Positions 1 to 64,000 of a DNA stretch of 64,000 bases are shown piece by piece (positions within the stretch are counted from its first letter, which is position 1; each line of letters starts with the position of its first letter). Source of the DNA: Lentisphaerota bacterium (lineage in GTDB: Bacteria; Verrucomicrobiota; Kiritimatiellia; JAAZAB01). The DNA is taken from positions 1-64,000 of the forward strand of contig JACPGM010000006.1 in assembly GCA_016188985.1 (NCBI GenBank). Reading direction: 5' to 3'. Below the pieces are notes generated by a model. The model saw nothing but the letters and a program-made list of their open reading frames with translations, made no database searches and had not been told where the DNA came from. The position numbers and the translations under genes were made by a program.

Positions 1-24
1 GATCTGATTTTTAAAAAGCGGGGA

Positions 25-1599
25 ATGCCCGCGGAGTCCCGCGAAGCGCCAGGCTCCGCCGGCCTGCCCGATCTCGGCCAGGGGACCGCGCCCGCGAGCG
101 CCGCCGCCGGGACGTCGGCGGCTACCTTAGGGCATGGGGCGCCCTCCCTGGAGGGCGGACCTCCGGGCTTGCCACGCGTTCAGCGTGGTCCGCCGCATAT
201 GGTGGAGGGGCCATCCCGCGAAGCGCCAGGCTCCGCCGGCCTGCCCGATCTCGGCCAGGGAGCGCTACCTGCCCGCCCGCCTGCATCGGCTGAGCCGAAG
301 GCACTGCGGGCAGGCAATGCTACGCATAGCGTTGCAGGCGGGCGCCCAGGCGAGCGGGACAAGCCCACTGCCCCTCTCCAAGCTATGGCCGACGAGATGG
401 AGAGCAGGCTTGCCGTTGCTGAGGCTTCCGCCGCCGCGCTTCGAGCTATGGCGGACAAGATGACGGGTAAGTTTGCCGCGGAGATACCGTCCGAGTCAGT
501 GGCGACAAGGCGGCCAGAGGCCGCTGTCGCAGTTAAAGAGGAAACGCCAGGCAAGTCCCGCGAGGCTCGGGAGAAACCGGCCGAGATCGTGGTTCCGCAG
601 CCGGCGGGAAAAGAAGGGGGAGCCGCCGGCGGCATTGACTATGACTCGCGGGTGGCCCGTATCCATGAAATTGCCAGGCAAATGGGCATTGAGGTGCCCA
701 CGGAGCGCACGGAAACATTTGAGCAGGCCCGGCAATGCTTAGAAACGGTTTTCAAGAAAATCCGGCAGCCGAAGCCGGAGCAATATATGCTCTGGCCCAT
801 GGTCAAAAGCATAGCCTCCGACCTAAACGGCATCCTGATCGGCGATGGGTCCATTTTAACCATGTTGCACCGCTACCGGGTGGACAAAGACAAGCTGCTC
901 TGGCATAGTCTTTACACCGCGATTCTGACCATGGACCTTGCCCAGGATGAAAAAGAATTGCCCTGTTCGATTTATGAAATGGGCGGCGCGGCGCTGTTGC
1001 ATGATGTCGGCTTAATGCAGCTCGGCATTAACAGCGACGAGGTGCTTGACGTGGAAAGATCCCCTATATTTTATGATCATATTAAAATTGGGGTTGAACT
1101 TTGCCGCAAGCTGGAAGTCCCGCACGGTGTGCTTACCATGATTTCCCAGCATCACGGGCGGCTGGATGGGCACGGCTACCCCAAGGATCTTACGCCGGGA
1201 ACGTTTGAGCGTTGCAGCCAGATTTTGTCCATTTCCAATATATTTGAGCAGGCCATCCTTAACATTGCCACGGAAAATGCCGGCGGCGCGCTGGAAGACG
1301 CCGAGCAAGGGCACCTTACCCAGTGTTTCCGGCAATATCGCAAGGCGTTTGATAGCGAGTTGCTCAAGAAAATGATCGGGTTGATCGGTTTTTATCCGGT
1401 CGGCACGATGGTCGAGCTCAATAATCATGCCATCTGTGAAGTGGTCCGGCCGAACGTTGACTTTCCGTTGCGGCCGGTGGTTAAAGTGGTCGTTGACTCG
1501 GGCGGCACCCATCCCCACGAGGAGAAAGTGATTGATCTTAAAGAGGCGCGGATTCTTTCGGTCATTCGCACGCTTGGTCGGCCGGAAGCAAAGCCATAG
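25..1599 (+). CDS. HD-GYP-like domain protein with repeat-rich N-terminus
   Basis: C-terminal half has LLHDVGLMQL...HHGRLDGHGYPKDL...RILSV-like HD-GYP signatures; the first ~130 aa are translated from DNA repeats seen elsewhere in the window, so the true start is uncertain. Confidence 0.75.
   Translation: MPAESREAPGSAGLPDLGQGTAPASAAAGTSAATLGHGAPSLEGGPPGLPRVQRGPPHMVEGPSREAPGSAGLPDLGQGALPARPPASAEPKALRAGNATHSVAGGRPGERDKPTAPLQAMADEMESRLAVAEASAAALRAMADKMTGKFAAEIPSESVATRRPEAAVAVKEETPGKSREAREKPAEIVVPQPAGKEGGAAGGIDYDSRVARIHEIARQMGIEVPTERTETFEQARQCLETVFKKIRQPKPEQYMLWPMVKSIASDLNGILIGDGSILTMLHRYRVDKDKLLWHSLYTAILTMDLAQDEKELPCSIYEMGGAALLHDVGLMQLGINSDEVLDVERSPIFYDHIKIGVELCRKLEVPHGVLTMISQHHGRLDGHGYPKDLTPGTFERCSQILSISNIFEQAILNIATENAGGALEDAEQGHLTQCFRQYRKAFDSELLKKMIGLIGFYPVGTMVELNNHAICEVVRPNVDFPLRPVVKVVVDSGGTHPHEEKVIDLKEARILSVIRTLGRPEAKP
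37..83 (+). repeat. 47-bp direct repeat copy 1 (tcccgcgaagcgccaggctccgccggcctgcccgatctcggccaggg)
   Basis: Identical by eye to 214-260; encodes SREAPGSAGLPDLGQG in frame. Confidence 0.9.
150..196 (+). repeat. GC-rich palindromic repeat (ggagggcggacctccgggcttgccacgc...gcgtggtccgccgc), in-ORF copy
   Basis: Near-identical to intergenic copies at 4875-4921 and 6599-6645. Confidence 0.9.
214..260 (+). repeat. 47-bp direct repeat copy 2
   Basis: Identical by eye to 37-83. Confidence 0.9.
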
Positions 1600-1603
1600 G
1601 CAT

Positions 1604-1700
1604 GGTTCACGGTTCAATGGTTCACGGTTCACAGTTAGACAGTAGACAGTTGACAGTTCGGAGTTCACAGTTAGACAGTAGACAGTTCACGGTTCAGGGG
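1604..1700 (+). repeat. Heptamer-type repeat array (GTTCACG/GTTCACA/GTAGACA/GTTAGACA units)
   Basis: Direct reading of ggttcacggttcacagttagacagtagacagttgacagttc... Confidence 0.9.
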
Positions 1701-1766
1701 TTAACTGAGTGACGAAATTGTATTTAAAAAAATGAATAGATTCTACGAAGTAGAATCTATAATCCC

Positions 1767-2588
1767 ATGAAAATAAAGCCATTTATTCTAATAGCGCTGT
1801 TTGGACTGGCGCTGTTGGCCGGCGGCTGCCAGAGTGTGCCGCGCGACGCGCTGGCCAAGACCAGGGAAAGCGAAATGCAGGCGGAGCTCGATCTGGCGGC
1901 AAGCCAGAGCAAGGCAATTCTCCAGGAAATAACCGCGGCCGGCAGAGCGACTTTCCAAATCGGCGATAAAATTGCGATCCAGGTGTGGCTGAAGGATAAA
2001 ATTTCGCAGTTATCCGGCTACCCGCTGGAACTCACCGTTCCTGAATCCGGCGAAATTTTTCTGCCGCATATCGGTCTGAGCGCCATGGCCGGCAAGGCCG
2101 TCGAGGAATTTCAGGCCGAATTGCAAGGCGTTCTGGACAAGATATTGAAGGATGTGACCGTGGTTGTTTCCCGCAAAGGCGAAAGAACGTTTGTGGGGAG
2201 GGAGGGCAAAGGCATGCCGGTTGAGCTGCGAAAGTCCTTTGTGGTCATGGGCCACATTTCCCATCCGGGCTTGTATCCCCTGGAACCGGGGGTGCGCGTG
2301 CGGGACGCGATTGCCCTGGCCGGGGGCCTGGCGCACTATGCGCATCCCAACATTTACCTGGTGCGCGGCAGCCGCGAAAAGCCCGAAGTAAAACGGATCA
2401 ATCTGAAAAAGATATTTTTCGGCACCAGTCTGGAAAATAATGTTCTCCTGGCGGCCAATGACGCAATTTATGTGATGCCGGTTATGCTGTATCGCACCGC
2501 CGATTTCATTACGCTCTTGTTGAGTCCGGTGACGGCCGTGCGCGACTCTCTTTATGTCTATGATCGGCTGGCCGAGACTTCGCCTTAG
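1767..2588 (+). CDS. Polysaccharide export lipoprotein (Wza-like, Poly_export/SLBB)
   Basis: Signal peptide with lipobox LAGGC; IGDKIAIQVW..., VMGHISHPGLYPLEPGVRVRDAIALAGG. Confidence 0.9.
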   Translation: MKIKPFILIALFGLALLAGGCQSVPRDALAKTRESEMQAELDLAASQSKAILQEITAAGRATFQIGDKIAIQVWLKDKISQLSGYPLELTVPESGEIFLPHIGLSAMAGKAVEEFQAELQGVLDKILKDVTVVVSRKGERTFVGREGKGMPVELRKSFVVMGHISHPGLYPLEPGVRVRDAIALAGGLAHYAHPNIYLVRGSREKPEVKRINLKKIFFGTSLENNVLLAANDAIYVMPVMLYRTADFITLLLSPVTAVRDSLYVYDRLAETSP

Positions 2589-2740
2589 ACAGTAGACAGT
2601 TTTCAGTTAAATAATTGCCGAAATTGGAAATTAGAAACTGGAAATTGGCCCGGAATCGAAACGAAATCTTTTGCTGTCTAACTGTGAACTGACTACTGTC
2701 TAACCGTGAACCGTGAACTGTGAACTATAAACTGTTTAAT
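2585..2740. repeat. Heptamer inverted-arm element (plus arm, tgccgaaattgg core, minus arm)
   Basis: tagacagtagacag ... ctgtctaactgtgaactgactactgtctaaccgtgaaccgtgaactgtgaac. Confidence 0.85.
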
Positions 2741-2747
2741 TAGAGCC

Positions 2748-4712
2748 ATGGCTAGAGAAGAACTGCTATTCAGCGATTATGTGGCCATCATTGTGCGCCG
2801 GCGATGGTTTGTCCTGGCCATTATGCTCCTGGTGACCGGCGGCACTTATTGGCGGGTCAGCCAGGAGGCCATGGAATACTTAAGCAAGACCCGCATCAAG
2901 ATTCAGCGCCAGGTTACCTTTGCCGAGATGTTCGACCAGGTGCTGGCCTCGAGCGGCGATCCGCTCCAAAACTACCGCTTCGAGATTACCAGCACGTTGG
3001 TGGCCAGCAATGCCGCGGCCGCTCTGGCCGCGCCGGAGGCGCCGACGTTGGATGAAATCCTGGAATTGCGCAATGCCACGAAGGCAACCATTCTCGAGTT
3101 CACCGATATTCTGGAAATATCCACGGTGGGCCCATCGTCGCTGGAATCCCAGCGGCGGGGCCAGGCCGTGGTTCAGGCCTTCATTGTGCTTCATGACAAG
3201 ATGATGCGGCAAAACGCTCTGGACGTCTATAATTCCATCAGGGAATCCCGGGATGCGATGGTCAAGAGCTTGAAGCAGCGCGAAGCCCAGCTTTTGCAGA
3301 GCCTCGGTTCGCGGATCGTGGGCGGCAAGGAAGCCGATGAGTTGATTCCGCTGCGCAAGCGCCTGACCGAGCTGCAAACCAGGTTGCACGAGCTGCGCAT
3401 CAGCGGCAATTACACCGAGGACTACCCGGAAATCGTTGATTTGAAATCAAAGATTGACCAGTTAAACAGCGACATTGACGAGAAACTCGAAGTCGAATTC
3501 GAGCAACGCGCGCAGTTGAGCGAATACGAGCGCGACAAAGTTGTTTTGAACGATATTGACGCTTTCTTTTCCCGCAAGATTGAAGAGGCCCGCATTGCCG
3601 CCAACAAGAAAAATGAGATTGTCACCGTCATTGAACCCACCACGGAAGGACAGCCCGTTAAAACGGGCCGAACCAGGAAGACGGTGGCCGGCGGGCTGCT
3701 GGGCCTGATGCTGGGAATTATCTTTGCCTTTATCGTGGATAATCTGGATACCTCGATTCGCACGCTCTCCGAGATCGAGGATGTTTTTCATCTGCCGGTC
3801 CTGGGGGTGATCCCGCATTTCAGCCATGATGATGTTGTGGTAATGGTCGGCCACCGGCGGTTCCTGGACTTTCTCAAGGCTTCCTTGCCGCTCGGGTCAT
3901 TGCGGATCTTAGGGCGCGCCTTGTCTACCATAATATTACCCGCGCGTCTCCAGCGGCGCGGCGGGAAAAACCTTAAACCGCCCGAGTTGATTGTGCCGTT
4001 TCAACCGCGTTCGCCCGTGACCGAAGCCTTCCGCGCCTTGCGGACTAATATCGAGTTTATGATCAAGAAAGATAACTTCCGGGTGATTCTGATGACCAGC
4101 GCCGGCCCGATGGAAGGCAAGAGCACGACCACGGCCAATCTGGCCGTCAGTTTTGCGCAGGCGGGCAAGCGCGTGCTGCTGGTCGGCGCCAACATGCGCC
4201 GGCCAACAATGTACCGCATTTTCGGACTCCAGCGCGAAAACGGCCTTTCCGATATCCTGATTGGCGATCTGCCCTGGCGCGAGGCCGTCAAGGATTACCG
4301 CGATATTGCCCTGGGCGAGAGCGCCTATGGCGAGTTGGCCAGTGTTGCCGGCATGGACAACTTGCATTTTATCACCGCCGGCGGCCGGACCATCCAGCCG
4401 GCCGAATACCTGGGCCAGCCGATTTTCGGGGAATTAATCAAAGAATGGGGCGCCGAGTATGACCTGGTGCTTATTGACTCGCCCCCGGTGCTGCCGGTGC
4501 CCGACAGCGTCATTGCCGCCCAGGTGGTCGCACACACTATTCTGGTTTTCCAGATCGGCGTGGCCGACCGCGAATCGGTGCGGCGGGCAATCAACTTTTT
4601 GAAGAATGCCGGCACGACCATAGACGGGCTTGTGATCAACGACCTGCGCGCGACCTGGATGAAGACCGCCGACTTCTATCATTACCGCACTTATTACGGT
4701 AAGAAGGAATGA
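2748..4712 (+). CDS. Wzc-like chain-length determinant/tyrosine-kinase-family ATPase
   Basis: Wzz-like N-terminus, SAGPMEGKSTTTANLAVSFAQAGKRVLLVGANMRRPT, Walker B LVLIDSPPVLPV, C-terminal Tyr-rich FYHYRTYYG. Confidence 0.93.
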   Translation: MAREELLFSDYVAIIVRRRWFVLAIMLLVTGGTYWRVSQEAMEYLSKTRIKIQRQVTFAEMFDQVLASSGDPLQNYRFEITSTLVASNAAAALAAPEAPTLDEILELRNATKATILEFTDILEISTVGPSSLESQRRGQAVVQAFIVLHDKMMRQNALDVYNSIRESRDAMVKSLKQREAQLLQSLGSRIVGGKEADELIPLRKRLTELQTRLHELRISGNYTEDYPEIVDLKSKIDQLNSDIDEKLEVEFEQRAQLSEYERDKVVLNDIDAFFSRKIEEARIAANKKNEIVTVIEPTTEGQPVKTGRTRKTVAGGLLGLMLGIIFAFIVDNLDTSIRTLSEIEDVFHLPVLGVIPHFSHDDVVVMVGHRRFLDFLKASLPLGSLRILGRALSTIILPARLQRRGGKNLKPPELIVPFQPRSPVTEAFRALRTNIEFMIKKDNFRVILMTSAGPMEGKSTTTANLAVSFAQAGKRVLLVGANMRRPTMYRIFGLQRENGLSDILIGDLPWREAVKDYRDIALGESAYGELASVAGMDNLHFITAGGRTIQPAEYLGQPIFGELIKEWGAEYDLVLIDSPPVLPVPDSVIAAQVVAHTILVFQIGVADRESVRRAINFLKNAGTTIDGLVINDLRATWMKTADFYHYRTYYGKKE

Positions 4713-4734
4713 ACGGCAACCGTTCAGGTTCCAA

Positions 4735-5033
4735 GTTCACGGTTCACAGTTGAACAGTTAGACAGTTTACAGTTCACAGTTAAGTGAATGCAGAAATTGG
4801 CCTGCCCGTAGACGGCGCGGACGGCCTGCCCGAGCTCGGCCAGGGAGCCGCGCCCTCCCTGGGATACATTATATGGAGGGCGGACCTCCGGGCTTGCCAC
4901 GCTTTCGGCGTGGTCCGCCGCTTCGGCTAATTCAGATATTCCGTCAACTGTGAACCGTGAACCATGAACTCTGAACTGTGAATTGTTTACTGTCTACTGT
5001 CTAACTGTTTACTGTAAACTGCTTACTGTCTGC
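4735..5033. repeat. Heptamer inverted-arm element with GC-rich palindromic core
   Basis: Plus arm 4735-4782, GC-rich core including 4875-4921, minus arm 4943-5033. Confidence 0.88.
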
Positions 5034-5058
5034 GTTCTAACCGCTTCTCCCGACGCCC

Positions 5059-6534
5059 ATGGGCAATAAAATCCTGTTTGTAATCGTCGCCGCACTTGGC
5101 GTCTATTTAGTCATGCACGGCATCGGCCGGCTCCCGACTTTGGGTCTGTTGGGGGTCATCGTGTTTTTTGCGGCCTTGGCTATATCGTTTGTGCGCGGCA
5201 CCGCTGCGCTCTATATCATCATTTTTGCTATGCTCTTCAGCCCCGAGGTTTGGACACCCCTGGCGACGGGCCGGACGGCGGGCGCTGAGGGCGCCGCCGG
5301 CGCCGGAACTATTATCGTGCGGCTGGAGGATCTCATTTTGATCGCGGTGGGCTGCGGCTGGCTGCTGCGCACGGCTTACCAGAAGCGGCAGTTCGGCATC
5401 ATGAGCACCCCGGTGAATCCGGCCATCTGGTTTTACATTGCGACCTTTGTTGTGGCGACCATGCTGGGCGTTCTGGGCGGCACGGTGCGTCTGGAAGCCG
5501 GCATAGTCCACAACCTGAAATTCTGCGAATATTTTTTTCTGTTCTTCATGATCCTGGCGCATGTGCGTAAAAAGGAGATTATCGGCAAAATGCTGGCGGC
5601 CATGCTGGTGGCGTTCTTCGTGGCCATGCTTTATGCCTATACCCAGATGGAATGGAGCGGCGCCAAGCGGCTCGTGGCGCCGTATGATGATGAACCCAAC
5701 ACCTTTGGCGGTTATATTGTTTTGCTCATGTGCCTGGCCGCGGGCATCGCCCTGACCGACCAGCGCCCCCGGGTGCGTGTGCCGTTGGTTCTCTTGTTGC
5801 TTCTGGCCTTGCCGCCCCTGTTGTTCACCCTGTCGCGGGCGGGTTACACGGCCTTCATTGCCGGCGTCCTGGCCTTTCTGGCGTTGAGTCAACAGCGCAT
5901 TATTATCGGCGCTTTGACGATCGGGTTGGTGGCGGCGCTGGTGATGTCGGTCGCGCTGCTGCCGGCGAGCGTGCAGCAGCGCATCGCCGGAACCTTCCGA
6001 ACGGAAACGCAATTTAAGGCGCAAATGGCCAACCTAAGTCCTGAGGCTAAACGTTTGGTCGAGGCCGCGCGGATTGGGTCCGCGGAAGACTATTATGCGC
6101 GCGTCGCCGGCATTGAGTTGGATTCTTCGACCGCGGCCAGGATTTTCTCCTACCAGATTGCGCTCAAAGCGTGGGAGGAAAACCCTTTTTTGGGCAAGGG
6201 TGTTACCGGGACGCACTTTATTGACAGCCAGTATTTCCGGATGCTGGCCGAGACCGGCCTTATCGGGCTGGGCGCCTTCCTTTTCATGATCTGGCGACTG
6301 TTGCGCTCCGTCTGGCAGGTCTATGGCCAGTGCCAGGAGCCGTTCTTAAAAGGCGCGGCGCTGGGATTGGTTTGCGGGATAATTGCCACCATGGCGCATG
6401 CCATCACGGCCAACAGTTTCATTATCATCCGCATTGCCGAGCCACTCTGGCTGTTGGCCGGCTTGATCCTGCTCGTTCCCCAGCTAAAAGAAACGGGGGA
6501 AACAACCGCGAGCGCCGAGCTTTACAGTTCATAG
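5059..6534 (+). CDS. O-antigen ligase/polymerase-family membrane protein (Wzy/WaaL-like)
   Basis: Multiple TM segments, LFTLSRAGYTAFIAGVLAFL, NPFLGKGVTGTHFIDSQYFRMLAETGLIG. Confidence 0.85.
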   Translation: MGNKILFVIVAALGVYLVMHGIGRLPTLGLLGVIVFFAALAISFVRGTAALYIIIFAMLFSPEVWTPLATGRTAGAEGAAGAGTIIVRLEDLILIAVGCGWLLRTAYQKRQFGIMSTPVNPAIWFYIATFVVATMLGVLGGTVRLEAGIVHNLKFCEYFFLFFMILAHVRKKEIIGKMLAAMLVAFFVAMLYAYTQMEWSGAKRLVAPYDDEPNTFGGYIVLLMCLAAGIALTDQRPRVRVPLVLLLLLALPPLLFTLSRAGYTAFIAGVLAFLALSQQRIIIGALTIGLVAALVMSVALLPASVQQRIAGTFRTETQFKAQMANLSPEAKRLVEAARIGSAEDYYARVAGIELDSSTAARIFSYQIALKAWEENPFLGKGVTGTHFIDSQYFRMLAETGLIGLGAFLFMIWRLLRSVWQVYGQCQEPFLKGAALGLVCGIIATMAHAITANSFIIIRIAEPLWLLAGLILLVPQLKETGETTASAELYSS

Positions 6535-6754
6535 TTCACAGTTCACGGTTCACAGTTAAGTGAATGCCGAAATTGGCCCTTCCTGAGATGCATTGTATGG
6601 AGGGCGGACCTCCGGGCTTGCCACGCTTTCGGCGTGGTCCGCCGCTTCGGCCCAGCCGATGCAGACAGGTGGGGAGGCTAATTCCAATGTTCCGTCAACT
6701 CTGAACCGTGAACTGTGAACTGTCTAACTGTCTACTGTCTTACTGCCTACTGTT
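6524..6754. repeat. Heptamer inverted-arm element with GC-rich palindromic core
   Basis: Plus arm 6524-6559, core 6599-6645 shared with 4875-4921, minus arm 6693-6754. Confidence 0.88.
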
Positions 6755-7599
6755 TCCCCGGCCGGCTTGCGTGCCACCGCCAGGATGGCCATGCAGGCTT
6801 GGTTACCGGTCAGCTTTGAAAAAAGGGAAGAGATATGCTCGACAACTCGCCAGCGCGGATCTACCTGGGCGAAGTCGGCGCCGATCGCGACGACCTGAAA
6901 GCCGCATTTTTCCAGCAGGAGTTTCAAGGTGGTGGCGGAAAAATGATAGAGGTGCGGCTCTTTGGCCCCGGCGGTATAGATTGGAAAATAATGCCCTTTG
7001 ACCAGCCGATAAAAACCCTGCTCGATGATGTTATTAACATTGGGCACCGCGACAATCAGGCGACCGTCAGGCTTGAGCAATTGTCCGGCCTTTTGCAAGC
7101 TGCTGTCCGGGAAGGGCAAATGCTCCAGCGTGTGCCAGAAGGTAATAATGTCGAAGGTCTTCGGCGACCAGTCGGCTTCTTCCAGGGTTGTTTGTTGGAT
7201 ATTTAACCCAAACTCTTTTTTGGCGTAGGCCGCGGCGAATTCGGAAATCTCCACGCCGGCGACACAAAAGCCCGCTTGCCGGGCGCAATGCAGAAACAGT
7301 CCCTCCCCGCAGCCCACATCCAGAAGTTTGCCGCAAGGCCGCAGACTTTTAACAATCGCCAGCCGGCGCTCCCACAGCTTTTCCCGTCGGCGGCGTTGGG
7401 CCGGCCGCAGCCAGGGTTGATAATATTCGGCGCCGTAGCGCGCGGATAGTTCCCGCGGCTCGGGCTGGGGATTGGTGAACACAAACTGGCAGTTGTTGCA
7501 GATATAGATGTCCTTGCCGTAGACACCATTTCGATAGGGAACAAAATCTGTTCCGCTACAAAGCCGGCATGTTTCTATTGGCCGCATGGCATAGTTCAC
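6724..7599 (-). CDS. Class I SAM methyltransferase with N-terminal zinc-ribbon-like cysteines
   Basis: CRLCSGTDF...CNNCQFVFTNPQP; LLDVGCGEGLFL. Confidence 0.9.
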   Translation of the reverse strand: MNYAMRPIETCRLCSGTDFVPYRNGVYGKDIYICNNCQFVFTNPQPEPRELSARYGAEYYQPWLRPAQRRRREKLWERRLAIVKSLRPCGKLLDVGCGEGLFLHCARQAGFCVAGVEISEFAAAYAKKEFGLNIQQTTLEEADWSPKTFDIITFWHTLEHLPFPDSSLQKAGQLLKPDGRLIVAVPNVNNIIEQGFYRLVKGHYFPIYTAGAKEPHLYHFSATTLKLLLEKCGFQVVAIGADFAQVDPRWRVVEHISSLFSKLTGNQACMAILAVARKPAGETVGSKTVDS

Positions 7600-7645
7600 A
7601 GTTGGACAGTAAACAGTTAGTCAGTAGACAGTTATCAGTATTCAG
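7592..7645 (+). repeat. Heptamer-type repeat array (arm)
   Basis: gttcacagttggacagtaaacagttagtcagtagacagtt. Confidence 0.85.
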
Positions 7646-7674
7646 AAAAGAGCTGACGGGTTTCAATTCCTGGT

Positions 7675-8046
7675 TTAGTCTTTGAGTTTAGCAATCAGGA
7701 CATGCAACATGGCCTGGATCTCGTCAAGCTGCTTGATCCTTTTCTCAACCATGTCGGGAGGCAGAATCTTTTGGCAGCGCTTGTATCTCCCTTTGGCTTC
7801 CCCGGTAGAACCCCTTGACATTCTTAAAAACTGCTTGAATTCTTTCCCGAATTTACGCGCAAAACCCTCTTCCATGTTGGCGCAGATTGAGTCAAGCGTT
7901 CGTAATTGATGAGCGCCCAGCCATCTTCCGGCAAGTGTCTTGTAGAATACCGGCAGGTCTTCGCTGAGGAATTCTTCAAAAACGCTTTTTGCCTTCTGAT
8001 AAACTTTCAAATCCTCAACACTGTGAATTATATTCTTCTGTTCCAT
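7675..8046 (-). CDS. Four-helix-bundle protein (S23/TIGR02436-like family)
   Basis: LKVYQKAKSVFEEF...LRTLDSICANMEEGFARKFGKEFKQFLRMSRGSTGEAKGRYKRC. Confidence 0.88.
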   Translation of the reverse strand: MEQKNIIHSVEDLKVYQKAKSVFEEFLSEDLPVFYKTLAGRWLGAHQLRTLDSICANMEEGFARKFGKEFKQFLRMSRGSTGEAKGRYKRCQKILPPDMVEKRIKQLDEIQAMLHVLIAKLKD

Positions 8047-8054
8047 AGGCTTTC

Positions 8055-8195
8055 TCTTACAGTTTACAGTTTACAGTTTACAGTTTTCAGTTTACAGTCT
8101 AACTGTCTGCTGTCAAACTGTTTACTGCCTACCGTGAACTGTCTAACTGCCTACTGTCTACTGTGAACTGTCCAACTGTCTACTGTCTAACAGCG
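8055..8195. repeat. Heptamer-type repeat arrays, plus then minus orientation
   Basis: cagtttacagtttacagtttacag...ctgtctaactgcctactgtctactgtgaactgtcc. Confidence 0.88.
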
Positions 8196-9414
8196 CCTGC
8201 CGATAAACTTCCTCGGTCGCCCGCGCGTTTTTTTCAATGCTGAAATATTCCTCGGTTCGGCGGCGGGCCATCCGCCCGATTTGGCGGGCTTTCTCCCTGT
8301 TGGCAAATAAATCCATCACAGTCCGGGCCATAAGCGCCGGGTTTTTGGGAGGAATCAAAACGCCGGAAACGCCGTCTTCAATAATCTCCGGAACGCCGCC
8401 TTCATTCATGGCCACCACCGGGAGGCCCATGGCCATGCCTTCAATAACAACCCTGGCAAACGGCTCGGGCGAGATTGACGAATGCACCAATACATCCATG
8501 GCGGCCATCAGCCGGGGAATATCCGAACGCCTTCCCGTAAAGATGACTTTTCCTTTTAACTCCGGCGTTTGGCTCAAGCGTTCCAAATGCGCGCGGCATT
8601 CGCCATCCCCCACCACCAGGAACCTGGCGGCCGGGATGCCGGCGAGCACTTCCTGGGCGGCGCGAAGAAAGCATTCGTGGCCTTTCCACGCCAGCAGGTT
8701 GCCCACAATCCCGGCCACGGGAGCACAGGAGGGCAGATTTAATTCCCGGCGCATATCGTCACCCCTGATTTGCGGATTGAACGCAAGCAAATCCACGCCA
8801 TTATGAATCACGGTAACCTTGGCGGGATCGGTTTTGAGCAGCCATTGGAATCTCTGCCGGACGGCTTGGGAGATGGCAATAAGCTGCGCGCACAAACCGA
8901 CTAAATAGCGGTCATATAATCCCTCGCCCTCAATAACGCGCACATGCCAGACGACCGGAATCCGCAGCGGTTTGGCCGCGAGGCCCGCGTACAGCGCCGC
9001 GCGCGAAGTATTGGCATGCACCAGATCCGCGCCCCATTCCACCAGCGCTCTGCGCAGCTTTCTCACGCCCGGCAGGAAGGCCAGCGGGTTTTTCCTGGGA
9101 GAGCGCATGGGGAGAATAATGGTTTTTATATCCAGGCGCTCCACGGCGGAGGTTAAATCGCCTTGAGCGGGGCAAACGAGCTTAGCCGCAAACTTATCCC
9201 GGGAGAGATGCCGTAAAAGTTCAAGGAGACTGATCTGGCCGCCTCCGGCCAAATTTCCGCTGCCTTCAATATACAATATGCGCGGCAATGGGCGCATGCG
9301 CTCCTTTAAAAGTTTTTCGTTTTTCCTCCCGGGGCGGTTATTCCGGGAGAGCAAGCGTCGCGGGGACTGTGCAACGGAAATAAAGTTCCGGAATATTTCA
9401 AGCCCGCAGCCCAA
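8158..9414 (-). CDS. Glycosyltransferase family 4 (GT1-like)
   Basis: GGGQISLLELLRHLSR, VIHNGVD, SSISPEPFARVVIEGMAMGLPVVAMNEGGVPEII; start may be internal (MRPLPRILYIEG). Confidence 0.9.
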   Translation of the reverse strand: MGCGLEIFRNFISVAQSPRRLLSRNNRPGRKNEKLLKERMRPLPRILYIEGSGNLAGGGQISLLELLRHLSRDKFAAKLVCPAQGDLTSAVERLDIKTIILPMRSPRKNPLAFLPGVRKLRRALVEWGADLVHANTSRAALYAGLAAKPLRIPVVWHVRVIEGEGLYDRYLVGLCAQLIAISQAVRQRFQWLLKTDPAKVTVIHNGVDLLAFNPQIRGDDMRRELNLPSCAPVAGIVGNLLAWKGHECFLRAAQEVLAGIPAARFLVVGDGECRAHLERLSQTPELKGKVIFTGRRSDIPRLMAAMDVLVHSSISPEPFARVVIEGMAMGLPVVAMNEGGVPEIIEDGVSGVLIPPKNPALMARTVMDLFANREKARQIGRMARRRTEEYFSIEKNARATEEVYRQALLDSRQLDSSQ

Positions 9415-10831
9415 TTACCTCTTTGAATAACAACTTATCTTCTTGATTGAAATACCCAAAGAGCCGGAGCAAAACGAAATAAAGCAAGGCGCTCAACGCG
9501 ATCAGCAGAGCCAGGTTGATATTGATGGCCAGGTACGCAACTACTCCCATGATCCCGGCCGCCGCCAGGGCTTTTAAGAGCGGATTCCAGGGAACGTTGA
9601 GGCCGAAATTACGGGAAACATAAATCAGGGCCAAAACGCAGAACAGAGCTTCAGAAGTCATGGTGGCGATGGCCGCGCCGGCATAACTATACGGCGGAAT
9701 GAGCGCAAAATTGAGTCCCACATTGGTCAACACGCAAACGGCAAACAGTTTGTTATTATCATGAATACGGTCCACGGCCGTTAAAAAATAGCTGAGCAGG
9801 CTATTGATATAAGAAAAGGCGATAATTGCCATGATCAATTGAAAAGGCAGCACGGAATTGTGAAAGCCGGCGCCGTAGAATAAAAGTATCAGCGGCTTGC
9901 CCAGGAGCACGCCGCCTGCCGCCAGGGGCAGCCCCAGGGCCAGCAGGTATTTAAAACACTTCTCGTACACTTTGCGCAGCGTAGCGAGAGAAGTTTTAGC
10001 CAGCCTGGCCATGACCGGAAAAACCGCGCTCAAAAATACGGAGGCCATCATGCCCAGCGCTATGTATAATTGATAGCTGGCGCTATACCATCCCACCACC
10101 AGTTCGCCTTTCATTCGACCGAGCATTACGGCGTCAATATAATAATAAAACGTGAGCAACAATCCCGTCAGGGCGAAAGGCAGGCTCTCGCGCAATAAGC
10201 TCCAGGCAAAGGCGATATCCGGCCGGAAACTCGGCTTGCCAATGTTGCGGAATAAGAAAATCATGTTCAAGCCCAGGTATAAAACGGCCGAGAACAGATA
10301 AAGCCAAGCCACGGCCAGCAGCCCGTAGCCCAGGGAAAGGAAGAGGAAACAAAGCAGAACCCGCGCCGCTTTTTCAATAAGCTCGGCCCAAAAAATGTAT
10401 TGCATCCGCTCAAAGGCTCTGAAAATCGAGCCGCACAGGTTAGCCATTGATTCCAGGATATAGCATAAGCCGACCAGGTAAATGATCGCCCTGGTGTCGG
10501 GGGGACATTTTAAAATGTGGGCGCCCATAATCATCAGGCCGAAGGTTAAAAAGGAAAGAAGCGCTTTGATAAAAAATCCATTGCCGAAATATTTAGCCGT
10601 ATTGGCGCGGTCGCGGGCCACTTCCCGGATTATTAAGAATGACACGCCCAGGTCGGCGAGCATGATAAAGATCTGGACGAAGGCGCCGGCAAAGAAGAAT
10701 TTGCCAAAACTGTAATCGCCCAGTTTTCTGGCCAGGTAGACAATCAGGACAAAGGAGAGCAAGCGGCCCGCCAGAGCCAGACTGAAAAGCCAAAGCGTAT
10801 TCCGGGCAACTCTTTTTGCGGTCGTATCCAT
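9398..10831 (-). CDS. Polysaccharide flippase (Wzx/MATE-like)
   Basis: ~12 TM protein, ARNTLWLFSLALAGRLLSFVLIVYLARKLGDYSFGKFFFAGAFV. Confidence 0.93.
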   Translation of the reverse strand: MDTTAKRVARNTLWLFSLALAGRLLSFVLIVYLARKLGDYSFGKFFFAGAFVQIFIMLADLGVSFLIIREVARDRANTAKYFGNGFFIKALLSFLTFGLMIMGAHILKCPPDTRAIIYLVGLCYILESMANLCGSIFRAFERMQYIFWAELIEKAARVLLCFLFLSLGYGLLAVAWLYLFSAVLYLGLNMIFLFRNIGKPSFRPDIAFAWSLLRESLPFALTGLLLTFYYYIDAVMLGRMKGELVVGWYSASYQLYIALGMMASVFLSAVFPVMARLAKTSLATLRKVYEKCFKYLLALGLPLAAGGVLLGKPLILLFYGAGFHNSVLPFQLIMAIIAFSYINSLLSYFLTAVDRIHDNNKLFAVCVLTNVGLNFALIPPYSYAGAAIATMTSEALFCVLALIYVSRNFGLNVPWNPLLKALAAAGIMGVVAYLAININLALLIALSALLYFVLLRLFGYFNQEDKLLFKEVIGLRA

Positions 10832-10883
10832 TTTTTTGCTTACGGCTGCTGCGCCAAGTCTTCGCTTTTCCCGCGGCCGCCAC

Positions 10884-11867
10884 TCAAGGAGCTTTGGTGG
10901 CGAGGGCCAGCATGGTCGAGCCTCGCCCTATTTTAGCCATGCAATACGCGAGCGAATAGAAAATCAGATACTCCATGAAGTGCAACGGACCGCCCCAGGC
11001 TGGTTTGGTGAAACCGGCGCTGCTCTCGCGCCGCATTGCCTCCATCCACTGCTCCCCGCGGGGATATAATCCCAGGTCCAGCAGACAGTAACGCAGGCTT
11101 TCGGAATACTCGCTGACATATTTGATATGGGGAGGAATGCAGCGAAGCTGTTGGAGAGCGAACCCGGAATTTTTCAGCAACAGCCTTAAAGTCGGCGGGG
11201 TAAAATGATAAAAATGCAACGGAGCGGTCACTTTGCACCATTTCGATCTGAAAATCCGGGCTTCAAGACTGGCGAAATTTGGCGCCTCGATCACGAGCAA
11301 TCCCTTCTGGTCCAGCAGCGTGAAGGTCCTTTCCAGCGTCTGCCTGGGATCAGGCAGATGTTCCAGTGCGTGAAAAAGGGTTATGACATCAAAGGCGCCT
11401 TCGGGATAATGAGCCTCCTCTAATCTTCCGGCAAAAACATTTAGCCCAAGAACCTCACGCGCATACTTTGCCGGAACGTCGTTGAATTCCACTCCGTAGG
11501 TTTGCCAGCCCAGCCCCTGCAGGTATTTTAACAGGGAGCCATCGCCGCAGCCGATATCCAGAATGCGGCCCTGGGTCTTGCGCTTTAAGAGGGGGGCGGC
11601 CTTCTTGCGCATCAGCTCCCGCCAGGTAATTCCCCAGGCGGTGGTTTCCTCAATATCAGTAATTCCAGCCCGGGCGCGATCATGATACCAGGGGGGATAA
11701 TATCCTTTAATCTCTTCCTGATCGGGGCGCGGATTTAAATAGACGAGGCCGCACCTTCGGCATTGCACGATCCGGAAGAGCCTTTGCGCTTTGCTGTTCC
11801 GGTCCTTGGCAAGAAATAAAAAAAGCGTGTCATCCACGCCGCAGAGGTTGCAGCAAACATATTCCAT
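10884..11867 (-). CDS. Class I SAM methyltransferase with N-terminal zinc-ribbon-like cysteines
   Basis: CCNLCGVDD...CRRCGLVYLNPRP; ILDIGCGDGSLL; FHALEHLPDP. Confidence 0.9.
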   Translation of the reverse strand: MEYVCCNLCGVDDTLFLFLAKDRNSKAQRLFRIVQCRRCGLVYLNPRPDQEEIKGYYPPWYHDRARAGITDIEETTAWGITWRELMRKKAAPLLKRKTQGRILDIGCGDGSLLKYLQGLGWQTYGVEFNDVPAKYAREVLGLNVFAGRLEEAHYPEGAFDVITLFHALEHLPDPRQTLERTFTLLDQKGLLVIEAPNFASLEARIFRSKWCKVTAPLHFYHFTPPTLRLLLKNSGFALQQLRCIPPHIKYVSEYSESLRYCLLDLGLYPRGEQWMEAMRRESSAGFTKPAWGGPLHFMEYLIFYSLAYCMAKIGRGSTMLALATKAP

Positions 11868-11900
11868 TCCACGTCTCCTGCCCAGGCCTGATCTTTTTTG

Positions 11901-12971
11901 CTATTTGCAGATGCTCGTATAAATATCCATGGTCATTTTTCCAATACGATCCCATCCCCAATGTTCAGCGCGCCGCAGATTGGAAGTCCCCATGGCGTCA
12001 AGTTCAGGCCTATGGATGAATGCTTCGTTTAAGCAACGCTCAAGCCCTGAGCCATCGCCGGCATCATAAAGGATGGCTCCCTTTTCATTCACAATCTCAG
12101 GCAGGCCGCCCAGCCGGGGCGCAATACAGGCCCGGCCAAAAGACATGGCCAGCACAACACTGGCGGACGTCGTTATGCGCCGGAAAGGGAATACGGCGAC
12201 ATCACAGGCGTTCATATACACCTGAACTTTATCATCCGGAACAACGCCGGAATAAAACCTTATATTCTTGCGGCTTTTTAGCTTGGCTTTGATTTCCGCC
12301 TCCAGCAAGGAATCAAAAGGCGCCCCGGCGATCAGCAGTTCACAGTCGGAACGGCCGAACTTGTTGAAGGCCTCAACCAATTCCAGCACCCCTTTGTATC
12401 GGCGGATTTTTCCCAGAAACAGAAAAACAAGGCGGGAATCATCTATGCCCAGCTCCTGCCGGGCGGCAGTCCTGCTAATGGAATTGCCATATAAGCCGAT
12501 AAAGTTGCCATGCGGCACAACAAATATTTTTACGGAATTCGCAATGCGCGCCATCTTGGTCAGCTCATTTTTAGCCCATTCGGAATGGGCAACGATCGCG
12601 TTTGCCATCCTGGCGATGCAGACCATGCCGATGCGATGCGGCACGGCATGCCGGTCCTCATGGTCGTTAATATTGTGAACGGTCCACACAATGCGGACCC
12701 CGGCCATTTTCACAATCACTACTTGAACCAGGAAAACAACAAGTTTGACAAAGGCCATGATCTCCGTGCCGGTGAGTAAGAACATCTCCAACCAGTGCAA
12801 ATGTAATAGATCCGCACGCGGGCTTCCCAGTACCGCCGGAAGAAAGAACCAGCCGCAAAGCGGTCTTTCAACAATCGCTCCCGCCGCGTGCAGCGACCGC
12901 GCCAATGCAATCGGATAGGGATTATCTTCACCGTATGGTAGAAACACGGACCTTAAGGTCTTGCCACGCAT
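11901..12971 (-). CDS. Glycosyltransferase (GT4-like)
   Basis: LVFLFLGKIRRYKGVLELVEAF, FPFRRITTSASVVLAMSFGRACIAPRLGGLPEIV. Confidence 0.88.
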   Translation of the reverse strand: MRGKTLRSVFLPYGEDNPYPIALARSLHAAGAIVERPLCGWFFLPAVLGSPRADLLHLHWLEMFLLTGTEIMAFVKLVVFLVQVVIVKMAGVRIVWTVHNINDHEDRHAVPHRIGMVCIARMANAIVAHSEWAKNELTKMARIANSVKIFVVPHGNFIGLYGNSISRTAARQELGIDDSRLVFLFLGKIRRYKGVLELVEAFNKFGRSDCELLIAGAPFDSLLEAEIKAKLKSRKNIRFYSGVVPDDKVQVYMNACDVAVFPFRRITTSASVVLAMSFGRACIAPRLGGLPEIVNEKGAILYDAGDGSGLERCLNEAFIHRPELDAMGTSNLRRAEHWGWDRIGKMTMDIYTSICK

Positions 12972-13177
12972 AACTTACCCGTCTGATCGTAATGGTAGCA
13001 CGGACTGACTTATGTGATTGTTATTCTGGCTTAAACGGCTTATCTTGCATAGAAAAAACATAAGGCGAAGGCGGGAAATGCCGTGAGGTTGTTTCTTGCC
13101 CGCTCCTTTCTGGCGCGTAGTGCGCCGTTAGTACGCTCCTGCAAGGGGAGCCGCATTGAATCCGACGCAGGCCTGGC

Positions 13178-14389
13178 ATGAATATTTTAATGCTGGCCGA
13201 AGTATCCGCCTGCTGTCTCACGGGTGGGGCGGCCCGTACGCTGCGGGAACAGGCCATTGGCCTCAAGCAAAGAGGGCATAATGTCTGCCTGTTGGTCCGC
13301 GCGCCCCTGACCGACGCTAAACCCCAAGCGGTTTTTAACGGCATTCCTGAGTTCCGTTATGCCGTGTATCGCAAATCAGCGCCAGCCTTTGTGCTCTCGT
13401 CTATCATCCGATCCGTCGGCGTTTTTGATTCCCTCGTCGTCCGGGGCTTCCCGGTGGAAGTCGGTGTTATCCACCAAGCGCTTGCCGGCTTTGGTCCGTT
13501 GTTGTTGCGTCGTTGCCGGGTCCGGGCCTGGATTTACTACTGCCATTCTCTGGCTTACGAAGAGTATCTAACCCGCAATCCGCCACCCAGCGGCCTGGGA
13601 AAGCGCTGGCTCTATTGGCTGCATGCCGGGCTGCGTTTTTTTATTGAACACTGGGTCATCCGCCGCTGCGCTACGGTTGTGGTTGAAAGCCGGTTCATGC
13701 GCGCGCGGGTGATGGCAAAGCACCGGGTTTCGGCGGAAAGAATCGGCTTGATTCCCGCTGCGGCGGATATTGGCCGTTTCCGACCGGTGGCCGATCGCCT
13801 GGCGCGGCGCGCCCAATTGGGCCTGCCACCAGACCGGCCGGCCATATTTACGGTGCGCAACCTCATTCCCCGCATGGGACTGGAGAACCTGATTAAGGCC
13901 CTGGCCGAGCCGAAAATAGCCCGCGAGAATCTGCTGCTGCTTATCGGCGGCGAAGGGCCGCTGCGGCCGCATCTGGAGCGCCTGATTCGAACGCTCAAGC
14001 TCGAAGCCAAGATTGTCCTTAAAGGTTTTATTCCCGAAGATGAGCTCGCGGCCTATTATCAGTGCGCCGATCTGGTAGTCATGCCTTCCGCGGCCCTCGA
14101 AGGCTTTGGGCTGGTTACCGTGGAAGCGCTGGCCTGCGGCACGCCGGTCCTGGGGACGCCGGTAGGGGCCATACCGGAAATTCTATCCCAGATTGATCCG
14201 CGCCTTCTTGCAAAAGGAAACGATGCGCGCTCGATTGCGGCCGCGCTGGCAGATATTCTCCTGCTGATCCGGAATAATCCTGTTGAATTGAATCAATTGA
14301 GCGCAAAAGGTCTGCGCCAAGTGGCGAATGTCTACAACTGGGGAAAACACAACGAGCAACTCGAAGCGGTCCTTCTTGCTCAAGCCTGA
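13178..14389 (+). CDS. Glycosyltransferase family 4
   Basis: LTGGAARTLREQAIGLKQRGH, VMPSAALEGFGLVTVEALACGTPVLGTPVGAIPEI. Confidence 0.92.
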   Translation: MNILMLAEVSACCLTGGAARTLREQAIGLKQRGHNVCLLVRAPLTDAKPQAVFNGIPEFRYAVYRKSAPAFVLSSIIRSVGVFDSLVVRGFPVEVGVIHQALAGFGPLLLRRCRVRAWIYYCHSLAYEEYLTRNPPPSGLGKRWLYWLHAGLRFFIEHWVIRRCATVVVESRFMRARVMAKHRVSAERIGLIPAAADIGRFRPVADRLARRAQLGLPPDRPAIFTVRNLIPRMGLENLIKALAEPKIARENLLLLIGGEGPLRPHLERLIRTLKLEAKIVLKGFIPEDELAAYYQCADLVVMPSAALEGFGLVTVEALACGTPVLGTPVGAIPEILSQIDPRLLAKGNDARSIAAALADILLLIRNNPVELNQLSAKGLRQVANVYNWGKHNEQLEAVLLAQA

Positions 14390-14451
14390 CCCGGTGACTA
14401 CTCAGGTGCCTGTACTCATTCAACCCGAACAGAGTATTCCACCACTGATTA

Positions 14452-14503
14452 TCAGGCCATAGGCAGCCTGCCCGAGCTCGGCCAGGGATCCGCCCGTGGT
14501 GGA
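14452..14503. repeat. Nested 52-bp GC-rich insert (contains cctgcccgagctcggccaggga)
   Basis: Absent from the paralogous element 55192-55320. Confidence 0.85.
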
Positions 14504-14556
14504 CACCGATGGCACGGATATTAATCAAGTTCCCCATATCAGTGTAATCCGTGCAA

Positions 14557-14592
14557 CCCGCCTGCATCGCTGAGTGAAGCACTGCGGGCAGG
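14557..14592. repeat. Nested 36-bp hairpin insert (cccgcctgcatcgctgagtgaagcactgcgggcagg)
   Basis: Absent from the paralogous element; related copy at 276-314. Confidence 0.85.
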
Positions 14593-14620
14593 TCCGTGGT
14601 GAGTAGTTACCTTCTTGCGA

Positions 14621-15622
14621 TCAATTTTCCCGGCGGGCAGTGGCTTTAAGGAGATCTACGGCAACTTGGTAGACTTGTTCCTTGCTGTTCCGGGGATCAC
14701 CGGCTTGTGCTTCACCGGGCAGGGATTGCTTTACCACCCGAACAAACTCTCCCGGTGGCCGGTAATAGAGCGCGGTGCCTGGCATAATGGCAACCAGCGG
14801 GCAACCGACGGCGCCGGCCAGATGCATTATGCCGCCATCGTGGCAGATGGCCAGGCGCGCGCGCGCCAGCAGGGCCGCGGTTTCCGCGATGGTCAGCGCC
14901 CCAGTTAGATTGAGAATCTCTTTACGGTTACTGAGGATCGCCTGGCACTCCGGACAGTCCCTTGCGCCGCCAAGAATCACAACCTGGCCATTGATCAAAC
15001 CGGCAATTTTAGCGGCTACTTCAAGGAGATGCTGCAAACTCAAGCGCGGACGGTTCGGTTTGGCGGTGGATGGATAAATTGCCACCAGCCGGCCGACGTC
15101 GGCCACGCCATATTTTTCACGCAGCAGTGTTTCCATGCGGGCTATAGTCCCGACGGTCACCGGCGCAAAGACCGCGGTTGAAACATCCGGCGCCAGGCGG
15201 CGGGCCAGCGTTTCGTTTACCTCCAAGTCCGCCATGTTCTCCGGCGGGGACGTCAGCGCTATAACGTTGCGGGGTCGGCAAACGATCGTGAACAGCCGAA
15301 CCAGCCAGGGGCTTAAGCGCGAAGCGCAGACCATTACTTCCGTTCCGTTGCCGCGGCGGAATTGCCGGCCAAGGCGCCAGAGCCGCGCGTATAGAGCCGG
15401 CGCAAGTTTACGGTTGGTATCGACAATTTCAATGCGACTCAGTTCCGCGGCGGCCGAATATAATTCTCGCGCCAGTGGCGATGCGGTTATCAGAATAACC
15501 TCCGCTTTGGGAAAGGCCCGTCGGGCAGCCAGCAACACCGGCGAAAATAAAATCACGTCGCCCAAACCACCGGTCGCCACCAATACAATCCGTCCATCAT
15601 TGACGCTGTCGGCAGAGCGCAT
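14621..15622 (-). CDS. Glycosyltransferase family 9 (heptosyltransferase-like)
   Basis: VLVATGGLGDVILFSPVLLAARRAFP..., CHDGGIMHLAGAVGCPLVAIMPGT. Confidence 0.92.
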   Translation of the reverse strand: MRSADSVNDGRIVLVATGGLGDVILFSPVLLAARRAFPKAEVILITASPLARELYSAAAELSRIEIVDTNRKLAPALYARLWRLGRQFRRGNGTEVMVCASRLSPWLVRLFTIVCRPRNVIALTSPPENMADLEVNETLARRLAPDVSTAVFAPVTVGTIARMETLLREKYGVADVGRLVAIYPSTAKPNRPRLSLQHLLEVAAKIAGLINGQVVILGGARDCPECQAILSNRKEILNLTGALTIAETAALLARARLAICHDGGIMHLAGAVGCPLVAIMPGTALYYRPPGEFVRVVKQSLPGEAQAGDPRNSKEQVYQVAVDLLKATARREN

Positions 15623-15631
15623 TTGTTGCCT

Positions 15632-15656
15632 AAGGCGGCCTTTGGCCGCAACCCAA
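15632..15656 (-). repeat. 5'-leader hairpin TTGGGTTGCGGCCAAAGGCCGCC
   Basis: Same hairpin plus CAACCCA tail at 20488-20510 and 27782-27806. Confidence 0.6.
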
Positions 15657-15685
15657 TTTATTTTTATCGCCTTCTGTTGTCCATC

Positions 15686-15917
15686 GCAGGGCGAATTTTG
15701 TTTTCCGCAGCAGCGGATCCGCTATGGCGGAGAAAAAGGCGGCGGTGATTCCGGCTCATCTGTGCTACTCTGCGAAGTAGCTTCGCTACGTAGCACGAGC
15801 GGGTTTCCCGCCCTCGCGCATACACGAGTATGGCGCTTCGCGCGGCGCACCCGCATCTGAGCCGGACTGACCATGCTTTTTCAAATCCCGCTACGCGGGA
15901 AGCGAAATTCGCCCTGC
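15686..15917. mobile_element. MITE-like inverted-repeat element (13-bp perfect termini gcagggcgaattt / aaattcgccctgc)
   Basis: Perfect terminal inverted repeats with nested palindromes inside; no clear target duplication. Confidence 0.55.
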
Positions 15918-16071
15918 ACCCATGCCACGCAACCGCGGCGGCTGCGTGGTCTAAGACTTGAACAACTCCCGATTATACCCTTGGCCCACGGCTTGGGAGG
16001 CCAAACTTCTCCGTAAAAGTGTGTCATGTTTTAACGGAACGGCCTAACCGCATTCGATTCGGCCGTCCGGC

Positions 16072-17862
16072 TTAAAGCGGCCTGGCCTGGTTTTGTTTAA
16101 GCAAGTCATTTTTCCGTATCCATATGAAATAGGATCCGATGGTGATGCGGTCAAAATCATGCGCCAACATCCGTTGGACCTCGGCGTTGCCCAGTACCGT
16201 TTGATACGTCGTGACGCTATTGATCGGCAGGCCGATCACAATGAGCGCCGCTTTACGGGCGTGGGGCAGAAATCGTTCCGCAGTGCGGTAACGACTATCG
16301 GCGCCTTCCATAAAACCCCTGACTCCCCAACCCAAATGATGATACAGATCGGCCGTTAACATCATGTCCTGAAGCGGTATGGTTTGTCGGCGTAAGAAGG
16401 CCAGCACCGCCTCCGTTTCCCGCTTGTCGCCCCCATAGCAATAATTGGTCATATAGGGGGCTTGAAATTGCAACCACAGCATACCGGTCGCCGATCCCAG
16501 ATAACACGCCAACAAAAACGCCGCGCGATAGCGCCGGAAGATCATCGCCAATATCCCCAACAGAGCCGCCACGAGCAAATACTTCCAGGCCAACGGCCGC
16601 GTGACGGCGTTCCAGATGGGCGCCGCCCCGGCAAGCGCCGCCTCGCGCAACTGATAATACACGGCGTAAATCGGGTCGCCAATCACGCAAAGCTGGATGG
16701 CAAGGAAGATCAATGCCCAAGCGCCGGCAAGGACCCAGACGCGGCCAGGAACATTTTGCAGGCCCGCGCGGCCCCAGGCCGCGATGAGCAAAGCGAACAA
16801 ACTCACAATCGAATAATGATACTTGGGAACGCCATGCGTAACTGCGCCACCCCCCATTGAATACACCGCCAGATTTGCCACGGCGAGCAGGATCAGCAAA
16901 TAAGGCACGTAAATCCTTTTTTTCCAACAGGCCCATAACGCCGCCAGCGCCATGAGGGCGTACCAGGGCGTGACCCAGGCGACCACGCTGGCCGCATTTT
17001 GAGCCAAGCCGGTGATCGTTAGTTCGGCCGAGGATTGTGAGAGCACTTTTTCCGCCAGATGCTTAAACGGCAGGGCAAACCTATCACCATGGTCTTTGCA
17101 AAACCAAGCCCAACTCGCCAGGAAAGCAAGCCAGCCCAAGGTCACGCTTATAAAGCGTAGGACCATAGGACGCCCGACCGGGCTCGGCCGACCCAGGTGC
17201 CATCGCCGGACGAGCGGTTCGATCAGGTACGCCCCACCTAACAGAATGGCTGAAAACAGGTGCGTCCAGGCCATTAAGGCAATCACAACGGTGCGCCACC
17301 ACAAGGTGAGGCCGTTCTCTTCCGGTTGCCGCAGTTCACCGGCCACGGCCGCTAAAAAAAATAGAGGCACATAAGTGCTGATCATATCGGGCAGTAAGGA
17401 GCCGTGCACCGTGAACGGATTCGCGCAGATAACGGCCCAGGCCAAAACACCCAGCCACCAACCATCCTGTTCATTCACGCGGCGGGCTATGTAAAAGATC
17501 AGCAATCCCATGCCCAGCACGCTGAAGACTCCGAGCAGGCGGGCCGCCGCAACGGTTACGCCCAGCCTCGTTAGCAGCTCTCCGTAGGTAAGATACATTA
17601 GAGGCGGGTGGTCAAAGGATACCCGCACTAGTCCGCTGTCAGGGAACGTTCCGTGGGCGGCCAGATGTTGATAGATACCGATGGAGATTAACTCATCGCC
17701 CATCAATATTTCATCAAGCGCGTGATAGGTCCAGAACAGGTACCACCCGGCGCAAAGGCAAAACAGGGCCGTGGCTAAGGCGGCCTGCCTGGCCGGAAAT
17801 TCCTGCCGGGCCCGTGCCAGTGGGGCCGCTGACGGGGACCTGACTTGTGAACGCGGCGTCAT
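16072..17862 (-). CDS. Glycosyltransferase family 39-like (ArnT/PMT-type) integral membrane protein
   Basis: DELISIGIYQHLAAHGTFPD..., multi-TM; catalytic-type Asp/Glu loop after TM1. Confidence 0.8.
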   Translation of the reverse strand: MTPRSQVRSPSAAPLARARQEFPARQAALATALFCLCAGWYLFWTYHALDEILMGDELISIGIYQHLAAHGTFPDSGLVRVSFDHPPLMYLTYGELLTRLGVTVAAARLLGVFSVLGMGLLIFYIARRVNEQDGWWLGVLAWAVICANPFTVHGSLLPDMISTYVPLFFLAAVAGELRQPEENGLTLWWRTVVIALMAWTHLFSAILLGGAYLIEPLVRRWHLGRPSPVGRPMVLRFISVTLGWLAFLASWAWFCKDHGDRFALPFKHLAEKVLSQSSAELTITGLAQNAASVVAWVTPWYALMALAALWACWKKRIYVPYLLILLAVANLAVYSMGGGAVTHGVPKYHYSIVSLFALLIAAWGRAGLQNVPGRVWVLAGAWALIFLAIQLCVIGDPIYAVYYQLREAALAGAAPIWNAVTRPLAWKYLLVAALLGILAMIFRRYRAAFLLACYLGSATGMLWLQFQAPYMTNYCYGGDKRETEAVLAFLRRQTIPLQDMMLTADLYHHLGWGVRGFMEGADSRYRTAERFLPHARKAALIVIGLPINSVTTYQTVLGNAEVQRMLAHDFDRITIGSYFIWIRKNDLLKQNQARPL

Positions 17863-17903
17863 GGCTTTCTTGTATTGCGGATTGGAACCTATCTAAAAAA
17901 ATC

Positions 17904-18139
17904 GTGACTGTTCAGGTCGTCAAGAAATGAAACTACGAAAAACGCGAAAGGCGCGAAAATGGGAAATAGAATTGTATTCAATTTCGCGTATTTTGCGCAT
18001 TTCGTAGTTCCCGCCACAGGCGGGTCTGCCTAAGGCATGATCCACCTCAGGCGGACTCGTGCTTCGTAGCGAAGGTTTACTTCGCAGAGTAGCATCCGCC
18101 AAGGGCGGAAATTGTTTTCTCAGATAGCTGAGTAGTTAC
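17904..18139. mobile_element. MITE-like GTRAC-family element, copy c (with ~100-bp nested insert)
   Basis: Ends gtgactgttcagg / ctgagtagttac; 8-bp target duplication aaaaaatc at 17896-17903 and 18140-18147. Confidence 0.9.
18010..18109. repeat. Nested GC-rich palindromic insert
   Basis: Absent from paralogous element 29628-29764. Confidence 0.8.
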
Positions 18140-18180
18140 AAAAAATCGAGCCCGGTTCCATATTATCTGGCTATGCCGGT

Positions 18181-19077
18181 TTAATTCTTACGTGCCATGG
18201 CCACCAGCGAAGGCGAGATCAAAAAGTTCCCGAAACTTGCAAGATAGAAAAAATAGGCAAAGGCGCCCAGCAGTTTGCTGAAGATCTTCTGCCAACCTGG
18301 TATGCGCCGATCGCTTGTGGTTGTCCAGCTTAAAGCTGTGAGCGCAACCTTGATATCGGTAAATCCGATTTCGCGGAACAAGCGCGTGATTGAATTGCGG
18401 TCAAATGCCGAGGAATGAATCACGGTCTGCTCCGCCCAGTTGAGCCGCGGGTGCATGCGCCCCAGAAACGTAAAGAACTTATAAGCCGCCAAATGGAATG
18501 CGGCGTTGGAAAACCGCACGAGCACTACTCCGCCGGGACGCAGCAAGCGATGGGTTTTCCGCAGCGCTTGGCGCGGACCGGGCAGAAATTCCAGGACGTT
18601 CAAAAACGTCACGGCATCAAAATGCTCCTCCGGGCACTCGAACTCCTCAAACGCGCCACAGGTCAAAGTCAAACCAAAATGCCGGCGGGCAAAAGCCGCC
18701 TGCGTGGCGGCCGTCTCGACCCCGTGACAGTCCCAGCCGCGCTCGGCGCACAGGCTCAAAAAAAAACCATGCCCGGCGCCCACATCCAGAATGCGGTTGT
18801 TGCGGCGAAACGGCTCCAGCAATGCCAGGTATTCCGCGCACGCTTTCCTGCGGCTGGCGATCCAGTCCGCTGACAGGCCGGCGGCCCCTTCGCGCTCGAA
18901 ATAAAGGCGCAGCGCGGCGGCCTTACGCCGCACATTGCGATAGACCAGGCCGCAGGACCGGCAGCGCACCACACCGCCGGTTTTTCCGCCGGGGATGGGA
19001 TGCGTTCCAAATAGAAGCTCCGGATTGTCGGCGCCGCATAAACCACAGCAGACATGCTCGTAGAGATCCGGGTCCAT
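18181..19077 (-). CDS. Class I SAM methyltransferase with N-terminal zinc-ribbon-like cysteines
   Basis: CCGLCGADN...CRSCGLVYRNVR; ILDVGAGHGFFL. Confidence 0.9.
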   Translation of the reverse strand: MDPDLYEHVCCGLCGADNPELLFGTHPIPGGKTGGVVRCRSCGLVYRNVRRKAAALRLYFEREGAAGLSADWIASRRKACAEYLALLEPFRRNNRILDVGAGHGFFLSLCAERGWDCHGVETAATQAAFARRHFGLTLTCGAFEEFECPEEHFDAVTFLNVLEFLPGPRQALRKTHRLLRPGGVVLVRFSNAAFHLAAYKFFTFLGRMHPRLNWAEQTVIHSSAFDRNSITRLFREIGFTDIKVALTALSWTTTSDRRIPGWQKIFSKLLGAFAYFFYLASFGNFLISPSLVAMARKN

Positions 19078-20456
19078 TATTTTAATATTATGGTTTTAAA
19101 CTTGCGCCAGAAATATCTTATGTCCCGGGCGTTTCTGATCAGCATGGCGATTCTAAAGATGCGTTTAAGGTCATAAAACCTTTTTTTCGCGGCTAAACGC
19201 AGCCTCGCCAACTCTTCATCAGGAACTCTTGATAGCCGGGCAATGGGACGTCCAAAATGAAAAACTTCCTTCTCATAGAACCTTTGGCGTATTTCCTCTT
19301 TTTTATCTCCCAGGGATTCAAACAGCTTGGTTCCCGGAAAAGGCACCGGCGTGGAAAAACTGGCCACGTGCAACCGGGACCTCTGGGCGAACGCAATAGT
19401 TTGTTCCATTTCTTCTCTGGTTTCATCGGGCAAGCCCAGCAGGAAGTACCCCCAGGTCCAGACCCCTTTGCCGACCGCTAAATCTATGGCATACTCTACT
19501 TTTTTCAGATCCAGACGCTTGTTTATGAGTTGCATCATCCGCGGCGAAGCGGTTTCTATTCCAAAAGCAACCATAAAGGCGCCGGCTTTTTTAATCTTGT
19601 CCATTAATTCTTCATCCACCAAGTCAGCTCTTAAACCGCTGGGAAATTGAATGCTTAAATCCAGCTTGCGGGTAATAATCAAATCCAGGATGGCCTTGGC
19701 TCTTGGCGCGTCCACGTTAAAAGTATCGTCCTCGATATGAATTTCTCGGACCTTGTATGTTTCATATAGAAGTAGAATCTCGTTAAACACGTGCTGGGGA
19801 CTGCGGCTTCTGAATTTGTACCCGAAAGATTTACAGCAATAAATGCAGCCGTAAGGACAACCGCGCGAAGTTAAAATCGGCATGAAGCGGTCTCTTTTTT
19901 TCACGATCCCGTGCATGTCGGGAAATTTGAAATATTTCTCCAAGTCTAATAAATGATAGGCCGGATAGGGGATGGTATCCAGATCTTCAATGAAATGTCT
20001 GGGCTTGTTGGTAACTATATGACCGGACTGGTCTTTAAATACCAGACCGGCAATTGCTTCAAAGCCGGCGCCGCCATTCTTCATGGCCAGGGCCAGTTCG
20101 GCCAACGTTTCCTCGCCTTCGCCAATTACGGCAAAATCGACTTCTTTATGGCGGAGAGTGCCAACCGGATCCGCGGTGGGATGGTGTCCGCCGAATACTA
20201 TCGGAACATGAGGTAACGTAGCTTTGGCGATCCGAGCTATTTCAAACGATGGAAAAGTATTAAAGGATAAGCAATTTATTCCAATAAGATCAGGCGCTTC
20301 AGCAATAAGTCGCTGGCGCAATGTATCCGGAGTGAACCCGCCCACGACATAATCAATAATAGAGACTTTGATATTCAAACTTTCCAGCTTGGCGGCTAAA
20401 TAGGCCAACCCGATCGGCGGATAAATGGTCACTGCTTTTATCAGCGTGACTTTCAT
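19077..20456 (-). CDS. B12-binding-domain radical SAM protein
   Basis: CPYGCIYCCKS (CxxxCxxC); N-terminal IYPPIGLAYLAAKLE...; start at internal ATG rather than ORF start 20543. Confidence 0.92.
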   Translation of the reverse strand: MKVTLIKAVTIYPPIGLAYLAAKLESLNIKVSIIDYVVGGFTPDTLRQRLIAEAPDLIGINCLSFNTFPSFEIARIAKATLPHVPIVFGGHHPTADPVGTLRHKEVDFAVIGEGEETLAELALAMKNGGAGFEAIAGLVFKDQSGHIVTNKPRHFIEDLDTIPYPAYHLLDLEKYFKFPDMHGIVKKRDRFMPILTSRGCPYGCIYCCKSFGYKFRSRSPQHVFNEILLLYETYKVREIHIEDDTFNVDAPRAKAILDLIITRKLDLSIQFPSGLRADLVDEELMDKIKKAGAFMVAFGIETASPRMMQLINKRLDLKKVEYAIDLAVGKGVWTWGYFLLGLPDETREEMEQTIAFAQRSRLHVASFSTPVPFPGTKLFESLGDKKEEIRQRFYEKEVFHFGRPIARLSRVPDEELARLRLAAKKRFYDLKRIFRIAMLIRNARDIRYFWRKFKTIILK

Positions 20457-20487
20457 AATTAAGCTCCTTTGCCCGTAGGATAACCAA

Positions 20488-20510
20488 CGCGGGCTTTGCC
20501 CGCAACCCAA
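20488..20510 (-). repeat. 5'-leader hairpin TTGGGTTGCGGGCAAAGCCCGCG
   Basis: Matches 15632-15656 and 27782-27806. Confidence 0.6.
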
Positions 20511-20516
20511 AGAAAT

Positions 20517-20601
20517 TAACCACGGATGGACACTGATAAACACAGATAAATAGGGATCATCCCCGCCAGTATCCGTGTCTATCCGTGTTTATCTGTGGTT
20601 T
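20517..20601. repeat. CCACGGAT-type palindromic repeat
   Basis: aaccacggatggacactgataaacacag...ctatccgtgtttatctgtggtt. Confidence 0.85.
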
Positions 20602-20664
20602 GCATTCTTTTTATTGATCGTGGTTTCTCAGGTATCAGGTACTGATTAATTGCGCGATGTAAAA

Positions 20665-21592
20665 TTAAGGTATATTAGATTGGATGACCGGGTTGCGATC
20701 CCGCAAAACCTCTTGCTGGTATCCCACTAAAAGAATTCCGTTTGCATTCCAGCGATCGAAGGGGTGATATCCTATGCGTCGCCATTCCATCGCCATTGTG
20801 TCCGGATTATTTACGTGCGAATAGAAAACCCGTATGCGTTGTTCCGCCGTCATGGATTGAACCGTTCTAAATAGCGGACTCATGTTCTTTCTTAATTCCC
20901 TAAGATCTGATGAACGGAGGACCCCGGCGATTAGGTTGGTCATGGGGTCCACCCCAGATCATCCAGAAGCCTAATAAGGGCAGGGCCAAAACGCCTGCCC
21001 CGTCGTGGGTGTATAAAAATAAGAGGCCGACAAGGATAAATATGACCCCCCAACCCAAGGATGGCCGGGACCGATAACTCTTCCAGAGAATGCCCAGGCA
21101 GACAGGCCAGAGTGTCATCAGCATGACATACATTCGCGTTTCCTGCGAATAATGAACGGCCACAGGCGCAAGGGAGGCCAACAGCGCGGAGGTTAGCGCG
21201 ATAGCGCGGGATCGAAATAAAGACCGGGCAAGCCAATAAGTTGTCGCAATATGGACGCATCCAAAAATCACCGAAAGAAAGCGTGTGGCCCACGCTCCAT
21301 CGCCTAACAGGCGAAACCACCCTTTGAGAAAGGCGTAATACCCAAATGGATGGAAATCGACCAGGAATGTATCGCTGATTATGGCGCCCAGGGACCGATC
21401 AGCCACAAAGAGAATCGAATAAACCTCATCCAGCCATAAGGATTCACGATCGAGATGAATTATCCGGATCATCCATCCCATGAGCACGATTATGAGTAAT
21501 AAGAGGTAATGGCGTCGGCCATTGGTGCTTCCCCGGCAAAGAAGAACCTTAGCTCGCGGTACGATATTCTTAATGGATATGGACATGCTCAT
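20665..21592 (-). pseudogene. Truncated/frameshifted GT39-like membrane glycosyltransferase
   Basis: N-terminal GT39 region (RESLWLDEVYSILF) in ORF 20900-21592, short C-terminal-like tail in another frame 20665-20952; far shorter than a full GT39 protein. Confidence 0.65.
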
Positions 21593-21758
21593 GCCCTTTT
21601 GTCCCCGCCCATTGGACGGCCTTTGGACAGCATGGAATCACAACGCTTATCCTGAGTATATATGCGTCTTTGATTAGGAACGCTCTTCAAACAAATTGTC
21701 CAATCAAGGGTATCTCCTTGACTGGACTACACTCCATATGTTGTGGTGCACGGCCGCT

Positions 21759-21842
21759 GTCATTCCGAGCGGAGCGAAGCGGAGTCGAGGAATCTTAAGG
21801 GTTGTTAATGCGCATGAGATCCCTCGACAAGCTCGGGATGAC
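21759..21842. repeat. GTCATYCCGAGC palindromic element (84 bp)
   Basis: gtcattccgagcggagcgaagcggagtcgagg...gatccctcgacaagctcgggatgac. Confidence 0.92.
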
Positions 21843-22036
21843 AGCAAGCAGAAGGCACTACATTTTGTGGTAACTCCAGTCAAGGAGATAGCCTTATTTG
21901 TCCAATTCGATAAGTTGGGAATACGCTTGCTGGCATCCAATATTCCATCTATGGTGGCCTCGGTGCCGCAGAGTAGTAGCATGCCCCATAATGGTTTAGT
22001 CACTGTCCTGAGTACCCTAGCAGGCATCGTGATGCT

Positions 22037-23152
22037 ATGAAAATTGGCGTTGACGCCCGCGAGTTCGTCGCGACCGGCAAAACCGGTATCAGCCGCTACC
22101 TGGAAAATCTCCTGACGCCTCTGGTTGGTCGGCCGGAATGGGACTTGATTCTCTTTGTTCCGCGGGGCGAGTTTGTTCCGGCGGGGTTGTGCCGGCCGCA
22201 GGTTAAGGCGGTGACTTTGCCGCCCTGGCCGACTCTCTTGGTGGATCAGGTCAGTCTGCCCAGTTTGGCCCAGCGTGCGGCCGTAGATGTTTTTTTCAGC
22301 CCCTATTACAAGGTTCCTTTAACCGGCCGCTTTCAACGCATTATTACTGTGCACGACATCATGTTTCTGCGGCGAAATGAATTAGCTCCTTGGCGGCGGC
22401 ATCTCATCGCCATCCAACTGCGAGCTGCCCTTGGCAAGGCTGACGTTATTCTGGTCCCCTCCGACTTTACTGGCTGCGACCTGGTGAACTTCGAGCCTCG
22501 CTGCCAAGGCAAGCTCCACCGCTTTAATTTTGATTTGACTGAGCAGTGGTTAAGCCCGCCGAAACCGGACACGGTGGCTAAAATACGGCAGCACTACTCT
22601 AATGGCAAACGATTTTTGCTGTATGTGGGCAATTTCCGCCCTCACAAAAATGTTGATCTGCTGGTTCAGGCTTTTGCCGGATTGGTTAAAGCGTGCTTGG
22701 CCGCCGACTGGCGTTTGCTTCTAATTGGCGGCGACCAGGAAAACTCTCTACGGATTACTACGTTAATCGCCAAACAGGGCCTGGCCGAGCAGATTCTGGT
22801 CTATCCCAATGTCAACGATGGGGACTTGCGGGGACTATATGCCGCCGCTGACTGGTTTATTACTGCCTCAGGCTATGAAGGTTTCGGCTTTCCTCTGCTC
22901 GAGGCCATGGCTTGTGGTTGCCCCGTGATCTGCCACCTCAACACGGCGATCCCAGAGATGGTTGGCAAAGCGGCCCTGGAAATATCCAGCCTTACGGTCG
23001 AAGGCGTCGGTGCGGCCCTGCACCAAGCCTGCCGGCTGGCGGCCGCCGCTAAAAAGGAATTCGTCGAAAAAGGCTTTCGTCAAGCGTCGCGCTTCGCGCC
23101 GGGGACGGCCGCCGCCGGTTTTTCAGCGCTTCTGGCTACGCTGAGGGGATAG
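22037..23152 (+). CDS. Glycosyltransferase family 4
   Basis: ISRYLENLL, FLLYVGNFRPHKNVDLLVQAF, ASGYEGFGFPLLEAMACGCPVI. Confidence 0.92.
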   Translation: MKIGVDAREFVATGKTGISRYLENLLTPLVGRPEWDLILFVPRGEFVPAGLCRPQVKAVTLPPWPTLLVDQVSLPSLAQRAAVDVFFSPYYKVPLTGRFQRIITVHDIMFLRRNELAPWRRHLIAIQLRAALGKADVILVPSDFTGCDLVNFEPRCQGKLHRFNFDLTEQWLSPPKPDTVAKIRQHYSNGKRFLLYVGNFRPHKNVDLLVQAFAGLVKACLAADWRLLLIGGDQENSLRITTLIAKQGLAEQILVYPNVNDGDLRGLYAAADWFITASGYEGFGFPLLEAMACGCPVICHLNTAIPEMVGKAALEISSLTVEGVGAALHQACRLAAAAKKEFVEKGFRQASRFAPGTAAAGFSALLATLRG

Positions 23153-23185
23153 TTGCCGCACGCCTTCCGACCGCTCCCAAGCGGC

Positions 23186-24184
23186 TCACCGCCGGAGCAA
23201 GCCCGTGAAGGTGTAGGTATTAGGCTCGCCGTAAAGTTCAACCAGGAATTGATACAGTTCGGGTTGCACTTCACGGATCAAATCGGCGCCGCTCATCCGC
23301 AAGCGCCCCCGGTTCTGCCGCAGGTTGGCGCGGATGACATCCAGGGCTGCTCCCGTATAACCATTCCCTTCATCTTCGTCCTCGCCTATTTGCGCCGAGT
23401 CAAACATATTGGCAAAGGGCACCGGGCAGAAATAAATTCCCGTGGCCTCGGCCCAATACTCCATCCAACTGATCGTAGAATATCGCGTCAGCGCCAGTCC
23501 ATTCGCCATTGCCTCGTTGTACAGGTCCCTTGCCCACTCTCTACATTCCGGAAAAAACTGCCGCAGCCTGGGCCACCCCTGAAAAACATGCCCCAGTTCG
23601 TGGTGAATGATGAACTGCTCGTAAAGCGGAATAGCGTATAGCGGAATGGTCTTGAGACCGTCATAGTTGTAGTCGTCATATTGATCAGGATACCAGAGTT
23701 GAATCGGCGTCAAGGCGGTCACTACCGTTAGATCGAAAAAGTCCGCATCGCCGACCCCCTTGCTGCCCAAGCCCTCCCCGAATTGAAGGATAGTTGCGTG
23801 ACAATCATAGGAAAGCAAATCTTCTTGCAACGGCCCGCCAAAAGGGCTGTTGACCAGCACCTCGGCGATGGCAAACGAAAGGAAATCGGTGAAGTATTCG
23901 TCCAGACGCGGATTCTCGAACGTCGAGCGCGTATAATAACCTGCTTTCAATTCCTCGGCGCACTGAACCACGGCCGCGTAATTAGGAATGTCGTAAGGAA
24001 ACATCCATTGCATCAGCCGTGCTTCATCGAAGCGGCTCGCCGGTTTGCCGGCCTGGGCTGCTCCGAGCATGCCGGCCATTGCCAATGCCGCCAGCGTCAG
24101 AAATATCCCGCGGCGCCGTGAATAGCGACCGTATACAAGCAGAGCCTGGAAACAATGAGACCCAAAATATTCTCTCGTTTGCAT
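23186..24184 (-). CDS. Putative secreted zinc metalloprotease-like protein
   Basis: Signal-like hydrophobic N-terminus; FIIHHELGHVFQGW (HExxH) and downstream YWAEATGIYF. Confidence 0.6.
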   Translation of the reverse strand: MQTREYFGSHCFQALLVYGRYSRRRGIFLTLAALAMAGMLGAAQAGKPASRFDEARLMQWMFPYDIPNYAAVVQCAEELKAGYYTRSTFENPRLDEYFTDFLSFAIAEVLVNSPFGGPLQEDLLSYDCHATILQFGEGLGSKGVGDADFFDLTVVTALTPIQLWYPDQYDDYNYDGLKTIPLYAIPLYEQFIIHHELGHVFQGWPRLRQFFPECREWARDLYNEAMANGLALTRYSTISWMEYWAEATGIYFCPVPFANMFDSAQIGEDEDEGNGYTGAALDVIRANLRQNRGRLRMSGADLIREVQPELYQFLVELYGEPNTYTFTGLLRR

Positions 24185-24362
24185 GGCAATTTCCTCCGGG
24201 GTTTATGCAAAACCTTTGCGGTTATACTTGCCATGATAAGCATAAATCGTGCCAATCTGCCGGTGAGTGTAAAAAAAGAAGCCAGTGAAGCGTTTTTTTG
24301 CCGTTTTTCCCCGGTTCAGGCGGAAACCACCGCGGCCGAACTCGCAGTTTTAATAATGTGGT

Positions 24363-27300
24363 TCAGGCTGAACGCAGAGGGCGGCCCGCAAGCGTGGCGG
24401 AACGAATGGCCGCGGGATCGCCGGTAACAACACGCAGGGCGTTCCCTTCAATTTCCAGCTCGATAAATTCTATACGGGCGGCCAATTCGATAGCAAGGTA
24501 TTCTGCTTTAAAGCGCGTAGCGCGCGCCAGGGCCACCATCTGCGGCCGGCCGCGCTCATCGCGCCGAAGCACTGCCAGCTCGGCGTCAGTCTCGACCTCC
24601 CATTCGCGCTGCGCCACGAAGCCATCGCGCGTGGGCGCGTCCGTGTCAAGCGTGAGTAACAGGTCACGGCGTCCGTCGGCCAAGGTAGCCTCGATGGCCG
24701 CATGCCTGTCATCCAGCGCTGCGCCATCGGCGGCGTGCAAAGCCAGACGGCGGATGCCGGCCAGCACGCGTTGATTCGCGTAGGGTTCCAGCACGCCGAC
24801 GAAGGTCGTTGCCAGCGGCTCGTGTTCGGCGCGGTGGTGAACCAGGACGCGCGGGAACCAGCGTTCTTCGGTCGCATTGTAATGGCCGGCTATGGCCCAG
24901 GCCTCGCAGGTTGAGACTTCCGCGCCGGTAGTGAAGTCCGTATAACGCAGATGGATGTCTGCGCCGGGCGGTAGGTACCGAAAGATATCTTCCATAGCCC
25001 AATCCGTGCTCCACCCGGGTGCCGGCGCGGAATCCACCTGGAAATTGCGCATGGTGGATAGTTGGCCGTAACTGGGGGCTGGCGCCAGACGCAGACCGGA
25101 GACCACCAGCGTGCCGCAGGCGCCATGAACGAATTTGACATGATCGCGGCCGCCCTGCACGCGAAAGACGTCGAGCGCATAGGAGTCTTCCGGTGAAACG
25201 TCAACGCGCACAACGGTGCGCTCGAAACGGGCGGGAGCAAGCGCCAGCGCGCGCAAAGCGCGCACGCCATCCGGCGTATTATCAACGGATTGGATGATTT
25301 GGCCATCCACCTCGTGGCGCAGTGTGTCGCCCACGCACTCGCAGGCGATTTGGTGCGCGGCGTCTGGCCGGATGCGGTCGCCGGTTTGGCCGGCCTTCAA
25401 GCCGTGCACAAGTATTTTTGAGCCGCGGTTATTGTCGGACCCGAAACCAAAAAAAACGCCGGTGGCCCATACCGCCGAGCGCTGGAAGGCGTTGGGATCA
25501 GTCTTATCGTCGCCATCGTGGTCGCCCCAATCGGGCGCCTGCGCCAGCAGGAAGGCGCTCAAGTCGCAAGGCTGAGCGGTGGCGGCACGACCCTCAAACT
25601 CCAAGCGCACGTCGCCGCCAAAGCAACGATTGAGAACCAGCACGCCCTGGCCGATGAGCCAACCGTCTTCGATACGCCACTGGCCCTCGGCAACGCGCCA
25701 ATCAGCGCCGAGCGCCTCGCGCTGAAAATGATCTTCGAAGGCCAGCCGCCACATGGGCGGCGGAATCTCGGGATGCTGGACCAGGACGCGGACGGCGCGC
25801 ACGCGCCCGGGCGCGTGCAGATAGAGTCCGATTGCCCCATAGCCCGGTGCGCGGCACTTGGCCGGCGTGTGGAGCCAGCCATCGAGCAGCGCCTCGGGGC
25901 AGGCGGCGCTGATAGCTGCCACGGAATGTCCGTCGGCCCATAAGCGGCAGGCGCCCTGCAGCCGCGGGCCCCAGCCGGGACGCATGGCGTTATCCACCAC
26001 CACCGTATTATGCGCCGCCGGCTGGAGATACCAATGTACGCGCTCGCGATCGGCAACTTGCAGCGGCGGATAGCCGAGGTCCGGCATCAAATCGAGGCCC
26101 TTGGCGAATAAACCCAGATTGAGCGGGTCGGTGTGGCCATGCGTGCCGCCGCTGCCGTAATGCAACCAGAAGGCGTGTTCGCGCGCGCCCTGCCCGGAGC
26201 GTAAAATGGCAAGGTTCCAGATTGGTTTATTGACATTGCCCGCCTCGCCCGGCGTGCGGGGCAGGCGCGCGGCAAAGGCGCGCCGGAATGCTTCCGGATC
26301 CGGATGAAAAAAGTCGTAAGGCAAGTCTTTGGTTCTGCCGCCGCCGGCCTGGAGGAGCACGTGGCTATAGTCGTCGCCGGTCAGTTCGCTGAGCCGCCAC
26401 AGGAACGAGAACATTGACGGCGTCAGAACGTCGCATACCGGCTGCGTGCTCTTCACGCTGGTGGCCGAGCCCTCGGGCAAACTCTCGTCGGGACCCCGGC
26501 GGAAAACGACGCCGGCATAGTTGGTTACTTTGCCGCAAAACCATCCAGTGTCGCCCACGCGCGGGTAAAACTGCCGATCCATGCACCATGTGTCGAGGTG
26601 GAATCGCCACGTCTGGCGCAAGGCGGGATGGCGCCGGAGCAGGTCGGCCAGACTACCCGGCTCAATCATTTCCAACAGCGCGAGAAATTGGGCCAGGCTT
26701 TGAATGACGTAGGCGGAATAGCCCGCCAGCCCCTTCTCGCCGGTCAACCCATCCACCGCGGTGCCGCGCGCGACCATCTCATCGGCCATACGCAGCACGG
26801 TCGCGCGGTTGCCTGGCCAGTCGAGCGCGGCATGCAGCACGGCCAGGGCGATTTCGCGTCGCGGGTAATTCGAGTAGATTTTGCGCGGGTTTTGGAGCGG
26901 ATCGCGCAAGAGGCCGTCTTCGATATTACGGCAGATATCAGCCGGCGTCGCTTTGCTGCGCGCCAGGCTGAATGCCCGGCGTTGTCCTTCAAGGAAGTCG
27001 GCCAGCTCCTGATCGTGGAGCAAGGCCGGGCGGATGACGGCATAGGCCAAAGCCATTTGACGCGTCTCCTCGCAGGCATCGTGCCAGGTGGAGACGTAGC
27101 CCTCCGTCCGATAGATCTCGTGTACCCATGCCTGGCGGATATGATCGAAGCTTGGGTAAAGATCGGCCACGCGGTCGAGCAATACGGCCGCCTTATGAGC
27201 ATAGGCCTTCTCGCCGCTAATGGCATAGGCGTTGGCCAGGCAGCGGATGCCGCCTAACACCAGATGTTTCCATTGCCCGTAGATCAAGTAGGTTCCGATG

Positions 27301-27770
27301 AACCGCCAGCGCTTGCCGCTCTCAACATAGCCTTCGCCATCATCCACGCAAAAGCGATGGAGCGGGTCGGCCGGATCGGGATGCTCGGCGTTGAACAGCA
27401 ACTCGCGTTTGGCCAGAGCGGGGCTGAAAACGCCCTGCGCATCGAGGCCGGACTGATAGAAGGCATAAAAATCGTTTTTGGGAAAAGTTTCCTGGCAGTG
27501 CGGACAGAGGACCTTCCAAGGTTGCGTAAGACCGTTGATAATCCAGTTATACAAGGGCACAGGCCCTTTGCAGGCGGGACAATGGCCGCTCGTCCAGACG
27601 TTCCACGAGCGGGTCAAGGTTGGTCCATACATCAGGCTCCAGAGCTCCTCGTCAGCGCGTGCCAGCCAGGGCTGGGCGTCCGCGATCGCCAGGGTGGCCA
27701 TGCGCGCGCACCAGGGATCGCGTTGCACATTGCGCCGCAAGGTTTCGAGCAGGGTAGGGGTAAAAAGCAT
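24363..27770 (-). CDS. Heparinase II/III-like polysaccharide lyase with extra central beta-sandwich-like region
   Basis: N-terminal alpha/alpha toroid-like region, WLHYGSGGTHGHTDPLNLGLFAKGLDLMPDLGYP; central FEDHFQREALGADWRVAEGQWRIEDGWLIGQG. Confidence 0.82.
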   Translation of the reverse strand: MLFTPTLLETLRRNVQRDPWCARMATLAIADAQPWLARADEELWSLMYGPTLTRSWNVWTSGHCPACKGPVPLYNWIINGLTQPWKVLCPHCQETFPKNDFYAFYQSGLDAQGVFSPALAKRELLFNAEHPDPADPLHRFCVDDGEGYVESGKRWRFIGTYLIYGQWKHLVLGGIRCLANAYAISGEKAYAHKAAVLLDRVADLYPSFDHIRQAWVHEIYRTEGYVSTWHDACEETRQMALAYAVIRPALLHDQELADFLEGQRRAFSLARSKATPADICRNIEDGLLRDPLQNPRKIYSNYPRREIALAVLHAALDWPGNRATVLRMADEMVARGTAVDGLTGEKGLAGYSAYVIQSLAQFLALLEMIEPGSLADLLRRHPALRQTWRFHLDTWCMDRQFYPRVGDTGWFCGKVTNYAGVVFRRGPDESLPEGSATSVKSTQPVCDVLTPSMFSFLWRLSELTGDDYSHVLLQAGGGRTKDLPYDFFHPDPEAFRRAFAARLPRTPGEAGNVNKPIWNLAILRSGQGAREHAFWLHYGSGGTHGHTDPLNLGLFAKGLDLMPDLGYPPLQVADRERVHWYLQPAAHNTVVVDNAMRPGWGPRLQGACRLWADGHSVAAISAACPEALLDGWLHTPAKCRAPGYGAIGLYLHAPGRVRAVRVLVQHPEIPPPMWRLAFEDHFQREALGADWRVAEGQWRIEDGWLIGQGVLVLNRCFGGDVRLEFEGRAATAQPCDLSAFLLAQAPDWGDHDGDDKTDPNAFQRSAVWATGVFFGFGSDNNRGSKILVHGLKAGQTGDRIRPDAAHQIACECVGDTLRHEVDGQIIQSVDNTPDGVRALRALALAPARFERTVVRVDVSPEDSYALDVFRVQGGRDHVKFVHGACGTLVVSGLRLAPAPSYGQLSTMRNFQVDSAPAPGWSTDWAMEDIFRYLPPGADIHLRYTDFTTGAEVSTCEAWAIAGHYNATEERWFPRVLVHHRAEHEPLATTFVGVLEPYANQRVLAGIRRLALHAADGAALDDRHAAIEATLADGRRDLLLTLDTDAPTRDGFVAQREWEVETDAELAVLRRDERGRPQMVALARATRFKAEYLAIELAARIEFIELEIEGNALRVVTGDPAAIRSATLAGRPLRSA

Positions 27771-27781
27771 AATATCTTTCT

Positions 27782-27806
27782 AAGGTGGGCTGTTGCCCAC
27801 AACCCA
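27782..27806 (-). repeat. 5'-leader hairpin TTCTGGGTTGTGGGCAACAGCCCACC
   Basis: Matches 15632-15656 and 20488-20510. Confidence 0.55.
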
Positions 27807-27811
27807 GAATC

Positions 27812-27946
27812 AACCACGGATTACACGGATTTCACGGATGGTAAGACCGTTGACGGCCGCGCCTACTCCGCCGTAGTAAAGCCCTTGGCTACGAAGGCTG
27901 GACCGGCGGCCGTCAACGGTCAGTGTTATCAGTGCTATCCGTGGTT
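27812..27946. repeat. CCACGGAT-type repeat interrupted by a nested palindrome
   Basis: ccacggattacacggatttcacggatgg [accgttgacggccg...cggccgtcaacggt] cagtgttatcagtgctatccgtggtt. Confidence 0.85.
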
Positions 27947-28022
27947 CCCTCCTGCGCGGGTCCGCTTCAGGCGGAAAAAATCTTTTTTTTGTTTTTTATC
28001 GCGGTACCTGATGGATCAGGTA

Positions 28023-29540
28023 CTAATACTGGCACATCACGCGCGGCAAGGGATCGGTCTGGCTATGGACGGCTTCGATCAGTGTTGCCAGCAGGTCGTC
28101 CCGCAAAGCGCGCCGCGCGGGATCGTCAAACAGATCGCGCCGTTCGTCGGGATCTTGCGCCAGATCAAAAAGATGGCCGGTCCGATCACGCGGGTAATAA
28201 TTCAGCTTCGCGCCCGCCGTCCGCAGCGTCCAGCAATCCACAAAAGGGCCCCAGAGCGCCCGGTAGCTTTCCGTATAGGTCCAAGGGCGGCCAATCTGTT
28301 CCGACCTTGCCAGCGCGAGCGCCAGGTCATTACCCTGCATGCCGGCAGCCGGCGGCATGCCGGCCAGGCCGAGAATCGTCGGGGCGAGATCAATCGTCTG
28401 CGTCAGCCCGGTCAGGCGGCGTCCGGCCGGCAGTTGCCCGCGCCAACTGACAAAGCCGGGCGCGCGCAACAAGCAGTCATAATGGAAAGCGCCCTTGCGG
28501 AACAAGCCGTAATCGCCCAGAAATTCACCGTGATCCGCCGTGAACACAAAGAGCGTCCGCTCCAGATCTCCCGTTGCGGTGATGGCGGCGATCAGATGGC
28601 CTAAGGCGCGATCAATCATCGCGATCATGGCGTAATAGCAGGCGATCACCGCGCGGGTGTTTTCGGGCGTCACACCGCTGAAATCCGGCCATCTTTCGCG
28701 GAGCGACGCCGGCCAGCGCAACGCGCCCGTATCGGCGTAACGGGGCAGCGGCATGGCGTCCGGCGGAAAAAGTCGGAACAGTTCCTCGGGTGGCGCGAAC
28801 GGCGGATGCGGATCGGTGAACGAGACGTGAAGAAAACATGGACCCTCGGCATGGCGCGCGCTGAAAAAATCCGCCGCCGATTGCGCGATAAATATCGAGG
28901 GATGCAGATCAGGCGGGAGTATGGTGGGGCCGACGTCCGGCAACCCGTGCGCGGCTTCAGCGCACAGACGGCGCCAACCCGGCCAAGGCGCCCATGGCCG
29001 CTCAGGCAGGCGCGCCGCCAGCGACGCGTCGCGCGCGCGCAGCCAATCGCGGTATTCACCCCAAAGCAGATCTTCATGGCCCACCACATGCTGAAAACCA
29101 TAATTACGCTTGCACGGGTCGTCCGGCATCGGCGGCAGGCCGGCGGCTTCGAGAAACACTCGCGCGTCGCTGATCGTGCGGTCGCTGCCCAGGGTTTTCA
29201 AGGTATATTCCTGAGGGGTCAGGTGTAGTTTGCCGAACAGGCCGGTCCGATAGTCGGCGTGCTGAAGGATTTCCGCCAGCGTAACCTCGCGCGGGTCCAG
29301 CAACGGACTGCCGCCGCCCATGCGCGCGGTGCGCGGATAACGGCCGGTTAGGAGGCTGGCGCGACTCGACATGCAGACGGGGGCTTGTACGAACAGGTTC
29401 TCGAACACCGTGCCGGCGCGCGCCAGCGCGTCCAGGTTGGGCGTGCGCGCCAGGCGGTTGCCCATGAAGCCTAAGGCATCCGTGCGCAACTGATCGCACA
29501 GAATGAGAACAATATGCGGCAGATTTTTTGGCGCCGTCAT
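28023..29540 (-). CDS. Sulfatase (alkaline-phosphatase superfamily, formylglycine-dependent)
   Basis: LPHIVLILCDQLRTDALG...APVCMSSRASLLTGRYPR; FTADHGEFLGDYGLFRKG; start at internal ATG since the upstream ORF extension runs into a MITE. Confidence 0.95.
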   Translation of the reverse strand: MTAPKNLPHIVLILCDQLRTDALGFMGNRLARTPNLDALARAGTVFENLFVQAPVCMSSRASLLTGRYPRTARMGGGSPLLDPREVTLAEILQHADYRTGLFGKLHLTPQEYTLKTLGSDRTISDARVFLEAAGLPPMPDDPCKRNYGFQHVVGHEDLLWGEYRDWLRARDASLAARLPERPWAPWPGWRRLCAEAAHGLPDVGPTILPPDLHPSIFIAQSAADFFSARHAEGPCFLHVSFTDPHPPFAPPEELFRLFPPDAMPLPRYADTGALRWPASLRERWPDFSGVTPENTRAVIACYYAMIAMIDRALGHLIAAITATGDLERTLFVFTADHGEFLGDYGLFRKGAFHYDCLLRAPGFVSWRGQLPAGRRLTGLTQTIDLAPTILGLAGMPPAAGMQGNDLALALARSEQIGRPWTYTESYRALWGPFVDCWTLRTAGAKLNYYPRDRTGHLFDLAQDPDERRDLFDDPARRALRDDLLATLIEAVHSQTDPLPRVMCQY

Positions 29541-29627
29541 TGGGAGCCTGCCACGCGCCCGGCGGCGATCTGCGCCCGCGCGAGTGGTCGGTGGCCTGCC
29601 AAGAATGTGGACAGGTTTATTTAGATC

Positions 29628-29764
29628 GTAACTGTTCGGGTCGTCGAGAAATGCAACTACGAAACACGCGAAAGGCACGAAAATGGTAATGGAAATTGCA
29701 CCCAAGTTTCGCGTATTTTGCGCATTTCGTAGTTAATTGTGTTCTCAGATAGCTGAGTAGTTAC
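29628..29764. mobile_element. MITE-like GTRAC-family element, copy d
   Basis: 137 bp; ends gtaactgttc / gagtagttac; 8-bp target duplication tttagatc at 29620-29627 and 29765-29772; empty-site paralog at 33865. Confidence 0.93.
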
Positions 29765-29838
29765 TTTAGATCCAGAATTGACGATCCAGGGTTCGGTACT
29801 GGATGGCCTCGGCAATATGTTCGCTTTCGATTTGATCT
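29765..29838. repeat. 74-bp copy of the comM 3' end
   Basis: Identical by eye to 33865-33938 (tttagatccagaattgacgatcc...tcgatttgatct). Confidence 0.95.
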
Positions 29839-29946
29839 ATAACAGGATTGAAGGTCCTTATGAATATCAGCGCCATGTTTCAATAATATGGCAAAGTTAT
29901 TTGTTTGATTGCATACTCTCTGTATCCAACATGTTGGTGCATATTT

Positions 29947-32900
29947 TCATCGTTTGCCGTTCCAGGGGAACCTGTATTGGCTTTCACTATGCGACCAGAA
30001 ACCACTAAAACTGTTTAGGTCTGGTGAGAATTCCATGGATAAATTTCCACCACCAAATTGATCTTGCCATTTACAGACGACAGTTCTGTCGTTGAGCAAT
30101 CTGAACTCTGTGAGTTCGCCCTTGACCAATCCGTCTTGATCTCTGAATTCGTATGATCCTGTCAATGCAGTTCCATCTTGGCACAGAATTGTTTTTCCTG
30201 GACAAGATTGGATGCCACTAAATACGATGCTTGTGTAACTGCCGGCCAGGTCAAACAGCGATATGTTTGTTTGTGTTTGAACTGCATTGTTCTGATGATA
30301 ACGGACTTCGCTGGGTTCAGCGTCTTTTGACTTTATCAAGGCGTTTGTGCTTGCTTCAGGATTAAGATTCAAAATCCAAGTACCGACACTATTCGCAACG
30401 GCCAGTTTTTGACCGTTATCAAACGCATGCAATAAGGTAAAGTCATCGAATGAATGTCCTGAAGACGTTTTAATCGGGGGCAATAATTCTAGCGTGCCAT
30501 TGGAAAGTACACGGCTGAATGGCTTAACAAACCAAACGCTACCATGGATTATTATTTCAGGGCAGGCCCATTGTGCTATGCGACTGGTATAAACGGTGGA
30601 GCTATCTTCTTTAACGACGCCTAACTTTAAATCTTCCGGATCGATAGGGTATTGCAAGAAGCCAGCCTCTTTAGAATTCGCCCGTGCAGGATCACCAACG
30701 CCGAATTTACTGCCCGTCACTCGCGCTACCCGCGCAGTATCCGTGCGAAGGTCATACTCCAAGGACCAGTCACGTGTTATAATGAGGAAATGTTCCTCAT
30801 CTATAGGTTGAGTCCAGCTTTTCTGGCCCCACAGTCCGGGTATTTTTTTCATAACCTGAGTTTTAATATCCATTTGCCAAAGGCCGGAGGCTTCTACCAT
30901 GAAAACAATGCGCCCTCTGTTTGAATCGGGAATAATATAATCAATGTCAAATCGCGTGACTTTATCTAATGGTGTTTCACTTTGACGTCTACGATTGGTT
31001 GCGATTGTATTTATTTGGCGATTGCTTAAATCGCAGGCTATCAGGAAGGAGGTGTTATCGTCTTTTGCATCACCGGTGTTGGGAGATTGATTAAGGCCGA
31101 TATAAAGAACATTGCCGAGAATGCCAATAGAGTTGACCCATCGCGCCGGCAAACCGGTTTCTTCTGTAAGTCGCCATGGTGGACTTCCATCCAGCGGAAT
31201 AACCACAATTCCATTATTATGTGTGCCGATACAATAATAATTCGCATTAGCACAGGCAGAACTTATTGTTTTTAATTGCCAATTCCTTGGCATGGATCCA
31301 ATGATTTGTGGCGCACCGCCTGTTAAAGGGATTCGCATTACTTGAAGAAAGCGCTCGTTTTTTTGATCTGCAAGTGCAATTACATCTTTGCCAAGAATAA
31401 CGCAAGATATCAGACTGCCTTTACCGTCAAGATCGAGCAGAGCTGTTTCTTTATTCCATAATTTAACATTAGCGACTCTATTGGTTGCAAAAGGTGTAAA
31501 TTGCGTCAATTGACTTTGCAGAAATGAAGGGGGTGTCATGCTTTGTTGATTATAAAAATCGGTTGTCCTTATACAAAGATTATAAAGTTTGGAACCGAAC
31601 TTCGAGAGGTTTTCTTTTTGGAAACGAAACCGATAAAGAATGTCTTCAATAACATCATTCCGATCGAGCATGAATTGCCATAGTTCGATATAATAAGCAC
31701 CACAATGGTTTTCGTTAGCCGCGCGTATTAAGTCAAACCACGCGTAATATGCTCTTTTACGGCGTTGAAGGCCGGGTTCGTCTTCGCTATCTTCAGTAAT
31801 AAGCCGCTGTATAAGTTGCTGAATATCAATAATATGCCGCGCCGTAGATTCGTTTGGCTTTTTGGCAAGGTTTATTTCCTGGTGCAGTTGTCCAATCTTG
31901 GCATATATGCGCACAATAGATTCAGGGTGTTGCTGCATTGCGCTATAAAGCGATTGATTTGTATGTGGCAAAGCGATTAGTTCCCAAAGCACGCTGTTGC
32001 CAATTGTAGAAGCACAGGTGTTAATACATTGCATTGTATCGCCGGGGCTGGCAATAAAAGGGCCATCCAATTCGGTTCCTGGCAAAGGCGTGAGCGGGCC
32101 CCTGTCAAAGCCGCGGATTTTCAAAGCAGCCAGCCATTTCAAGCCCAAGGATTCTTGACGTTGAAGGCGCTCTTTTTGATCCGGATAAAAAAGCAGTAGC
32201 AAGTCTTTAATTCTGTTGCAAAACCGCCGCTCGGATAAATACCATGACAGAGTATTCATGGCAAAAGCATCCGTTGGCGCCATGGCAGCCCAGCGATCAA
32301 TAACAGCATCGGTATACTTCCGGCTGGTAAGAAAAAGTTCCTTCGTTTCCGGTGTCGGGCGGGGGTATTTGTGTTTACCCATAAATAACCGGGGACGCCA
32401 TAGATTATACAAACGCTCGTGGAATCCCCGCCACTCGATCATCAAGTGAGCGACAAAGGCGGCCGAATCGGTAATGTTCGTTGATTCAAGAGAATCAATC
32501 CTGGTTAGAATCGCTTCCTTTGCCAAACCAAGGCCTTCTTGATATTGAGTTTCATTGCGTGTCATTGAGTCATGAGTAAATAATTCCTGAGCCAATGCCA
32601 TCTGATATAAGACTCGCTTGATGACGAAATCCCGTGATGGGAATAACGCATAAGCTGCGTTAACTGCCGCAAGGGCCTCGGCAAATTGATTTTTATTAAA
32701 CAGATAGTCGGATTCTTTGCCAAAGCAAATTGCCTCCAACCGTTGGTCTATGACAGATTGAGGCGCCCGTTTGCCAAGAATTTCAATAATTTTAGTACCG
32801 AGTATCTGTGCCAGCTTTTCTGGATGCGCCGCGTCTGCTGACGCTATAAGATTAGTGATTATCGTGCCGCTAAAATTGCACAACGCTACATTAACGGTAA

Positions 32901-33654
32901 TACAATTCGTTCCGTTCTTCTGAAAATCGCTGGCCACGGTTATTGTTGACCCCAACAACTGCGCGGTAGCTTGACAAGGGGTCAACATGTTTTCCCTGTT
33001 GATTCTATCTAATAGCCGGCGCTCTAACACGCTGATTTCAGGGGATTGGATAAGATAGCGCTCCAGCAGGCGATTAATAGTCCGACAAAGAACACTTTGA
33101 TTCGGTGGCAGATCGATATTATGTTCGGGTAAAAAACAGACAGTTGATATTTGCTCTTTATATTTTAGCGCCACTCGCTTTTGTTGGGCTTCTCTTATGG
33201 ACTTTACCGTTAACTGAAGCTTTTGGTTGAAATCTTCAGGCAATGGAACATCTACCAGTCTTGCTCCCGTTGCAGCATCGAAAGCAATCAAGTCGTAAAT
33301 AAGATTATCAGCGGGATCAAATCCAAAGAACGCAAAGATATCAGCACGTAAAATAGTTCCCAGAGCAACTGCCTGAGACGGATCAATTGCTCCTTGAAGC
33401 ACTAGTTTCTGCTCCTGAAGAATACGCTCGATTTCTTGTCGTTCCACTAATTCGCAGCCACATGCGGTGAGTTGTATCGTGGCCATGTCCAGTAGCTTAT
33501 TGACGTTCTCGTTACCGAGGCTGCTAACTAAAGCAACACGGCCCGTTATCATGGTATAATGATTTGTTTCCATTAAAGGCAGAGAGGCGGCCAGCATGGT
33601 AGGGGGCGTAAACCATGTCATAACAGCGGATAAAAAAAATAATCGAATGATCAT
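29947..33654 (-). CDS. Large hypothetical exported protein with CsgG/FlgO-like N-terminal region
   Basis: Signal-like N-terminus; LGNENVNKLLDMATIQLTACGCELVERQEIERILQEQKLVLQG; visibly lower GC than neighbours. Confidence 0.6.
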   Translation of the reverse strand: MIIRLFFLSAVMTWFTPPTMLAASLPLMETNHYTMITGRVALVSSLGNENVNKLLDMATIQLTACGCELVERQEIERILQEQKLVLQGAIDPSQAVALGTILRADIFAFFGFDPADNLIYDLIAFDAATGARLVDVPLPEDFNQKLQLTVKSIREAQQKRVALKYKEQISTVCFLPEHNIDLPPNQSVLCRTINRLLERYLIQSPEISVLERRLLDRINRENMLTPCQATAQLLGSTITVASDFQKNGTNCITVNVALCNFSGTIITNLIASADAAHPEKLAQILGTKIIEILGKRAPQSVIDQRLEAICFGKESDYLFNKNQFAEALAAVNAAYALFPSRDFVIKRVLYQMALAQELFTHDSMTRNETQYQEGLGLAKEAILTRIDSLESTNITDSAAFVAHLMIEWRGFHERLYNLWRPRLFMGKHKYPRPTPETKELFLTSRKYTDAVIDRWAAMAPTDAFAMNTLSWYLSERRFCNRIKDLLLLFYPDQKERLQRQESLGLKWLAALKIRGFDRGPLTPLPGTELDGPFIASPGDTMQCINTCASTIGNSVLWELIALPHTNQSLYSAMQQHPESIVRIYAKIGQLHQEINLAKKPNESTARHIIDIQQLIQRLITEDSEDEPGLQRRKRAYYAWFDLIRAANENHCGAYYIELWQFMLDRNDVIEDILYRFRFQKENLSKFGSKLYNLCIRTTDFYNQQSMTPPSFLQSQLTQFTPFATNRVANVKLWNKETALLDLDGKGSLISCVILGKDVIALADQKNERFLQVMRIPLTGGAPQIIGSMPRNWQLKTISSACANANYYCIGTHNNGIVVIPLDGSPPWRLTEETGLPARWVNSIGILGNVLYIGLNQSPNTGDAKDDNTSFLIACDLSNRQINTIATNRRRQSETPLDKVTRFDIDYIIPDSNRGRIVFMVEASGLWQMDIKTQVMKKIPGLWGQKSWTQPIDEEHFLIITRDWSLEYDLRTDTARVARVTGSKFGVGDPARANSKEAGFLQYPIDPEDLKLGVVKEDSSTVYTSRIAQWACPEIIIHGSVWFVKPFSRVLSNGTLELLPPIKTSSGHSFDDFTLLHAFDNGQKLAVANSVGTWILNLNPEASTNALIKSKDAEPSEVRYHQNNAVQTQTNISLFDLAGSYTSIVFSGIQSCPGKTILCQDGTALTGSYEFRDQDGLVKGELTEFRLLNDRTVVCKWQDQFGGGNLSMEFSPDLNSFSGFWSHSESQYRFPWNGKR

Positions 33655-33735
33655 CTTTAAAATTTACAAAGGGCGAATTACAAGCCCGATTTTGTTGTAT
33701 TTTAACGTGGTTTCAGTTCCAGATGTCTTATGTCG

Positions 33736-33864
33736 ATTCCGCTGAAAAAGTCGGCGGACGACACGGAGGTCGTCCCTCCATTGGTCAATTCAGGCCGGTT
33801 ATTGCGATTTTTGGAGGGTCGGGATCCGTCCCGACCGTTTGTAAATGGACTTTTTCAGCGGAAT
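33736..33864. mobile_element. MITE-like element with 17-bp perfect terminal inverted repeats
   Basis: attccgctgaaaaagtc (33736-33752) / gactttttcagcggaat (33848-33864). Confidence 0.8.
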
Positions 33865-33938
33865 TTTAGATCCAGAATTGACGATCCAGGGTTCGGTACT
33901 GGATGGCCTCGGCAATATGTTCGCTTTCGATTTGATCT
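33865..33938. repeat. 74-bp direct repeat (native comM 3' end)
   Basis: Identical by eye to 29765-29838. Confidence 0.95.
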
Positions 33939-35401
33939 TTTCCGGCCAAATCCGCGCTCGTCCGGGCCACTTTCAAGATGCGGTCGTAGGCCCGGGCGCT
34001 GAAGTTGAGCTCGGTAATCGCCATTTTCAACTGGGCTTGCGCATCGGGCTTGAGCTGGCAATGCTCCTTGAGTTCCTTGGCGCGCATGGCCGCGTTGCAG
34101 CGCACCTTGCGCAAGCCCTTGAACCGTTCCTGTTGAATGTGGTGGGCCGCCCGCACGCGCTCGCGGATAACAGCCGAAGACTCGCCCGTGCCGAGCGCGG
34201 CCAATTCCTGGTATTTCACCGACGGCACTTCGATGTGGATATCAATCCGGTCCAGCAGCGGCCCGGAAATCTTGTTGCGGTAGTTCTGAATCTGGAGCGG
34301 CGTGCAGCGGCAGTTATGTTTGGCGTCGCCGTAATACCCGCAAGGGCAGGGGTTCATTGCCGCTACCAGCATGAACTCGCAGGGAAACGTCAGGCTGGCC
34401 GAAGCGCGGGAAATCGTGACGGCGCCGTCTTCCAGGGGCTGGCGCAGAACCTCCAGCACGTTGCGGTGAAACTCGGGGAGTTCATCCATGAAGAGCACGC
34501 CGCGGTGGGCCAGGCTGACCTCGCCCGGCATCGGGTGCGACCCGCCGCCCAGGAGCCCGGCGTCGGAAACGGTATGATGGGGCGAACGGAACGGGCGCCG
34601 GGTAACCAGGGCCTGGCGCGGCGGCAAAGTGCCGGTAATGCTGTGGATTTTGGTCGTCTCCAGGGATTCTTCCAACGACATGAGCGGCAGAATGGAAGGC
34701 ACGCGCCTGGCCAGCATGGTCTTGCCCGTGCCGGGTGGACCAATCATCAGCAGGTTATGTCCACCGGCCACGGCCACTTCAATTGCCCGCTTGGCGTGTT
34801 CCTGGCCCTTGACCTCGGCGAAGTCCTCTTCATAGGCCAAGTGGGCTTCGAAAACCTTGGCGGCATCCACGCGATAGGGCTTAACTGCCAGACGGCCGGC
34901 GACGATTTCAGCAGCCTCGCGCAGGTTGTGAACTGGATAAACATCAATGCCTTCGGCCACAGCGGCCTCATCAGCATTATCATAAGGGACCAGAATGGCC
35001 GGACGTTTCTTTTCGCGCATGGCCATGGTAATGGGCAGAACTCCGCGCACGCGCCGCACCGCGCCGCTCAGGGCCAACTCGCCTACCAGGGCAAAACCGG
35101 CAAGCGCCTCCATCGGGATATCGCCCATCGTGGCCAGGACGCCCAGGGCGATCGGCAGGTCAAAGATCGGGCCTTCCTTCTTGATATCGGCCGGCGCCAG
35201 ATTAATGGTCAGGCGGTCTTTGGGCATCTCGAAGCCCGAATTGAGAATGGCGGTATTGACGCGGTCCTTGCTTTCCTTGACCGCCGCATCCGGTAGGCCC
35301 ACGATTACGGTCTGCGGATCGCCCCGGCCGGTGTTGACTTCGATTTCAACGGCATAAGCCTCAACGCCATAAACCGCGCCGGAATGGACTTTGGCTAACA
35401 T
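33866..35401 (-). CDS. comM: YifB/ComM family Mg-chelatase-like AAA+ ATPase
   Basis: GAVYGVEAYAVEIEVNTGRGDPQTVIVGLPDAAVKES...GPPGTGKTMLARRVPSILP...GVLFMDELPEF. Confidence 0.97.
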   Translation of the reverse strand: MLAKVHSGAVYGVEAYAVEIEVNTGRGDPQTVIVGLPDAAVKESKDRVNTAILNSGFEMPKDRLTINLAPADIKKEGPIFDLPIALGVLATMGDIPMEALAGFALVGELALSGAVRRVRGVLPITMAMREKKRPAILVPYDNADEAAVAEGIDVYPVHNLREAAEIVAGRLAVKPYRVDAAKVFEAHLAYEEDFAEVKGQEHAKRAIEVAVAGGHNLLMIGPPGTGKTMLARRVPSILPLMSLEESLETTKIHSITGTLPPRQALVTRRPFRSPHHTVSDAGLLGGGSHPMPGEVSLAHRGVLFMDELPEFHRNVLEVLRQPLEDGAVTISRASASLTFPCEFMLVAAMNPCPCGYYGDAKHNCRCTPLQIQNYRNKISGPLLDRIDIHIEVPSVKYQELAALGTGESSAVIRERVRAAHHIQQERFKGLRKVRCNAAMRAKELKEHCQLKPDAQAQLKMAITELNFSARAYDRILKVARTSADLAGKDQIESEHIAEAIQYRTLDRQFWI

Positions 35402-35460
35402 ATATGTCCATTAAAACGAATCAACCGGAACTTGTCCCCCGTAGCTATTTCAAGCGAAGG

Positions 35461-35481
35461 GGGATGGACTTTGGCAAGCAT
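35461..35481 (-). repeat. Near-copy of the comM start region (atgcttgccaaagtccatccc, MLAKVHP)
   Basis: 18/21 match to comM start at 35381-35401. Confidence 0.75.
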
Positions 35482-35498
35482 CAATTAAGTCCTGGCAA

Positions 35499-35723
35499 TT
35501 ATGCGTATTCGAACACGGGCGCCGTCCGTTTGGGTTGCGGCTGGTGTTTCAAAAGTTGTTCAATATGCCGAATGGTCTCTGGGGTCAGGAGCGCATCCCC
35601 GCAATCCGAACAGACGTCGGCGGGAACATCCTCAATAACGATGACGGCTTTCTTGCGTTGAACCGTATGAACAATAAGGCGATGTTCATACTCGCCAGGG
35701 CAACCTTTAATTGTGCATTTCAT
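35499..35723 (-). CDS. YgiT-type zinc-finger (MqsA N-terminal-like) protein
   Basis: MKCTIKGCPGEYEHRLIVHTVQRKKAVIVIEDVPADVCSDCGDALLTPETIRHIEQLL. Confidence 0.85.
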   Translation of the reverse strand: MKCTIKGCPGEYEHRLIVHTVQRKKAVIVIEDVPADVCSDCGDALLTPETIRHIEQLLKHQPQPKRTAPVFEYA

Positions 35724-35824
35724 GATCTATTCCTTTCCATCAAAGATTCTGGGCAAAGTCTATCCAGCAATTCCATGGTTGCCGTCGGCGGGTCGCCTCG
35801 GATTGCGTCGACAGGTTACTACTG

Positions 35825-36343
35825 TTATCCGGCAACCACGTTTTTCCGGCAGTCTTCGCCGAATAAAGCTAAAGCTTTGTTGGCGATGTTGGTTCCGAGC
35901 TTGAGGCACCTTTCCCGGTAAAGCTCTTCGGTGGGCGCCTTGCGGGATACGGCGCCAAAATGGAGGTAGGGCGGGCCCACCGTTATGCCGCCGGAGTAAA
36001 TCAACATGCCCAGCACCAGCAGCGCGGCAATTATGGTCATTTCCGCAAAACTCGCGCCACCGCCGCCGGGCCAGTTCTGCGAGGCGAAGACGCCGGCCAG
36101 CTTGCCGGAGAGCCCCTCGGGAGAACTGTCCAGAAATTTTTTCATCTGCCAACTGCAGGACCCTTCGTAAGTTGGCGCCCCGAAAATTATCGCCTTGGCC
36201 GCCTTGAGATAGGCGGTATCCACATCCTCAATCGGCATACAGCGGGCTTCAACCCCGCTCACGGCCTCGCAACCTTGCCGGACGAGCTCTGCCATTTTTT
36301 GCGTATTGCCGGTTTCCGAGTGATAGATAATGGCGACTTTCAC
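35825..36343 (-). CDS. Flavodoxin family protein
   Basis: VKVAIIYHSETGNTQKMAELV...IIFGAPTYEGSCSWQMKKFLD; GTG start preceded by AAGGAG. Confidence 0.88.
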   Translation of the reverse strand: MKVAIIYHSETGNTQKMAELVRQGCEAVSGVEARCMPIEDVDTAYLKAAKAIIFGAPTYEGSCSWQMKKFLDSSPEGLSGKLAGVFASQNWPGGGGASFAEMTIIAALLVLGMLIYSGGITVGPPYLHFGAVSRKAPTEELYRERCLKLGTNIANKALALFGEDCRKNVVAG

Positions 36344-36378
36344 TGAATAATTCTCCTTTCTGAGCACTAGTAGCCGTC

Positions 36379-36705
36379 TTATGGCTCGGCCGGCGCAGGG
36401 CAGCTTTTGGCATCCTGCTTTGACTGATTGCGCACGAGACAAATGGCGCGATTCATCCGCCGGAATCTGGTCAAGCCGACCAATCCGGCAATGATGCCGG
36501 TGGGCAGACAGGCCAGTCCTACGCCCCAGAACCAGCCTACGCTGGCGAAATGCATAATCGTTACACCGGCGATCAATAGAGCAACGCCGGCGCGCAGGTA
36601 GGCCAGCAGCGTTCGTTCGTTGGCCAGGAGTGTCCGATCAATAGCCAGCTCATCGCGCAAGATCAGGTTGCTGCCGTTAAATTTCGAATAAGGCGAAGTT
36701 TTCAT
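36379..36705 (-). CDS. DUF202 (YidH-like) membrane protein
   Basis: LAIDRTLLANERTLLAYLRAGVALLIAGVTIMHF. Confidence 0.9.
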   Translation of the reverse strand: MKTSPYSKFNGSNLILRDELAIDRTLLANERTLLAYLRAGVALLIAGVTIMHFASVGWFWGVGLACLPTGIIAGLVGLTRFRRMNRAICLVRNQSKQDAKSCPAPAEP

Positions 36706-36785
36706 AGCTTTTTCTTGGCGGGAATTATGGCGTTCAGCCTCTCCGCTGACAAGCGCAAACAATCCGATGTTAAGGTGAAGTGGGC

Positions 36786-37604
36786 TCAGGGAGCGCAGGG
36801 CGACCCGAAATGGCCCTTGGTTTTGCCGCCCATGGCAGGCGCGGAAGACGGGCGCCAGATGCGCTCGGCGCTCAGTCCCAGTTGGGCGGCAACCTGCCAG
36901 GCCGCGCGGATGGCTTGCAAGCGGCCGATGTTATGGGCATCCGAGCCCAGCGCGAAGCAGGCGCCTTCGGCGGCCACGGCCGCCAGGAAGTCAATGTATT
37001 CTTTAACAAACCGGTCGCTATAGTCTTTATTCTCAAGGTTGGCAGTGGCATTGATCTCGATGGCCGTGCCGGTTTCCTTGGCCACCTGGCCAAGTTCGCG
37101 CGCGTAACTCTCGGGCACGGCTTGCATTGAGTCAAACCATGGCCAACCTTTGCCGGTAAACTCAACCTTGTGGAACCAATAGGGATGCACGAGCACGTCA
37201 ACCAGCGCCTCGCGGCAGGTTCTGAGGTGATGACGATGCTGAATATCCACGATCTTTTTCAGATCATAAGTGTTCAGATATGAGTTGTGAATGCCGCCGA
37301 TGGCAAACTGAAACCCGTATTGCTCTTTGATTTCCGCGCTGTAGGCAAAGCCGCCGTCCACGGTGAGAAAATTCAGTTCTACGCCAAAATAAATTGCTAT
37401 CTCAGTATCCAGCGCTTCAATGTCCTGGCGGATCGGCTTGTGCAGGGGAAGACGATCCAGGGAGTTTAAGTGATCGGTTATGCCCAGGGACCTTACCCCG
37501 AGTTGTTCGCATTCGCGCGCGATAGCCGGAACTTCCATGGTGCCATCGGCGCAGCCCAGGTACTTGGTGTGAATGTGAAAATCGTAGCGTGGTATGTCAG
37601 TCAT
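36786..37604 (-). CDS. PHP-domain phosphoesterase (histidinol-phosphatase-like)
   Basis: YDFHIHTKYLGCADGTMEVPAIARECEQLGVRSLGITDHLN; FALGSDAHN. Confidence 0.9.
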   Translation of the reverse strand: MTDIPRYDFHIHTKYLGCADGTMEVPAIARECEQLGVRSLGITDHLNSLDRLPLHKPIRQDIEALDTEIAIYFGVELNFLTVDGGFAYSAEIKEQYGFQFAIGGIHNSYLNTYDLKKIVDIQHRHHLRTCREALVDVLVHPYWFHKVEFTGKGWPWFDSMQAVPESYARELGQVAKETGTAIEINATANLENKDYSDRFVKEYIDFLAAVAAEGACFALGSDAHNIGRLQAIRAAWQVAAQLGLSAERIWRPSSAPAMGGKTKGHFGSPCAP

Positions 37605-37821
37605 AGTATGTTCTCTTTTTTTTGATTGCCTTCCACCGGTCTCCGGCCGCGCAGTCAATTCCGCACTGCGGCCGGCCTGGGTTTCGGTTTATTCCGTGAA
37701 GTCGTAGACATTCCTGACCAGCGGCATTCTGTCAACCGAAAAATTGCGAAAGCCATTTTTGCGCTTGAAAGTTTTGTGTTGTTCGCTGAAAAGGAACGGT
37801 CTAAGTTGTTGCTGATAAGAC

Positions 37822-39858
37822 TTGAAGGGGATACAGGGCGTCGCGCTTGCGGCGACCAGGATGATTTCAATGGCAGTAAGGCATGTCTTGCTTTGGATGA
37901 TCGGAGGAATGCTGGTTTCCTCCGCCCAGGCCATCTCTTATCGGGAATGGGCCTCTTTACCTTCTCAGGAGGTCTCTCCCATATCCATCGTGCTGGAGCC
38001 AGCAGCCACTAGCCTCGTTCATGAAACCACTACCACTATAGAGGTTTGGTCCGGTAATCGTCGGCAACACCATAAAGTGCCTAAGCGGCCTTTGGGCGGC
38101 TATCTGGGCCAAATTATCATTCAGCAGCGCGAAGGCGTGCGTCTGCAGTATCCCCTGACCCTTACTCTTTTGTTCCCCAGTGTGGAGAAAGACGATTTGC
38201 TCCCACTTGCCGAGTCGTCAGAAGCAGTTGCTTTCCATTTGCCGATGGGCTTGTTGAATCCTGATGCGCCTTTGCGGGCGGCACGGTTCCGGCGCAACAT
38301 CCGCCTTGATACCCCGACTTCTTCCGGCCGGATAACTGTACCGCTGCTCTTGTCGAATATATATGAGAGGAGAGGCCTGCGTTTGCCCACTCCTAATATT
38401 CTGTCCTGCCTGTGTGAGGTAAGCGATGCCCGCGGAACTGTCCTGGCACGGAAGCAGCTTGTGGAACTATACAATCCGAACGGATATGTTAGCTCAGAGG
38501 ACGGCGCATGGGTTATGAATGAGCCGGAAGCCGACCGCTACCTGCGCGAAAACGCCGGAATAAATCGCCTGCTAACGGTCACGGAGATCCCTACAACGAT
38601 GGAGCCATATACTGAAATTGACGCTTTATGGCTCTCGGCGGAAGCAGTGCGTTCTGTTGCGTTAACGCCCGCGATGTTGCGGCGCCTGATATTGATGGGC
38701 GTCTGGATTTATGGTCGTGCTGAAACCGTGTCCAATCTGGTAGGGGCGGCTGGTCTTGACGGCCCCGGCGCGGTGCTCATGGGAGGCATCCAGGCGCCAG
38801 TCGAAAAGGTGGAGCGTGGTCGTTCCCGTCCGCACACTTACGGGCAGGCATTTGGGAGTCCCGCTTTTTATCCGGACCGTAAGAACACAAACGCCGTGCC
38901 GGTCATGAACAACCAGAATGATTTGTTCGATCCGCTCAAGCGCCGGTATCTTGGCTGGACGATTAGTATCCTGAGCTTGTTTTTTGCCGTGGCCTGTATC
39001 GGCATGCCGGTGGCATTCTGGCGACTCAAGGGCTCGCGGCGTCTGATTCTCTGGTGGCTTATCCCGGCCGTTACCGTGGTGATCAGCGTTGTGGGATTGG
39101 TCGGCGGCGGGTGGTTTCTACCGCGACAGTCGCGGTGCGACATCACGGAATACCGCTTCGCGGTTGCCGGCTGGCCCGAGGTGTTTTGCCATAGCGTCAA
39201 CCGGTTGCTGACTTTTGAGGATCGGGAAGTAAATTGGAAGCTGCCGCGGCAAAGCTTTACGGTGCCCATGGAGCACCATAGCTTGTTTAAGGGGTTTGCC
39301 CACCGACAGTGGATTGATGAAACGCCGGACTTTGTGATGCATGGCAGCGGCGGATTGAAACGTGGGCAGATCAGCGTGAATGAAACAGCCTTTTTTCGCT
39401 CTCTGCCTATTCCTGTGGCCATTAACCAGACAACAAACCCGCCTAAGCTGAAGGCCTTGGTGCCTTTGCATCAGGTGCATGTGTGGGAACATGGAGCCTG
39501 GTATAAATTGGGAACCTTGGCGCCAGGACAGGCCGTTGACTGGTCGCATAGTGCGAAAACCCATAGGTTCCTGGGTATTCCGGAACGTATCAGCGAATGT
39601 TTCCCCAGTTATCATTACAAGCCCGACCAAGTTCCCTGCAAGAATTGTGGAAAGATCCATGAAGGCGATAAAGACATGGCCGAGGTGTTCAGCAACCGCT
39701 GGGTAGTAGCGGCGCTGGCGACCGAGCCCGCTGAAGTTCAACCGATGTTTAAGAATGCTCAGGTTGAATCCCGCGTCGTCTGGTTTATCCATATCCCCTT
39801 AGATACAAAAGCAGGGATCCATGGTAAGAACTTAGCGGAGTTCCATGATGCCAATTAA
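37822..39858 (+). CDS. Hypothetical membrane-anchored protein at the head of an ABC-transporter operon
   Basis: Long ORF with signal peptide and internal TM helices (LGWTISILSLFFAVACIGMPVAFW); overlaps downstream ABC ATPase. Confidence 0.7.
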   Translation: MKGIQGVALAATRMISMAVRHVLLWMIGGMLVSSAQAISYREWASLPSQEVSPISIVLEPAATSLVHETTTTIEVWSGNRRQHHKVPKRPLGGYLGQIIIQQREGVRLQYPLTLTLLFPSVEKDDLLPLAESSEAVAFHLPMGLLNPDAPLRAARFRRNIRLDTPTSSGRITVPLLLSNIYERRGLRLPTPNILSCLCEVSDARGTVLARKQLVELYNPNGYVSSEDGAWVMNEPEADRYLRENAGINRLLTVTEIPTTMEPYTEIDALWLSAEAVRSVALTPAMLRRLILMGVWIYGRAETVSNLVGAAGLDGPGAVLMGGIQAPVEKVERGRSRPHTYGQAFGSPAFYPDRKNTNAVPVMNNQNDLFDPLKRRYLGWTISILSLFFAVACIGMPVAFWRLKGSRRLILWWLIPAVTVVISVVGLVGGGWFLPRQSRCDITEYRFAVAGWPEVFCHSVNRLLTFEDREVNWKLPRQSFTVPMEHHSLFKGFAHRQWIDETPDFVMHGSGGLKRGQISVNETAFFRSLPIPVAINQTTNPPKLKALVPLHQVHVWEHGAWYKLGTLAPGQAVDWSHSAKTHRFLGIPERISECFPSYHYKPDQVPCKNCGKIHEGDKDMAEVFSNRWVVAALATEPAEVQPMFKNAQVESRVVWFIHIPLDTKAGIHGKNLAEFHDAN

Positions 39859-40837
39859 CCCCGCTACACTGGTTCTTTCGGACATTCGCAAAACCTATCC
39901 GAATGGTATTGAAGCGCTGCGTGGTGTTTCGCTGAAAGTTCGACCGGGCGAAGTGTTCGGACTCGTCGGTCCCAATGGCGCGGGTAAAACCACGCTGCTG
40001 AAAGTGGCCAGCGGCCTGTTGTTCCCTGAGACTGGAACTGTCGTTTGCGATGGCCGGGATATTACCCGGCATCCGAAACAGGCGGCGGCATTCATTGGGC
40101 TCATGCCGGATCCGCTGGGTGTCTACACGGATGTATCGGCGTGGGAATATCTGGAATTTTTTGCCCGACTGCAGGCTATTCCCTTAAACCAGATCAAAGG
40201 CAGAATAGATGCGGCCGTTGACTTGATGGGCTTGAGACCATGGTTGGCGGATGAAGTTGAAACACTCTCGGCCGGTTGGCAGCGGCGCCTGGCCTTGGGT
40301 CGCGTCTTGCTGGCGGATACCCCGGTGCTGCTCCTGGACGAGCCGGCGGCCGGCCTGGATGTTTCCGCGCGCAGCGAACTCCTGGGCTTGGTGCGCCGGC
40401 TGGCGGAAAGCGGGCGTACGCTGATTGTATCGTCGCATATTCTCCCTGAACTGGAACAGTTGGCTGACCGGTTTGCCATCATCAATCAGGGCCGCTGGGT
40501 GAACGCAGCGCCGGATCAACCGTTTTTCACGCGCGCGGAACTCCAGCGCGGTTTTTCAACCGCGCGCTGGCGCCTGCGATGCAATCGGCCAGCCGACGCT
40601 GTTCAGACACTTTCCCGCCTGGGACTCGACGCCCACTCTGAAGCAGATATATTGACCTTTGCTTCTGCTGACGAAGCCGTTGCCGCGCGCGCGCTGCGAG
40701 CCGTGATTGACAGTAATGTGGATGTCTATGAGTTTCAGCGCCAGCAGGTTGAACTAACCGAACTGGTGTTGCAGGTTCTTCGGCAGGAGAATTGGTCAAC
40801 CGACGGCGCTGTGCCGCCGGTGAGGAGCCGGATATGA
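39845..40837 (+). CDS. ABC transporter ATP-binding protein
   Basis: Walker A GPNGAGKTTLLK; Walker B VLLLDEPAAGLD; signature-like motif ETLSAGWQRRLALG. Confidence 0.95.
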   Translation: MMPINPATLVLSDIRKTYPNGIEALRGVSLKVRPGEVFGLVGPNGAGKTTLLKVASGLLFPETGTVVCDGRDITRHPKQAAAFIGLMPDPLGVYTDVSAWEYLEFFARLQAIPLNQIKGRIDAAVDLMGLRPWLADEVETLSAGWQRRLALGRVLLADTPVLLLDEPAAGLDVSARSELLGLVRRLAESGRTLIVSSHILPELEQLADRFAIINQGRWVNAAPDQPFFTRAELQRGFSTARWRLRCNRPADAVQTLSRLGLDAHSEADILTFASADEAVAARALRAVIDSNVDVYEFQRQQVELTELVLQVLRQENWSTDGAVPPVRSRI

Positions 40838-41637
40838 TGAATCCGTTATATTGGCTTGAAGTTCGCGTCCGTGCGCGTGAAAAGCGCCTATGGATGCTGG
40901 CCTTGTTCCTTGTTGTAACCTTGACAATCATCGGCGGGTGCGTGTTGGCGCTTGAGGCGATTCACGATTTGAGCACCGAACCGCTCACTATCGGTGAAAC
41001 GCTTACCTGGTCCGTATTGTTTTGCCAGGCCGGCCTGCTGGTGATTCTGGCGCCGCTGGCTACGGCCGGCCGAATCTCCCAGGAGCGGGAGCAGCGCACG
41101 CTGGCCGCCCTGATTAATTCGCCGGCCAGCGCTCCGCGCATCGCGCTGGGCAAACTGTGGGGGGCCTGGACGTTCGTTATTTGGCTTGGCCTGTTGGTGT
41201 TGCCATTTCTTTTTGTCGCCACGCTGTGGGGTGGGCCATCCTGGAAGTTAATCGTCGGATGCGTCGGCTTGAACCTGCTGGCGGGACTGGTTTTGTCGGC
41301 ATTGTCGCTTGGCATTTCGGGACTTTTCGGCCGCTCGCTGACCGCTTACCTGGTTACCGGGACTTTCCTGTTTGGTTGGATAGCGATCCTGCCGCTGATC
41401 GGCTCACTGGTCTTATCACTGGTTCAGGATCAAGACCCGGCCTTTCATGAATATATTATGTACCTGACAATGTATTTTAACCCGTTTTTCCCATTGATCA
41501 CACTGACAGAATCCTATGCGGATTTGGAATTGAGCGGGCTGGCCCTTCCCTTGGTGTATGGCATAGGAATCTGGATTCTGCTGGGCATCGGCAGTCTGGG
41601 TATTGCCATGCGCAGCCTCAAGCGCGAAGTCTATTAA
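40834..41637 (+). CDS. ABC-2-type transporter permease
   Basis: Six-TM pattern; start overlaps previous stop (ATGA). Confidence 0.88.
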   Translation: MMNPLYWLEVRVRAREKRLWMLALFLVVTLTIIGGCVLALEAIHDLSTEPLTIGETLTWSVLFCQAGLLVILAPLATAGRISQEREQRTLAALINSPASAPRIALGKLWGAWTFVIWLGLLVLPFLFVATLWGGPSWKLIVGCVGLNLLAGLVLSALSLGISGLFGRSLTAYLVTGTFLFGWIAILPLIGSLVLSLVQDQDPAFHEYIMYLTMYFNPFFPLITLTESYADLELSGLALPLVYGIGIWILLGIGSLGIAMRSLKREVY

Positions 41638-41752
41638 ACTGTTCTTTTCGTTGTCGGCGCTGCTTTGATTATTTTAGTGCTTGTGCGCGGAAAGGCTTCC
41701 GGGTATCTTTACAACGATTGCTTGTTGACCATCTTAGTTATAGGAGAAGCAA

Positions 41753-42571
41753 ATGAAGGCAAAAAGATTGGGACTGCTCATTACGGCGGCGTTGGCAATG
41801 GCCGGTGGCGGCTGGGCGCAAAGCGAATCCATGCGGCCGCTCTACACGCGCGAAAATCGCTTTCCCGAGAAATACAAGGCGGAGATCGGCACCTATGTGA
41901 ACCATGCGCAGTATGACGAGTATTTTGTTTCCCAGATTGATTCCGAGAGCTACAAGAGCGTCGCGGTGAGTAAAACCGCCGGACCTAAGCTGAAATCCAC
42001 GACCGTCGCGCCCTACGCCAAATTCGGCGTGTATGAGAACCTGACCGTTTATTCGACGGTGCCCTACAGCTTTGATAAGTCGGAGGCCAAAAAAGAGACG
42101 ACCTCCGGCTTCAATGACGTTGCCGTGGGCCTGGAACTGCTGGCCTATGAATATACTTACAAGTATCCCTGGGTTATCCCTTATATTGAAGTTACCTTTC
42201 CCAGCGGCGACGATGAGGAACACCGGGGCTTAGGCGAAGTTGACGCTATTTTCGGCGCGGCCGTTGGCACCACCACCTTTGACAAATACACCTGGGTTCT
42301 GGATGGCCGGTACGACGCCAACGCCTATGACAATGGCCGCTTTGAAGGCGCGGTGGCGTTCGTCTGGGAACTTAGCAGTCAATTTTCAGTCCTGGCGGAA
42401 GCCAAGATAATGGAGCAAGCCCCGGACAGCACCGATGATGTGCCGATCTATTTCAATGGCGGCATGTGCTATCGGCCCATCGAGCCTTTCAGCATCAACC
42501 TCTACGGCGGCGCGAGCGCCAATGCTGAGGAAGACGGCCATGGCACGCTCAAGCTGGCCTATAGCTTCTGA
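41753..42571 (+). CDS. Putative outer-membrane beta-barrel protein
   Basis: Signal peptide, alternating amphipathic strands, C-terminal aromatic (KLAYSF). Confidence 0.7.
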   Translation: MKAKRLGLLITAALAMAGGGWAQSESMRPLYTRENRFPEKYKAEIGTYVNHAQYDEYFVSQIDSESYKSVAVSKTAGPKLKSTTVAPYAKFGVYENLTVYSTVPYSFDKSEAKKETTSGFNDVAVGLELLAYEYTYKYPWVIPYIEVTFPSGDDEEHRGLGEVDAIFGAAVGTTTFDKYTWVLDGRYDANAYDNGRFEGAVAFVWELSSQFSVLAEAKIMEQAPDSTDDVPIYFNGGMCYRPIEPFSINLYGGASANAEEDGHGTLKLAYSF

Positions 42572-42632
42572 GCGCTAAGCGTTTGACAGTCTGGCCGGGC
42601 AGCCGCGTTGGGTCTATCGCCATTGCACAGCC

Positions 42633-44138
42633 GTGAAAACCACCCGAGTGCTTATTGTGCTGATGTGGCTTTTCCTGACCGGCTGGCTGATCCGCTACGA
42701 GGCTTTTCCCCAGTGGTTTACCGACTATGCGCCGGGTTACCGCTCGCTCTTCAGGAGCGGACCCTTGATCCTTGATACCTGGATGCAAGTCGAGTTTCGC
42801 AACACGCCCGTGGGCTACAGTCATACCTGGGTGGATAGCGACGTCGAATCGCCCCAGGCGGCCTATACGCTGCATAACCAGACCGTGCTGAACCTTAAAT
42901 TGCTGGAGCAGGTTCAGTGGGTGAACATCATTGCCGGGGCGACGCTGGATGCGGATTATAAGCTCCAGAAGTTTTATGCCGTGCTCTCTTCAAGAGTCTA
43001 TGTCACCCGGCTCGATGGCCAAAGAATCGGCGCGAACACCTTCAGCGTCCGCATCCGCACCGGCAGCGGCGAGCAGACCGTAAACTTGAATGTTCCCGAC
43101 GACGTCATTTTATATTCGCCCGCAACCGAAATGGTCCTGGCCGGTCTCAAGCCCGGCGAATCCTTGACCTTAAGGGTTCTCGATCCGCTCACGGTAACCG
43201 TCTCGGACGTGCGCGTGGAGGCCTTGCGCCGCGAAAAGTTGAGTTTGGCCGGACGTGAACACGAGGCGACCGTGTTGCGCCTGGTGTATCAGGGGCTGGA
43301 AACGCTTTCCTGGATAGATTCCGAAGCGCGCGTGCTGCGGCAGGAAACCCCTTTCGGCTGGACCATGACCTTGAGTTCGGAGAAGGATGTGTCCGCCTTC
43401 AAGCAGGATGCGGCCAAAGCCGATGACCTGCTCTCCGCTTTCGCCGTGCCCTGCCGCGGCCAGGTGCGTAGTCCCGCGGAATGCCGGCTGCTGCGCGTCG
43501 AGCTGACCGGCGCGAATCTCGCGGCGCAGGATTTTGAGAGTCACCGCCAAATTGTCGAGCTCCGGGAAGACCGGCGCGTTGCCCTGACCGTGCGCGCCCA
43601 GCCAAGTCCGAGCGCGGCTAATGCCCTTGGATCGGCGCCCGGCGCCGCCGCGGCGTTCCTGGCATCCTCGCCGGCGTTGCAGGTTGAGCACCCCGCGATC
43701 GCCGCCCAAGCGCGCGCCATTGTCGGCAGTGAAACCAACAGTTGGGCCGCGGCGCGGGCTCTGGCGGACTGGGTCTATCGCGCGGTTGAAAAAAAGACGA
43801 CGGTCAGTTGGCCCTCGGCGCTCGACGTGCTGGAACGCCGCGAGGGCGATTGCAATGAGCACACTTACCTTTTTGTGGCGCTGGCCCGCGCGGTGGGACT
43901 CCCCGCGCGGATTCAGGTCGGTCTGGTCTATTCCCAGAGGGATAGCGCTTCGGGGTCCTTCTATTATCATGCCTGGCCGGCGGTCTACGTCGGCGAGTGG
44001 GTGGAACTGGATCCGACCTTGGGGCAGCCGACCGTGGATGCCACGCATATCTCGCTGGTGCAGGGCGAGGTAAGCGAGCAACTGAAGTTGCTGGGCCTCA
44101 TCGGCCAGATCAACGTGGCGGTCGTGGAGGAACATTGA
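42633..44138 (+). CDS. Transglutaminase-like domain protein
   Basis: REGDCNEHTYLFVALARAVGLPARIQVGLVY...YYHAWPAVYVGEWVELDPT (Cys-His-Asp arrangement). Confidence 0.9.
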   Translation: MKTTRVLIVLMWLFLTGWLIRYEAFPQWFTDYAPGYRSLFRSGPLILDTWMQVEFRNTPVGYSHTWVDSDVESPQAAYTLHNQTVLNLKLLEQVQWVNIIAGATLDADYKLQKFYAVLSSRVYVTRLDGQRIGANTFSVRIRTGSGEQTVNLNVPDDVILYSPATEMVLAGLKPGESLTLRVLDPLTVTVSDVRVEALRREKLSLAGREHEATVLRLVYQGLETLSWIDSEARVLRQETPFGWTMTLSSEKDVSAFKQDAAKADDLLSAFAVPCRGQVRSPAECRLLRVELTGANLAAQDFESHRQIVELREDRRVALTVRAQPSPSAANALGSAPGAAAAFLASSPALQVEHPAIAAQARAIVGSETNSWAAARALADWVYRAVEKKTTVSWPSALDVLERREGDCNEHTYLFVALARAVGLPARIQVGLVYSQRDSASGSFYYHAWPAVYVGEWVELDPTLGQPTVDATHISLVQGEVSEQLKLLGLIGQINVAVVEEH

Positions 44139-44196
44139 TTTTGTTGACAAGATTAACCGGGTGTAGTTGTTGAAAAACTTGTTATTACCCGCGAGG

Positions 44197-44280
44197 GTCA
44201 TCCCGAGCTTGTCGAGGGATCTCGCGCGCATGAATGAACCTTGAGATTCCTCGACTCCGCTTTGCTGCGCTCGGAATGAC
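44197..44280. repeat. GTCATCCCGAGC palindromic element (84 bp)
   Basis: gtcatcccgagcttgtcgagggatct...attcctcgactccgctttgctgcgctcggaatgac. Confidence 0.93.
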
Positions 44281-44295
44281 AGAGGCTGGTAGGCT

Positions 44296-44328
44296 GTCAT
44301 CCCGAGCTTGTCGAGGGATCTCGCGCTG
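44296..44328. repeat. Half GTCATCCCGAGC element
   Basis: gtcatcccgagcttgtcgagggatctcgcgctg without opposite arm. Confidence 0.85.
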
Positions 44329-44380
44329 ATTTCCGTTTCAATCTGCTTAACTGTGAACTCTGAACCGTGAACTTTGAACC

Positions 44381-45121
44381 ATGCCAAGTCTTATGATTGA
44401 AATCGAACATTTGACCAAGAGCTTCGGCCGGGTGCAGGCGGTCAAGGACCTGTCGCTGACTATTCCCCAGGGCGAACTGTTCTGCTTTCTGGGGCCCAAC
44501 GGCGCCGGCAAGACCACGACCATTAAATTGCTCTGCGGGTTGCTGAAGCCCACCAGCGGCACGATCCGCATCCGCGGGCTTGATCTGAAGGCCGAGCCGG
44601 CGGCCGTGCACCGCCTGATTGGCTACATTCCCGATACGCCCTATCTTTACGAGCGCCTGACGCCCTTGGAGTTCTTTCAATTTATCGGCGACCTTTACCA
44701 GGTTCCGCCGGCGCAAGTGCGCGAAGCGCGCGACAAGTACTTTGCGCTGTTCGCCATGGAGGACTATGCCCAGACCCTGATCAAAGACCTCTCGCACGGC
44801 TACCGCCAACGCCTGATTTACGCGGCTACCTTCCTGCATCAGCCCAAGGTGCTGTTTATTGACGAGCCGTTTATTGGTCTGGACCCATTCAGCATCCGCC
44901 TGATCCATGACCTGTTGCGCCAGACCGCCCGCGCCGGCACAACCATTTTCCTGACGACTCATATCCTGGCGTTTGCCGAGCAGTTGGCCGATCGGATTGG
45001 AATCATCAGCGGCGGCAGCCTCTCCGGCCTGGGAACGCTTGCCGAACTTAAAGCGCTCAGCTCCGTGCAAGGGGCCTTGGAGGATGTCTTTCTGCGACTG
45101 ACGCGTCCGGAAGGTAATTAA
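44381..45121 (+). CDS. ABC transporter ATP-binding protein
   Basis: FLGPNGAGKTTTIKLLCGLL; DLSHGYRQRL; VLFIDEPFIGLDP. Confidence 0.95.
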   Translation: MPSLMIEIEHLTKSFGRVQAVKDLSLTIPQGELFCFLGPNGAGKTTTIKLLCGLLKPTSGTIRIRGLDLKAEPAAVHRLIGYIPDTPYLYERLTPLEFFQFIGDLYQVPPAQVREARDKYFALFAMEDYAQTLIKDLSHGYRQRLIYAATFLHQPKVLFIDEPFIGLDPFSIRLIHDLLRQTARAGTTIFLTTHILAFAEQLADRIGIISGGSLSGLGTLAELKALSSVQGALEDVFLRLTRPEGN

Positions 45122-45127
45122 AATACA

Positions 45128-45226
45128 ACCACGGATAGTACGGATTTCACGGATGAAGACGAGACCTGGAAAAAACGGGAAGAAAAGATTTGCTCCTCTA
45201 TCCGTGCCATCAGTGTAATCCGTGGT
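45128..45226. repeat. CCACGGAT-type palindromic repeat
   Basis: accacggatagtacggatttcacggatg...ctatccgtgccatcagtgtaatccgtggt. Confidence 0.9.
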
Positions 45227-45245
45227 AAAAAAAACAGGAAAATAC

Positions 45246-46916
45246 ATGCATGGCGTAGCCGTATTATTGCGCAAAGACGCCTGTGTTCTGGGCAACCTGT
45301 CGGTTCTGGCGCGGGAACAATCGGTCTTTAAAGGTGTTTTCATCCTGGTTTTTGCCGGGGCGATGCTGGGGGGCCTCTGGTATCTGTTTCTGGAGGGCTT
45401 TCAATTCCTCGGCAACCTGGGCGGCATCGGGGTAATGCTGATCCACCATCTCTTTGCCCTCTGCTTTTTCGGCCTGGGCCTCATGCTGGTGCTCTCCAAT
45501 ATCATTACAACCTATACGACCGTTTTTCATTCGGAGGAAATACCTTTTCTGCTTTGCCGGCCGATCGCGCCGGGCGAGATTCTCTTGCATAAATGGCTGG
45601 AAACCACCCTGATTTCTTCCTGGGCTTTCTTTCTTATCATTGTTCCTTTCATTGGGGCCTTTGCCTGGCATGAGCGGCTCTCGGCGCTGTTTATGCTCTG
45701 GACCTTTCTTTTTTCGATTCCCCTGGTCCTCTTATATGCCGGCGTTGGTATGCTCCTGACCATTCTGGTTTTGCGTTTCGCGCCGCGCTGGCGCGCGCGT
45801 TTATGGGTCGGAATTGCGCTCCTGGGATTGATCGGCTGGGGCGGCTGGCTGTTGCTGGGTTTCGGCAAGACACCGACCGATGATGTGGCCTTTATTCTCG
45901 AACGGTTTGTGCCCGGGCTGAAGGTGGCGGCTTTTCCGCTCTGGCCGAGCGCCTGGGTGGCCGAAGGCATTGTGGCCTTATCGCGCGGCCAGTGGTTGCG
46001 CGGCAGTCTCCTCTTCGGCGTCCTGTTGGCCAATACGCTGATGGTGGCGCTGCTGGTCGAGGCCGCGGGCAATGCGCTGTTCGTCCAAACCTGGTTGCGG
46101 ACGCGCGCGGCTTTCCGCCAGGGCGCCCCTGCCAGACCAATCGCCGCGCCGGTGCCGGCAACGCGCCTGACTTTTCTGGCGCACGACGCGCGCGCCCTGG
46201 TGATTAAGGACGTGCGCACGATGGCGCGCGATCCCGCCCAGTGGATTCAAGGGTTTCTTTTTTTTGGCCTGCTGACTTTGTATTTCTTTAACCTGCGCAA
46301 TCTGCACTATCATCTGCTCTCGGACGTATGGCGGAACCTGATCACTTTCCTCAACATCTTCAGCCTGGCAGCGGTTATGTGCTCGTTCAGCTCCCGGTTC
46401 ATCTACCCGCAACTGAGCCTGGAGGGCCAGGCTTTCTGGCTGATTGGCCTGGGGCCCACAACGATGGGCCGGATATTGAAAATAAAGTTTTTATCAGCGC
46501 TTGTGGGCATGCTGGCGATCAGCGTGGTCTTGATGACGGTTTCCACCATCTCGCTGGCGGTGGGCTGGCGGGTCTGGCTGACGACCATGGGCCTGGCCGT
46601 GGCGATGTCTCTCGGCTTAAGCGCCTTGGCTACCGGGCTGGGCGCCGTGTTTCTCGACCTGAAACAGCGCAACCCGATGTCAATCATTTCGGGTTTTGGC
46701 GGCACGCTCAACCTGGCCTTGAGCCTGGTTTATCTGGCGGCGGTCATCCTGCCGTTTGGCGCGCTCAATCATTACTATGTGCTCGGCCGGATCGGGAGCG
46801 GCGATCTCAGGACCGGCATGCTGGCGGCCTCGGCCTGGCTGATCATCGCCACGCTGGCCGCTACGTTTCTGCCCTTGTTCAGCGGAAAGCGCAGCCTGCT
46901 GCGGAGGGACTACTAA
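45246..46916 (+). CDS. ABC transporter permease-like membrane protein
   Basis: Multi-TM; follows ATPase; internal ATG start chosen because the upstream ORF extension is repeat sequence. Confidence 0.82.
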   Translation: MHGVAVLLRKDACVLGNLSVLAREQSVFKGVFILVFAGAMLGGLWYLFLEGFQFLGNLGGIGVMLIHHLFALCFFGLGLMLVLSNIITTYTTVFHSEEIPFLLCRPIAPGEILLHKWLETTLISSWAFFLIIVPFIGAFAWHERLSALFMLWTFLFSIPLVLLYAGVGMLLTILVLRFAPRWRARLWVGIALLGLIGWGGWLLLGFGKTPTDDVAFILERFVPGLKVAAFPLWPSAWVAEGIVALSRGQWLRGSLLFGVLLANTLMVALLVEAAGNALFVQTWLRTRAAFRQGAPARPIAAPVPATRLTFLAHDARALVIKDVRTMARDPAQWIQGFLFFGLLTLYFFNLRNLHYHLLSDVWRNLITFLNIFSLAAVMCSFSSRFIYPQLSLEGQAFWLIGLGPTTMGRILKIKFLSALVGMLAISVVLMTVSTISLAVGWRVWLTTMGLAVAMSLGLSALATGLGAVFLDLKQRNPMSIISGFGGTLNLALSLVYLAAVILPFGALNHYYVLGRIGSGDLRTGMLAASAWLIIATLAATFLPLFSGKRSLLRRDY

Positions 46917-46949
46917 GAAAATGCCGTTGGCCGGTTGTAATGGGTACGA

Positions 46950-47160
46950 GGTGGTCGCGTGAGGGTAGGGACGGCTCGCCTGTCTGCGTGCGTACCCGCA
47001 CAGGCAGACCGAGCCGTCCGCGGCCTGCCTACCGAAGCCGCTTCGGCGCAGGCAGGCGCGTTCGGGCCTACTCCGCCGTAGTTCCGCCTTAGCGGATCCG
47101 CAAGGGCGGAAAGCCTACTGGCTACGAAGGCTGGACGAACGCGCCCTACCTCTTGCACGG
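46950..47160. repeat. Composite nested GC-rich palindromes
   Basis: ggacggctcg...cgagccgtcc; cctactccgccgtag...ctacgaaggctgga with internal ttccgccttagcggatccgcaagggcggaa. Confidence 0.8.
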
Positions 47161-47164
47161 CCGG

Positions 47165-47725
47165 TCAGCCGAAAATCCTGGCGCCTTGCAGCGCTTTGGC
47201 GGCGCGGGCAATGTGGATGCCGTGATGGCGGGCCACGCTGAGCATGTCTTCATTTACGCCCACGGGCTCCAGCTTCGGATTGGCCGAACGCCCGTAAGGG
47301 CCCCATTGCAGTCCGCCGGTGGTATAGCCCGGAGTGCTTTTGGGGAGCGGAATGATGATCAGTCCAAGCTCGGCCAGATTATTCAACAGGGCCAGCATCG
47401 TCAATTCGCAGCCGCCGCCGGCGTTGCCGAAGCCGCTGCCGGTGGCGAATACCGCGCCCACTTTGCCGACCAGGGCGTCCTTCATCCAGGCCGCGCTGCA
47501 ACAGGAATCAATGAACTTTTTAACCCGCCAGTCAATGCTGCCCATGTGGACGGGTGAACCCAGGACAATCGCGTCGGCCGCGACGAGGTCGTCGAAGGTC
47601 GCAGCATCGGCGGCTTTCACGCTGGCCTGGCAATCGGCCACGGAACGCACCCCGCCGGCCAGCGCTTCGGCCATTTTGAACGTGTTCTGGTAATCCGTGG
47701 CGTAGACGATCAGGACCTTAGTCAT
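47165..47725 (-). CDS. Flavodoxin family protein
   Basis: VLIVYATDYQNTFKMAEALAGG...AIVLGSPVHMGSIDWRVKKFID. Confidence 0.88.
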   Translation of the reverse strand: MTKVLIVYATDYQNTFKMAEALAGGVRSVADCQASVKAADAATFDDLVAADAIVLGSPVHMGSIDWRVKKFIDSCCSAAWMKDALVGKVGAVFATGSGFGNAGGGCELTMLALLNNLAELGLIIIPLPKSTPGYTTGGLQWGPYGRSANPKLEPVGVNEDMLSVARHHGIHIARAAKALQGARIFG

Positions 47726-47785
47726 GACGGCTTCCTCCTTTGATAGGTTCAGAGTTCATGGCTTGTCACGCTCTTAGCATGGGTC

Positions 47786-47853
47786 ATGGTTGTAGCTGCG
47801 GGCGTGAGCCCGTGGCTGCCGGAAGAAGCCACGCCGTCACCGGCGCGGCTACA
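47786..47853. repeat. REP-like palindrome (revcomp gtagccgcgccggtgacggcgtggcttcttccggcagccacgggctcacgcccgcagctac)
   Basis: Related to 62763-62894 and 62918-62980 near the RAYT. Confidence 0.8.
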
Positions 47854-47993
47854 GAACGCGTGCATGGTCGTTCCTGGCCAGCGCTCCCTGGCCGATGCTT
47901 GGGCAGGCGGGCAGGCCGGCTAAACCGGAGCGTTTTTCAACAGCTACGCAAAGATTCGTTATGAACATAGAACTGTGAACTTTGAACCAGGTC

Positions 47994-49172
47994 CTAAGAT
48001 AGATTCAGTTCCCGATGTTTGCCAGCAATTTTCTCGGCCAAATTATCCAATTCCTGGAAGGTGGCCGCCTGGGGCAGGCCACGGCAGAATACGGTCGCGA
48101 GGACTTCGGCTTTCACGTTCGGAATCATGCCGGCAATCTGTTCGCTGACCCTGGTGTTCCAGCCGTAGGAGCCGATGATGGCGGCAAACTTCAGCTTGGG
48201 CCGCAGGGCGTTGACCAGATGCGTGGCGTAGCAAATGTTCGGGTGCGGGATGGTATTCACCGTGGGCGTGCCCAGAACCAGGGTGGCGGCTTCCACCAGG
48301 GCAATGGCCAGCTTGCCCAGGTCGGTCACGGCCAGGTTGAAGGGCGTGACGCGCACGCCTCGATCTACCAGGGCCGCCACCAGGCGATGGGCCATCAACT
48401 CCGTGCTGCCGTGCATGGAGATGTAAGGCAAAACCACTTCGTTCCTGGGCGTGTCGGCCACCCACTCCCGGTAAGCCTCGACAATAAACTGCGGGTGGTC
48501 ATAGATCGGCCCGTGACTGGGCGCGATCCGCTCGATGGCATAAGGCTTGAGTTTTTCCAGGTTTTTCTGGATGACCGTCCGGAAGGGCATCATGATTTCG
48601 GCGTAGTATCGTTTGGCGGCCTCATAGACGCGGCCTTGGTCGGTAACGTATAAATCGCTGGTGGCCAGGTGCGAACCGAAGAAATCGCAACTCATGAGCA
48701 GGCGGTCTTCACGCAGGTAGGTGCACATGGTTTCGGGCCAATGCACCCAGGGCGTATAGATAAACTCCAGGGTCTTGCCGCCGAGCGCCAGGGTGTCGCC
48801 GTCACTGACCACTCGGATGCGGAGCTCAGGCACGTCGAGATGCTCCCTGATCAGTTCCTTGCCCTTGGCCGAAGTAAGCAGCGTTGCCTGGGGAAACTTC
48901 GCCAACAGGGCCGGAATCAGACCGGAATGATCCTGCTCGGCGTGGTTGGCGATTAGGTAGTCCAGCGCGCTCACGTCTTCCAGCTTGGCCAGCAGCTCGC
49001 CGGCCATGCTTTGATCAACCGTGTCAATGAGCGCCGTCTGGTTCTGTCCTTGCACCAGGTAAGCATTGTAGCTGGTGCCGTCCGGCAGGGGTATCAGGGC
49101 GTCAAACAGACGTCGGTGCCAATCCTGGGCGCCCACCCAATACACTCCCTTAGTAATCTGCCGGGCTTTCAT
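47994..49172 (-). CDS. FprA-family A-type flavoprotein (rubredoxin:oxygen oxidoreductase-like)
   Basis: NAYLVQGQNQTALIDTVDQ...NHAEQDHSGLIPAL; C-terminal flavodoxin-like domain. Confidence 0.94.
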   Translation of the reverse strand: MKARQITKGVYWVGAQDWHRRLFDALIPLPDGTSYNAYLVQGQNQTALIDTVDQSMAGELLAKLEDVSALDYLIANHAEQDHSGLIPALLAKFPQATLLTSAKGKELIREHLDVPELRIRVVSDGDTLALGGKTLEFIYTPWVHWPETMCTYLREDRLLMSCDFFGSHLATSDLYVTDQGRVYEAAKRYYAEIMMPFRTVIQKNLEKLKPYAIERIAPSHGPIYDHPQFIVEAYREWVADTPRNEVVLPYISMHGSTELMAHRLVAALVDRGVRVTPFNLAVTDLGKLAIALVEAATLVLGTPTVNTIPHPNICYATHLVNALRPKLKFAAIIGSYGWNTRVSEQIAGMIPNVKAEVLATVFCRGLPQAATFQELDNLAEKIAGKHRELNLS

Positions 49173-49340
49173 AAGCCGCTTTCCGAATGAGAAGCAAATC
49201 TTAGATGGATATCGAGTAGGAAAAGTCGAGATAAATTGCCGTTGGGGAATCTTATAGACTTGCGTAGCCTTAGCATTATGCTATCCGGTCTATGATAGCT
49301 CGATCAATTACTGCTTGTTACCCCGATCAACTACTATAAT

Positions 49341-49424
49341 GTCATCCCGAGCTTGTCGAGGGATCTCCTGTGCATTAACATGCCTTGAGATTTCTCGACT
49401 CCGCTTCGCTTCGCTCGAAATGAC
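49341..49424. repeat. GTCATCCCGAGC palindromic element (84 bp)
   Basis: gtcatcccgagcttgtcgagggatct...atttctcgactccgcttcgcttcgctcgaaatgac. Confidence 0.93.
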
Positions 49425-49440
49425 AAACGCCTATTAGTCT

Positions 49441-49867
49441 GTCATCCCGAGCTTGTCGAGGGATCTCCTCTATACCAACCACTCCGTTCCTGCCATGGCG
49501 TCGCAGGCGCTCTGTCGAGCCCCAGTACCGTTACGGCCAAGTCCGTCCATTTCGGATTCATGGCCCCAATCAGCGCTTCCTTCTTGCTTCGCGACCATTT
49601 CTTGAGTTGTTTCTCACGTGCAATCGCAGCGCGTACATCATTGAATTGCTCGTAGTAGACCAGGCAATTGGTATTGTAGCGCCTGCTGAAACCCGGGATT
49701 TCCCTTCGCCGGTGCTGGGACACCCGCTGCACCAAGCTGTTCGTTATTCCCGTGTATAGTACCGTGCGTCCCTTGTTCGTCATCATGTAAATAAAATAGG
49801 TCTTCACTCCGCCGTCTTATATCTATGCTGAGATCCCTCGACTTCGCATAGCTTCGCTCGGGATGAC
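49441..49867. mobile_element. GTCATCCCGAGC inverted-repeat element carrying a GIY-YIG nuclease gene
   Basis: Perfect 12-bp inverted ends gtcatcccgagc / gctcgggatgac flanking the ORF. Confidence 0.8.
49442..49807 (-). CDS. GIY-YIG nuclease family protein
   Basis: YFIYMMTNKGRTVLYTGITNSLVQRVSQHRR...YYEQFNDVRAAIAREKQLKKWSRSKKEALI; GTG start; C-terminus DPSTSSG encoded by the flanking repeat. Confidence 0.92.
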   Translation of the reverse strand: MKTYFIYMMTNKGRTVLYTGITNSLVQRVSQHRRREIPGFSRRYNTNCLVYYEQFNDVRAAIAREKQLKKWSRSKKEALIGAMNPKWTDLAVTVLGLDRAPATPWQERSGWYRGDPSTSSG

Positions 49868-49916
49868 ACGCTGACAATTTGCCTGGGGCGGATGCTCCAG
49901 AATTGCAATGCCATGA

Positions 49917-50294
49917 CTACGCCTTCCAGAGTCCGTGCAAGTTGCAATGTTCGCGGGCGGCCAGATTGGCGGCGGTGACGCCGGCGAACCAGGCGCTGGG
50001 TTTGTCGCCGGGATTGAGAAACTGGCGCAAGACCTGCCCGTCGGCGCTCAAGGCGATCCATTCGATATAATGCTTTTCTTCCATGGGATGCGGGATGCTG
50101 CCGATGTTCACCCGGACGCCGCCTGAGGCGCGCTCGATCACCGGCACGTGCTTTTCACGCGAGGCATCCACGGTATTTTCCTGAAGGAGCTTCATGGGCT
50201 GCTTGCAGCACACCAGCTCGCCTATGCCCTCATGCAGGACTTCCACGATATTCCCGCAGACTTCGCACTTATAGATCTCCAATCGCTTGGCCAT
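49917..50294 (-). CDS. dfx: Desulfoferrodoxin (superoxide reductase)
   Basis: [27 protein letters not shown]...[10 protein letters not shown]...[11 protein letters not shown]. Confidence 0.95.
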
Positions 50295-50313
50295 GACAGA
50301 CCTCCTGGTAGTT

Positions 50314-53300
50314 TTATTGTGACGGAAATGCCGCGGCCGGTTCGTAGCCCGAGCCGCCAAAGGAAAGCGTGGCTGATGCCCACCCGCTGCCGGAAATCAG
50401 GGCAACCCAGGTTCCGGTGGTTTCCCGATATACGACCGCATCGGCCTTACGGTCGCCATCATAATCGCCGGCTACGGCGACAAAGCCGCTCCCGCCAATA
50501 GTAAGGCTGGTGGGCATGGTCGCGGCCGTGGCAGAGGGCCAATAGTTCCAGATACCGGCGGCGGCGGCATAGAGCGCGGCATCGGCTTGGCCATCGCCAT
50601 CATAATCCTGCGGCACGGGCAGTTGGCCGGATTGGCCGCCGTTCCAGCCGCGGGTGGCGTAGGCGCTGGCGGAAAGCGCCGCGAACCAGTAACCCAGCTC
50701 GCCCATAACGGTCTGCCGGACCTGGAAAATCGCCAGGTCGGTCGTGCCGTCGTTGTCAAAATCGGCCGGGCAGGGAGTGTAGCCGGCATCGCCGAAATAT
50801 CCCTGGGCCAGGCTATAACCTTGGCCGGAAAGCAGGGCTTTCCACAACCCGGAAGCTTGCTGTAAGACGACCGGGTCGGCCTTGCCGTCGCCATCGTAAT
50901 CGCGCGGCAGGGCGGTATAGCCTGAGCCGCCCAGCGAGGCCGCCCCTTGCATATAGCCGTAGGCTGAGAGCAGCGCCAGCCACTGGCCGGAGGCGCTGGC
51001 ATAGACGGCGATATCAGCAAGCCCGTCGCCGTCGAAATCCTGAGGAACAGGCGTATAACCGGCGCCGCCAAGTTGGAAAGTGGTGGTCTGGTAAAAATTG
51101 CTGGACATCATGATCAGCCACTTGCCGGTCGCGCTCTGGTAAAGGGCCGGGTCGGCCTTGCCGTCGCCATCGAAGTCGCAGAATGCTTTATCAGTAGCCG
51201 CCATGCTCCGGCGCCAGCCGGAGTCGCCACTGCTAAGGGAAGATGTGAGTATCCCTTCCGGACGCCATTTCCGCGACGTCAGCCAGTAGTAATAAGTAAC
51301 GCCTGGTTGAGCCGTGGTGTCGTTGTAACTGGTGGCGCCGGTTTCGACAAGGACCGCGGCTGTGGCGGAGTCCGAGCTCGTGCTGCGCAAAACCTGGTAA
51401 CTGGTTGCGCCCGCGGCCGCTGTCCAGGTCAAGCGCACACTGTCGGTATAAGTTCCCTTGCTGGCCGCCAAGGCGGTGGGCGTCTGCAAGTTGCGGTAAC
51501 CGCTGTCCACGGCCGTTAATGGCGTTATCACGGCGCCGTTTCTGGCTTGCATCCAGTAATAATACAATGAGCCCGGCACAACGGCGGTGTCATCGTAGGT
51601 AGCGCTGGTATTGGTGACAATGATCTGGGCCTGATTGGAGTTGTTGACGGAGTTGCGATAGAGCAGGTAATCGGTTGCGCCGCTGATGGCCGACCAACTG
51701 ATGCGGATGCGGTCGGCGTAATCGCCGTCCGTAGCGCTGATGGCCGGTAAGATCGGCGCCCAGTCGGACGCCGCCCAGGCGACTTGATCTACCCAACCGG
51801 CGTCGTAGCCGTTGGAGACGGAGCTGTCCTTGGTGTAGACCCAGGTTGCCGTGCGCGTGCCGCTTAAGTTGGTGTAGGCGTAATATGCCCAGCTTGCTTC
51901 ACTTGTGATCTTTTTCTGTTCCTGTCCGTCAATAAAGAATCGGAGGTAGTCATAGTTAGCTTCCGACGAAACCTTCCACCAGAAGGAAAATATGCCCGCG
52001 CCGCTGAAGGTTGTCTGCAGCCGGGACTGTTGGTCGTCATCAATCGGCCCGCTTTGCGCGGCCAGCACGCCATCGTAGGTCACATTGGTCTGGGCGAACC
52101 AATTACTGTTGCCGCCGGTGTACCAGGTCAGATAAGTGGCATTCAAGGCCGTGCCGAGATCGGCCAGGGTGTTACCTCCGTAACCAACCGCTTCCCAGGC
52201 CTGAGTGACTGAAGGGACCCAGGCTGAATTCAGGTCCTGGGCCGCGGAGATCCAGGCCGAGCGCACCTGGGAGTAATCGGTGTAATCATAGCAATAAGTC
52301 GTCAGGGTCCGGTAAGCAATCCGGGCGGCATTGGTGATGCCAATGCCGTTGACGACGGTCGTGACTCCTCCATATTCGCTGGTGCCGCCGGCGCTTAAGA
52401 GATAGAAGAAATAATTTTGGACGCCGCTGTTATAATGCACGCCGCCGTTATCCAGGCTGCCGGAATACCAGTAAGGGCCCTTGTAATGATTGGGCTGCTC
52501 GCTGCCAAGGCCCACCGTGGCGGAGTTGGTGGGAGCACGCATGTCGCGCAGAGCCGTCGAGGAGACCCAGCAGTCCTCGCCTAAAAGCCAGTCGGCCTTG
52601 CCGGCCGCTTTAGCTGGATATAGGTAGTTGGTGCTGACCGGCTGGTAATAAAACTCGATGATGGCGCCGAAAATATCTGAAAACGATTCGTTGAGCGCGC
52701 CAGGCTCGGAGGCGTAAACCAGGTTGGCGCTGTATTCGGTCACGGCATGGGTGAACTCATGCCCGGCTACATCCAATACCCCCAACTGATTGGCGGTTGT
52801 GCCATCGCCATCGCCAAAAAAGAAACCCACCCCGCTCCACCAGAAAGCATTGACATAATTATTGCCAACGTGAACATAGGCGTAGGCCAAGGCGCCGTTA
52901 GTGTCATAGCTGTTGCGGGCGTGTACGGTGGAGAAGTAGCGCTGGACGTAATCAAAATTGACCGCCGCCGACATTTCCACGCGGTCTTCCGGCAGCCAGA
53001 AGGAATTGGTCCGGAAGGCCGTCTGGCTGATATCGGGATACAGTAGAGAGTTGGTCGAATAATTATAAACGAGCCACTGAAAGTTTGTGCTCCGGAGGTA
53101 ATTGGTGATCCCGGCCGAAACGCAGTTGGTCACGGCATTGGTGGTGCCGCCTTCGCCGCTCAAAATGGCGCCATAAATGTCCACAAACTTTATATCGTTG
53201 TAGCGCAACAATACGCTGCCGTCCTGAGCGTCAACAAAGTAGCGCCAGCGATTAGCCTCCGGCGGATCGGCCGCAAGCATCAGGGCATAAGCCAGGCGGG

Positions 53301-54018
53301 GTTGGGTTTGATAGGCGCAGATCACAAGTTCCGGCGATGCTATCAGCGCGCCGCCGCTCAAACCCAGCGCCGCCAAATCTTGCAGAGCGAGACCAAGGGC
53401 ATCGTCAGGCGTGAGCTGCGGATTAACATCCACGGATATATCCGGCACGTAGCGGCCATTAACCTGATATGCTGTGCCATCCTGATTGAAGTGGACAATA
53501 ACTTTGCCGCCAAATACTTTCAGGCCTTGGTAGGTTTGCGTGGCGCGGACATGCCGGAAACCCAGGGCATCAGCTTGCGCCGGCTGGGCGGCAAACTCCT
53601 GCTGGGCGTCCCGGATGCCCATGATGCCGGCGAGATTATCCAGGACCGCAATCGCTTTAGTTTCCGGCTGGGCTTGGGCGGCGGCGCGCAGTCCTTTACC
53701 GGCCGAGAAAACCCGGCGGGCGCCCAGGTCCGTGCCCCGGATGGAAAAGGGCGTTCCCAACGAATTATTCCACTCGACCTGAACGCCTTCCTGGACGGCC
53801 GCCGCCGTCAGCCGCTGCTGGTCAGGCGAACGCGCGCGCTCCGTTGCGGGAGCGGCTGCTACGCGAATAAGCGACGAATTGGCGTTCGGCTGCAGGGCCA
53901 CCCCCGGCGTGCTGGCCAGGAGCAAGGCGCCAACAATCGCTGGCCTTGATCCCCAAAGGATGATCCGCTGAATCACCCACCATGGGTTCAGAGACTGCAC
54001 AAGGAATATGGGTTTCAT
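50314..54018 (-). CDS. M4 (thermolysin-like) metallopeptidase with FN3-like and C-terminal FG-GAP/VCBS repeats
   Basis: [47 protein letters not shown]-type repeats. Confidence 0.95.
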
Positions 54019-54148
54019 ATTTCTTAAGCCATATTGTAGCCCGAGTCCCGGAAATGTCCACTACTATTTCTATGGTGTTACGCTTTACTTTAGCGGGCCC
54101 GTAGGGTAGCATCCGCGGCGAATGTCTTCAGCTACGCAGGCTTAGCCT

Positions 54149-55183
54149 ATGAAAAAAGAGCGGGAATCCATTTACGCCGCCGCGGGCGTGGATATTGACG
54201 CCAAACAAGCTGCGTTGCGGGCGGTTAAAAACCTGGCGCGCTCGACCAGCAGGCCTGGAGTGCTCGGCGGAATCGGTCATTTCGGCGGGTTCTTTGCCGC
54301 GCCGGGCAAGGATCAAGTGCTGGTGGCCAGTATGGATGGCGTCGGCACCAAGCTCAAGGTGGCCGCGCTGGCCGGCCGGCACGCTACGGTCGGCCAGGAC
54401 CTGGTCAATCATTGCGTCAACGATATCCTGGTGCATGGCGCGCGGCCGCTGTTTTTCCTGGACTATTTTGCCGCCGGAAAGTTCGCGCCGGCCATCTTCC
54501 AGGATGTGATGAAGGGTCTCTGCCTGGCCTGCCGCGCCAACGATTGCGCGCTCCTGGGCGGAGAGACCGCCGAAATGCCTGGGCTGTATCCGGAAGGCGA
54601 ATATGATTTGGTGGGTGCGATCGTCGGCGTGGTGAGCGCCAAGGCGATCATCACGGGCGCGACCATCCGGCCCGGCGACGTGCTGATTGGCCTTAAATCC
54701 TCGGGGCTGCATACCAACGGATTTTCACTGGCGCGCAAAATAATTTTTGAGCAGGAGCGTCTGAAGGTCGGCGATTTTCTGCCGGGCGTCGGGCAGCGGG
54801 TAGGTTCGGCGCTCCTGGCCGTGCATAAGAGCTATGCCGGGGCGGTCCAGCGCCTGATGCGCCGGGTGAAGGTCCGCGGCATGGCCCATATCACCGGCGG
54901 CGGGTTTTATGACAATGTGCCCCGTGTTTTGCCCAAAACGGTGACGGCCATATTTGACCGCTCGGCATGGACGGTGCCGCCGCTCTTCCGGTTTCTGCAG
55001 GAACATGGGAAGGTGCCCCGCGAAGAAATGTACCGGGTATTCAATATGGGCATCGGGCTGGTGATTGTTATGCGTGCGGCCGACCAGCCCAAGGCCTTAA
55101 CCATCTTGCGCGCCGCCGGCGAAGCCCCCCTTCCGATCGGCCGGATTGACAAGGGTTCCGGGGGTGTGCGAATGTTGAACTAA
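54149..55183 (+). CDS. purM: Phosphoribosylformylglycinamidine cyclo-ligase
   Basis: GVLGGIGHFGGFF...MDGVGTKLKVA...HCVNDILVHGARPLFFLDY...LLGGETAEMPG. Confidence 0.97.
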   Translation: MKKERESIYAAAGVDIDAKQAALRAVKNLARSTSRPGVLGGIGHFGGFFAAPGKDQVLVASMDGVGTKLKVAALAGRHATVGQDLVNHCVNDILVHGARPLFFLDYFAAGKFAPAIFQDVMKGLCLACRANDCALLGGETAEMPGLYPEGEYDLVGAIVGVVSAKAIITGATIRPGDVLIGLKSSGLHTNGFSLARKIIFEQERLKVGDFLPGVGQRVGSALLAVHKSYAGAVQRLMRRVKVRGMAHITGGGFYDNVPRVLPKTVTAIFDRSAWTVPPLFRFLQEHGKVPREEMYRVFNMGIGLVIVMRAADQPKALTILRAAGEAPLPIGRIDKGSGGVRMLN

Positions 55184-55191
55184 CAATCGGA

Positions 55192-55320
55192 GTAACTATT
55201 CACCACGGATTGCACGGATTAGGCTGATATGGGGAACTTGATTAATATCCGTGCCATCAGTGTAATCAGCGGTGGAAGACTCTGTTCGGGTTGAATGAGT
55301 GCAGTCACCTGAATAGTTAC
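55192..55320. mobile_element. MITE-like GTRAC-family element, copy a
   Basis: Perfect 11-bp ends gtaactattca / tgaatagttac; 7/8 target duplication caatcgga / caatcggg. Confidence 0.9.
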
Positions 55321-55335
55321 CAATCGGGACTGATC

Positions 55336-56292
55336 ATGGCATCGGCCAAAGAACAATGCGTGGCGGTCGTTACCGGCGGGGCCGGTTTTCTGGGGTCCCA
55401 TCTCTGCGATTATCTCATCGGCCAGGGCCAGCGCGTGATCTGCCTGGACAATCTCATTACGGGCAACCCGGAAAACATCAGCCAGCTCCGGGCGTCGCGC
55501 GCTTTCCAGTTCATTCAGCAGGATGTGACGGAATATATTGAGATTGAAGGGCCGGTTCATTTCGTGTTTCATTTTGCCTCGCCGGCCAGCCCCGTGGATT
55601 ACTTGAAACTGCCGATTCAGACTCTGAAAGTGGGTGCCTTGGGCACGCACAATGCCTTGGGCCTGGCCAAGGCCAAAAAAGCCGTGTTCCTGCTGGCTTC
55701 GACCTCGGAGGTTTATGGCGACCCGTTAGTGCATCCGCAGAACGAATCGTATTGGGGCAATGTCAATCCGATCGGGCCGCGCGGCGTGTATGACGAGGCC
55801 AAGCGTTTCGCCGAAGCCTTAACCATGGCGTACTATCGCACGCACGCCGTCAGCACGCGCATCGCGCGAATCTTCAACACCTATGGGCCGCGCATGCGGC
55901 CCAACGACGGGCGCGCGGTGCCGGCCTTCATCCGGCAGGCGCTGCTGAATCAGCCGCTGCCGGTGTTTGGCGACGGCCGCCAGACCCGCAGCTTTTGCTA
56001 TGTGTCCGACCTGATCCGCGGGATTTATGCCTTGGCGCTGAGCGATGCGCGCGAGCCGGTTAATCTCGGCAATCCCCGCGAGATGACCATCATGGAATGC
56101 GCCCGTAAGATTCTGGAGCTGACCGGCAGCGCCGCCACAATTGAGTTTCATCCTTTGCCGACGGATGATCCCAAGACCCGCCAGCCGGATATTGGCCAGG
56201 CGCGATCCCTGTTGCACTGGGAGCCGGAAGTCTCCCTGGAAGAAGGCTTGCGCCAGACCATTGCTTATTTTAAGATGCTGCTGAAATCATAA
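55336..56292 (+). CDS. NAD-dependent epimerase, UDP-glucuronate decarboxylase (UXS)-like
   Basis: [54 protein letters not shown] start 55291 lies in the MITE, so internal ATG used. Confidence 0.93.
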
Positions 56293-56306
56293 TGGAGGAA
56301 GCAATC

Positions 56307-56708
56307 ATGATTCTACGTTATGGGTTGCCGGACGGCAAAGAGAAGGAAGTTAAACTCAGCCAGAAGGCCATTACCATCGGCCGCGGCGCGGATGCCGACT
56401 TGCAAATTACCGATAAGTTGGCCTCGCGCCTGCATTGTGGCATTTCTTACTGGGACGAGGCTTATTTTATCCGCGACTTCAACTCGCGCAACGGCACCCT
56501 GGTCAATGGCCAGCCGATCAAGGTCAGCCGTCTCAAGCCCGGCGACCGCATTCAGGTGGGCGACACCATCCTGTCCGTGACCGCGGGTCCCTCCAAGGGC
56601 CCGGCCACGGTAATGCGGGAACTCAAAGACGAGATGGCCAAGGGCAAAGGCTACCACACCATTATGCGCGAAATCATCCGGGATGAGGAGAAGACCGGCA
56701 ATACCTGA
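56307..56708 (+). CDS. FHA-domain protein
   Basis: ITIGRGADADLQITDKLASRLHCGI...DFNSRNGTLVNGQ. Confidence 0.93.
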   Translation: MILRYGLPDGKEKEVKLSQKAITIGRGADADLQITDKLASRLHCGISYWDEAYFIRDFNSRNGTLVNGQPIKVSRLKPGDRIQVGDTILSVTAGPSKGPATVMRELKDEMAKGKGYHTIMREIIRDEEKTGNT

Positions 56709-56722
56709 GCACCGCTCTGGCA

Positions 56723-59227
56723 TCAGGTTTTGGCGGGAGCGTTTCCCTGGTCGGCTTCTGGCGCGGCGGGTTTTTCCGCCTCCACAGGTTCGTCTGGCTC
56801 GCCATTTTCCGGTTCCACGGTTGTGGCCGAAACCAGTTGGTCGCCGGCGTCGAGTGTGATCAGGCGGACGCCTTGGGTAACCCGGCTGATGACGCGGATA
56901 TCGCTCACCTTCATGCGGATCATTTTGCCCTTGGCCGTGATCAGCATGAGGGCGTCGTTCTCCATGACGGCATGCGCGCCGACTACCAGGCCGTTGCGCT
57001 CCGAAGCGCGGATGGTATAAATGCCTTTGCCCCCGCGGTGCTGGCCGCGGTATTCCTCAAAGCTCGTCCGCTTGCCATAGCCGCGCTCGGTGCACACAAA
57101 GAAAGTGGCTTTCTGGTCAACAATTTCCAGGCTTTCCAGTTGGTCGTTTTTCCCCAGACGAATGCCGCGGACGCCGCGGGTGGCCCGGCCCTGGTCGCGC
57201 AATTCGCTTTCGCTGAAGCGCAGGCTCATGCCGTTGCGGGTGGCGAGCATCAGGTCGTTTTTACCATCGGTCAGCTTGACGGCGATCAGGCGGTCGCCGG
57301 AATCAATATTGATGGCGATAATGCCGTCGCGGCGCGGGTTGCTGAATTGGCTTAAGTTGGTTTTCTTGACGACGCCTTTTTCCGTGGCCATGACCAGGAA
57401 TTCGGTGGCCGGGAAAGCGCGCACGCGCACCATGGCGGCAATCTGTTCCTCGGATTTAAGCTCCAGCAGGTTGACGATGGCCTTGCCGCGCGCCGCGCGG
57501 CCGGCTTCCGGAATTTCATAGACTTTTTCCCAGTAGACCCGGCCGCCGGCGGTGAAGAACAAGATGTAATCATGGGTGTTGGCTATGAAGAGGTGTTCCA
57601 CGTAATCTTCTTCCTTGGTTTCCATGCCGGCGACGCCTTTGCCGCCGCGCCGCTGGGCTTTGTAAGTGCCCACAGGAACGCGCTTGATATAGCCGGTATG
57701 GCTGATGGTGATAATGCAGCCGGCATCGGCAATCAGGTCTTCAACCGCCACCTCGCCGGCCTCCGGCGCGATCTCGGTGCGGCGCTCGTCGCCATAGAGC
57801 TTTTTAATCTCGGCCAGGTCCTCCTTCAGCACGCCGAAAATCTTGTTGCGGTTGGCCAGCAGGTCCTTGAGGTAGGAAATCTGCTTGATCACTTCCAGGT
57901 ATTCGCTTTCGAGTTTGTCGCGCTCCAGGCCGGTAAGCTGGTAGAGGCGCATATCCAGAATGGCATTGGCCTGCACTTCGGAAAGGGCGAAGCGTTTGAT
58001 CAGTTCCGCGCGGGCCAGGTCGCGGTTCTTGGCGGCGCGGATCAGCTTGACCACTTGCTCGAGATGCTCCAACGCGGTCTTCAGGCCTTCGAGGATGTGG
58101 GCGCGCTCTTCGGCCTTGCCCAGGTCAAACTGGGTGCGTTTGGTCAGGACTTCGCAGCGGTGGTCAATAAAGGCCTGCAGCAGCTCCTTCAGGTTCATGA
58201 TCTTCGGCCGGCCCTGATGAATCGCCAGCATGATGGCGCCGAAGGTGGTTTCAAGCTGAGTATGCTTGAAGAGGTTGTTCAGAATCACCTTGGGCACGAC
58301 CCCGCGTTTGAGCTCGATGACGATGCGGATGCCGCTGCGGTCGGATTCGTCGCGGACATCGCTGATGCCCTCCAGCGTTTTTTCCTGGACCAGCAAGGCC
58401 ATGTTTTCGATCAAGGCAGCCTTGTTGACCGTGTAGGGAATTTCGGTGACAATAATGCAGTCCTTGCCCTGTTTGCCTTCCTCGATGCCGGCCCTGGCGC
58501 GCACGCGCAACTGGCCCCGGCCGGCGCGATACATTTCTTCAATGCCTTTGCGCCCGCAGATGATGCCGCCGGTTGGAAAATCAGGGCCGGGAATATTCCG
58601 CCCAAGCTCTTCCACGGTAGCTTCCGGGCGGTCAATCAGCGCCACCAGGGCGTCCACAACCTCGTTCAGGTTGTGCGGCGGCATGTTGGTGGCCATGCCG
58701 ACGGCAATGCCGGTTGAGCCGTTCAGCAACAGGTTCGGCGCGCGCGCGGGCAGGACGGAAGGCTCATCGCGTTCGCCGTTATAGGTCTTGACCATCGCGA
58801 CGGTGCGCTTGTCAATATCGGCGAGCATTTCCTCGGCGAGTTGCTGGAGCCGGACTTCGGTGTAGCGGTAAGCCGCGGCATTGTCGCCGTCAACGCTGCC
58901 GAAATTGCCCTGGCCATCCACCAGCGGGTAACGCAGGGAAAAAGGCTGGGTCATGCGCACCAGCGTGTCGTAGACCGCGGCATCGCCGTGGGGATGATAC
59001 CAGCCCAGAACTTCGCCGACCACCGTCGCCGATTTTTTGAAGGGCCGGTTGTGCAGCAAGCCCAGTTGGCGCATGGCGAAAAGAATCCGGCGCGAGCCCG
59101 GCTTAAGCCCGTCGCGGGCATCCGGCAACGCCCGCCCGATGATTACGCTCATCGAGTAATCAATATACGAGCGCTGCATCTCGTCTTCGATGTCTATGTT
59201 CTGAACAATCTCGTTGCGGGTGTACAT
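56723..59227 (-). CDS. gyrA: DNA gyrase subunit A
   Basis: [38 protein letters not shown]; GyrA box QRRGGKG. Confidence 0.98.
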
Positions 59228-59235
59228 GAGTAGGT

Positions 59236-61998
<2,763 letters not shown>

Positions 61999-62086
61999 TT
62001 ATATTAATGGCCTTCAAAAATGCAACTGCAAAATGACCGGGAAAATGACCGTGAAAAGCGGGAAAAAGAAGGGGGAAATCAGGTGG

Positions 62087-62740
62087 CTAAGCCGGCATTT
62101 TGGCGAATGAGCATCGGCCAATGGGCTTGTTCTGTGCGAGGAAAGTCAGCTCGAAATCCGTGCGCTCCTGCGGCAGAAGAATTAGCGGTTCGATTTCCGC
62201 AAAACGCTGGTCGGCGGCCAACTGGCGCCGGATATTCTCGAAATAATCCAGGTGATCGGTAGCCAGGTGAATACAGCCGCGCGGTATCAGAGTGGCGGCC
62301 AGCGCATCAAGGAAGGCGGCGTCCCCAGCCGGCCCGGAGCAGGCAAAGAGCCGCCGCCGGTGATGCCGGCGTTTCGGCCAGGGGTCGGGGAAAAAAATAT
62401 AGTAAGTAGCGACTGACTCCGCCGGCAGGAGATGTCCAACGGCGTAGGCGGCCTCGGAATAGAGCAGGCGAATGTTGGCCAGGCCCGCGCGTTGCGCCTT
62501 GCGCTCCACTTTGGCCAGGCGCGGCCTTTGCCGGTCTAATCCCAGGAATGATGTTTGCGGGTGGGCGCGGGCGCGCTCCAGCAGGAAACGCCCTTTGCCG
62601 CAGCCTAAATCCACTTCCAGCCGTTGCGGCCGGCGTCCAAAAGTTGCGGCCAAATCGAGCGGACTGCTCCAATCGCCGGGAATGATCCGCAGGCTCGGAT
62701 TACACTGAATCGGTGATGAAAGATTTGATTCCATGTTCAT
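62087..62740 (-). CDS. trmB: tRNA (guanine-N7-)-methyltransferase
   Basis: LEVDLGCGKGRFLLERA; YIFFPDPWPKRRHHRRRL. Confidence 0.94.
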   Translation of the reverse strand: MNMESNLSSPIQCNPSLRIIPGDWSSPLDLAATFGRRPQRLEVDLGCGKGRFLLERARAHPQTSFLGLDRQRPRLAKVERKAQRAGLANIRLLYSEAAYAVGHLLPAESVATYYIFFPDPWPKRRHHRRRLFACSGPAGDAAFLDALAATLIPRGCIHLATDHLDYFENIRRQLAADQRFAEIEPLILLPQERTDFELTFLAQNKPIGRCSFAKMPA

Positions 62741-62762
62741 GCTTCGGAATTTGCATCTCGGT

Positions 62763-62894
62763 GGCCGCGCCCGCCTGCCCGCAACGCTTCCCGATTCTAT
62801 CGGGATGCGGGGCAGGTAAGGGCGTGGATTCTTCCGGCAGCCACGGCGTTCCCGCCAGAGGCGGGTCCGCCTATGGTGGAACCGCCGCGGCTAC
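62763..62894. repeat. REP-like palindrome with nested hairpin inserts
   Basis: ggccgcgccc [gcctgcccgcaacgc...gcggggcagg] ...cttccggcagccacggcgttcc...accgccgcggctac. Confidence 0.75.
62840..62894 (+). repeat. 55-bp direct repeat flanking RAYT, copy 1
   Basis: gccacggcgttcccgccagaggcgggtccgcctatggtggaaccgccgcggctac, identical to 63599-63653. Confidence 0.95.
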
Positions 62895-62914
62895 GAAATA
62901 GCCGTCACAGGTCT

Positions 62915-63573
62915 TCATCTGTAGCCGCGCCGGCCTGCCCTGCCGTAGCCCATGGGGCGAAGGAGGGTGACGGCGTGGCGCTTGAATTTCTTATCCGAAT
63001 CTTCGTAGCCGCGTCCGGAAGGACGTGGTCGCTCTCCTTTTACCATTAGCTTCTGGACAATTTGCCAGAAACGCAGCCAGTTGTCATCCAGCGCCAAGTT
63101 GATATCCGGATACCCAGGCACCAATGAACCGCTATGCTTGTATTTTTGTCTTTGAAGGACTAATTCTCGCCGCACAGGGTTTTCTAAAATGTAGAACACT
63201 AATGACTGGAAGGCGTTTTTCTCGCATTCCGATTCCCTGAGAATGTGATCGTAGGCCTGTTTCTGCAGGCGATACGGTGCAAGAATGGGGTTCAAATGCC
63301 TGCGGAAAAACGCCATACCCAACTGCTGATCGGAATCGGTATTAGTCCCCATCCACAACAAGTGTATGTGTTCTGGCATCAGGCAATATGCGGGGCACAC
63401 CAGATTGAATCGAAAAGGGTGTGCAGCAATAACTCGCGGAACCGTGAGTGATATTCCGCGGTCAACCAGCCCTTTTGTCTTTTGTCCATAGTCATGATCC
63501 AATGAATGTGCGCATAACCTCGGTACCACGCGGGATCAAGACGTGGCAGATGAGAATGTTTGGTTGGTTCCAT
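62915..63573 (-). pseudogene. REP-associated tyrosine transposase (RAYT, Y1 family), frameshifted
   Basis: Frame 1: HLPRLDPAWYRGYAHIHWIMTMDKRQKGWLTAEYHSRFRELLLHTLF; frame 2: RFNLVCPAYCLMPEHIHLLWMG; shift in the tttt run at ~63413-63416. Confidence 0.88.
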
Positions 63574-63598
63574 TCTGTGTTGCGTGAACTCTAATTTG

Positions 63599-63653
63599 GC
63601 CACGGCGTTCCCGCCAGAGGCGGGTCCGCCTATGGTGGAACCGCCGCGGCTAC
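63599..63653 (+). repeat. 55-bp direct repeat flanking RAYT, copy 2
   Basis: Identical to 62840-62894. Confidence 0.95.
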
Positions 63654-64000
63654 AGCGCGATAGCCAAGAGACCAACGAGCGCGAGGTAGATGCTGAAGAA
63701 GCGCAGCGAATGCCGGCGGAAATACACCAGGCAGAAATGAATGGCCAGCAGGCTGACCACGAAACTCACGGCAAAGGCCGTCAGCAACTGGAGCGGCGCC
63801 ATGATGATGAGGCCCAGATCGAGGATGTCCCGGGCTTGAAATAAGATTGCCCCGGCGATTGCGGGAACGGCCATCAGGAAGGCGAAGCGCACGGCGCTCT
63901 CGCGCGTTTGCCCGGTAAGAATGCCGCCGGAGGTGGTCCACCCGGAGCGGGAGGCGCCGGGCAGCAGCGCCACGATTTGCATCAGGCCGATCAGCAGGGC
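63650..64000 (-). CDS. uppP: Undecaprenyl-diphosphatase (partial, continues past window)
   Basis: LLPGASRSGWTTSGGILTG motif; C-terminal TM segments. Confidence 0.88.
   Translation of the reverse strand, partial: ALLIGLMQIVALLPGASRSGWTTSGGILTGQTRESAVRFAFLMAVPAIAGAILFQARDILDLGLIIMAPLQLLTAFAVSFVVSLLAIHFCLVYFRRHSLRFFSIYLALVGLLAIAL

Follow-up and report, generated by a model that had tools for sequence, protein, structure and literature searches.

Three small hairpin-forming units nested in a MITE of a Lentisphaerota bacterium

Results

A MITE copy with a 100-nt block

The window, that is the whole 64,000-nucleotide stretch of DNA analysed here, contains at 17904-18139 a MITE copy (copy c) whose sequence is interrupted by a block of three hairpin-forming units, named A, B and C. 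A second copy in the window, copy d, is empty at the same junction. The features are the following.

17896-17903: left target-site duplication of the MITE, AAAAAATC, identical to 18140-18147
17904-18139, + strand: MITE copy c, with imperfect terminal inverted repeats GTGACTGTTCAG / CTGAGTAGTTAC
17931-18009: inner arms of the MITE core, 31 nt each, 81% complementary, with 17 nt between them
18010-18040, + strand: unit A, 31 nt, CCCGCC-ACA-GGCGGG + TCTGCC-TAA-GGCATGA; 70 exact copies in the genome
18041-18055, + strand: first hairpin of unit B, TCCACC-TCA-GGCGGA; B alone (29-30 nt) occupies the junction in 11 copies
18056-18094, + strand: unit C, 39 nt, CTCG followed by an imperfect hairpin, lodged between the B hairpins; found 25 times in the genome
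18095-18109, + strand: second hairpin of unit B, TCCGCC-AAG-GGCGGA
18140-18147: right target-site duplication of the MITE, AAAAAATC, matching the left copy
29628-29764, + strand: MITE copy d, empty at the junction

The outer element is unremarkable for a MITE: its terminal inverted repeats are imperfect, it is flanked by an 8-bp duplication, and its core, without inserts, measures about 137 bp. We parsed 41 copies; the element shows the terminal inverted repeat GTRACTRCTCAG and, in copy c and many others, a duplication of constant length, as expected of a MITE. Examples of the 8-bp duplications at other copies are TTTAGATC, AACCGAAC, GATTTCTG and TTTATAAC. An IS66 parent was considered for the MITE and set aside: the IS66 transposase domain PF03050 has no match in the window's own genome, which is 85.7% complete.

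Alignment of copy c (17904-18139) with copy d (29628-29764) leaves a single clean gap of 100 columns, 18010-18109, bounded by GTAGTT on the left and AATTG on the right. The initial annotation of this DNA had described an extra block in copy c with exactly these coordinates and ends, and the alignment agrees with it. The annotation had also taken the 100 nt for one palindromic insert, which does not hold: the block is composed of A (31 nt), the left half of B (15 nt), C (39 nt) and the right half of B (15 nt), and it represents three insertions of discrete hairpin units. The inner palindrome reported at the time does exist, as unit C, but its host is B and not one long palindrome. The nesting of at least two layers is likewise real: from the outside inwards, the chromosome contains the MITE, the MITE contains B and B contains C, with A placed against the left edge of B.

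Anatomy of the units

Unit A (18010-18040, CCCGCCACAGGCGGG TCTGCCTAAGGCATGA) is made of two abutting hairpins of 15-16 nt each, with 3-nt loops and an unpaired T in the second hairpin. Unit B has the same design over its 30 nt, 18041-18055 (TCCACCTCAGGCGGA) plus 18095-18109 (TCCGCCAAGGGCGGA), and unit C (18056-18094, CTCGTGCTTCGTAGCGAAGGTTTACTTCGCAGAGTAGCA) sits exactly between its two hairpins. Upon folding, C forms a single imperfect hairpin with a 4-nt 5' tail. A search of the window in Rfam for known RNA gave no match.

The closing pair of the first hairpin of A is T-A in 109 cases and C-G in 27, with 4 exceptions; it therefore covaries, at the one position where covariation could be read with a search pattern that fixed the inner stems. 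One long cruciform was rejected for unit A, whose loops show no covariation with one another across genomes, although one copy with complementary loops prefers, in DNA folding, a single long hairpin to the double one.

Insert states across the MITE family

A comparison of MITE copies, as proposed in the initial annotation, shows that the junction is filled in unit-sized steps. Among 41 distinct copies, 15 are empty, 11 carry B (29-30 nt), 10 carry A+B (60-61 nt), one carries B+C (69 nt) and four carry A+B+C (100 nt); neither A alone nor C alone was seen at the junction of these copies. A block present in most copies, and deleted from d, had been named as the pattern that would speak against insertion; the whole block occurs in only 4 of the 41. 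Additional insertions of A are found at TTT^CGCG, in the left or the right arm of other MITE copies.

The steps could also be read as the remains of a composite, either the whole 100 bp or the 61 nt of A+B, that arrived at once and lost pieces later. In its favour, A+B with the C-G form of A is found outside the MITE (L045, L194, L198, L207, L214, L216 and L217), and A+B may sometimes move as a four-hairpin unit. On the other hand, B alone and B+C occur at the junction, and A and C are found without B elsewhere; we consider a one-step origin of the block unlikely.

On a tree of the MITE cores, which is weak with its ~137 positions, the insert states require as many changes as shuffled labels do. 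They look random on this tree and we could read no insertion order from it. Nearest-neighbour cores share the same insert state in 11 of 38 cases, against 9.8 expected, and two cores that are 99.3% identical differ fully in their inserts: L020 has A in an arm and B at the junction, L316 has neither. Such scrambled states fit repeated insertion, precise loss or gene conversion.

One further MITE copy, L030 (G000:C84, near 5336-5366), contains two A sites that apparently recombined, with the intervening stretch deleted. Its unit A carries the rare T/G closing combination.

Insertion of discrete units outside the MITE

Units A and C are found at many places outside MITEs with unchanged ends. In the genome, a MAG of 3.09 Mb, the 30-nt pattern of unit A occurs at 107 places (with at most 3 mismatches; 70 are exact over 31 nt) and unit C at 25. 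Chance is excluded for both, because the control patterns, reversed in the case of A, occur at none. All three units are discrete: their ends are fixed and they recur elsewhere.

An orthologous locus in two sister species, G045 (L309) and G055 (L297), is 82% identical over 2.7 kb and contains the same MITE in both. In G055, B occupies the same MITE junction and the MITE loop holds an A-like unit, both of which G045 lacks. In the window's own genome, B+C contributes 69 nt, or 23 in-frame codons (L061 1486-1554, G000:C13), to a 268-aa ORF (C13:20787-21590) with no Pfam match. Exactly those 23 residues are absent from its same-genus orthologues in G021, G045, G055 and G074.

Empty sites, defined as a 24-nt junction with at most 2 mismatches, were retrieved for 16 of 93 A insertions and for none in four permutations; those of L122, L154 and L179 match perfectly. 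Junctions for which a matching empty site is seen are seamless: nothing is duplicated and nothing is lost.

These data bear directly on the opposite scenario, in which the 100-nt block is ancestral and was lost from copy d and others by slippage or short-repeat recombination. Hairpin copies do seem to recombine, and L030 resembles the product of a deletion between two A sites. However, the lengths of the units are all-or-none, and units with the same ends stand in unrelated contexts. We favour insertion over deletion because same-ended units occur outside the MITE, the orthologous MITE copy of G045 is empty and lacks B, and the in-frame addition of 23 residues is absent from four orthologues; the first two observations also sustain insertion against the pattern named in the initial annotation. 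The deletion scenario is largely refuted and we hold it for highly improbable.

Three hairpin-forming sequences, of 30, 31 and 39 nt, thus entered the MITE of copy c separately, with C inside B. Serial insertion of discrete mobile hairpin units, leaving the enzyme aside, is very probably what happened here, with the mobility of the units inferred from sequence comparison. The tree on ~137 positions limits this reading, and gene conversion between copies could also shuffle the states. Were gene conversion the only process, merely swapping states among MITE copies with the hairpins now immobile, the scrambling of insert state relative to the core would be explained, but not the insertions found elsewhere, at different sites, within other repeats, inside a gene and in further phyla; we judge this restricted version improbable.

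Target sites

Unit A mostly has (A)TTT on its left. At 66 distinct sites, T occupies position -2 in 58 (1.1 bits), and ATTT is the commonest flank (13 of 66) but is not fixed. The right flank is weaker, with no position above 0.45 bits. An inverted repeat surrounds 25 of 75 unit A sites, against 3.4 expected (permutation maximum, 9), and 21 of 28 distinct unit C sites lie at or near the centre of a palindrome, against 7.0 in permutations (maximum, 12). Both units thus reside in palindrome centres or loops above chance.

Several hairpin-in-hairpin arrangements were observed individually. Unit C lies inside CTGGATTCCCGA...TCGGGAATGAC palindromes at L070, L076, L080, L089-L091, L093, L095, L097 and L098, in the window's own genome and in same-genus genomes; one repeat class is therefore a recurrent host site. 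Within the window, a related 30-nt double hairpin, CCCGCCAGAGGCGGGTCCGCCTATGGTGGA, is placed at 62852-62881 and 63611-63640 (+ strand) in the loops of two GTAG-headed hairpins (GTAGCCGCGGCG...CGCCGTGGC on the - strand). Versions of these hosts with a plain short loop occur at L077 and L224; position 47852 of the window (- strand) has a related one. The GTAG-headed hairpins GTAGCCGCGCCGG...GGCGTGG at L072, L007 and L224 hold in their loop another inner hairpin, approximately CCGCCTGCAACGCTGTGCGTAGCACTGCGGGCAGG, with variants. A 37-nt variant of unit C, CTCGTGCTACGTAGCGAAGCTACTTCGCAGAGTAGCA, is found at 15763-15799 of the window (- strand), with a degenerate double hairpin resembling B close by, at about 15704-15731.

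Distribution among genomes and phyla

The 30-nt pattern of unit A is found in at least 93 stretches of named GTDB genomes, from at least 11 phyla. Among the matches listed, carriers include Patescibacteria (many groups), Planctomycetota with Brocadiaceae, Verrucomicrobia/Lentisphaerales/Kiritimatiellaeota, Omnitrophota, Elusimicrobia, Cloacimonadota, Stahlbacteria/WOR-3, WOR-1, Firestonebacteria, Zixiibacteriota and Deltaproteobacteria. The 46 carrier genomes taken from these matches have 1-15 copies of unit A each, at no more than 1 mismatch. The distribution is patchy: in the window's class, 8 of 97 sampled genomes carry unit A (five from the window's own genus, counting its own genome, two from its family and one other), and unit C is present in 7 of 288 genomes. 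Identical 31-mers of unit A make up 52% of within-genome pairs and 2.4% of pairs between genomes; copies therefore multiply inside genomes.

The named carriers among the matches listed are all MAGs, by title or bin name, which raises the question of an assembly or library artefact. The loop variants are nevertheless genome-specific, the flanks are orthologous in sister species, one placement is in frame in a gene and the carriers come from many independent studies; an artefact is scarcely credible.

A viral or plasmid vehicle was also considered and finds no support: IMG/VR gave no exact match, and one 31-mer had no match in phage and plasmid collections; blastn with so short a query is insensitive. 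The literature searched, which did not extend to subscription papers, yielded no description of the 31-nt family or of such repeats in these phyla. Judging by their titles and abstracts, none of the papers containing the core 12-13-mers is apparently about such repeats.

Discussion

Relation to known elements

IS200/IS605 elements have hairpin ends and insert seamlessly, without duplication, 3' of a short target (PMC6006769). The units share the seamless insertion without target duplication, as seen from the exact 24-nt empty sites and the G045/G055 pair; they differ from non-autonomous derivatives of these elements in having no transposase in cis, and no guide or cleavage-site pair was recognised in them. 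Nostoc is reported by Elhai et al. (2008) to contain small dispersed repeats, very small mobile sequences of ~20-30 nt, some of them inside other repeats. These are confined to Cyanobacteria, and we set them apart from the present units by description, not by sequence.

REP/REPIN sequences, mobilised by RAYT (TnpA_REP), are likewise short imperfect hairpins of 21-65 nt, numerous in a genome, non-autonomous and often composite, and the window's own genome also has GTAG-headed hairpins. A REP hairpin has at its foot a GTAG/GTGG, CGTC or CnGA tetranucleotide (PMC6006769, PMC3733652). Units A-C have no such foot, the left flank of A being mostly (A)TTT; in addition, they do not adjoin Y1 genes, they insert into other hairpins and the 31-nt sequence is common to many phyla. 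A REPtron arrangement, with copies flanking a tnpA_REP gene, was rejected after a scan of 59 Y1 loci that returned one degenerate match near a Y1 fragment.

The double-hairpin elements of Allomyces mitochondria, the RHE of sponges and the GC clusters of yeast likewise consist of one or two hairpins, with loop variation and merging of units. Like the mitochondrial double-hairpin element, unit A consists of two neighbouring hairpins whose stems are conserved and whose loops vary. The Allomyces elements have no target duplication, and mitochondrial hairpin elements are known to occupy one homologous site either singly or in merged form (PMC2800124, PMC4478555). The present units differ in occurring in bacterial MAG chromosomes with identical stems across phyla, and yeast GC clusters differ in being flanked by short repeats (AG or ACT). 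Rickettsia palindromic elements reside both in intergenic DNA and within protein genes, where they are in frame (PMC2229807), and one case here, of 23 codons, resembles them in this respect. They are, however, 105-146 bp long and specific to Rickettsia (PMC2229807), whereas the units described here measure 30-39 nt, belong to other phyla and nest in one another. The kind of element is thus already known from REP/REPIN and the mitochondrial double-hairpin elements; we place the 31-nt family in none of these groups, since features that define them were looked for and not found.

A possible mechanism

Units A-C would be mobile but non-autonomous elements, travelling as single strands in folded form. 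They would be excised seamlessly and inserted 3' of a short target, approximately ATTT or GTT for unit A, wherever single-stranded DNA is exposed, for instance in hairpin loops or on the lagging-strand template. The enzyme would act in trans. The MITE would be mobilised independently by another transposase, carrying its hairpins along.

As the enzyme, we tentatively propose an HUH/Y1 transposase of the IS200/IS605-RAYT kind, the likeliest class although we give it somewhat less than an even chance. IS200/IS605 elements are transposed as single strands by Y1 enzymes (PMC6006769), and the seamless junction, the one-sided, short and T-rich target, the bulged hairpins and the preference for hairpin loops seen here resemble that process. 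Of the 46 carrier genomes, 40 have Y1 genes, and within the window's family 9 of 10 genomes do. Six of the 46 carriers, one of them of the window's own genus, have no Y1 match, in MAGs that are incomplete. In the window's own genome, Y1 is represented by a single gene of 298 aa and a fragment. Intact unit A was not found beside Y1 genes at 59 Y1 loci (168 kb, some loci counted twice), and no transposase linked to unit A was found. The sole proximity among these loci is a degenerate unit A in the own genome (L193 1053-1083), ~420 nt from a truncated, RAYT-like Y1 fragment at the contig end (L193 1471-1683).

RNA-mediated insertion and another hairpin-reading recombinase are alternatives to Y1. 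Insertion through reverse transcription was proposed for the Allomyces double-hairpin elements on the basis of their lack of flanking duplications (PMC2800124). The hairpins studied here are stable and target duplication is also absent, but targeting that is centred on loops, T-rich and asymmetric better suits insertion of single-stranded DNA; the RNA route seems to us rather improbable.

It is possible, with similar reserve as for the Y1 assignment, that the 31-nt double hairpin is a complete cis-acting mobile unit, moving horizontally between phyla of uncultured bacteria. A resident enzyme would recognise it as folded single-stranded DNA and prefer the loops of palindromes, such that hairpins accumulate in hairpins and occasionally add codons to genes.

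Significance

If the readings given here are right, the units are among the smallest mobile DNA units known from bacteria. They would also be near-unchanged in at least 11 phyla, which is unusual since REP-like repeats are mostly lineage-specific. The MITE family offers a natural series, empty, B, A+B, B+C and A+B+C, in which order, target choice and reversibility can be put to the test. Single-stranded DNA is indicated as the substrate by the empty sites, which are exact and centred on palindromes. Units of this kind can add codons to genes, and they could serve to trace gene flow among uncultured bacteria.

Follow-up and report, generated by a model that had tools for sequence, protein, structure and literature searches.

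Elements that integrate at the 3′ ends of genes, such as e14 in icd, have a classical layout with an exact repeat of the end of the target gene that runs just past its stop codon, whilst the AbaR-type islands of Acinetobacter are transposons that interrupt comM and are accompanied by a short target duplication. In Helicobacter pylori, insertion with long target duplication places a gene between direct copies of a long target stretch, and such inserts are often tied to restriction-modification genes, according to PMC1643837 (which cites Nobusato et al. 2000). For the T6SS immunity arrays of Vibrio cholerae, displacement by homology-facilitated illegitimate recombination has been proposed (PMC5361080). 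A literature search for comM (yifB) as an integrase site returned nothing past the Acinetobacter islands. In this work we describe a comM locus at which, with moderate likelihood, genes have accreted repeatedly by way of homology to comM; in the case at hand the target duplication is exact and 74 bp long. Gene accretion of this kind is already known, and the use of comM as an anchor throughout a family would be the new part.

The window, i.e., the whole stretch of 64,000 nucleotides that was analysed, belongs to an 86% complete MAG (G000) of the class Kiritimatiellia, with a 3.09-Mb assembly in 173 contigs. It is compared below with relatives that include an independent MAG of a congener from Lake Pavin (JAPLSY01; G003). 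The features around its comM are the following.

29765..29838, minus strand: outer repeat copy, a detached comM 3′ end (stop codon, 70 nt of coding sequence and 1 nt), 100% identity
29839..29946, no strand: spacer on the left of the insert, for most of which G003 has no counterpart (similarity to G003 begins at 29920)
29947..33654, minus strand: cargo gene, 1235 aa, the sole ORF between the repeat copies
33655..33735, no strand: right spacer, from the cargo start to the inverted-repeat element (similarity to G003 stops at 33656)
33736..33864, no strand: inverted-repeat element of a dispersed family, 129 bp, between the cargo and the comM stop
33865..33938, minus strand: inner repeat copy, the 3′ end of the intact comM
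33866..35401, minus strand: comM, YifB family Mg-chelatase-like AAA ATPase, 511 aa, intact (TIGR00368 at 4.1e-190)

The direct repeat that the initial annotation had reported at 29765-29838 and 33865-33938 is exact at these coordinates: 74 nt, 100% identical, with a start-to-start spacing of 4100 nt, comprising the last 73 nt of comM and one base beyond its stop codon. The gene itself is intact beside the insert, in agreement with the claim that its stop codon was preserved at insertion. A third copy is absent across the G000 assembly, where the next best match covers 18 nt at 94%, and the layout is that of a long target duplication, with the insert between long direct copies (74 nt, 100%) of a target that is single-copy elsewhere. 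That such a layout was created by the assembly of this MAG is highly improbable. An incomplete genome in 173 contigs, together with a repeat length near common k-mer sizes, would invite this explanation, but the copies lie 4 kb apart within a 74.9-kb contig, independent genomes, some of them assembled into 5-10 contigs (G065, G153 and G160), have similar structures with diverged repeats, and in the independently assembled G003 an orthologous cargo adjoins comM.

As initially annotated, the space between the copies is mostly one large minus-strand gene (the 1235-aa ORF is the only one there), its GC is lower than that of its neighbours (about 43% in the insert, against 58-65% on both sides), and an integrase is absent, no recombinase ORF being present between the repeats. 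Normal codon usage would have pointed to a native gene, and the usage is deviant instead: the GC3 of the cargo is 0.417, against a mean of 0.698 ± 0.066 (sd), which is the second lowest among 229 genes, and its codon-usage distance is reached by only three of these 229. The protein has a signal-peptide-like start, an N-terminal CsgG-like domain (weak), a helical middle and a beta-rich C-terminal half. Pfam gives a weak CsgG match only, at residues 52-106, and the AlphaFold models are poor (mean pLDDT 49 and 41). The N-terminal part has weak TolB/LpoB/GNA1162-like structure matches from models of low confidence; these agree with the Pfam CsgG match but give only a hint. The cargo matched no known defence protein, no NCBIfam protein and no PDB sequence, and no relatives of it were found among viral contigs. 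At its right side, the 129-bp element, which the initial annotation had not noted, has arms of 17 nt that are 100% complementary (ATTCCGCTGAAAAAGTC), and the end of the element abuts the start of the repeat exactly; Rfam and tRNA searches at the junctions returned nothing. A transposon insertion was considered and rejected, given that the inverted-repeat element stands only at the right end and the duplication is of 74 nt, in place of terminal inverted repeats with a short duplication.

The G003 genome has an orthologue of the cargo with 82% identity, likewise downstream of comM and on the same strand. Between G000 and G003, dS is 0.35 for the cargo, 1.1 for comM and 0.9-1.1 for plausible other orthologues, in a comparison that set aside gene pairs whose dN/dS exceeded 1 as presumed antisense ORFs. 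Since the value for the cargo is far under those for comM and the other orthologues, the cargo has moved between lineages after the species split; it is horizontally acquired and is found at comM in both genomes. The initial annotation had proposed that the segment is foreign and entered at the comM 3′ end, and this gains support from the dS values, the codon usage and the position in G003. Its author would have abandoned the proposal had a relative carried the gene beside comM without the left repeat; G003, on the contrary, has diverged comM tails at the far end of its island.

In G003 the orthologue sits in a four-gene module (338, 346, 1254 and 1098 aa) directly after comM, of which the window keeps one gene. 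One may therefore suppose that the module reached comM only once, in an ancestor or donor, as it stands in G003, and that the window is a deletion derivative in which the 74-nt copy is a secondary duplication or the product of gene conversion; the dispersed repeat at the right junction of the window would agree with such a deletion. We regard this as quite unlikely, as simple vertical descent fails to explain a cargo dS one third of that of other genes, G002 and G004 are without the module at comM, and outside the insert the flanks of G000 have nothing in common with those of G003.

Additional pieces of comM occur in all six family members with enough sequence around the gene (G000, G001, G002, G003, G004 and G008); three others (G005, G007 and G009), where comM is at or near a contig end, were left out of this judgement. 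A genome-wide search for comM places them on the contigs of comM itself in G000, G002, G003 and G004 (the comM of G004 being split over two contigs that join within the gene), with others on small contigs of G001 and G008 that are unplaced. Matches to nt 658-698 of comM that fall on further contigs probably reflect the Walker A of a different ATPase. Under the same detection rule, nearby copies were found for only 8 of 453 control genes in the genomes of the family (Fisher test, p = 2e-10 for 6/6 and 2e-8 for 6/9). The excess is smaller outside the family, where such copies accompany 8 of the 78 comM loci and 7 of the 735 other genes (p = 2e-5). These species are not independent samples, two junctions of G003 and G004 being homologous and hence counted as shared events. 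On these counts, comM, which the initial annotation had called an integration hotspot in other bacteria, is a genuine hotspot in the lineage of G000. Viral contigs with comM also exist, with distant matches (42-67% protein identity), mostly at contig ends.

All these pieces are direct repeats, the 5′ ends lying upstream of the intact gene and the 3′ ends downstream, and internal pieces occur as well. Counted from the stop, the inner edges of the 3′ fragments fall at 29, 33, 55, 73, about 101 and about 520 nt; the 5′ fragments end at various points. This distribution bears on the arrangement first suggested for the window, where the two copies would be attL and attR. In a fuller form of that reading, the attP of a small integrative element would have carried the last 74 nt of comM, which would keep the gene whole, and its tyrosine or serine recombinase would act in trans or have been lost. 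Elements at gene 3′ ends classically show just such an identity, ending one base past the stop codon, and a second tyrosine recombinase (451 aa) is encoded on contig C80 of G000. However, the comM islands of the family have no recombinase inside or next to them, the only two Phage_integrase genes of the G000 assembly being on contigs C105 and C80, and relatives have numerous old displaced ends with no common element between them. In addition, a single site-specific recombinase predicts one core, whereas the pieces come from the 5′, middle and 3′ parts of comM with variable inner edges. The attL/attR reading, which thus finds no support in the family, is possible for the single insert of the window but is not favoured, and we consider it distinctly improbable. 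Like e14 in icd or the elements of the tRNA type, the locus has a direct repeat of the 3′ end of a gene up to its stop, with the gene left whole; unlike them, it has neither a recombinase nor a fixed core, and 5′ and internal fragments come in addition. The AbaR islands, to which the locus had also been likened, share with it comM as a target, but the comparison does not apply, since they are transposon insertions inside the gene, whilst in the window comM is intact and the repeat has 74 nt.

G004 has two tail junctions homologous to those of G003; in G004 an old tail follows about 50 nt after comM, whereas in G003 a module of ~10 kb, from comM to the first tail, lies between the corresponding sites. 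G004 would therefore be a natural near-empty site relative to G003, and this supports addition at comM. G002 is also without the module at comM, yet carries other displaced tails. The mirror image is seen in another family, where G103 has an exact 86-bp repeat of the comM 5′ end around a lower-GC insert of two genes.

Many of the fragments, most clearly the 3′ ones, are ends of divergent functional comM alleles, because they differ from the resident gene mainly at synonymous sites, as decayed copies would not. The first tail of G003 differs from its resident comM by 12 synonymous changes and one nonsynonymous, and the second by seven and none; in some internal pieces (G008 C218 and G001 C16) nonsynonymous changes are as frequent as synonymous ones. 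The displaced 3′ third of comM in G002 (524 nt) keeps an open frame, has an 11-aa insertion in common with the comM of G003, and is 85.9% identical to the latter against 80.7% to its own comM; similarly, a 5′ fragment of G008 is nearer to the alleles of genus g1 than to its own comM. In the window it is the resident gene that has such an end: over its last ~120 nt, comM matches that of congeners at 56-62% identity, as opposed to about 85% for the remainder of the gene, and that of G007, a member of another genus, at 76-78%, which makes this tail one of a foreign type. Taken together, the allele-type fragments and the foreign tail of G000 show that comM ends are exchanged between species along with the DNA that adjoins them. 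As both 74-nt copies have the same foreign-type sequence, the native tail is gone, and the outer copy is not the original one. This calls for at least two steps, with replacement of the tail preceding insertion of the cargo, or for a donor that already had both copies.

The accretion anchored in comM that we favour would proceed as follows. DNA of a related species would enter the cell carrying a piece of the donor comM at one edge, and this piece would pair with the resident comM as a homologous anchor, whilst the other edge would be joined without extended homology close by, often inside comM itself. The outcome would be one complete comM with new genes alongside; beyond the insert, a direct repeat would remain, made up of the old comM end or of a second one. 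Over successive rounds, older 3′ ends would be pushed outward downstream and older 5′ ends outward upstream, and the latest round in the window would have set the 1235-aa CsgG-like gene between comM and the 74-nt repeat of its tail. We infer how the DNA entered (by natural transformation or otherwise), that homology served for joining on one side, and in which order the tail was replaced and the cargo inserted. The name insertion with long target duplication would fit such a process, and so would homology-facilitated illegitimate recombination, for which a donor-type anchor is found both in the foreign tail of G000 and in the fragments of divergent alleles.

ComEC was found in all ten genomes tested, and the role of ComM in transformation is a suggestive candidate reason for the preference for comM. 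Besides the foreign-type sequence of both 74-nt copies and the nonsynonymous changes of some internal pieces, the following points count against the accretion: DprA, present in nine of the ten genomes tested, was not found in the 86% complete MAG G000; stretches of 74-100 nt with 80-90% identity would rarely undergo RecA-type pairing; and dispersed repeats (REP/MITE) stand at several fragment junctions, so that repeat-mediated recombination may contribute. It is also conceivable, if unlikely, that the comM ends serve as recombination sites of an undescribed kind of gene capture, in which comM-bounded cassettes circulate between species of the class and join the genome next to comM with no dedicated recombinase, possibly helped by the transformation machinery, of which ComM is itself a part.

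With insertion with long target duplication in H. pylori (PMC1643837), the window shares a gene between direct copies of a long target stretch. It differs in that a single target, comM, is used repeatedly across a family, in that the cargo is no recognisable restriction or toxin system, and in that many of the remnants are divergent functional alleles, which suggests that donor DNA brought the duplicated stretch along. The resemblance to the V. cholerae arrays (PMC5361080) and to Rhs orphan tips lies in the conserved anchor, the outward displacement of old ends and the accumulation of orphan fragments. In those systems, however, it is the 3′ part of the anchor gene itself that is diversified (effector/immunity), whereas every round would leave comM whole, with unrelated genes added on either side of it. 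If accretion at comM is real, a gene for the integration of transformed DNA is itself the preferred spot for the build-up of foreign genes across an entire bacterial family, and successive interspecies transfers can be read from the comM ends that stay behind. Hotspots could then arise at protein genes without an integrase, a conserved gene acting as anchor, and the locus would offer a concrete system for testing natural gene capture by single-sided homology.

The process is not confined to comM. On contig C64 of G000 (L157, 5380-6439), a PIN-domain toxin gene and a ribbon-helix-helix antitoxin-like gene are enclosed by two 94%-identical copies of the final ~160 nt of a pyruvate:ferredoxin oxidoreductase gene, which gives this genome another insertion with long target duplication.

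Several other arrangements were observed. In G065 and G145 (family f30; L261-L266), a dispersed repeat that ends in GATAACGAAATAATAGGACTGACACC includes 42-90 nt of the comM 3′ end, with copies in arrays after comM and at sites far off, one of them inside an IS110-type transposase gene, so that in f30 a captured comM tail seems to be spreading in repeat form. In the window, the sequence immediately inward of the outer comM tail (29839-29857, ATAACAGGATTGAAGG) resembles the end of the f30 repeat that flanks comM tails, GAAATAACAGGACTGA; the likeness may be chance or a common dispersed motif. Elsewhere in the window, a 31-nt exact repeat at a gene 3′ end (44197-44227 and 44296-44326, motif CATCCCGAGCTTGTCGAGGGATCTCGCGC) was rejected as a second 3′-end duplication, as it appears to be a dispersed repeat. 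On contig C211 of G004 (L102, 1655-1892 and 9469-9670), the comM pieces 536-673 and 663-847 stop at the Walker A codons and link the halves of a different sequence, of which a whole copy lies at 764-860, as if a circle with a comM piece had entered via about 10 bp of shared sequence. Upstream of comM, a small gene of the window (35499-35723) has a weak match to MqsA-type antitoxins, and in G001, G004 and G008 (L108, L102 and L107) the comM 5′ fragments have HEPN and zeta-toxin-like genes between or next to them, the HEPN gene having a nucleotidyltransferase partner in G008 and apparently also in G001.
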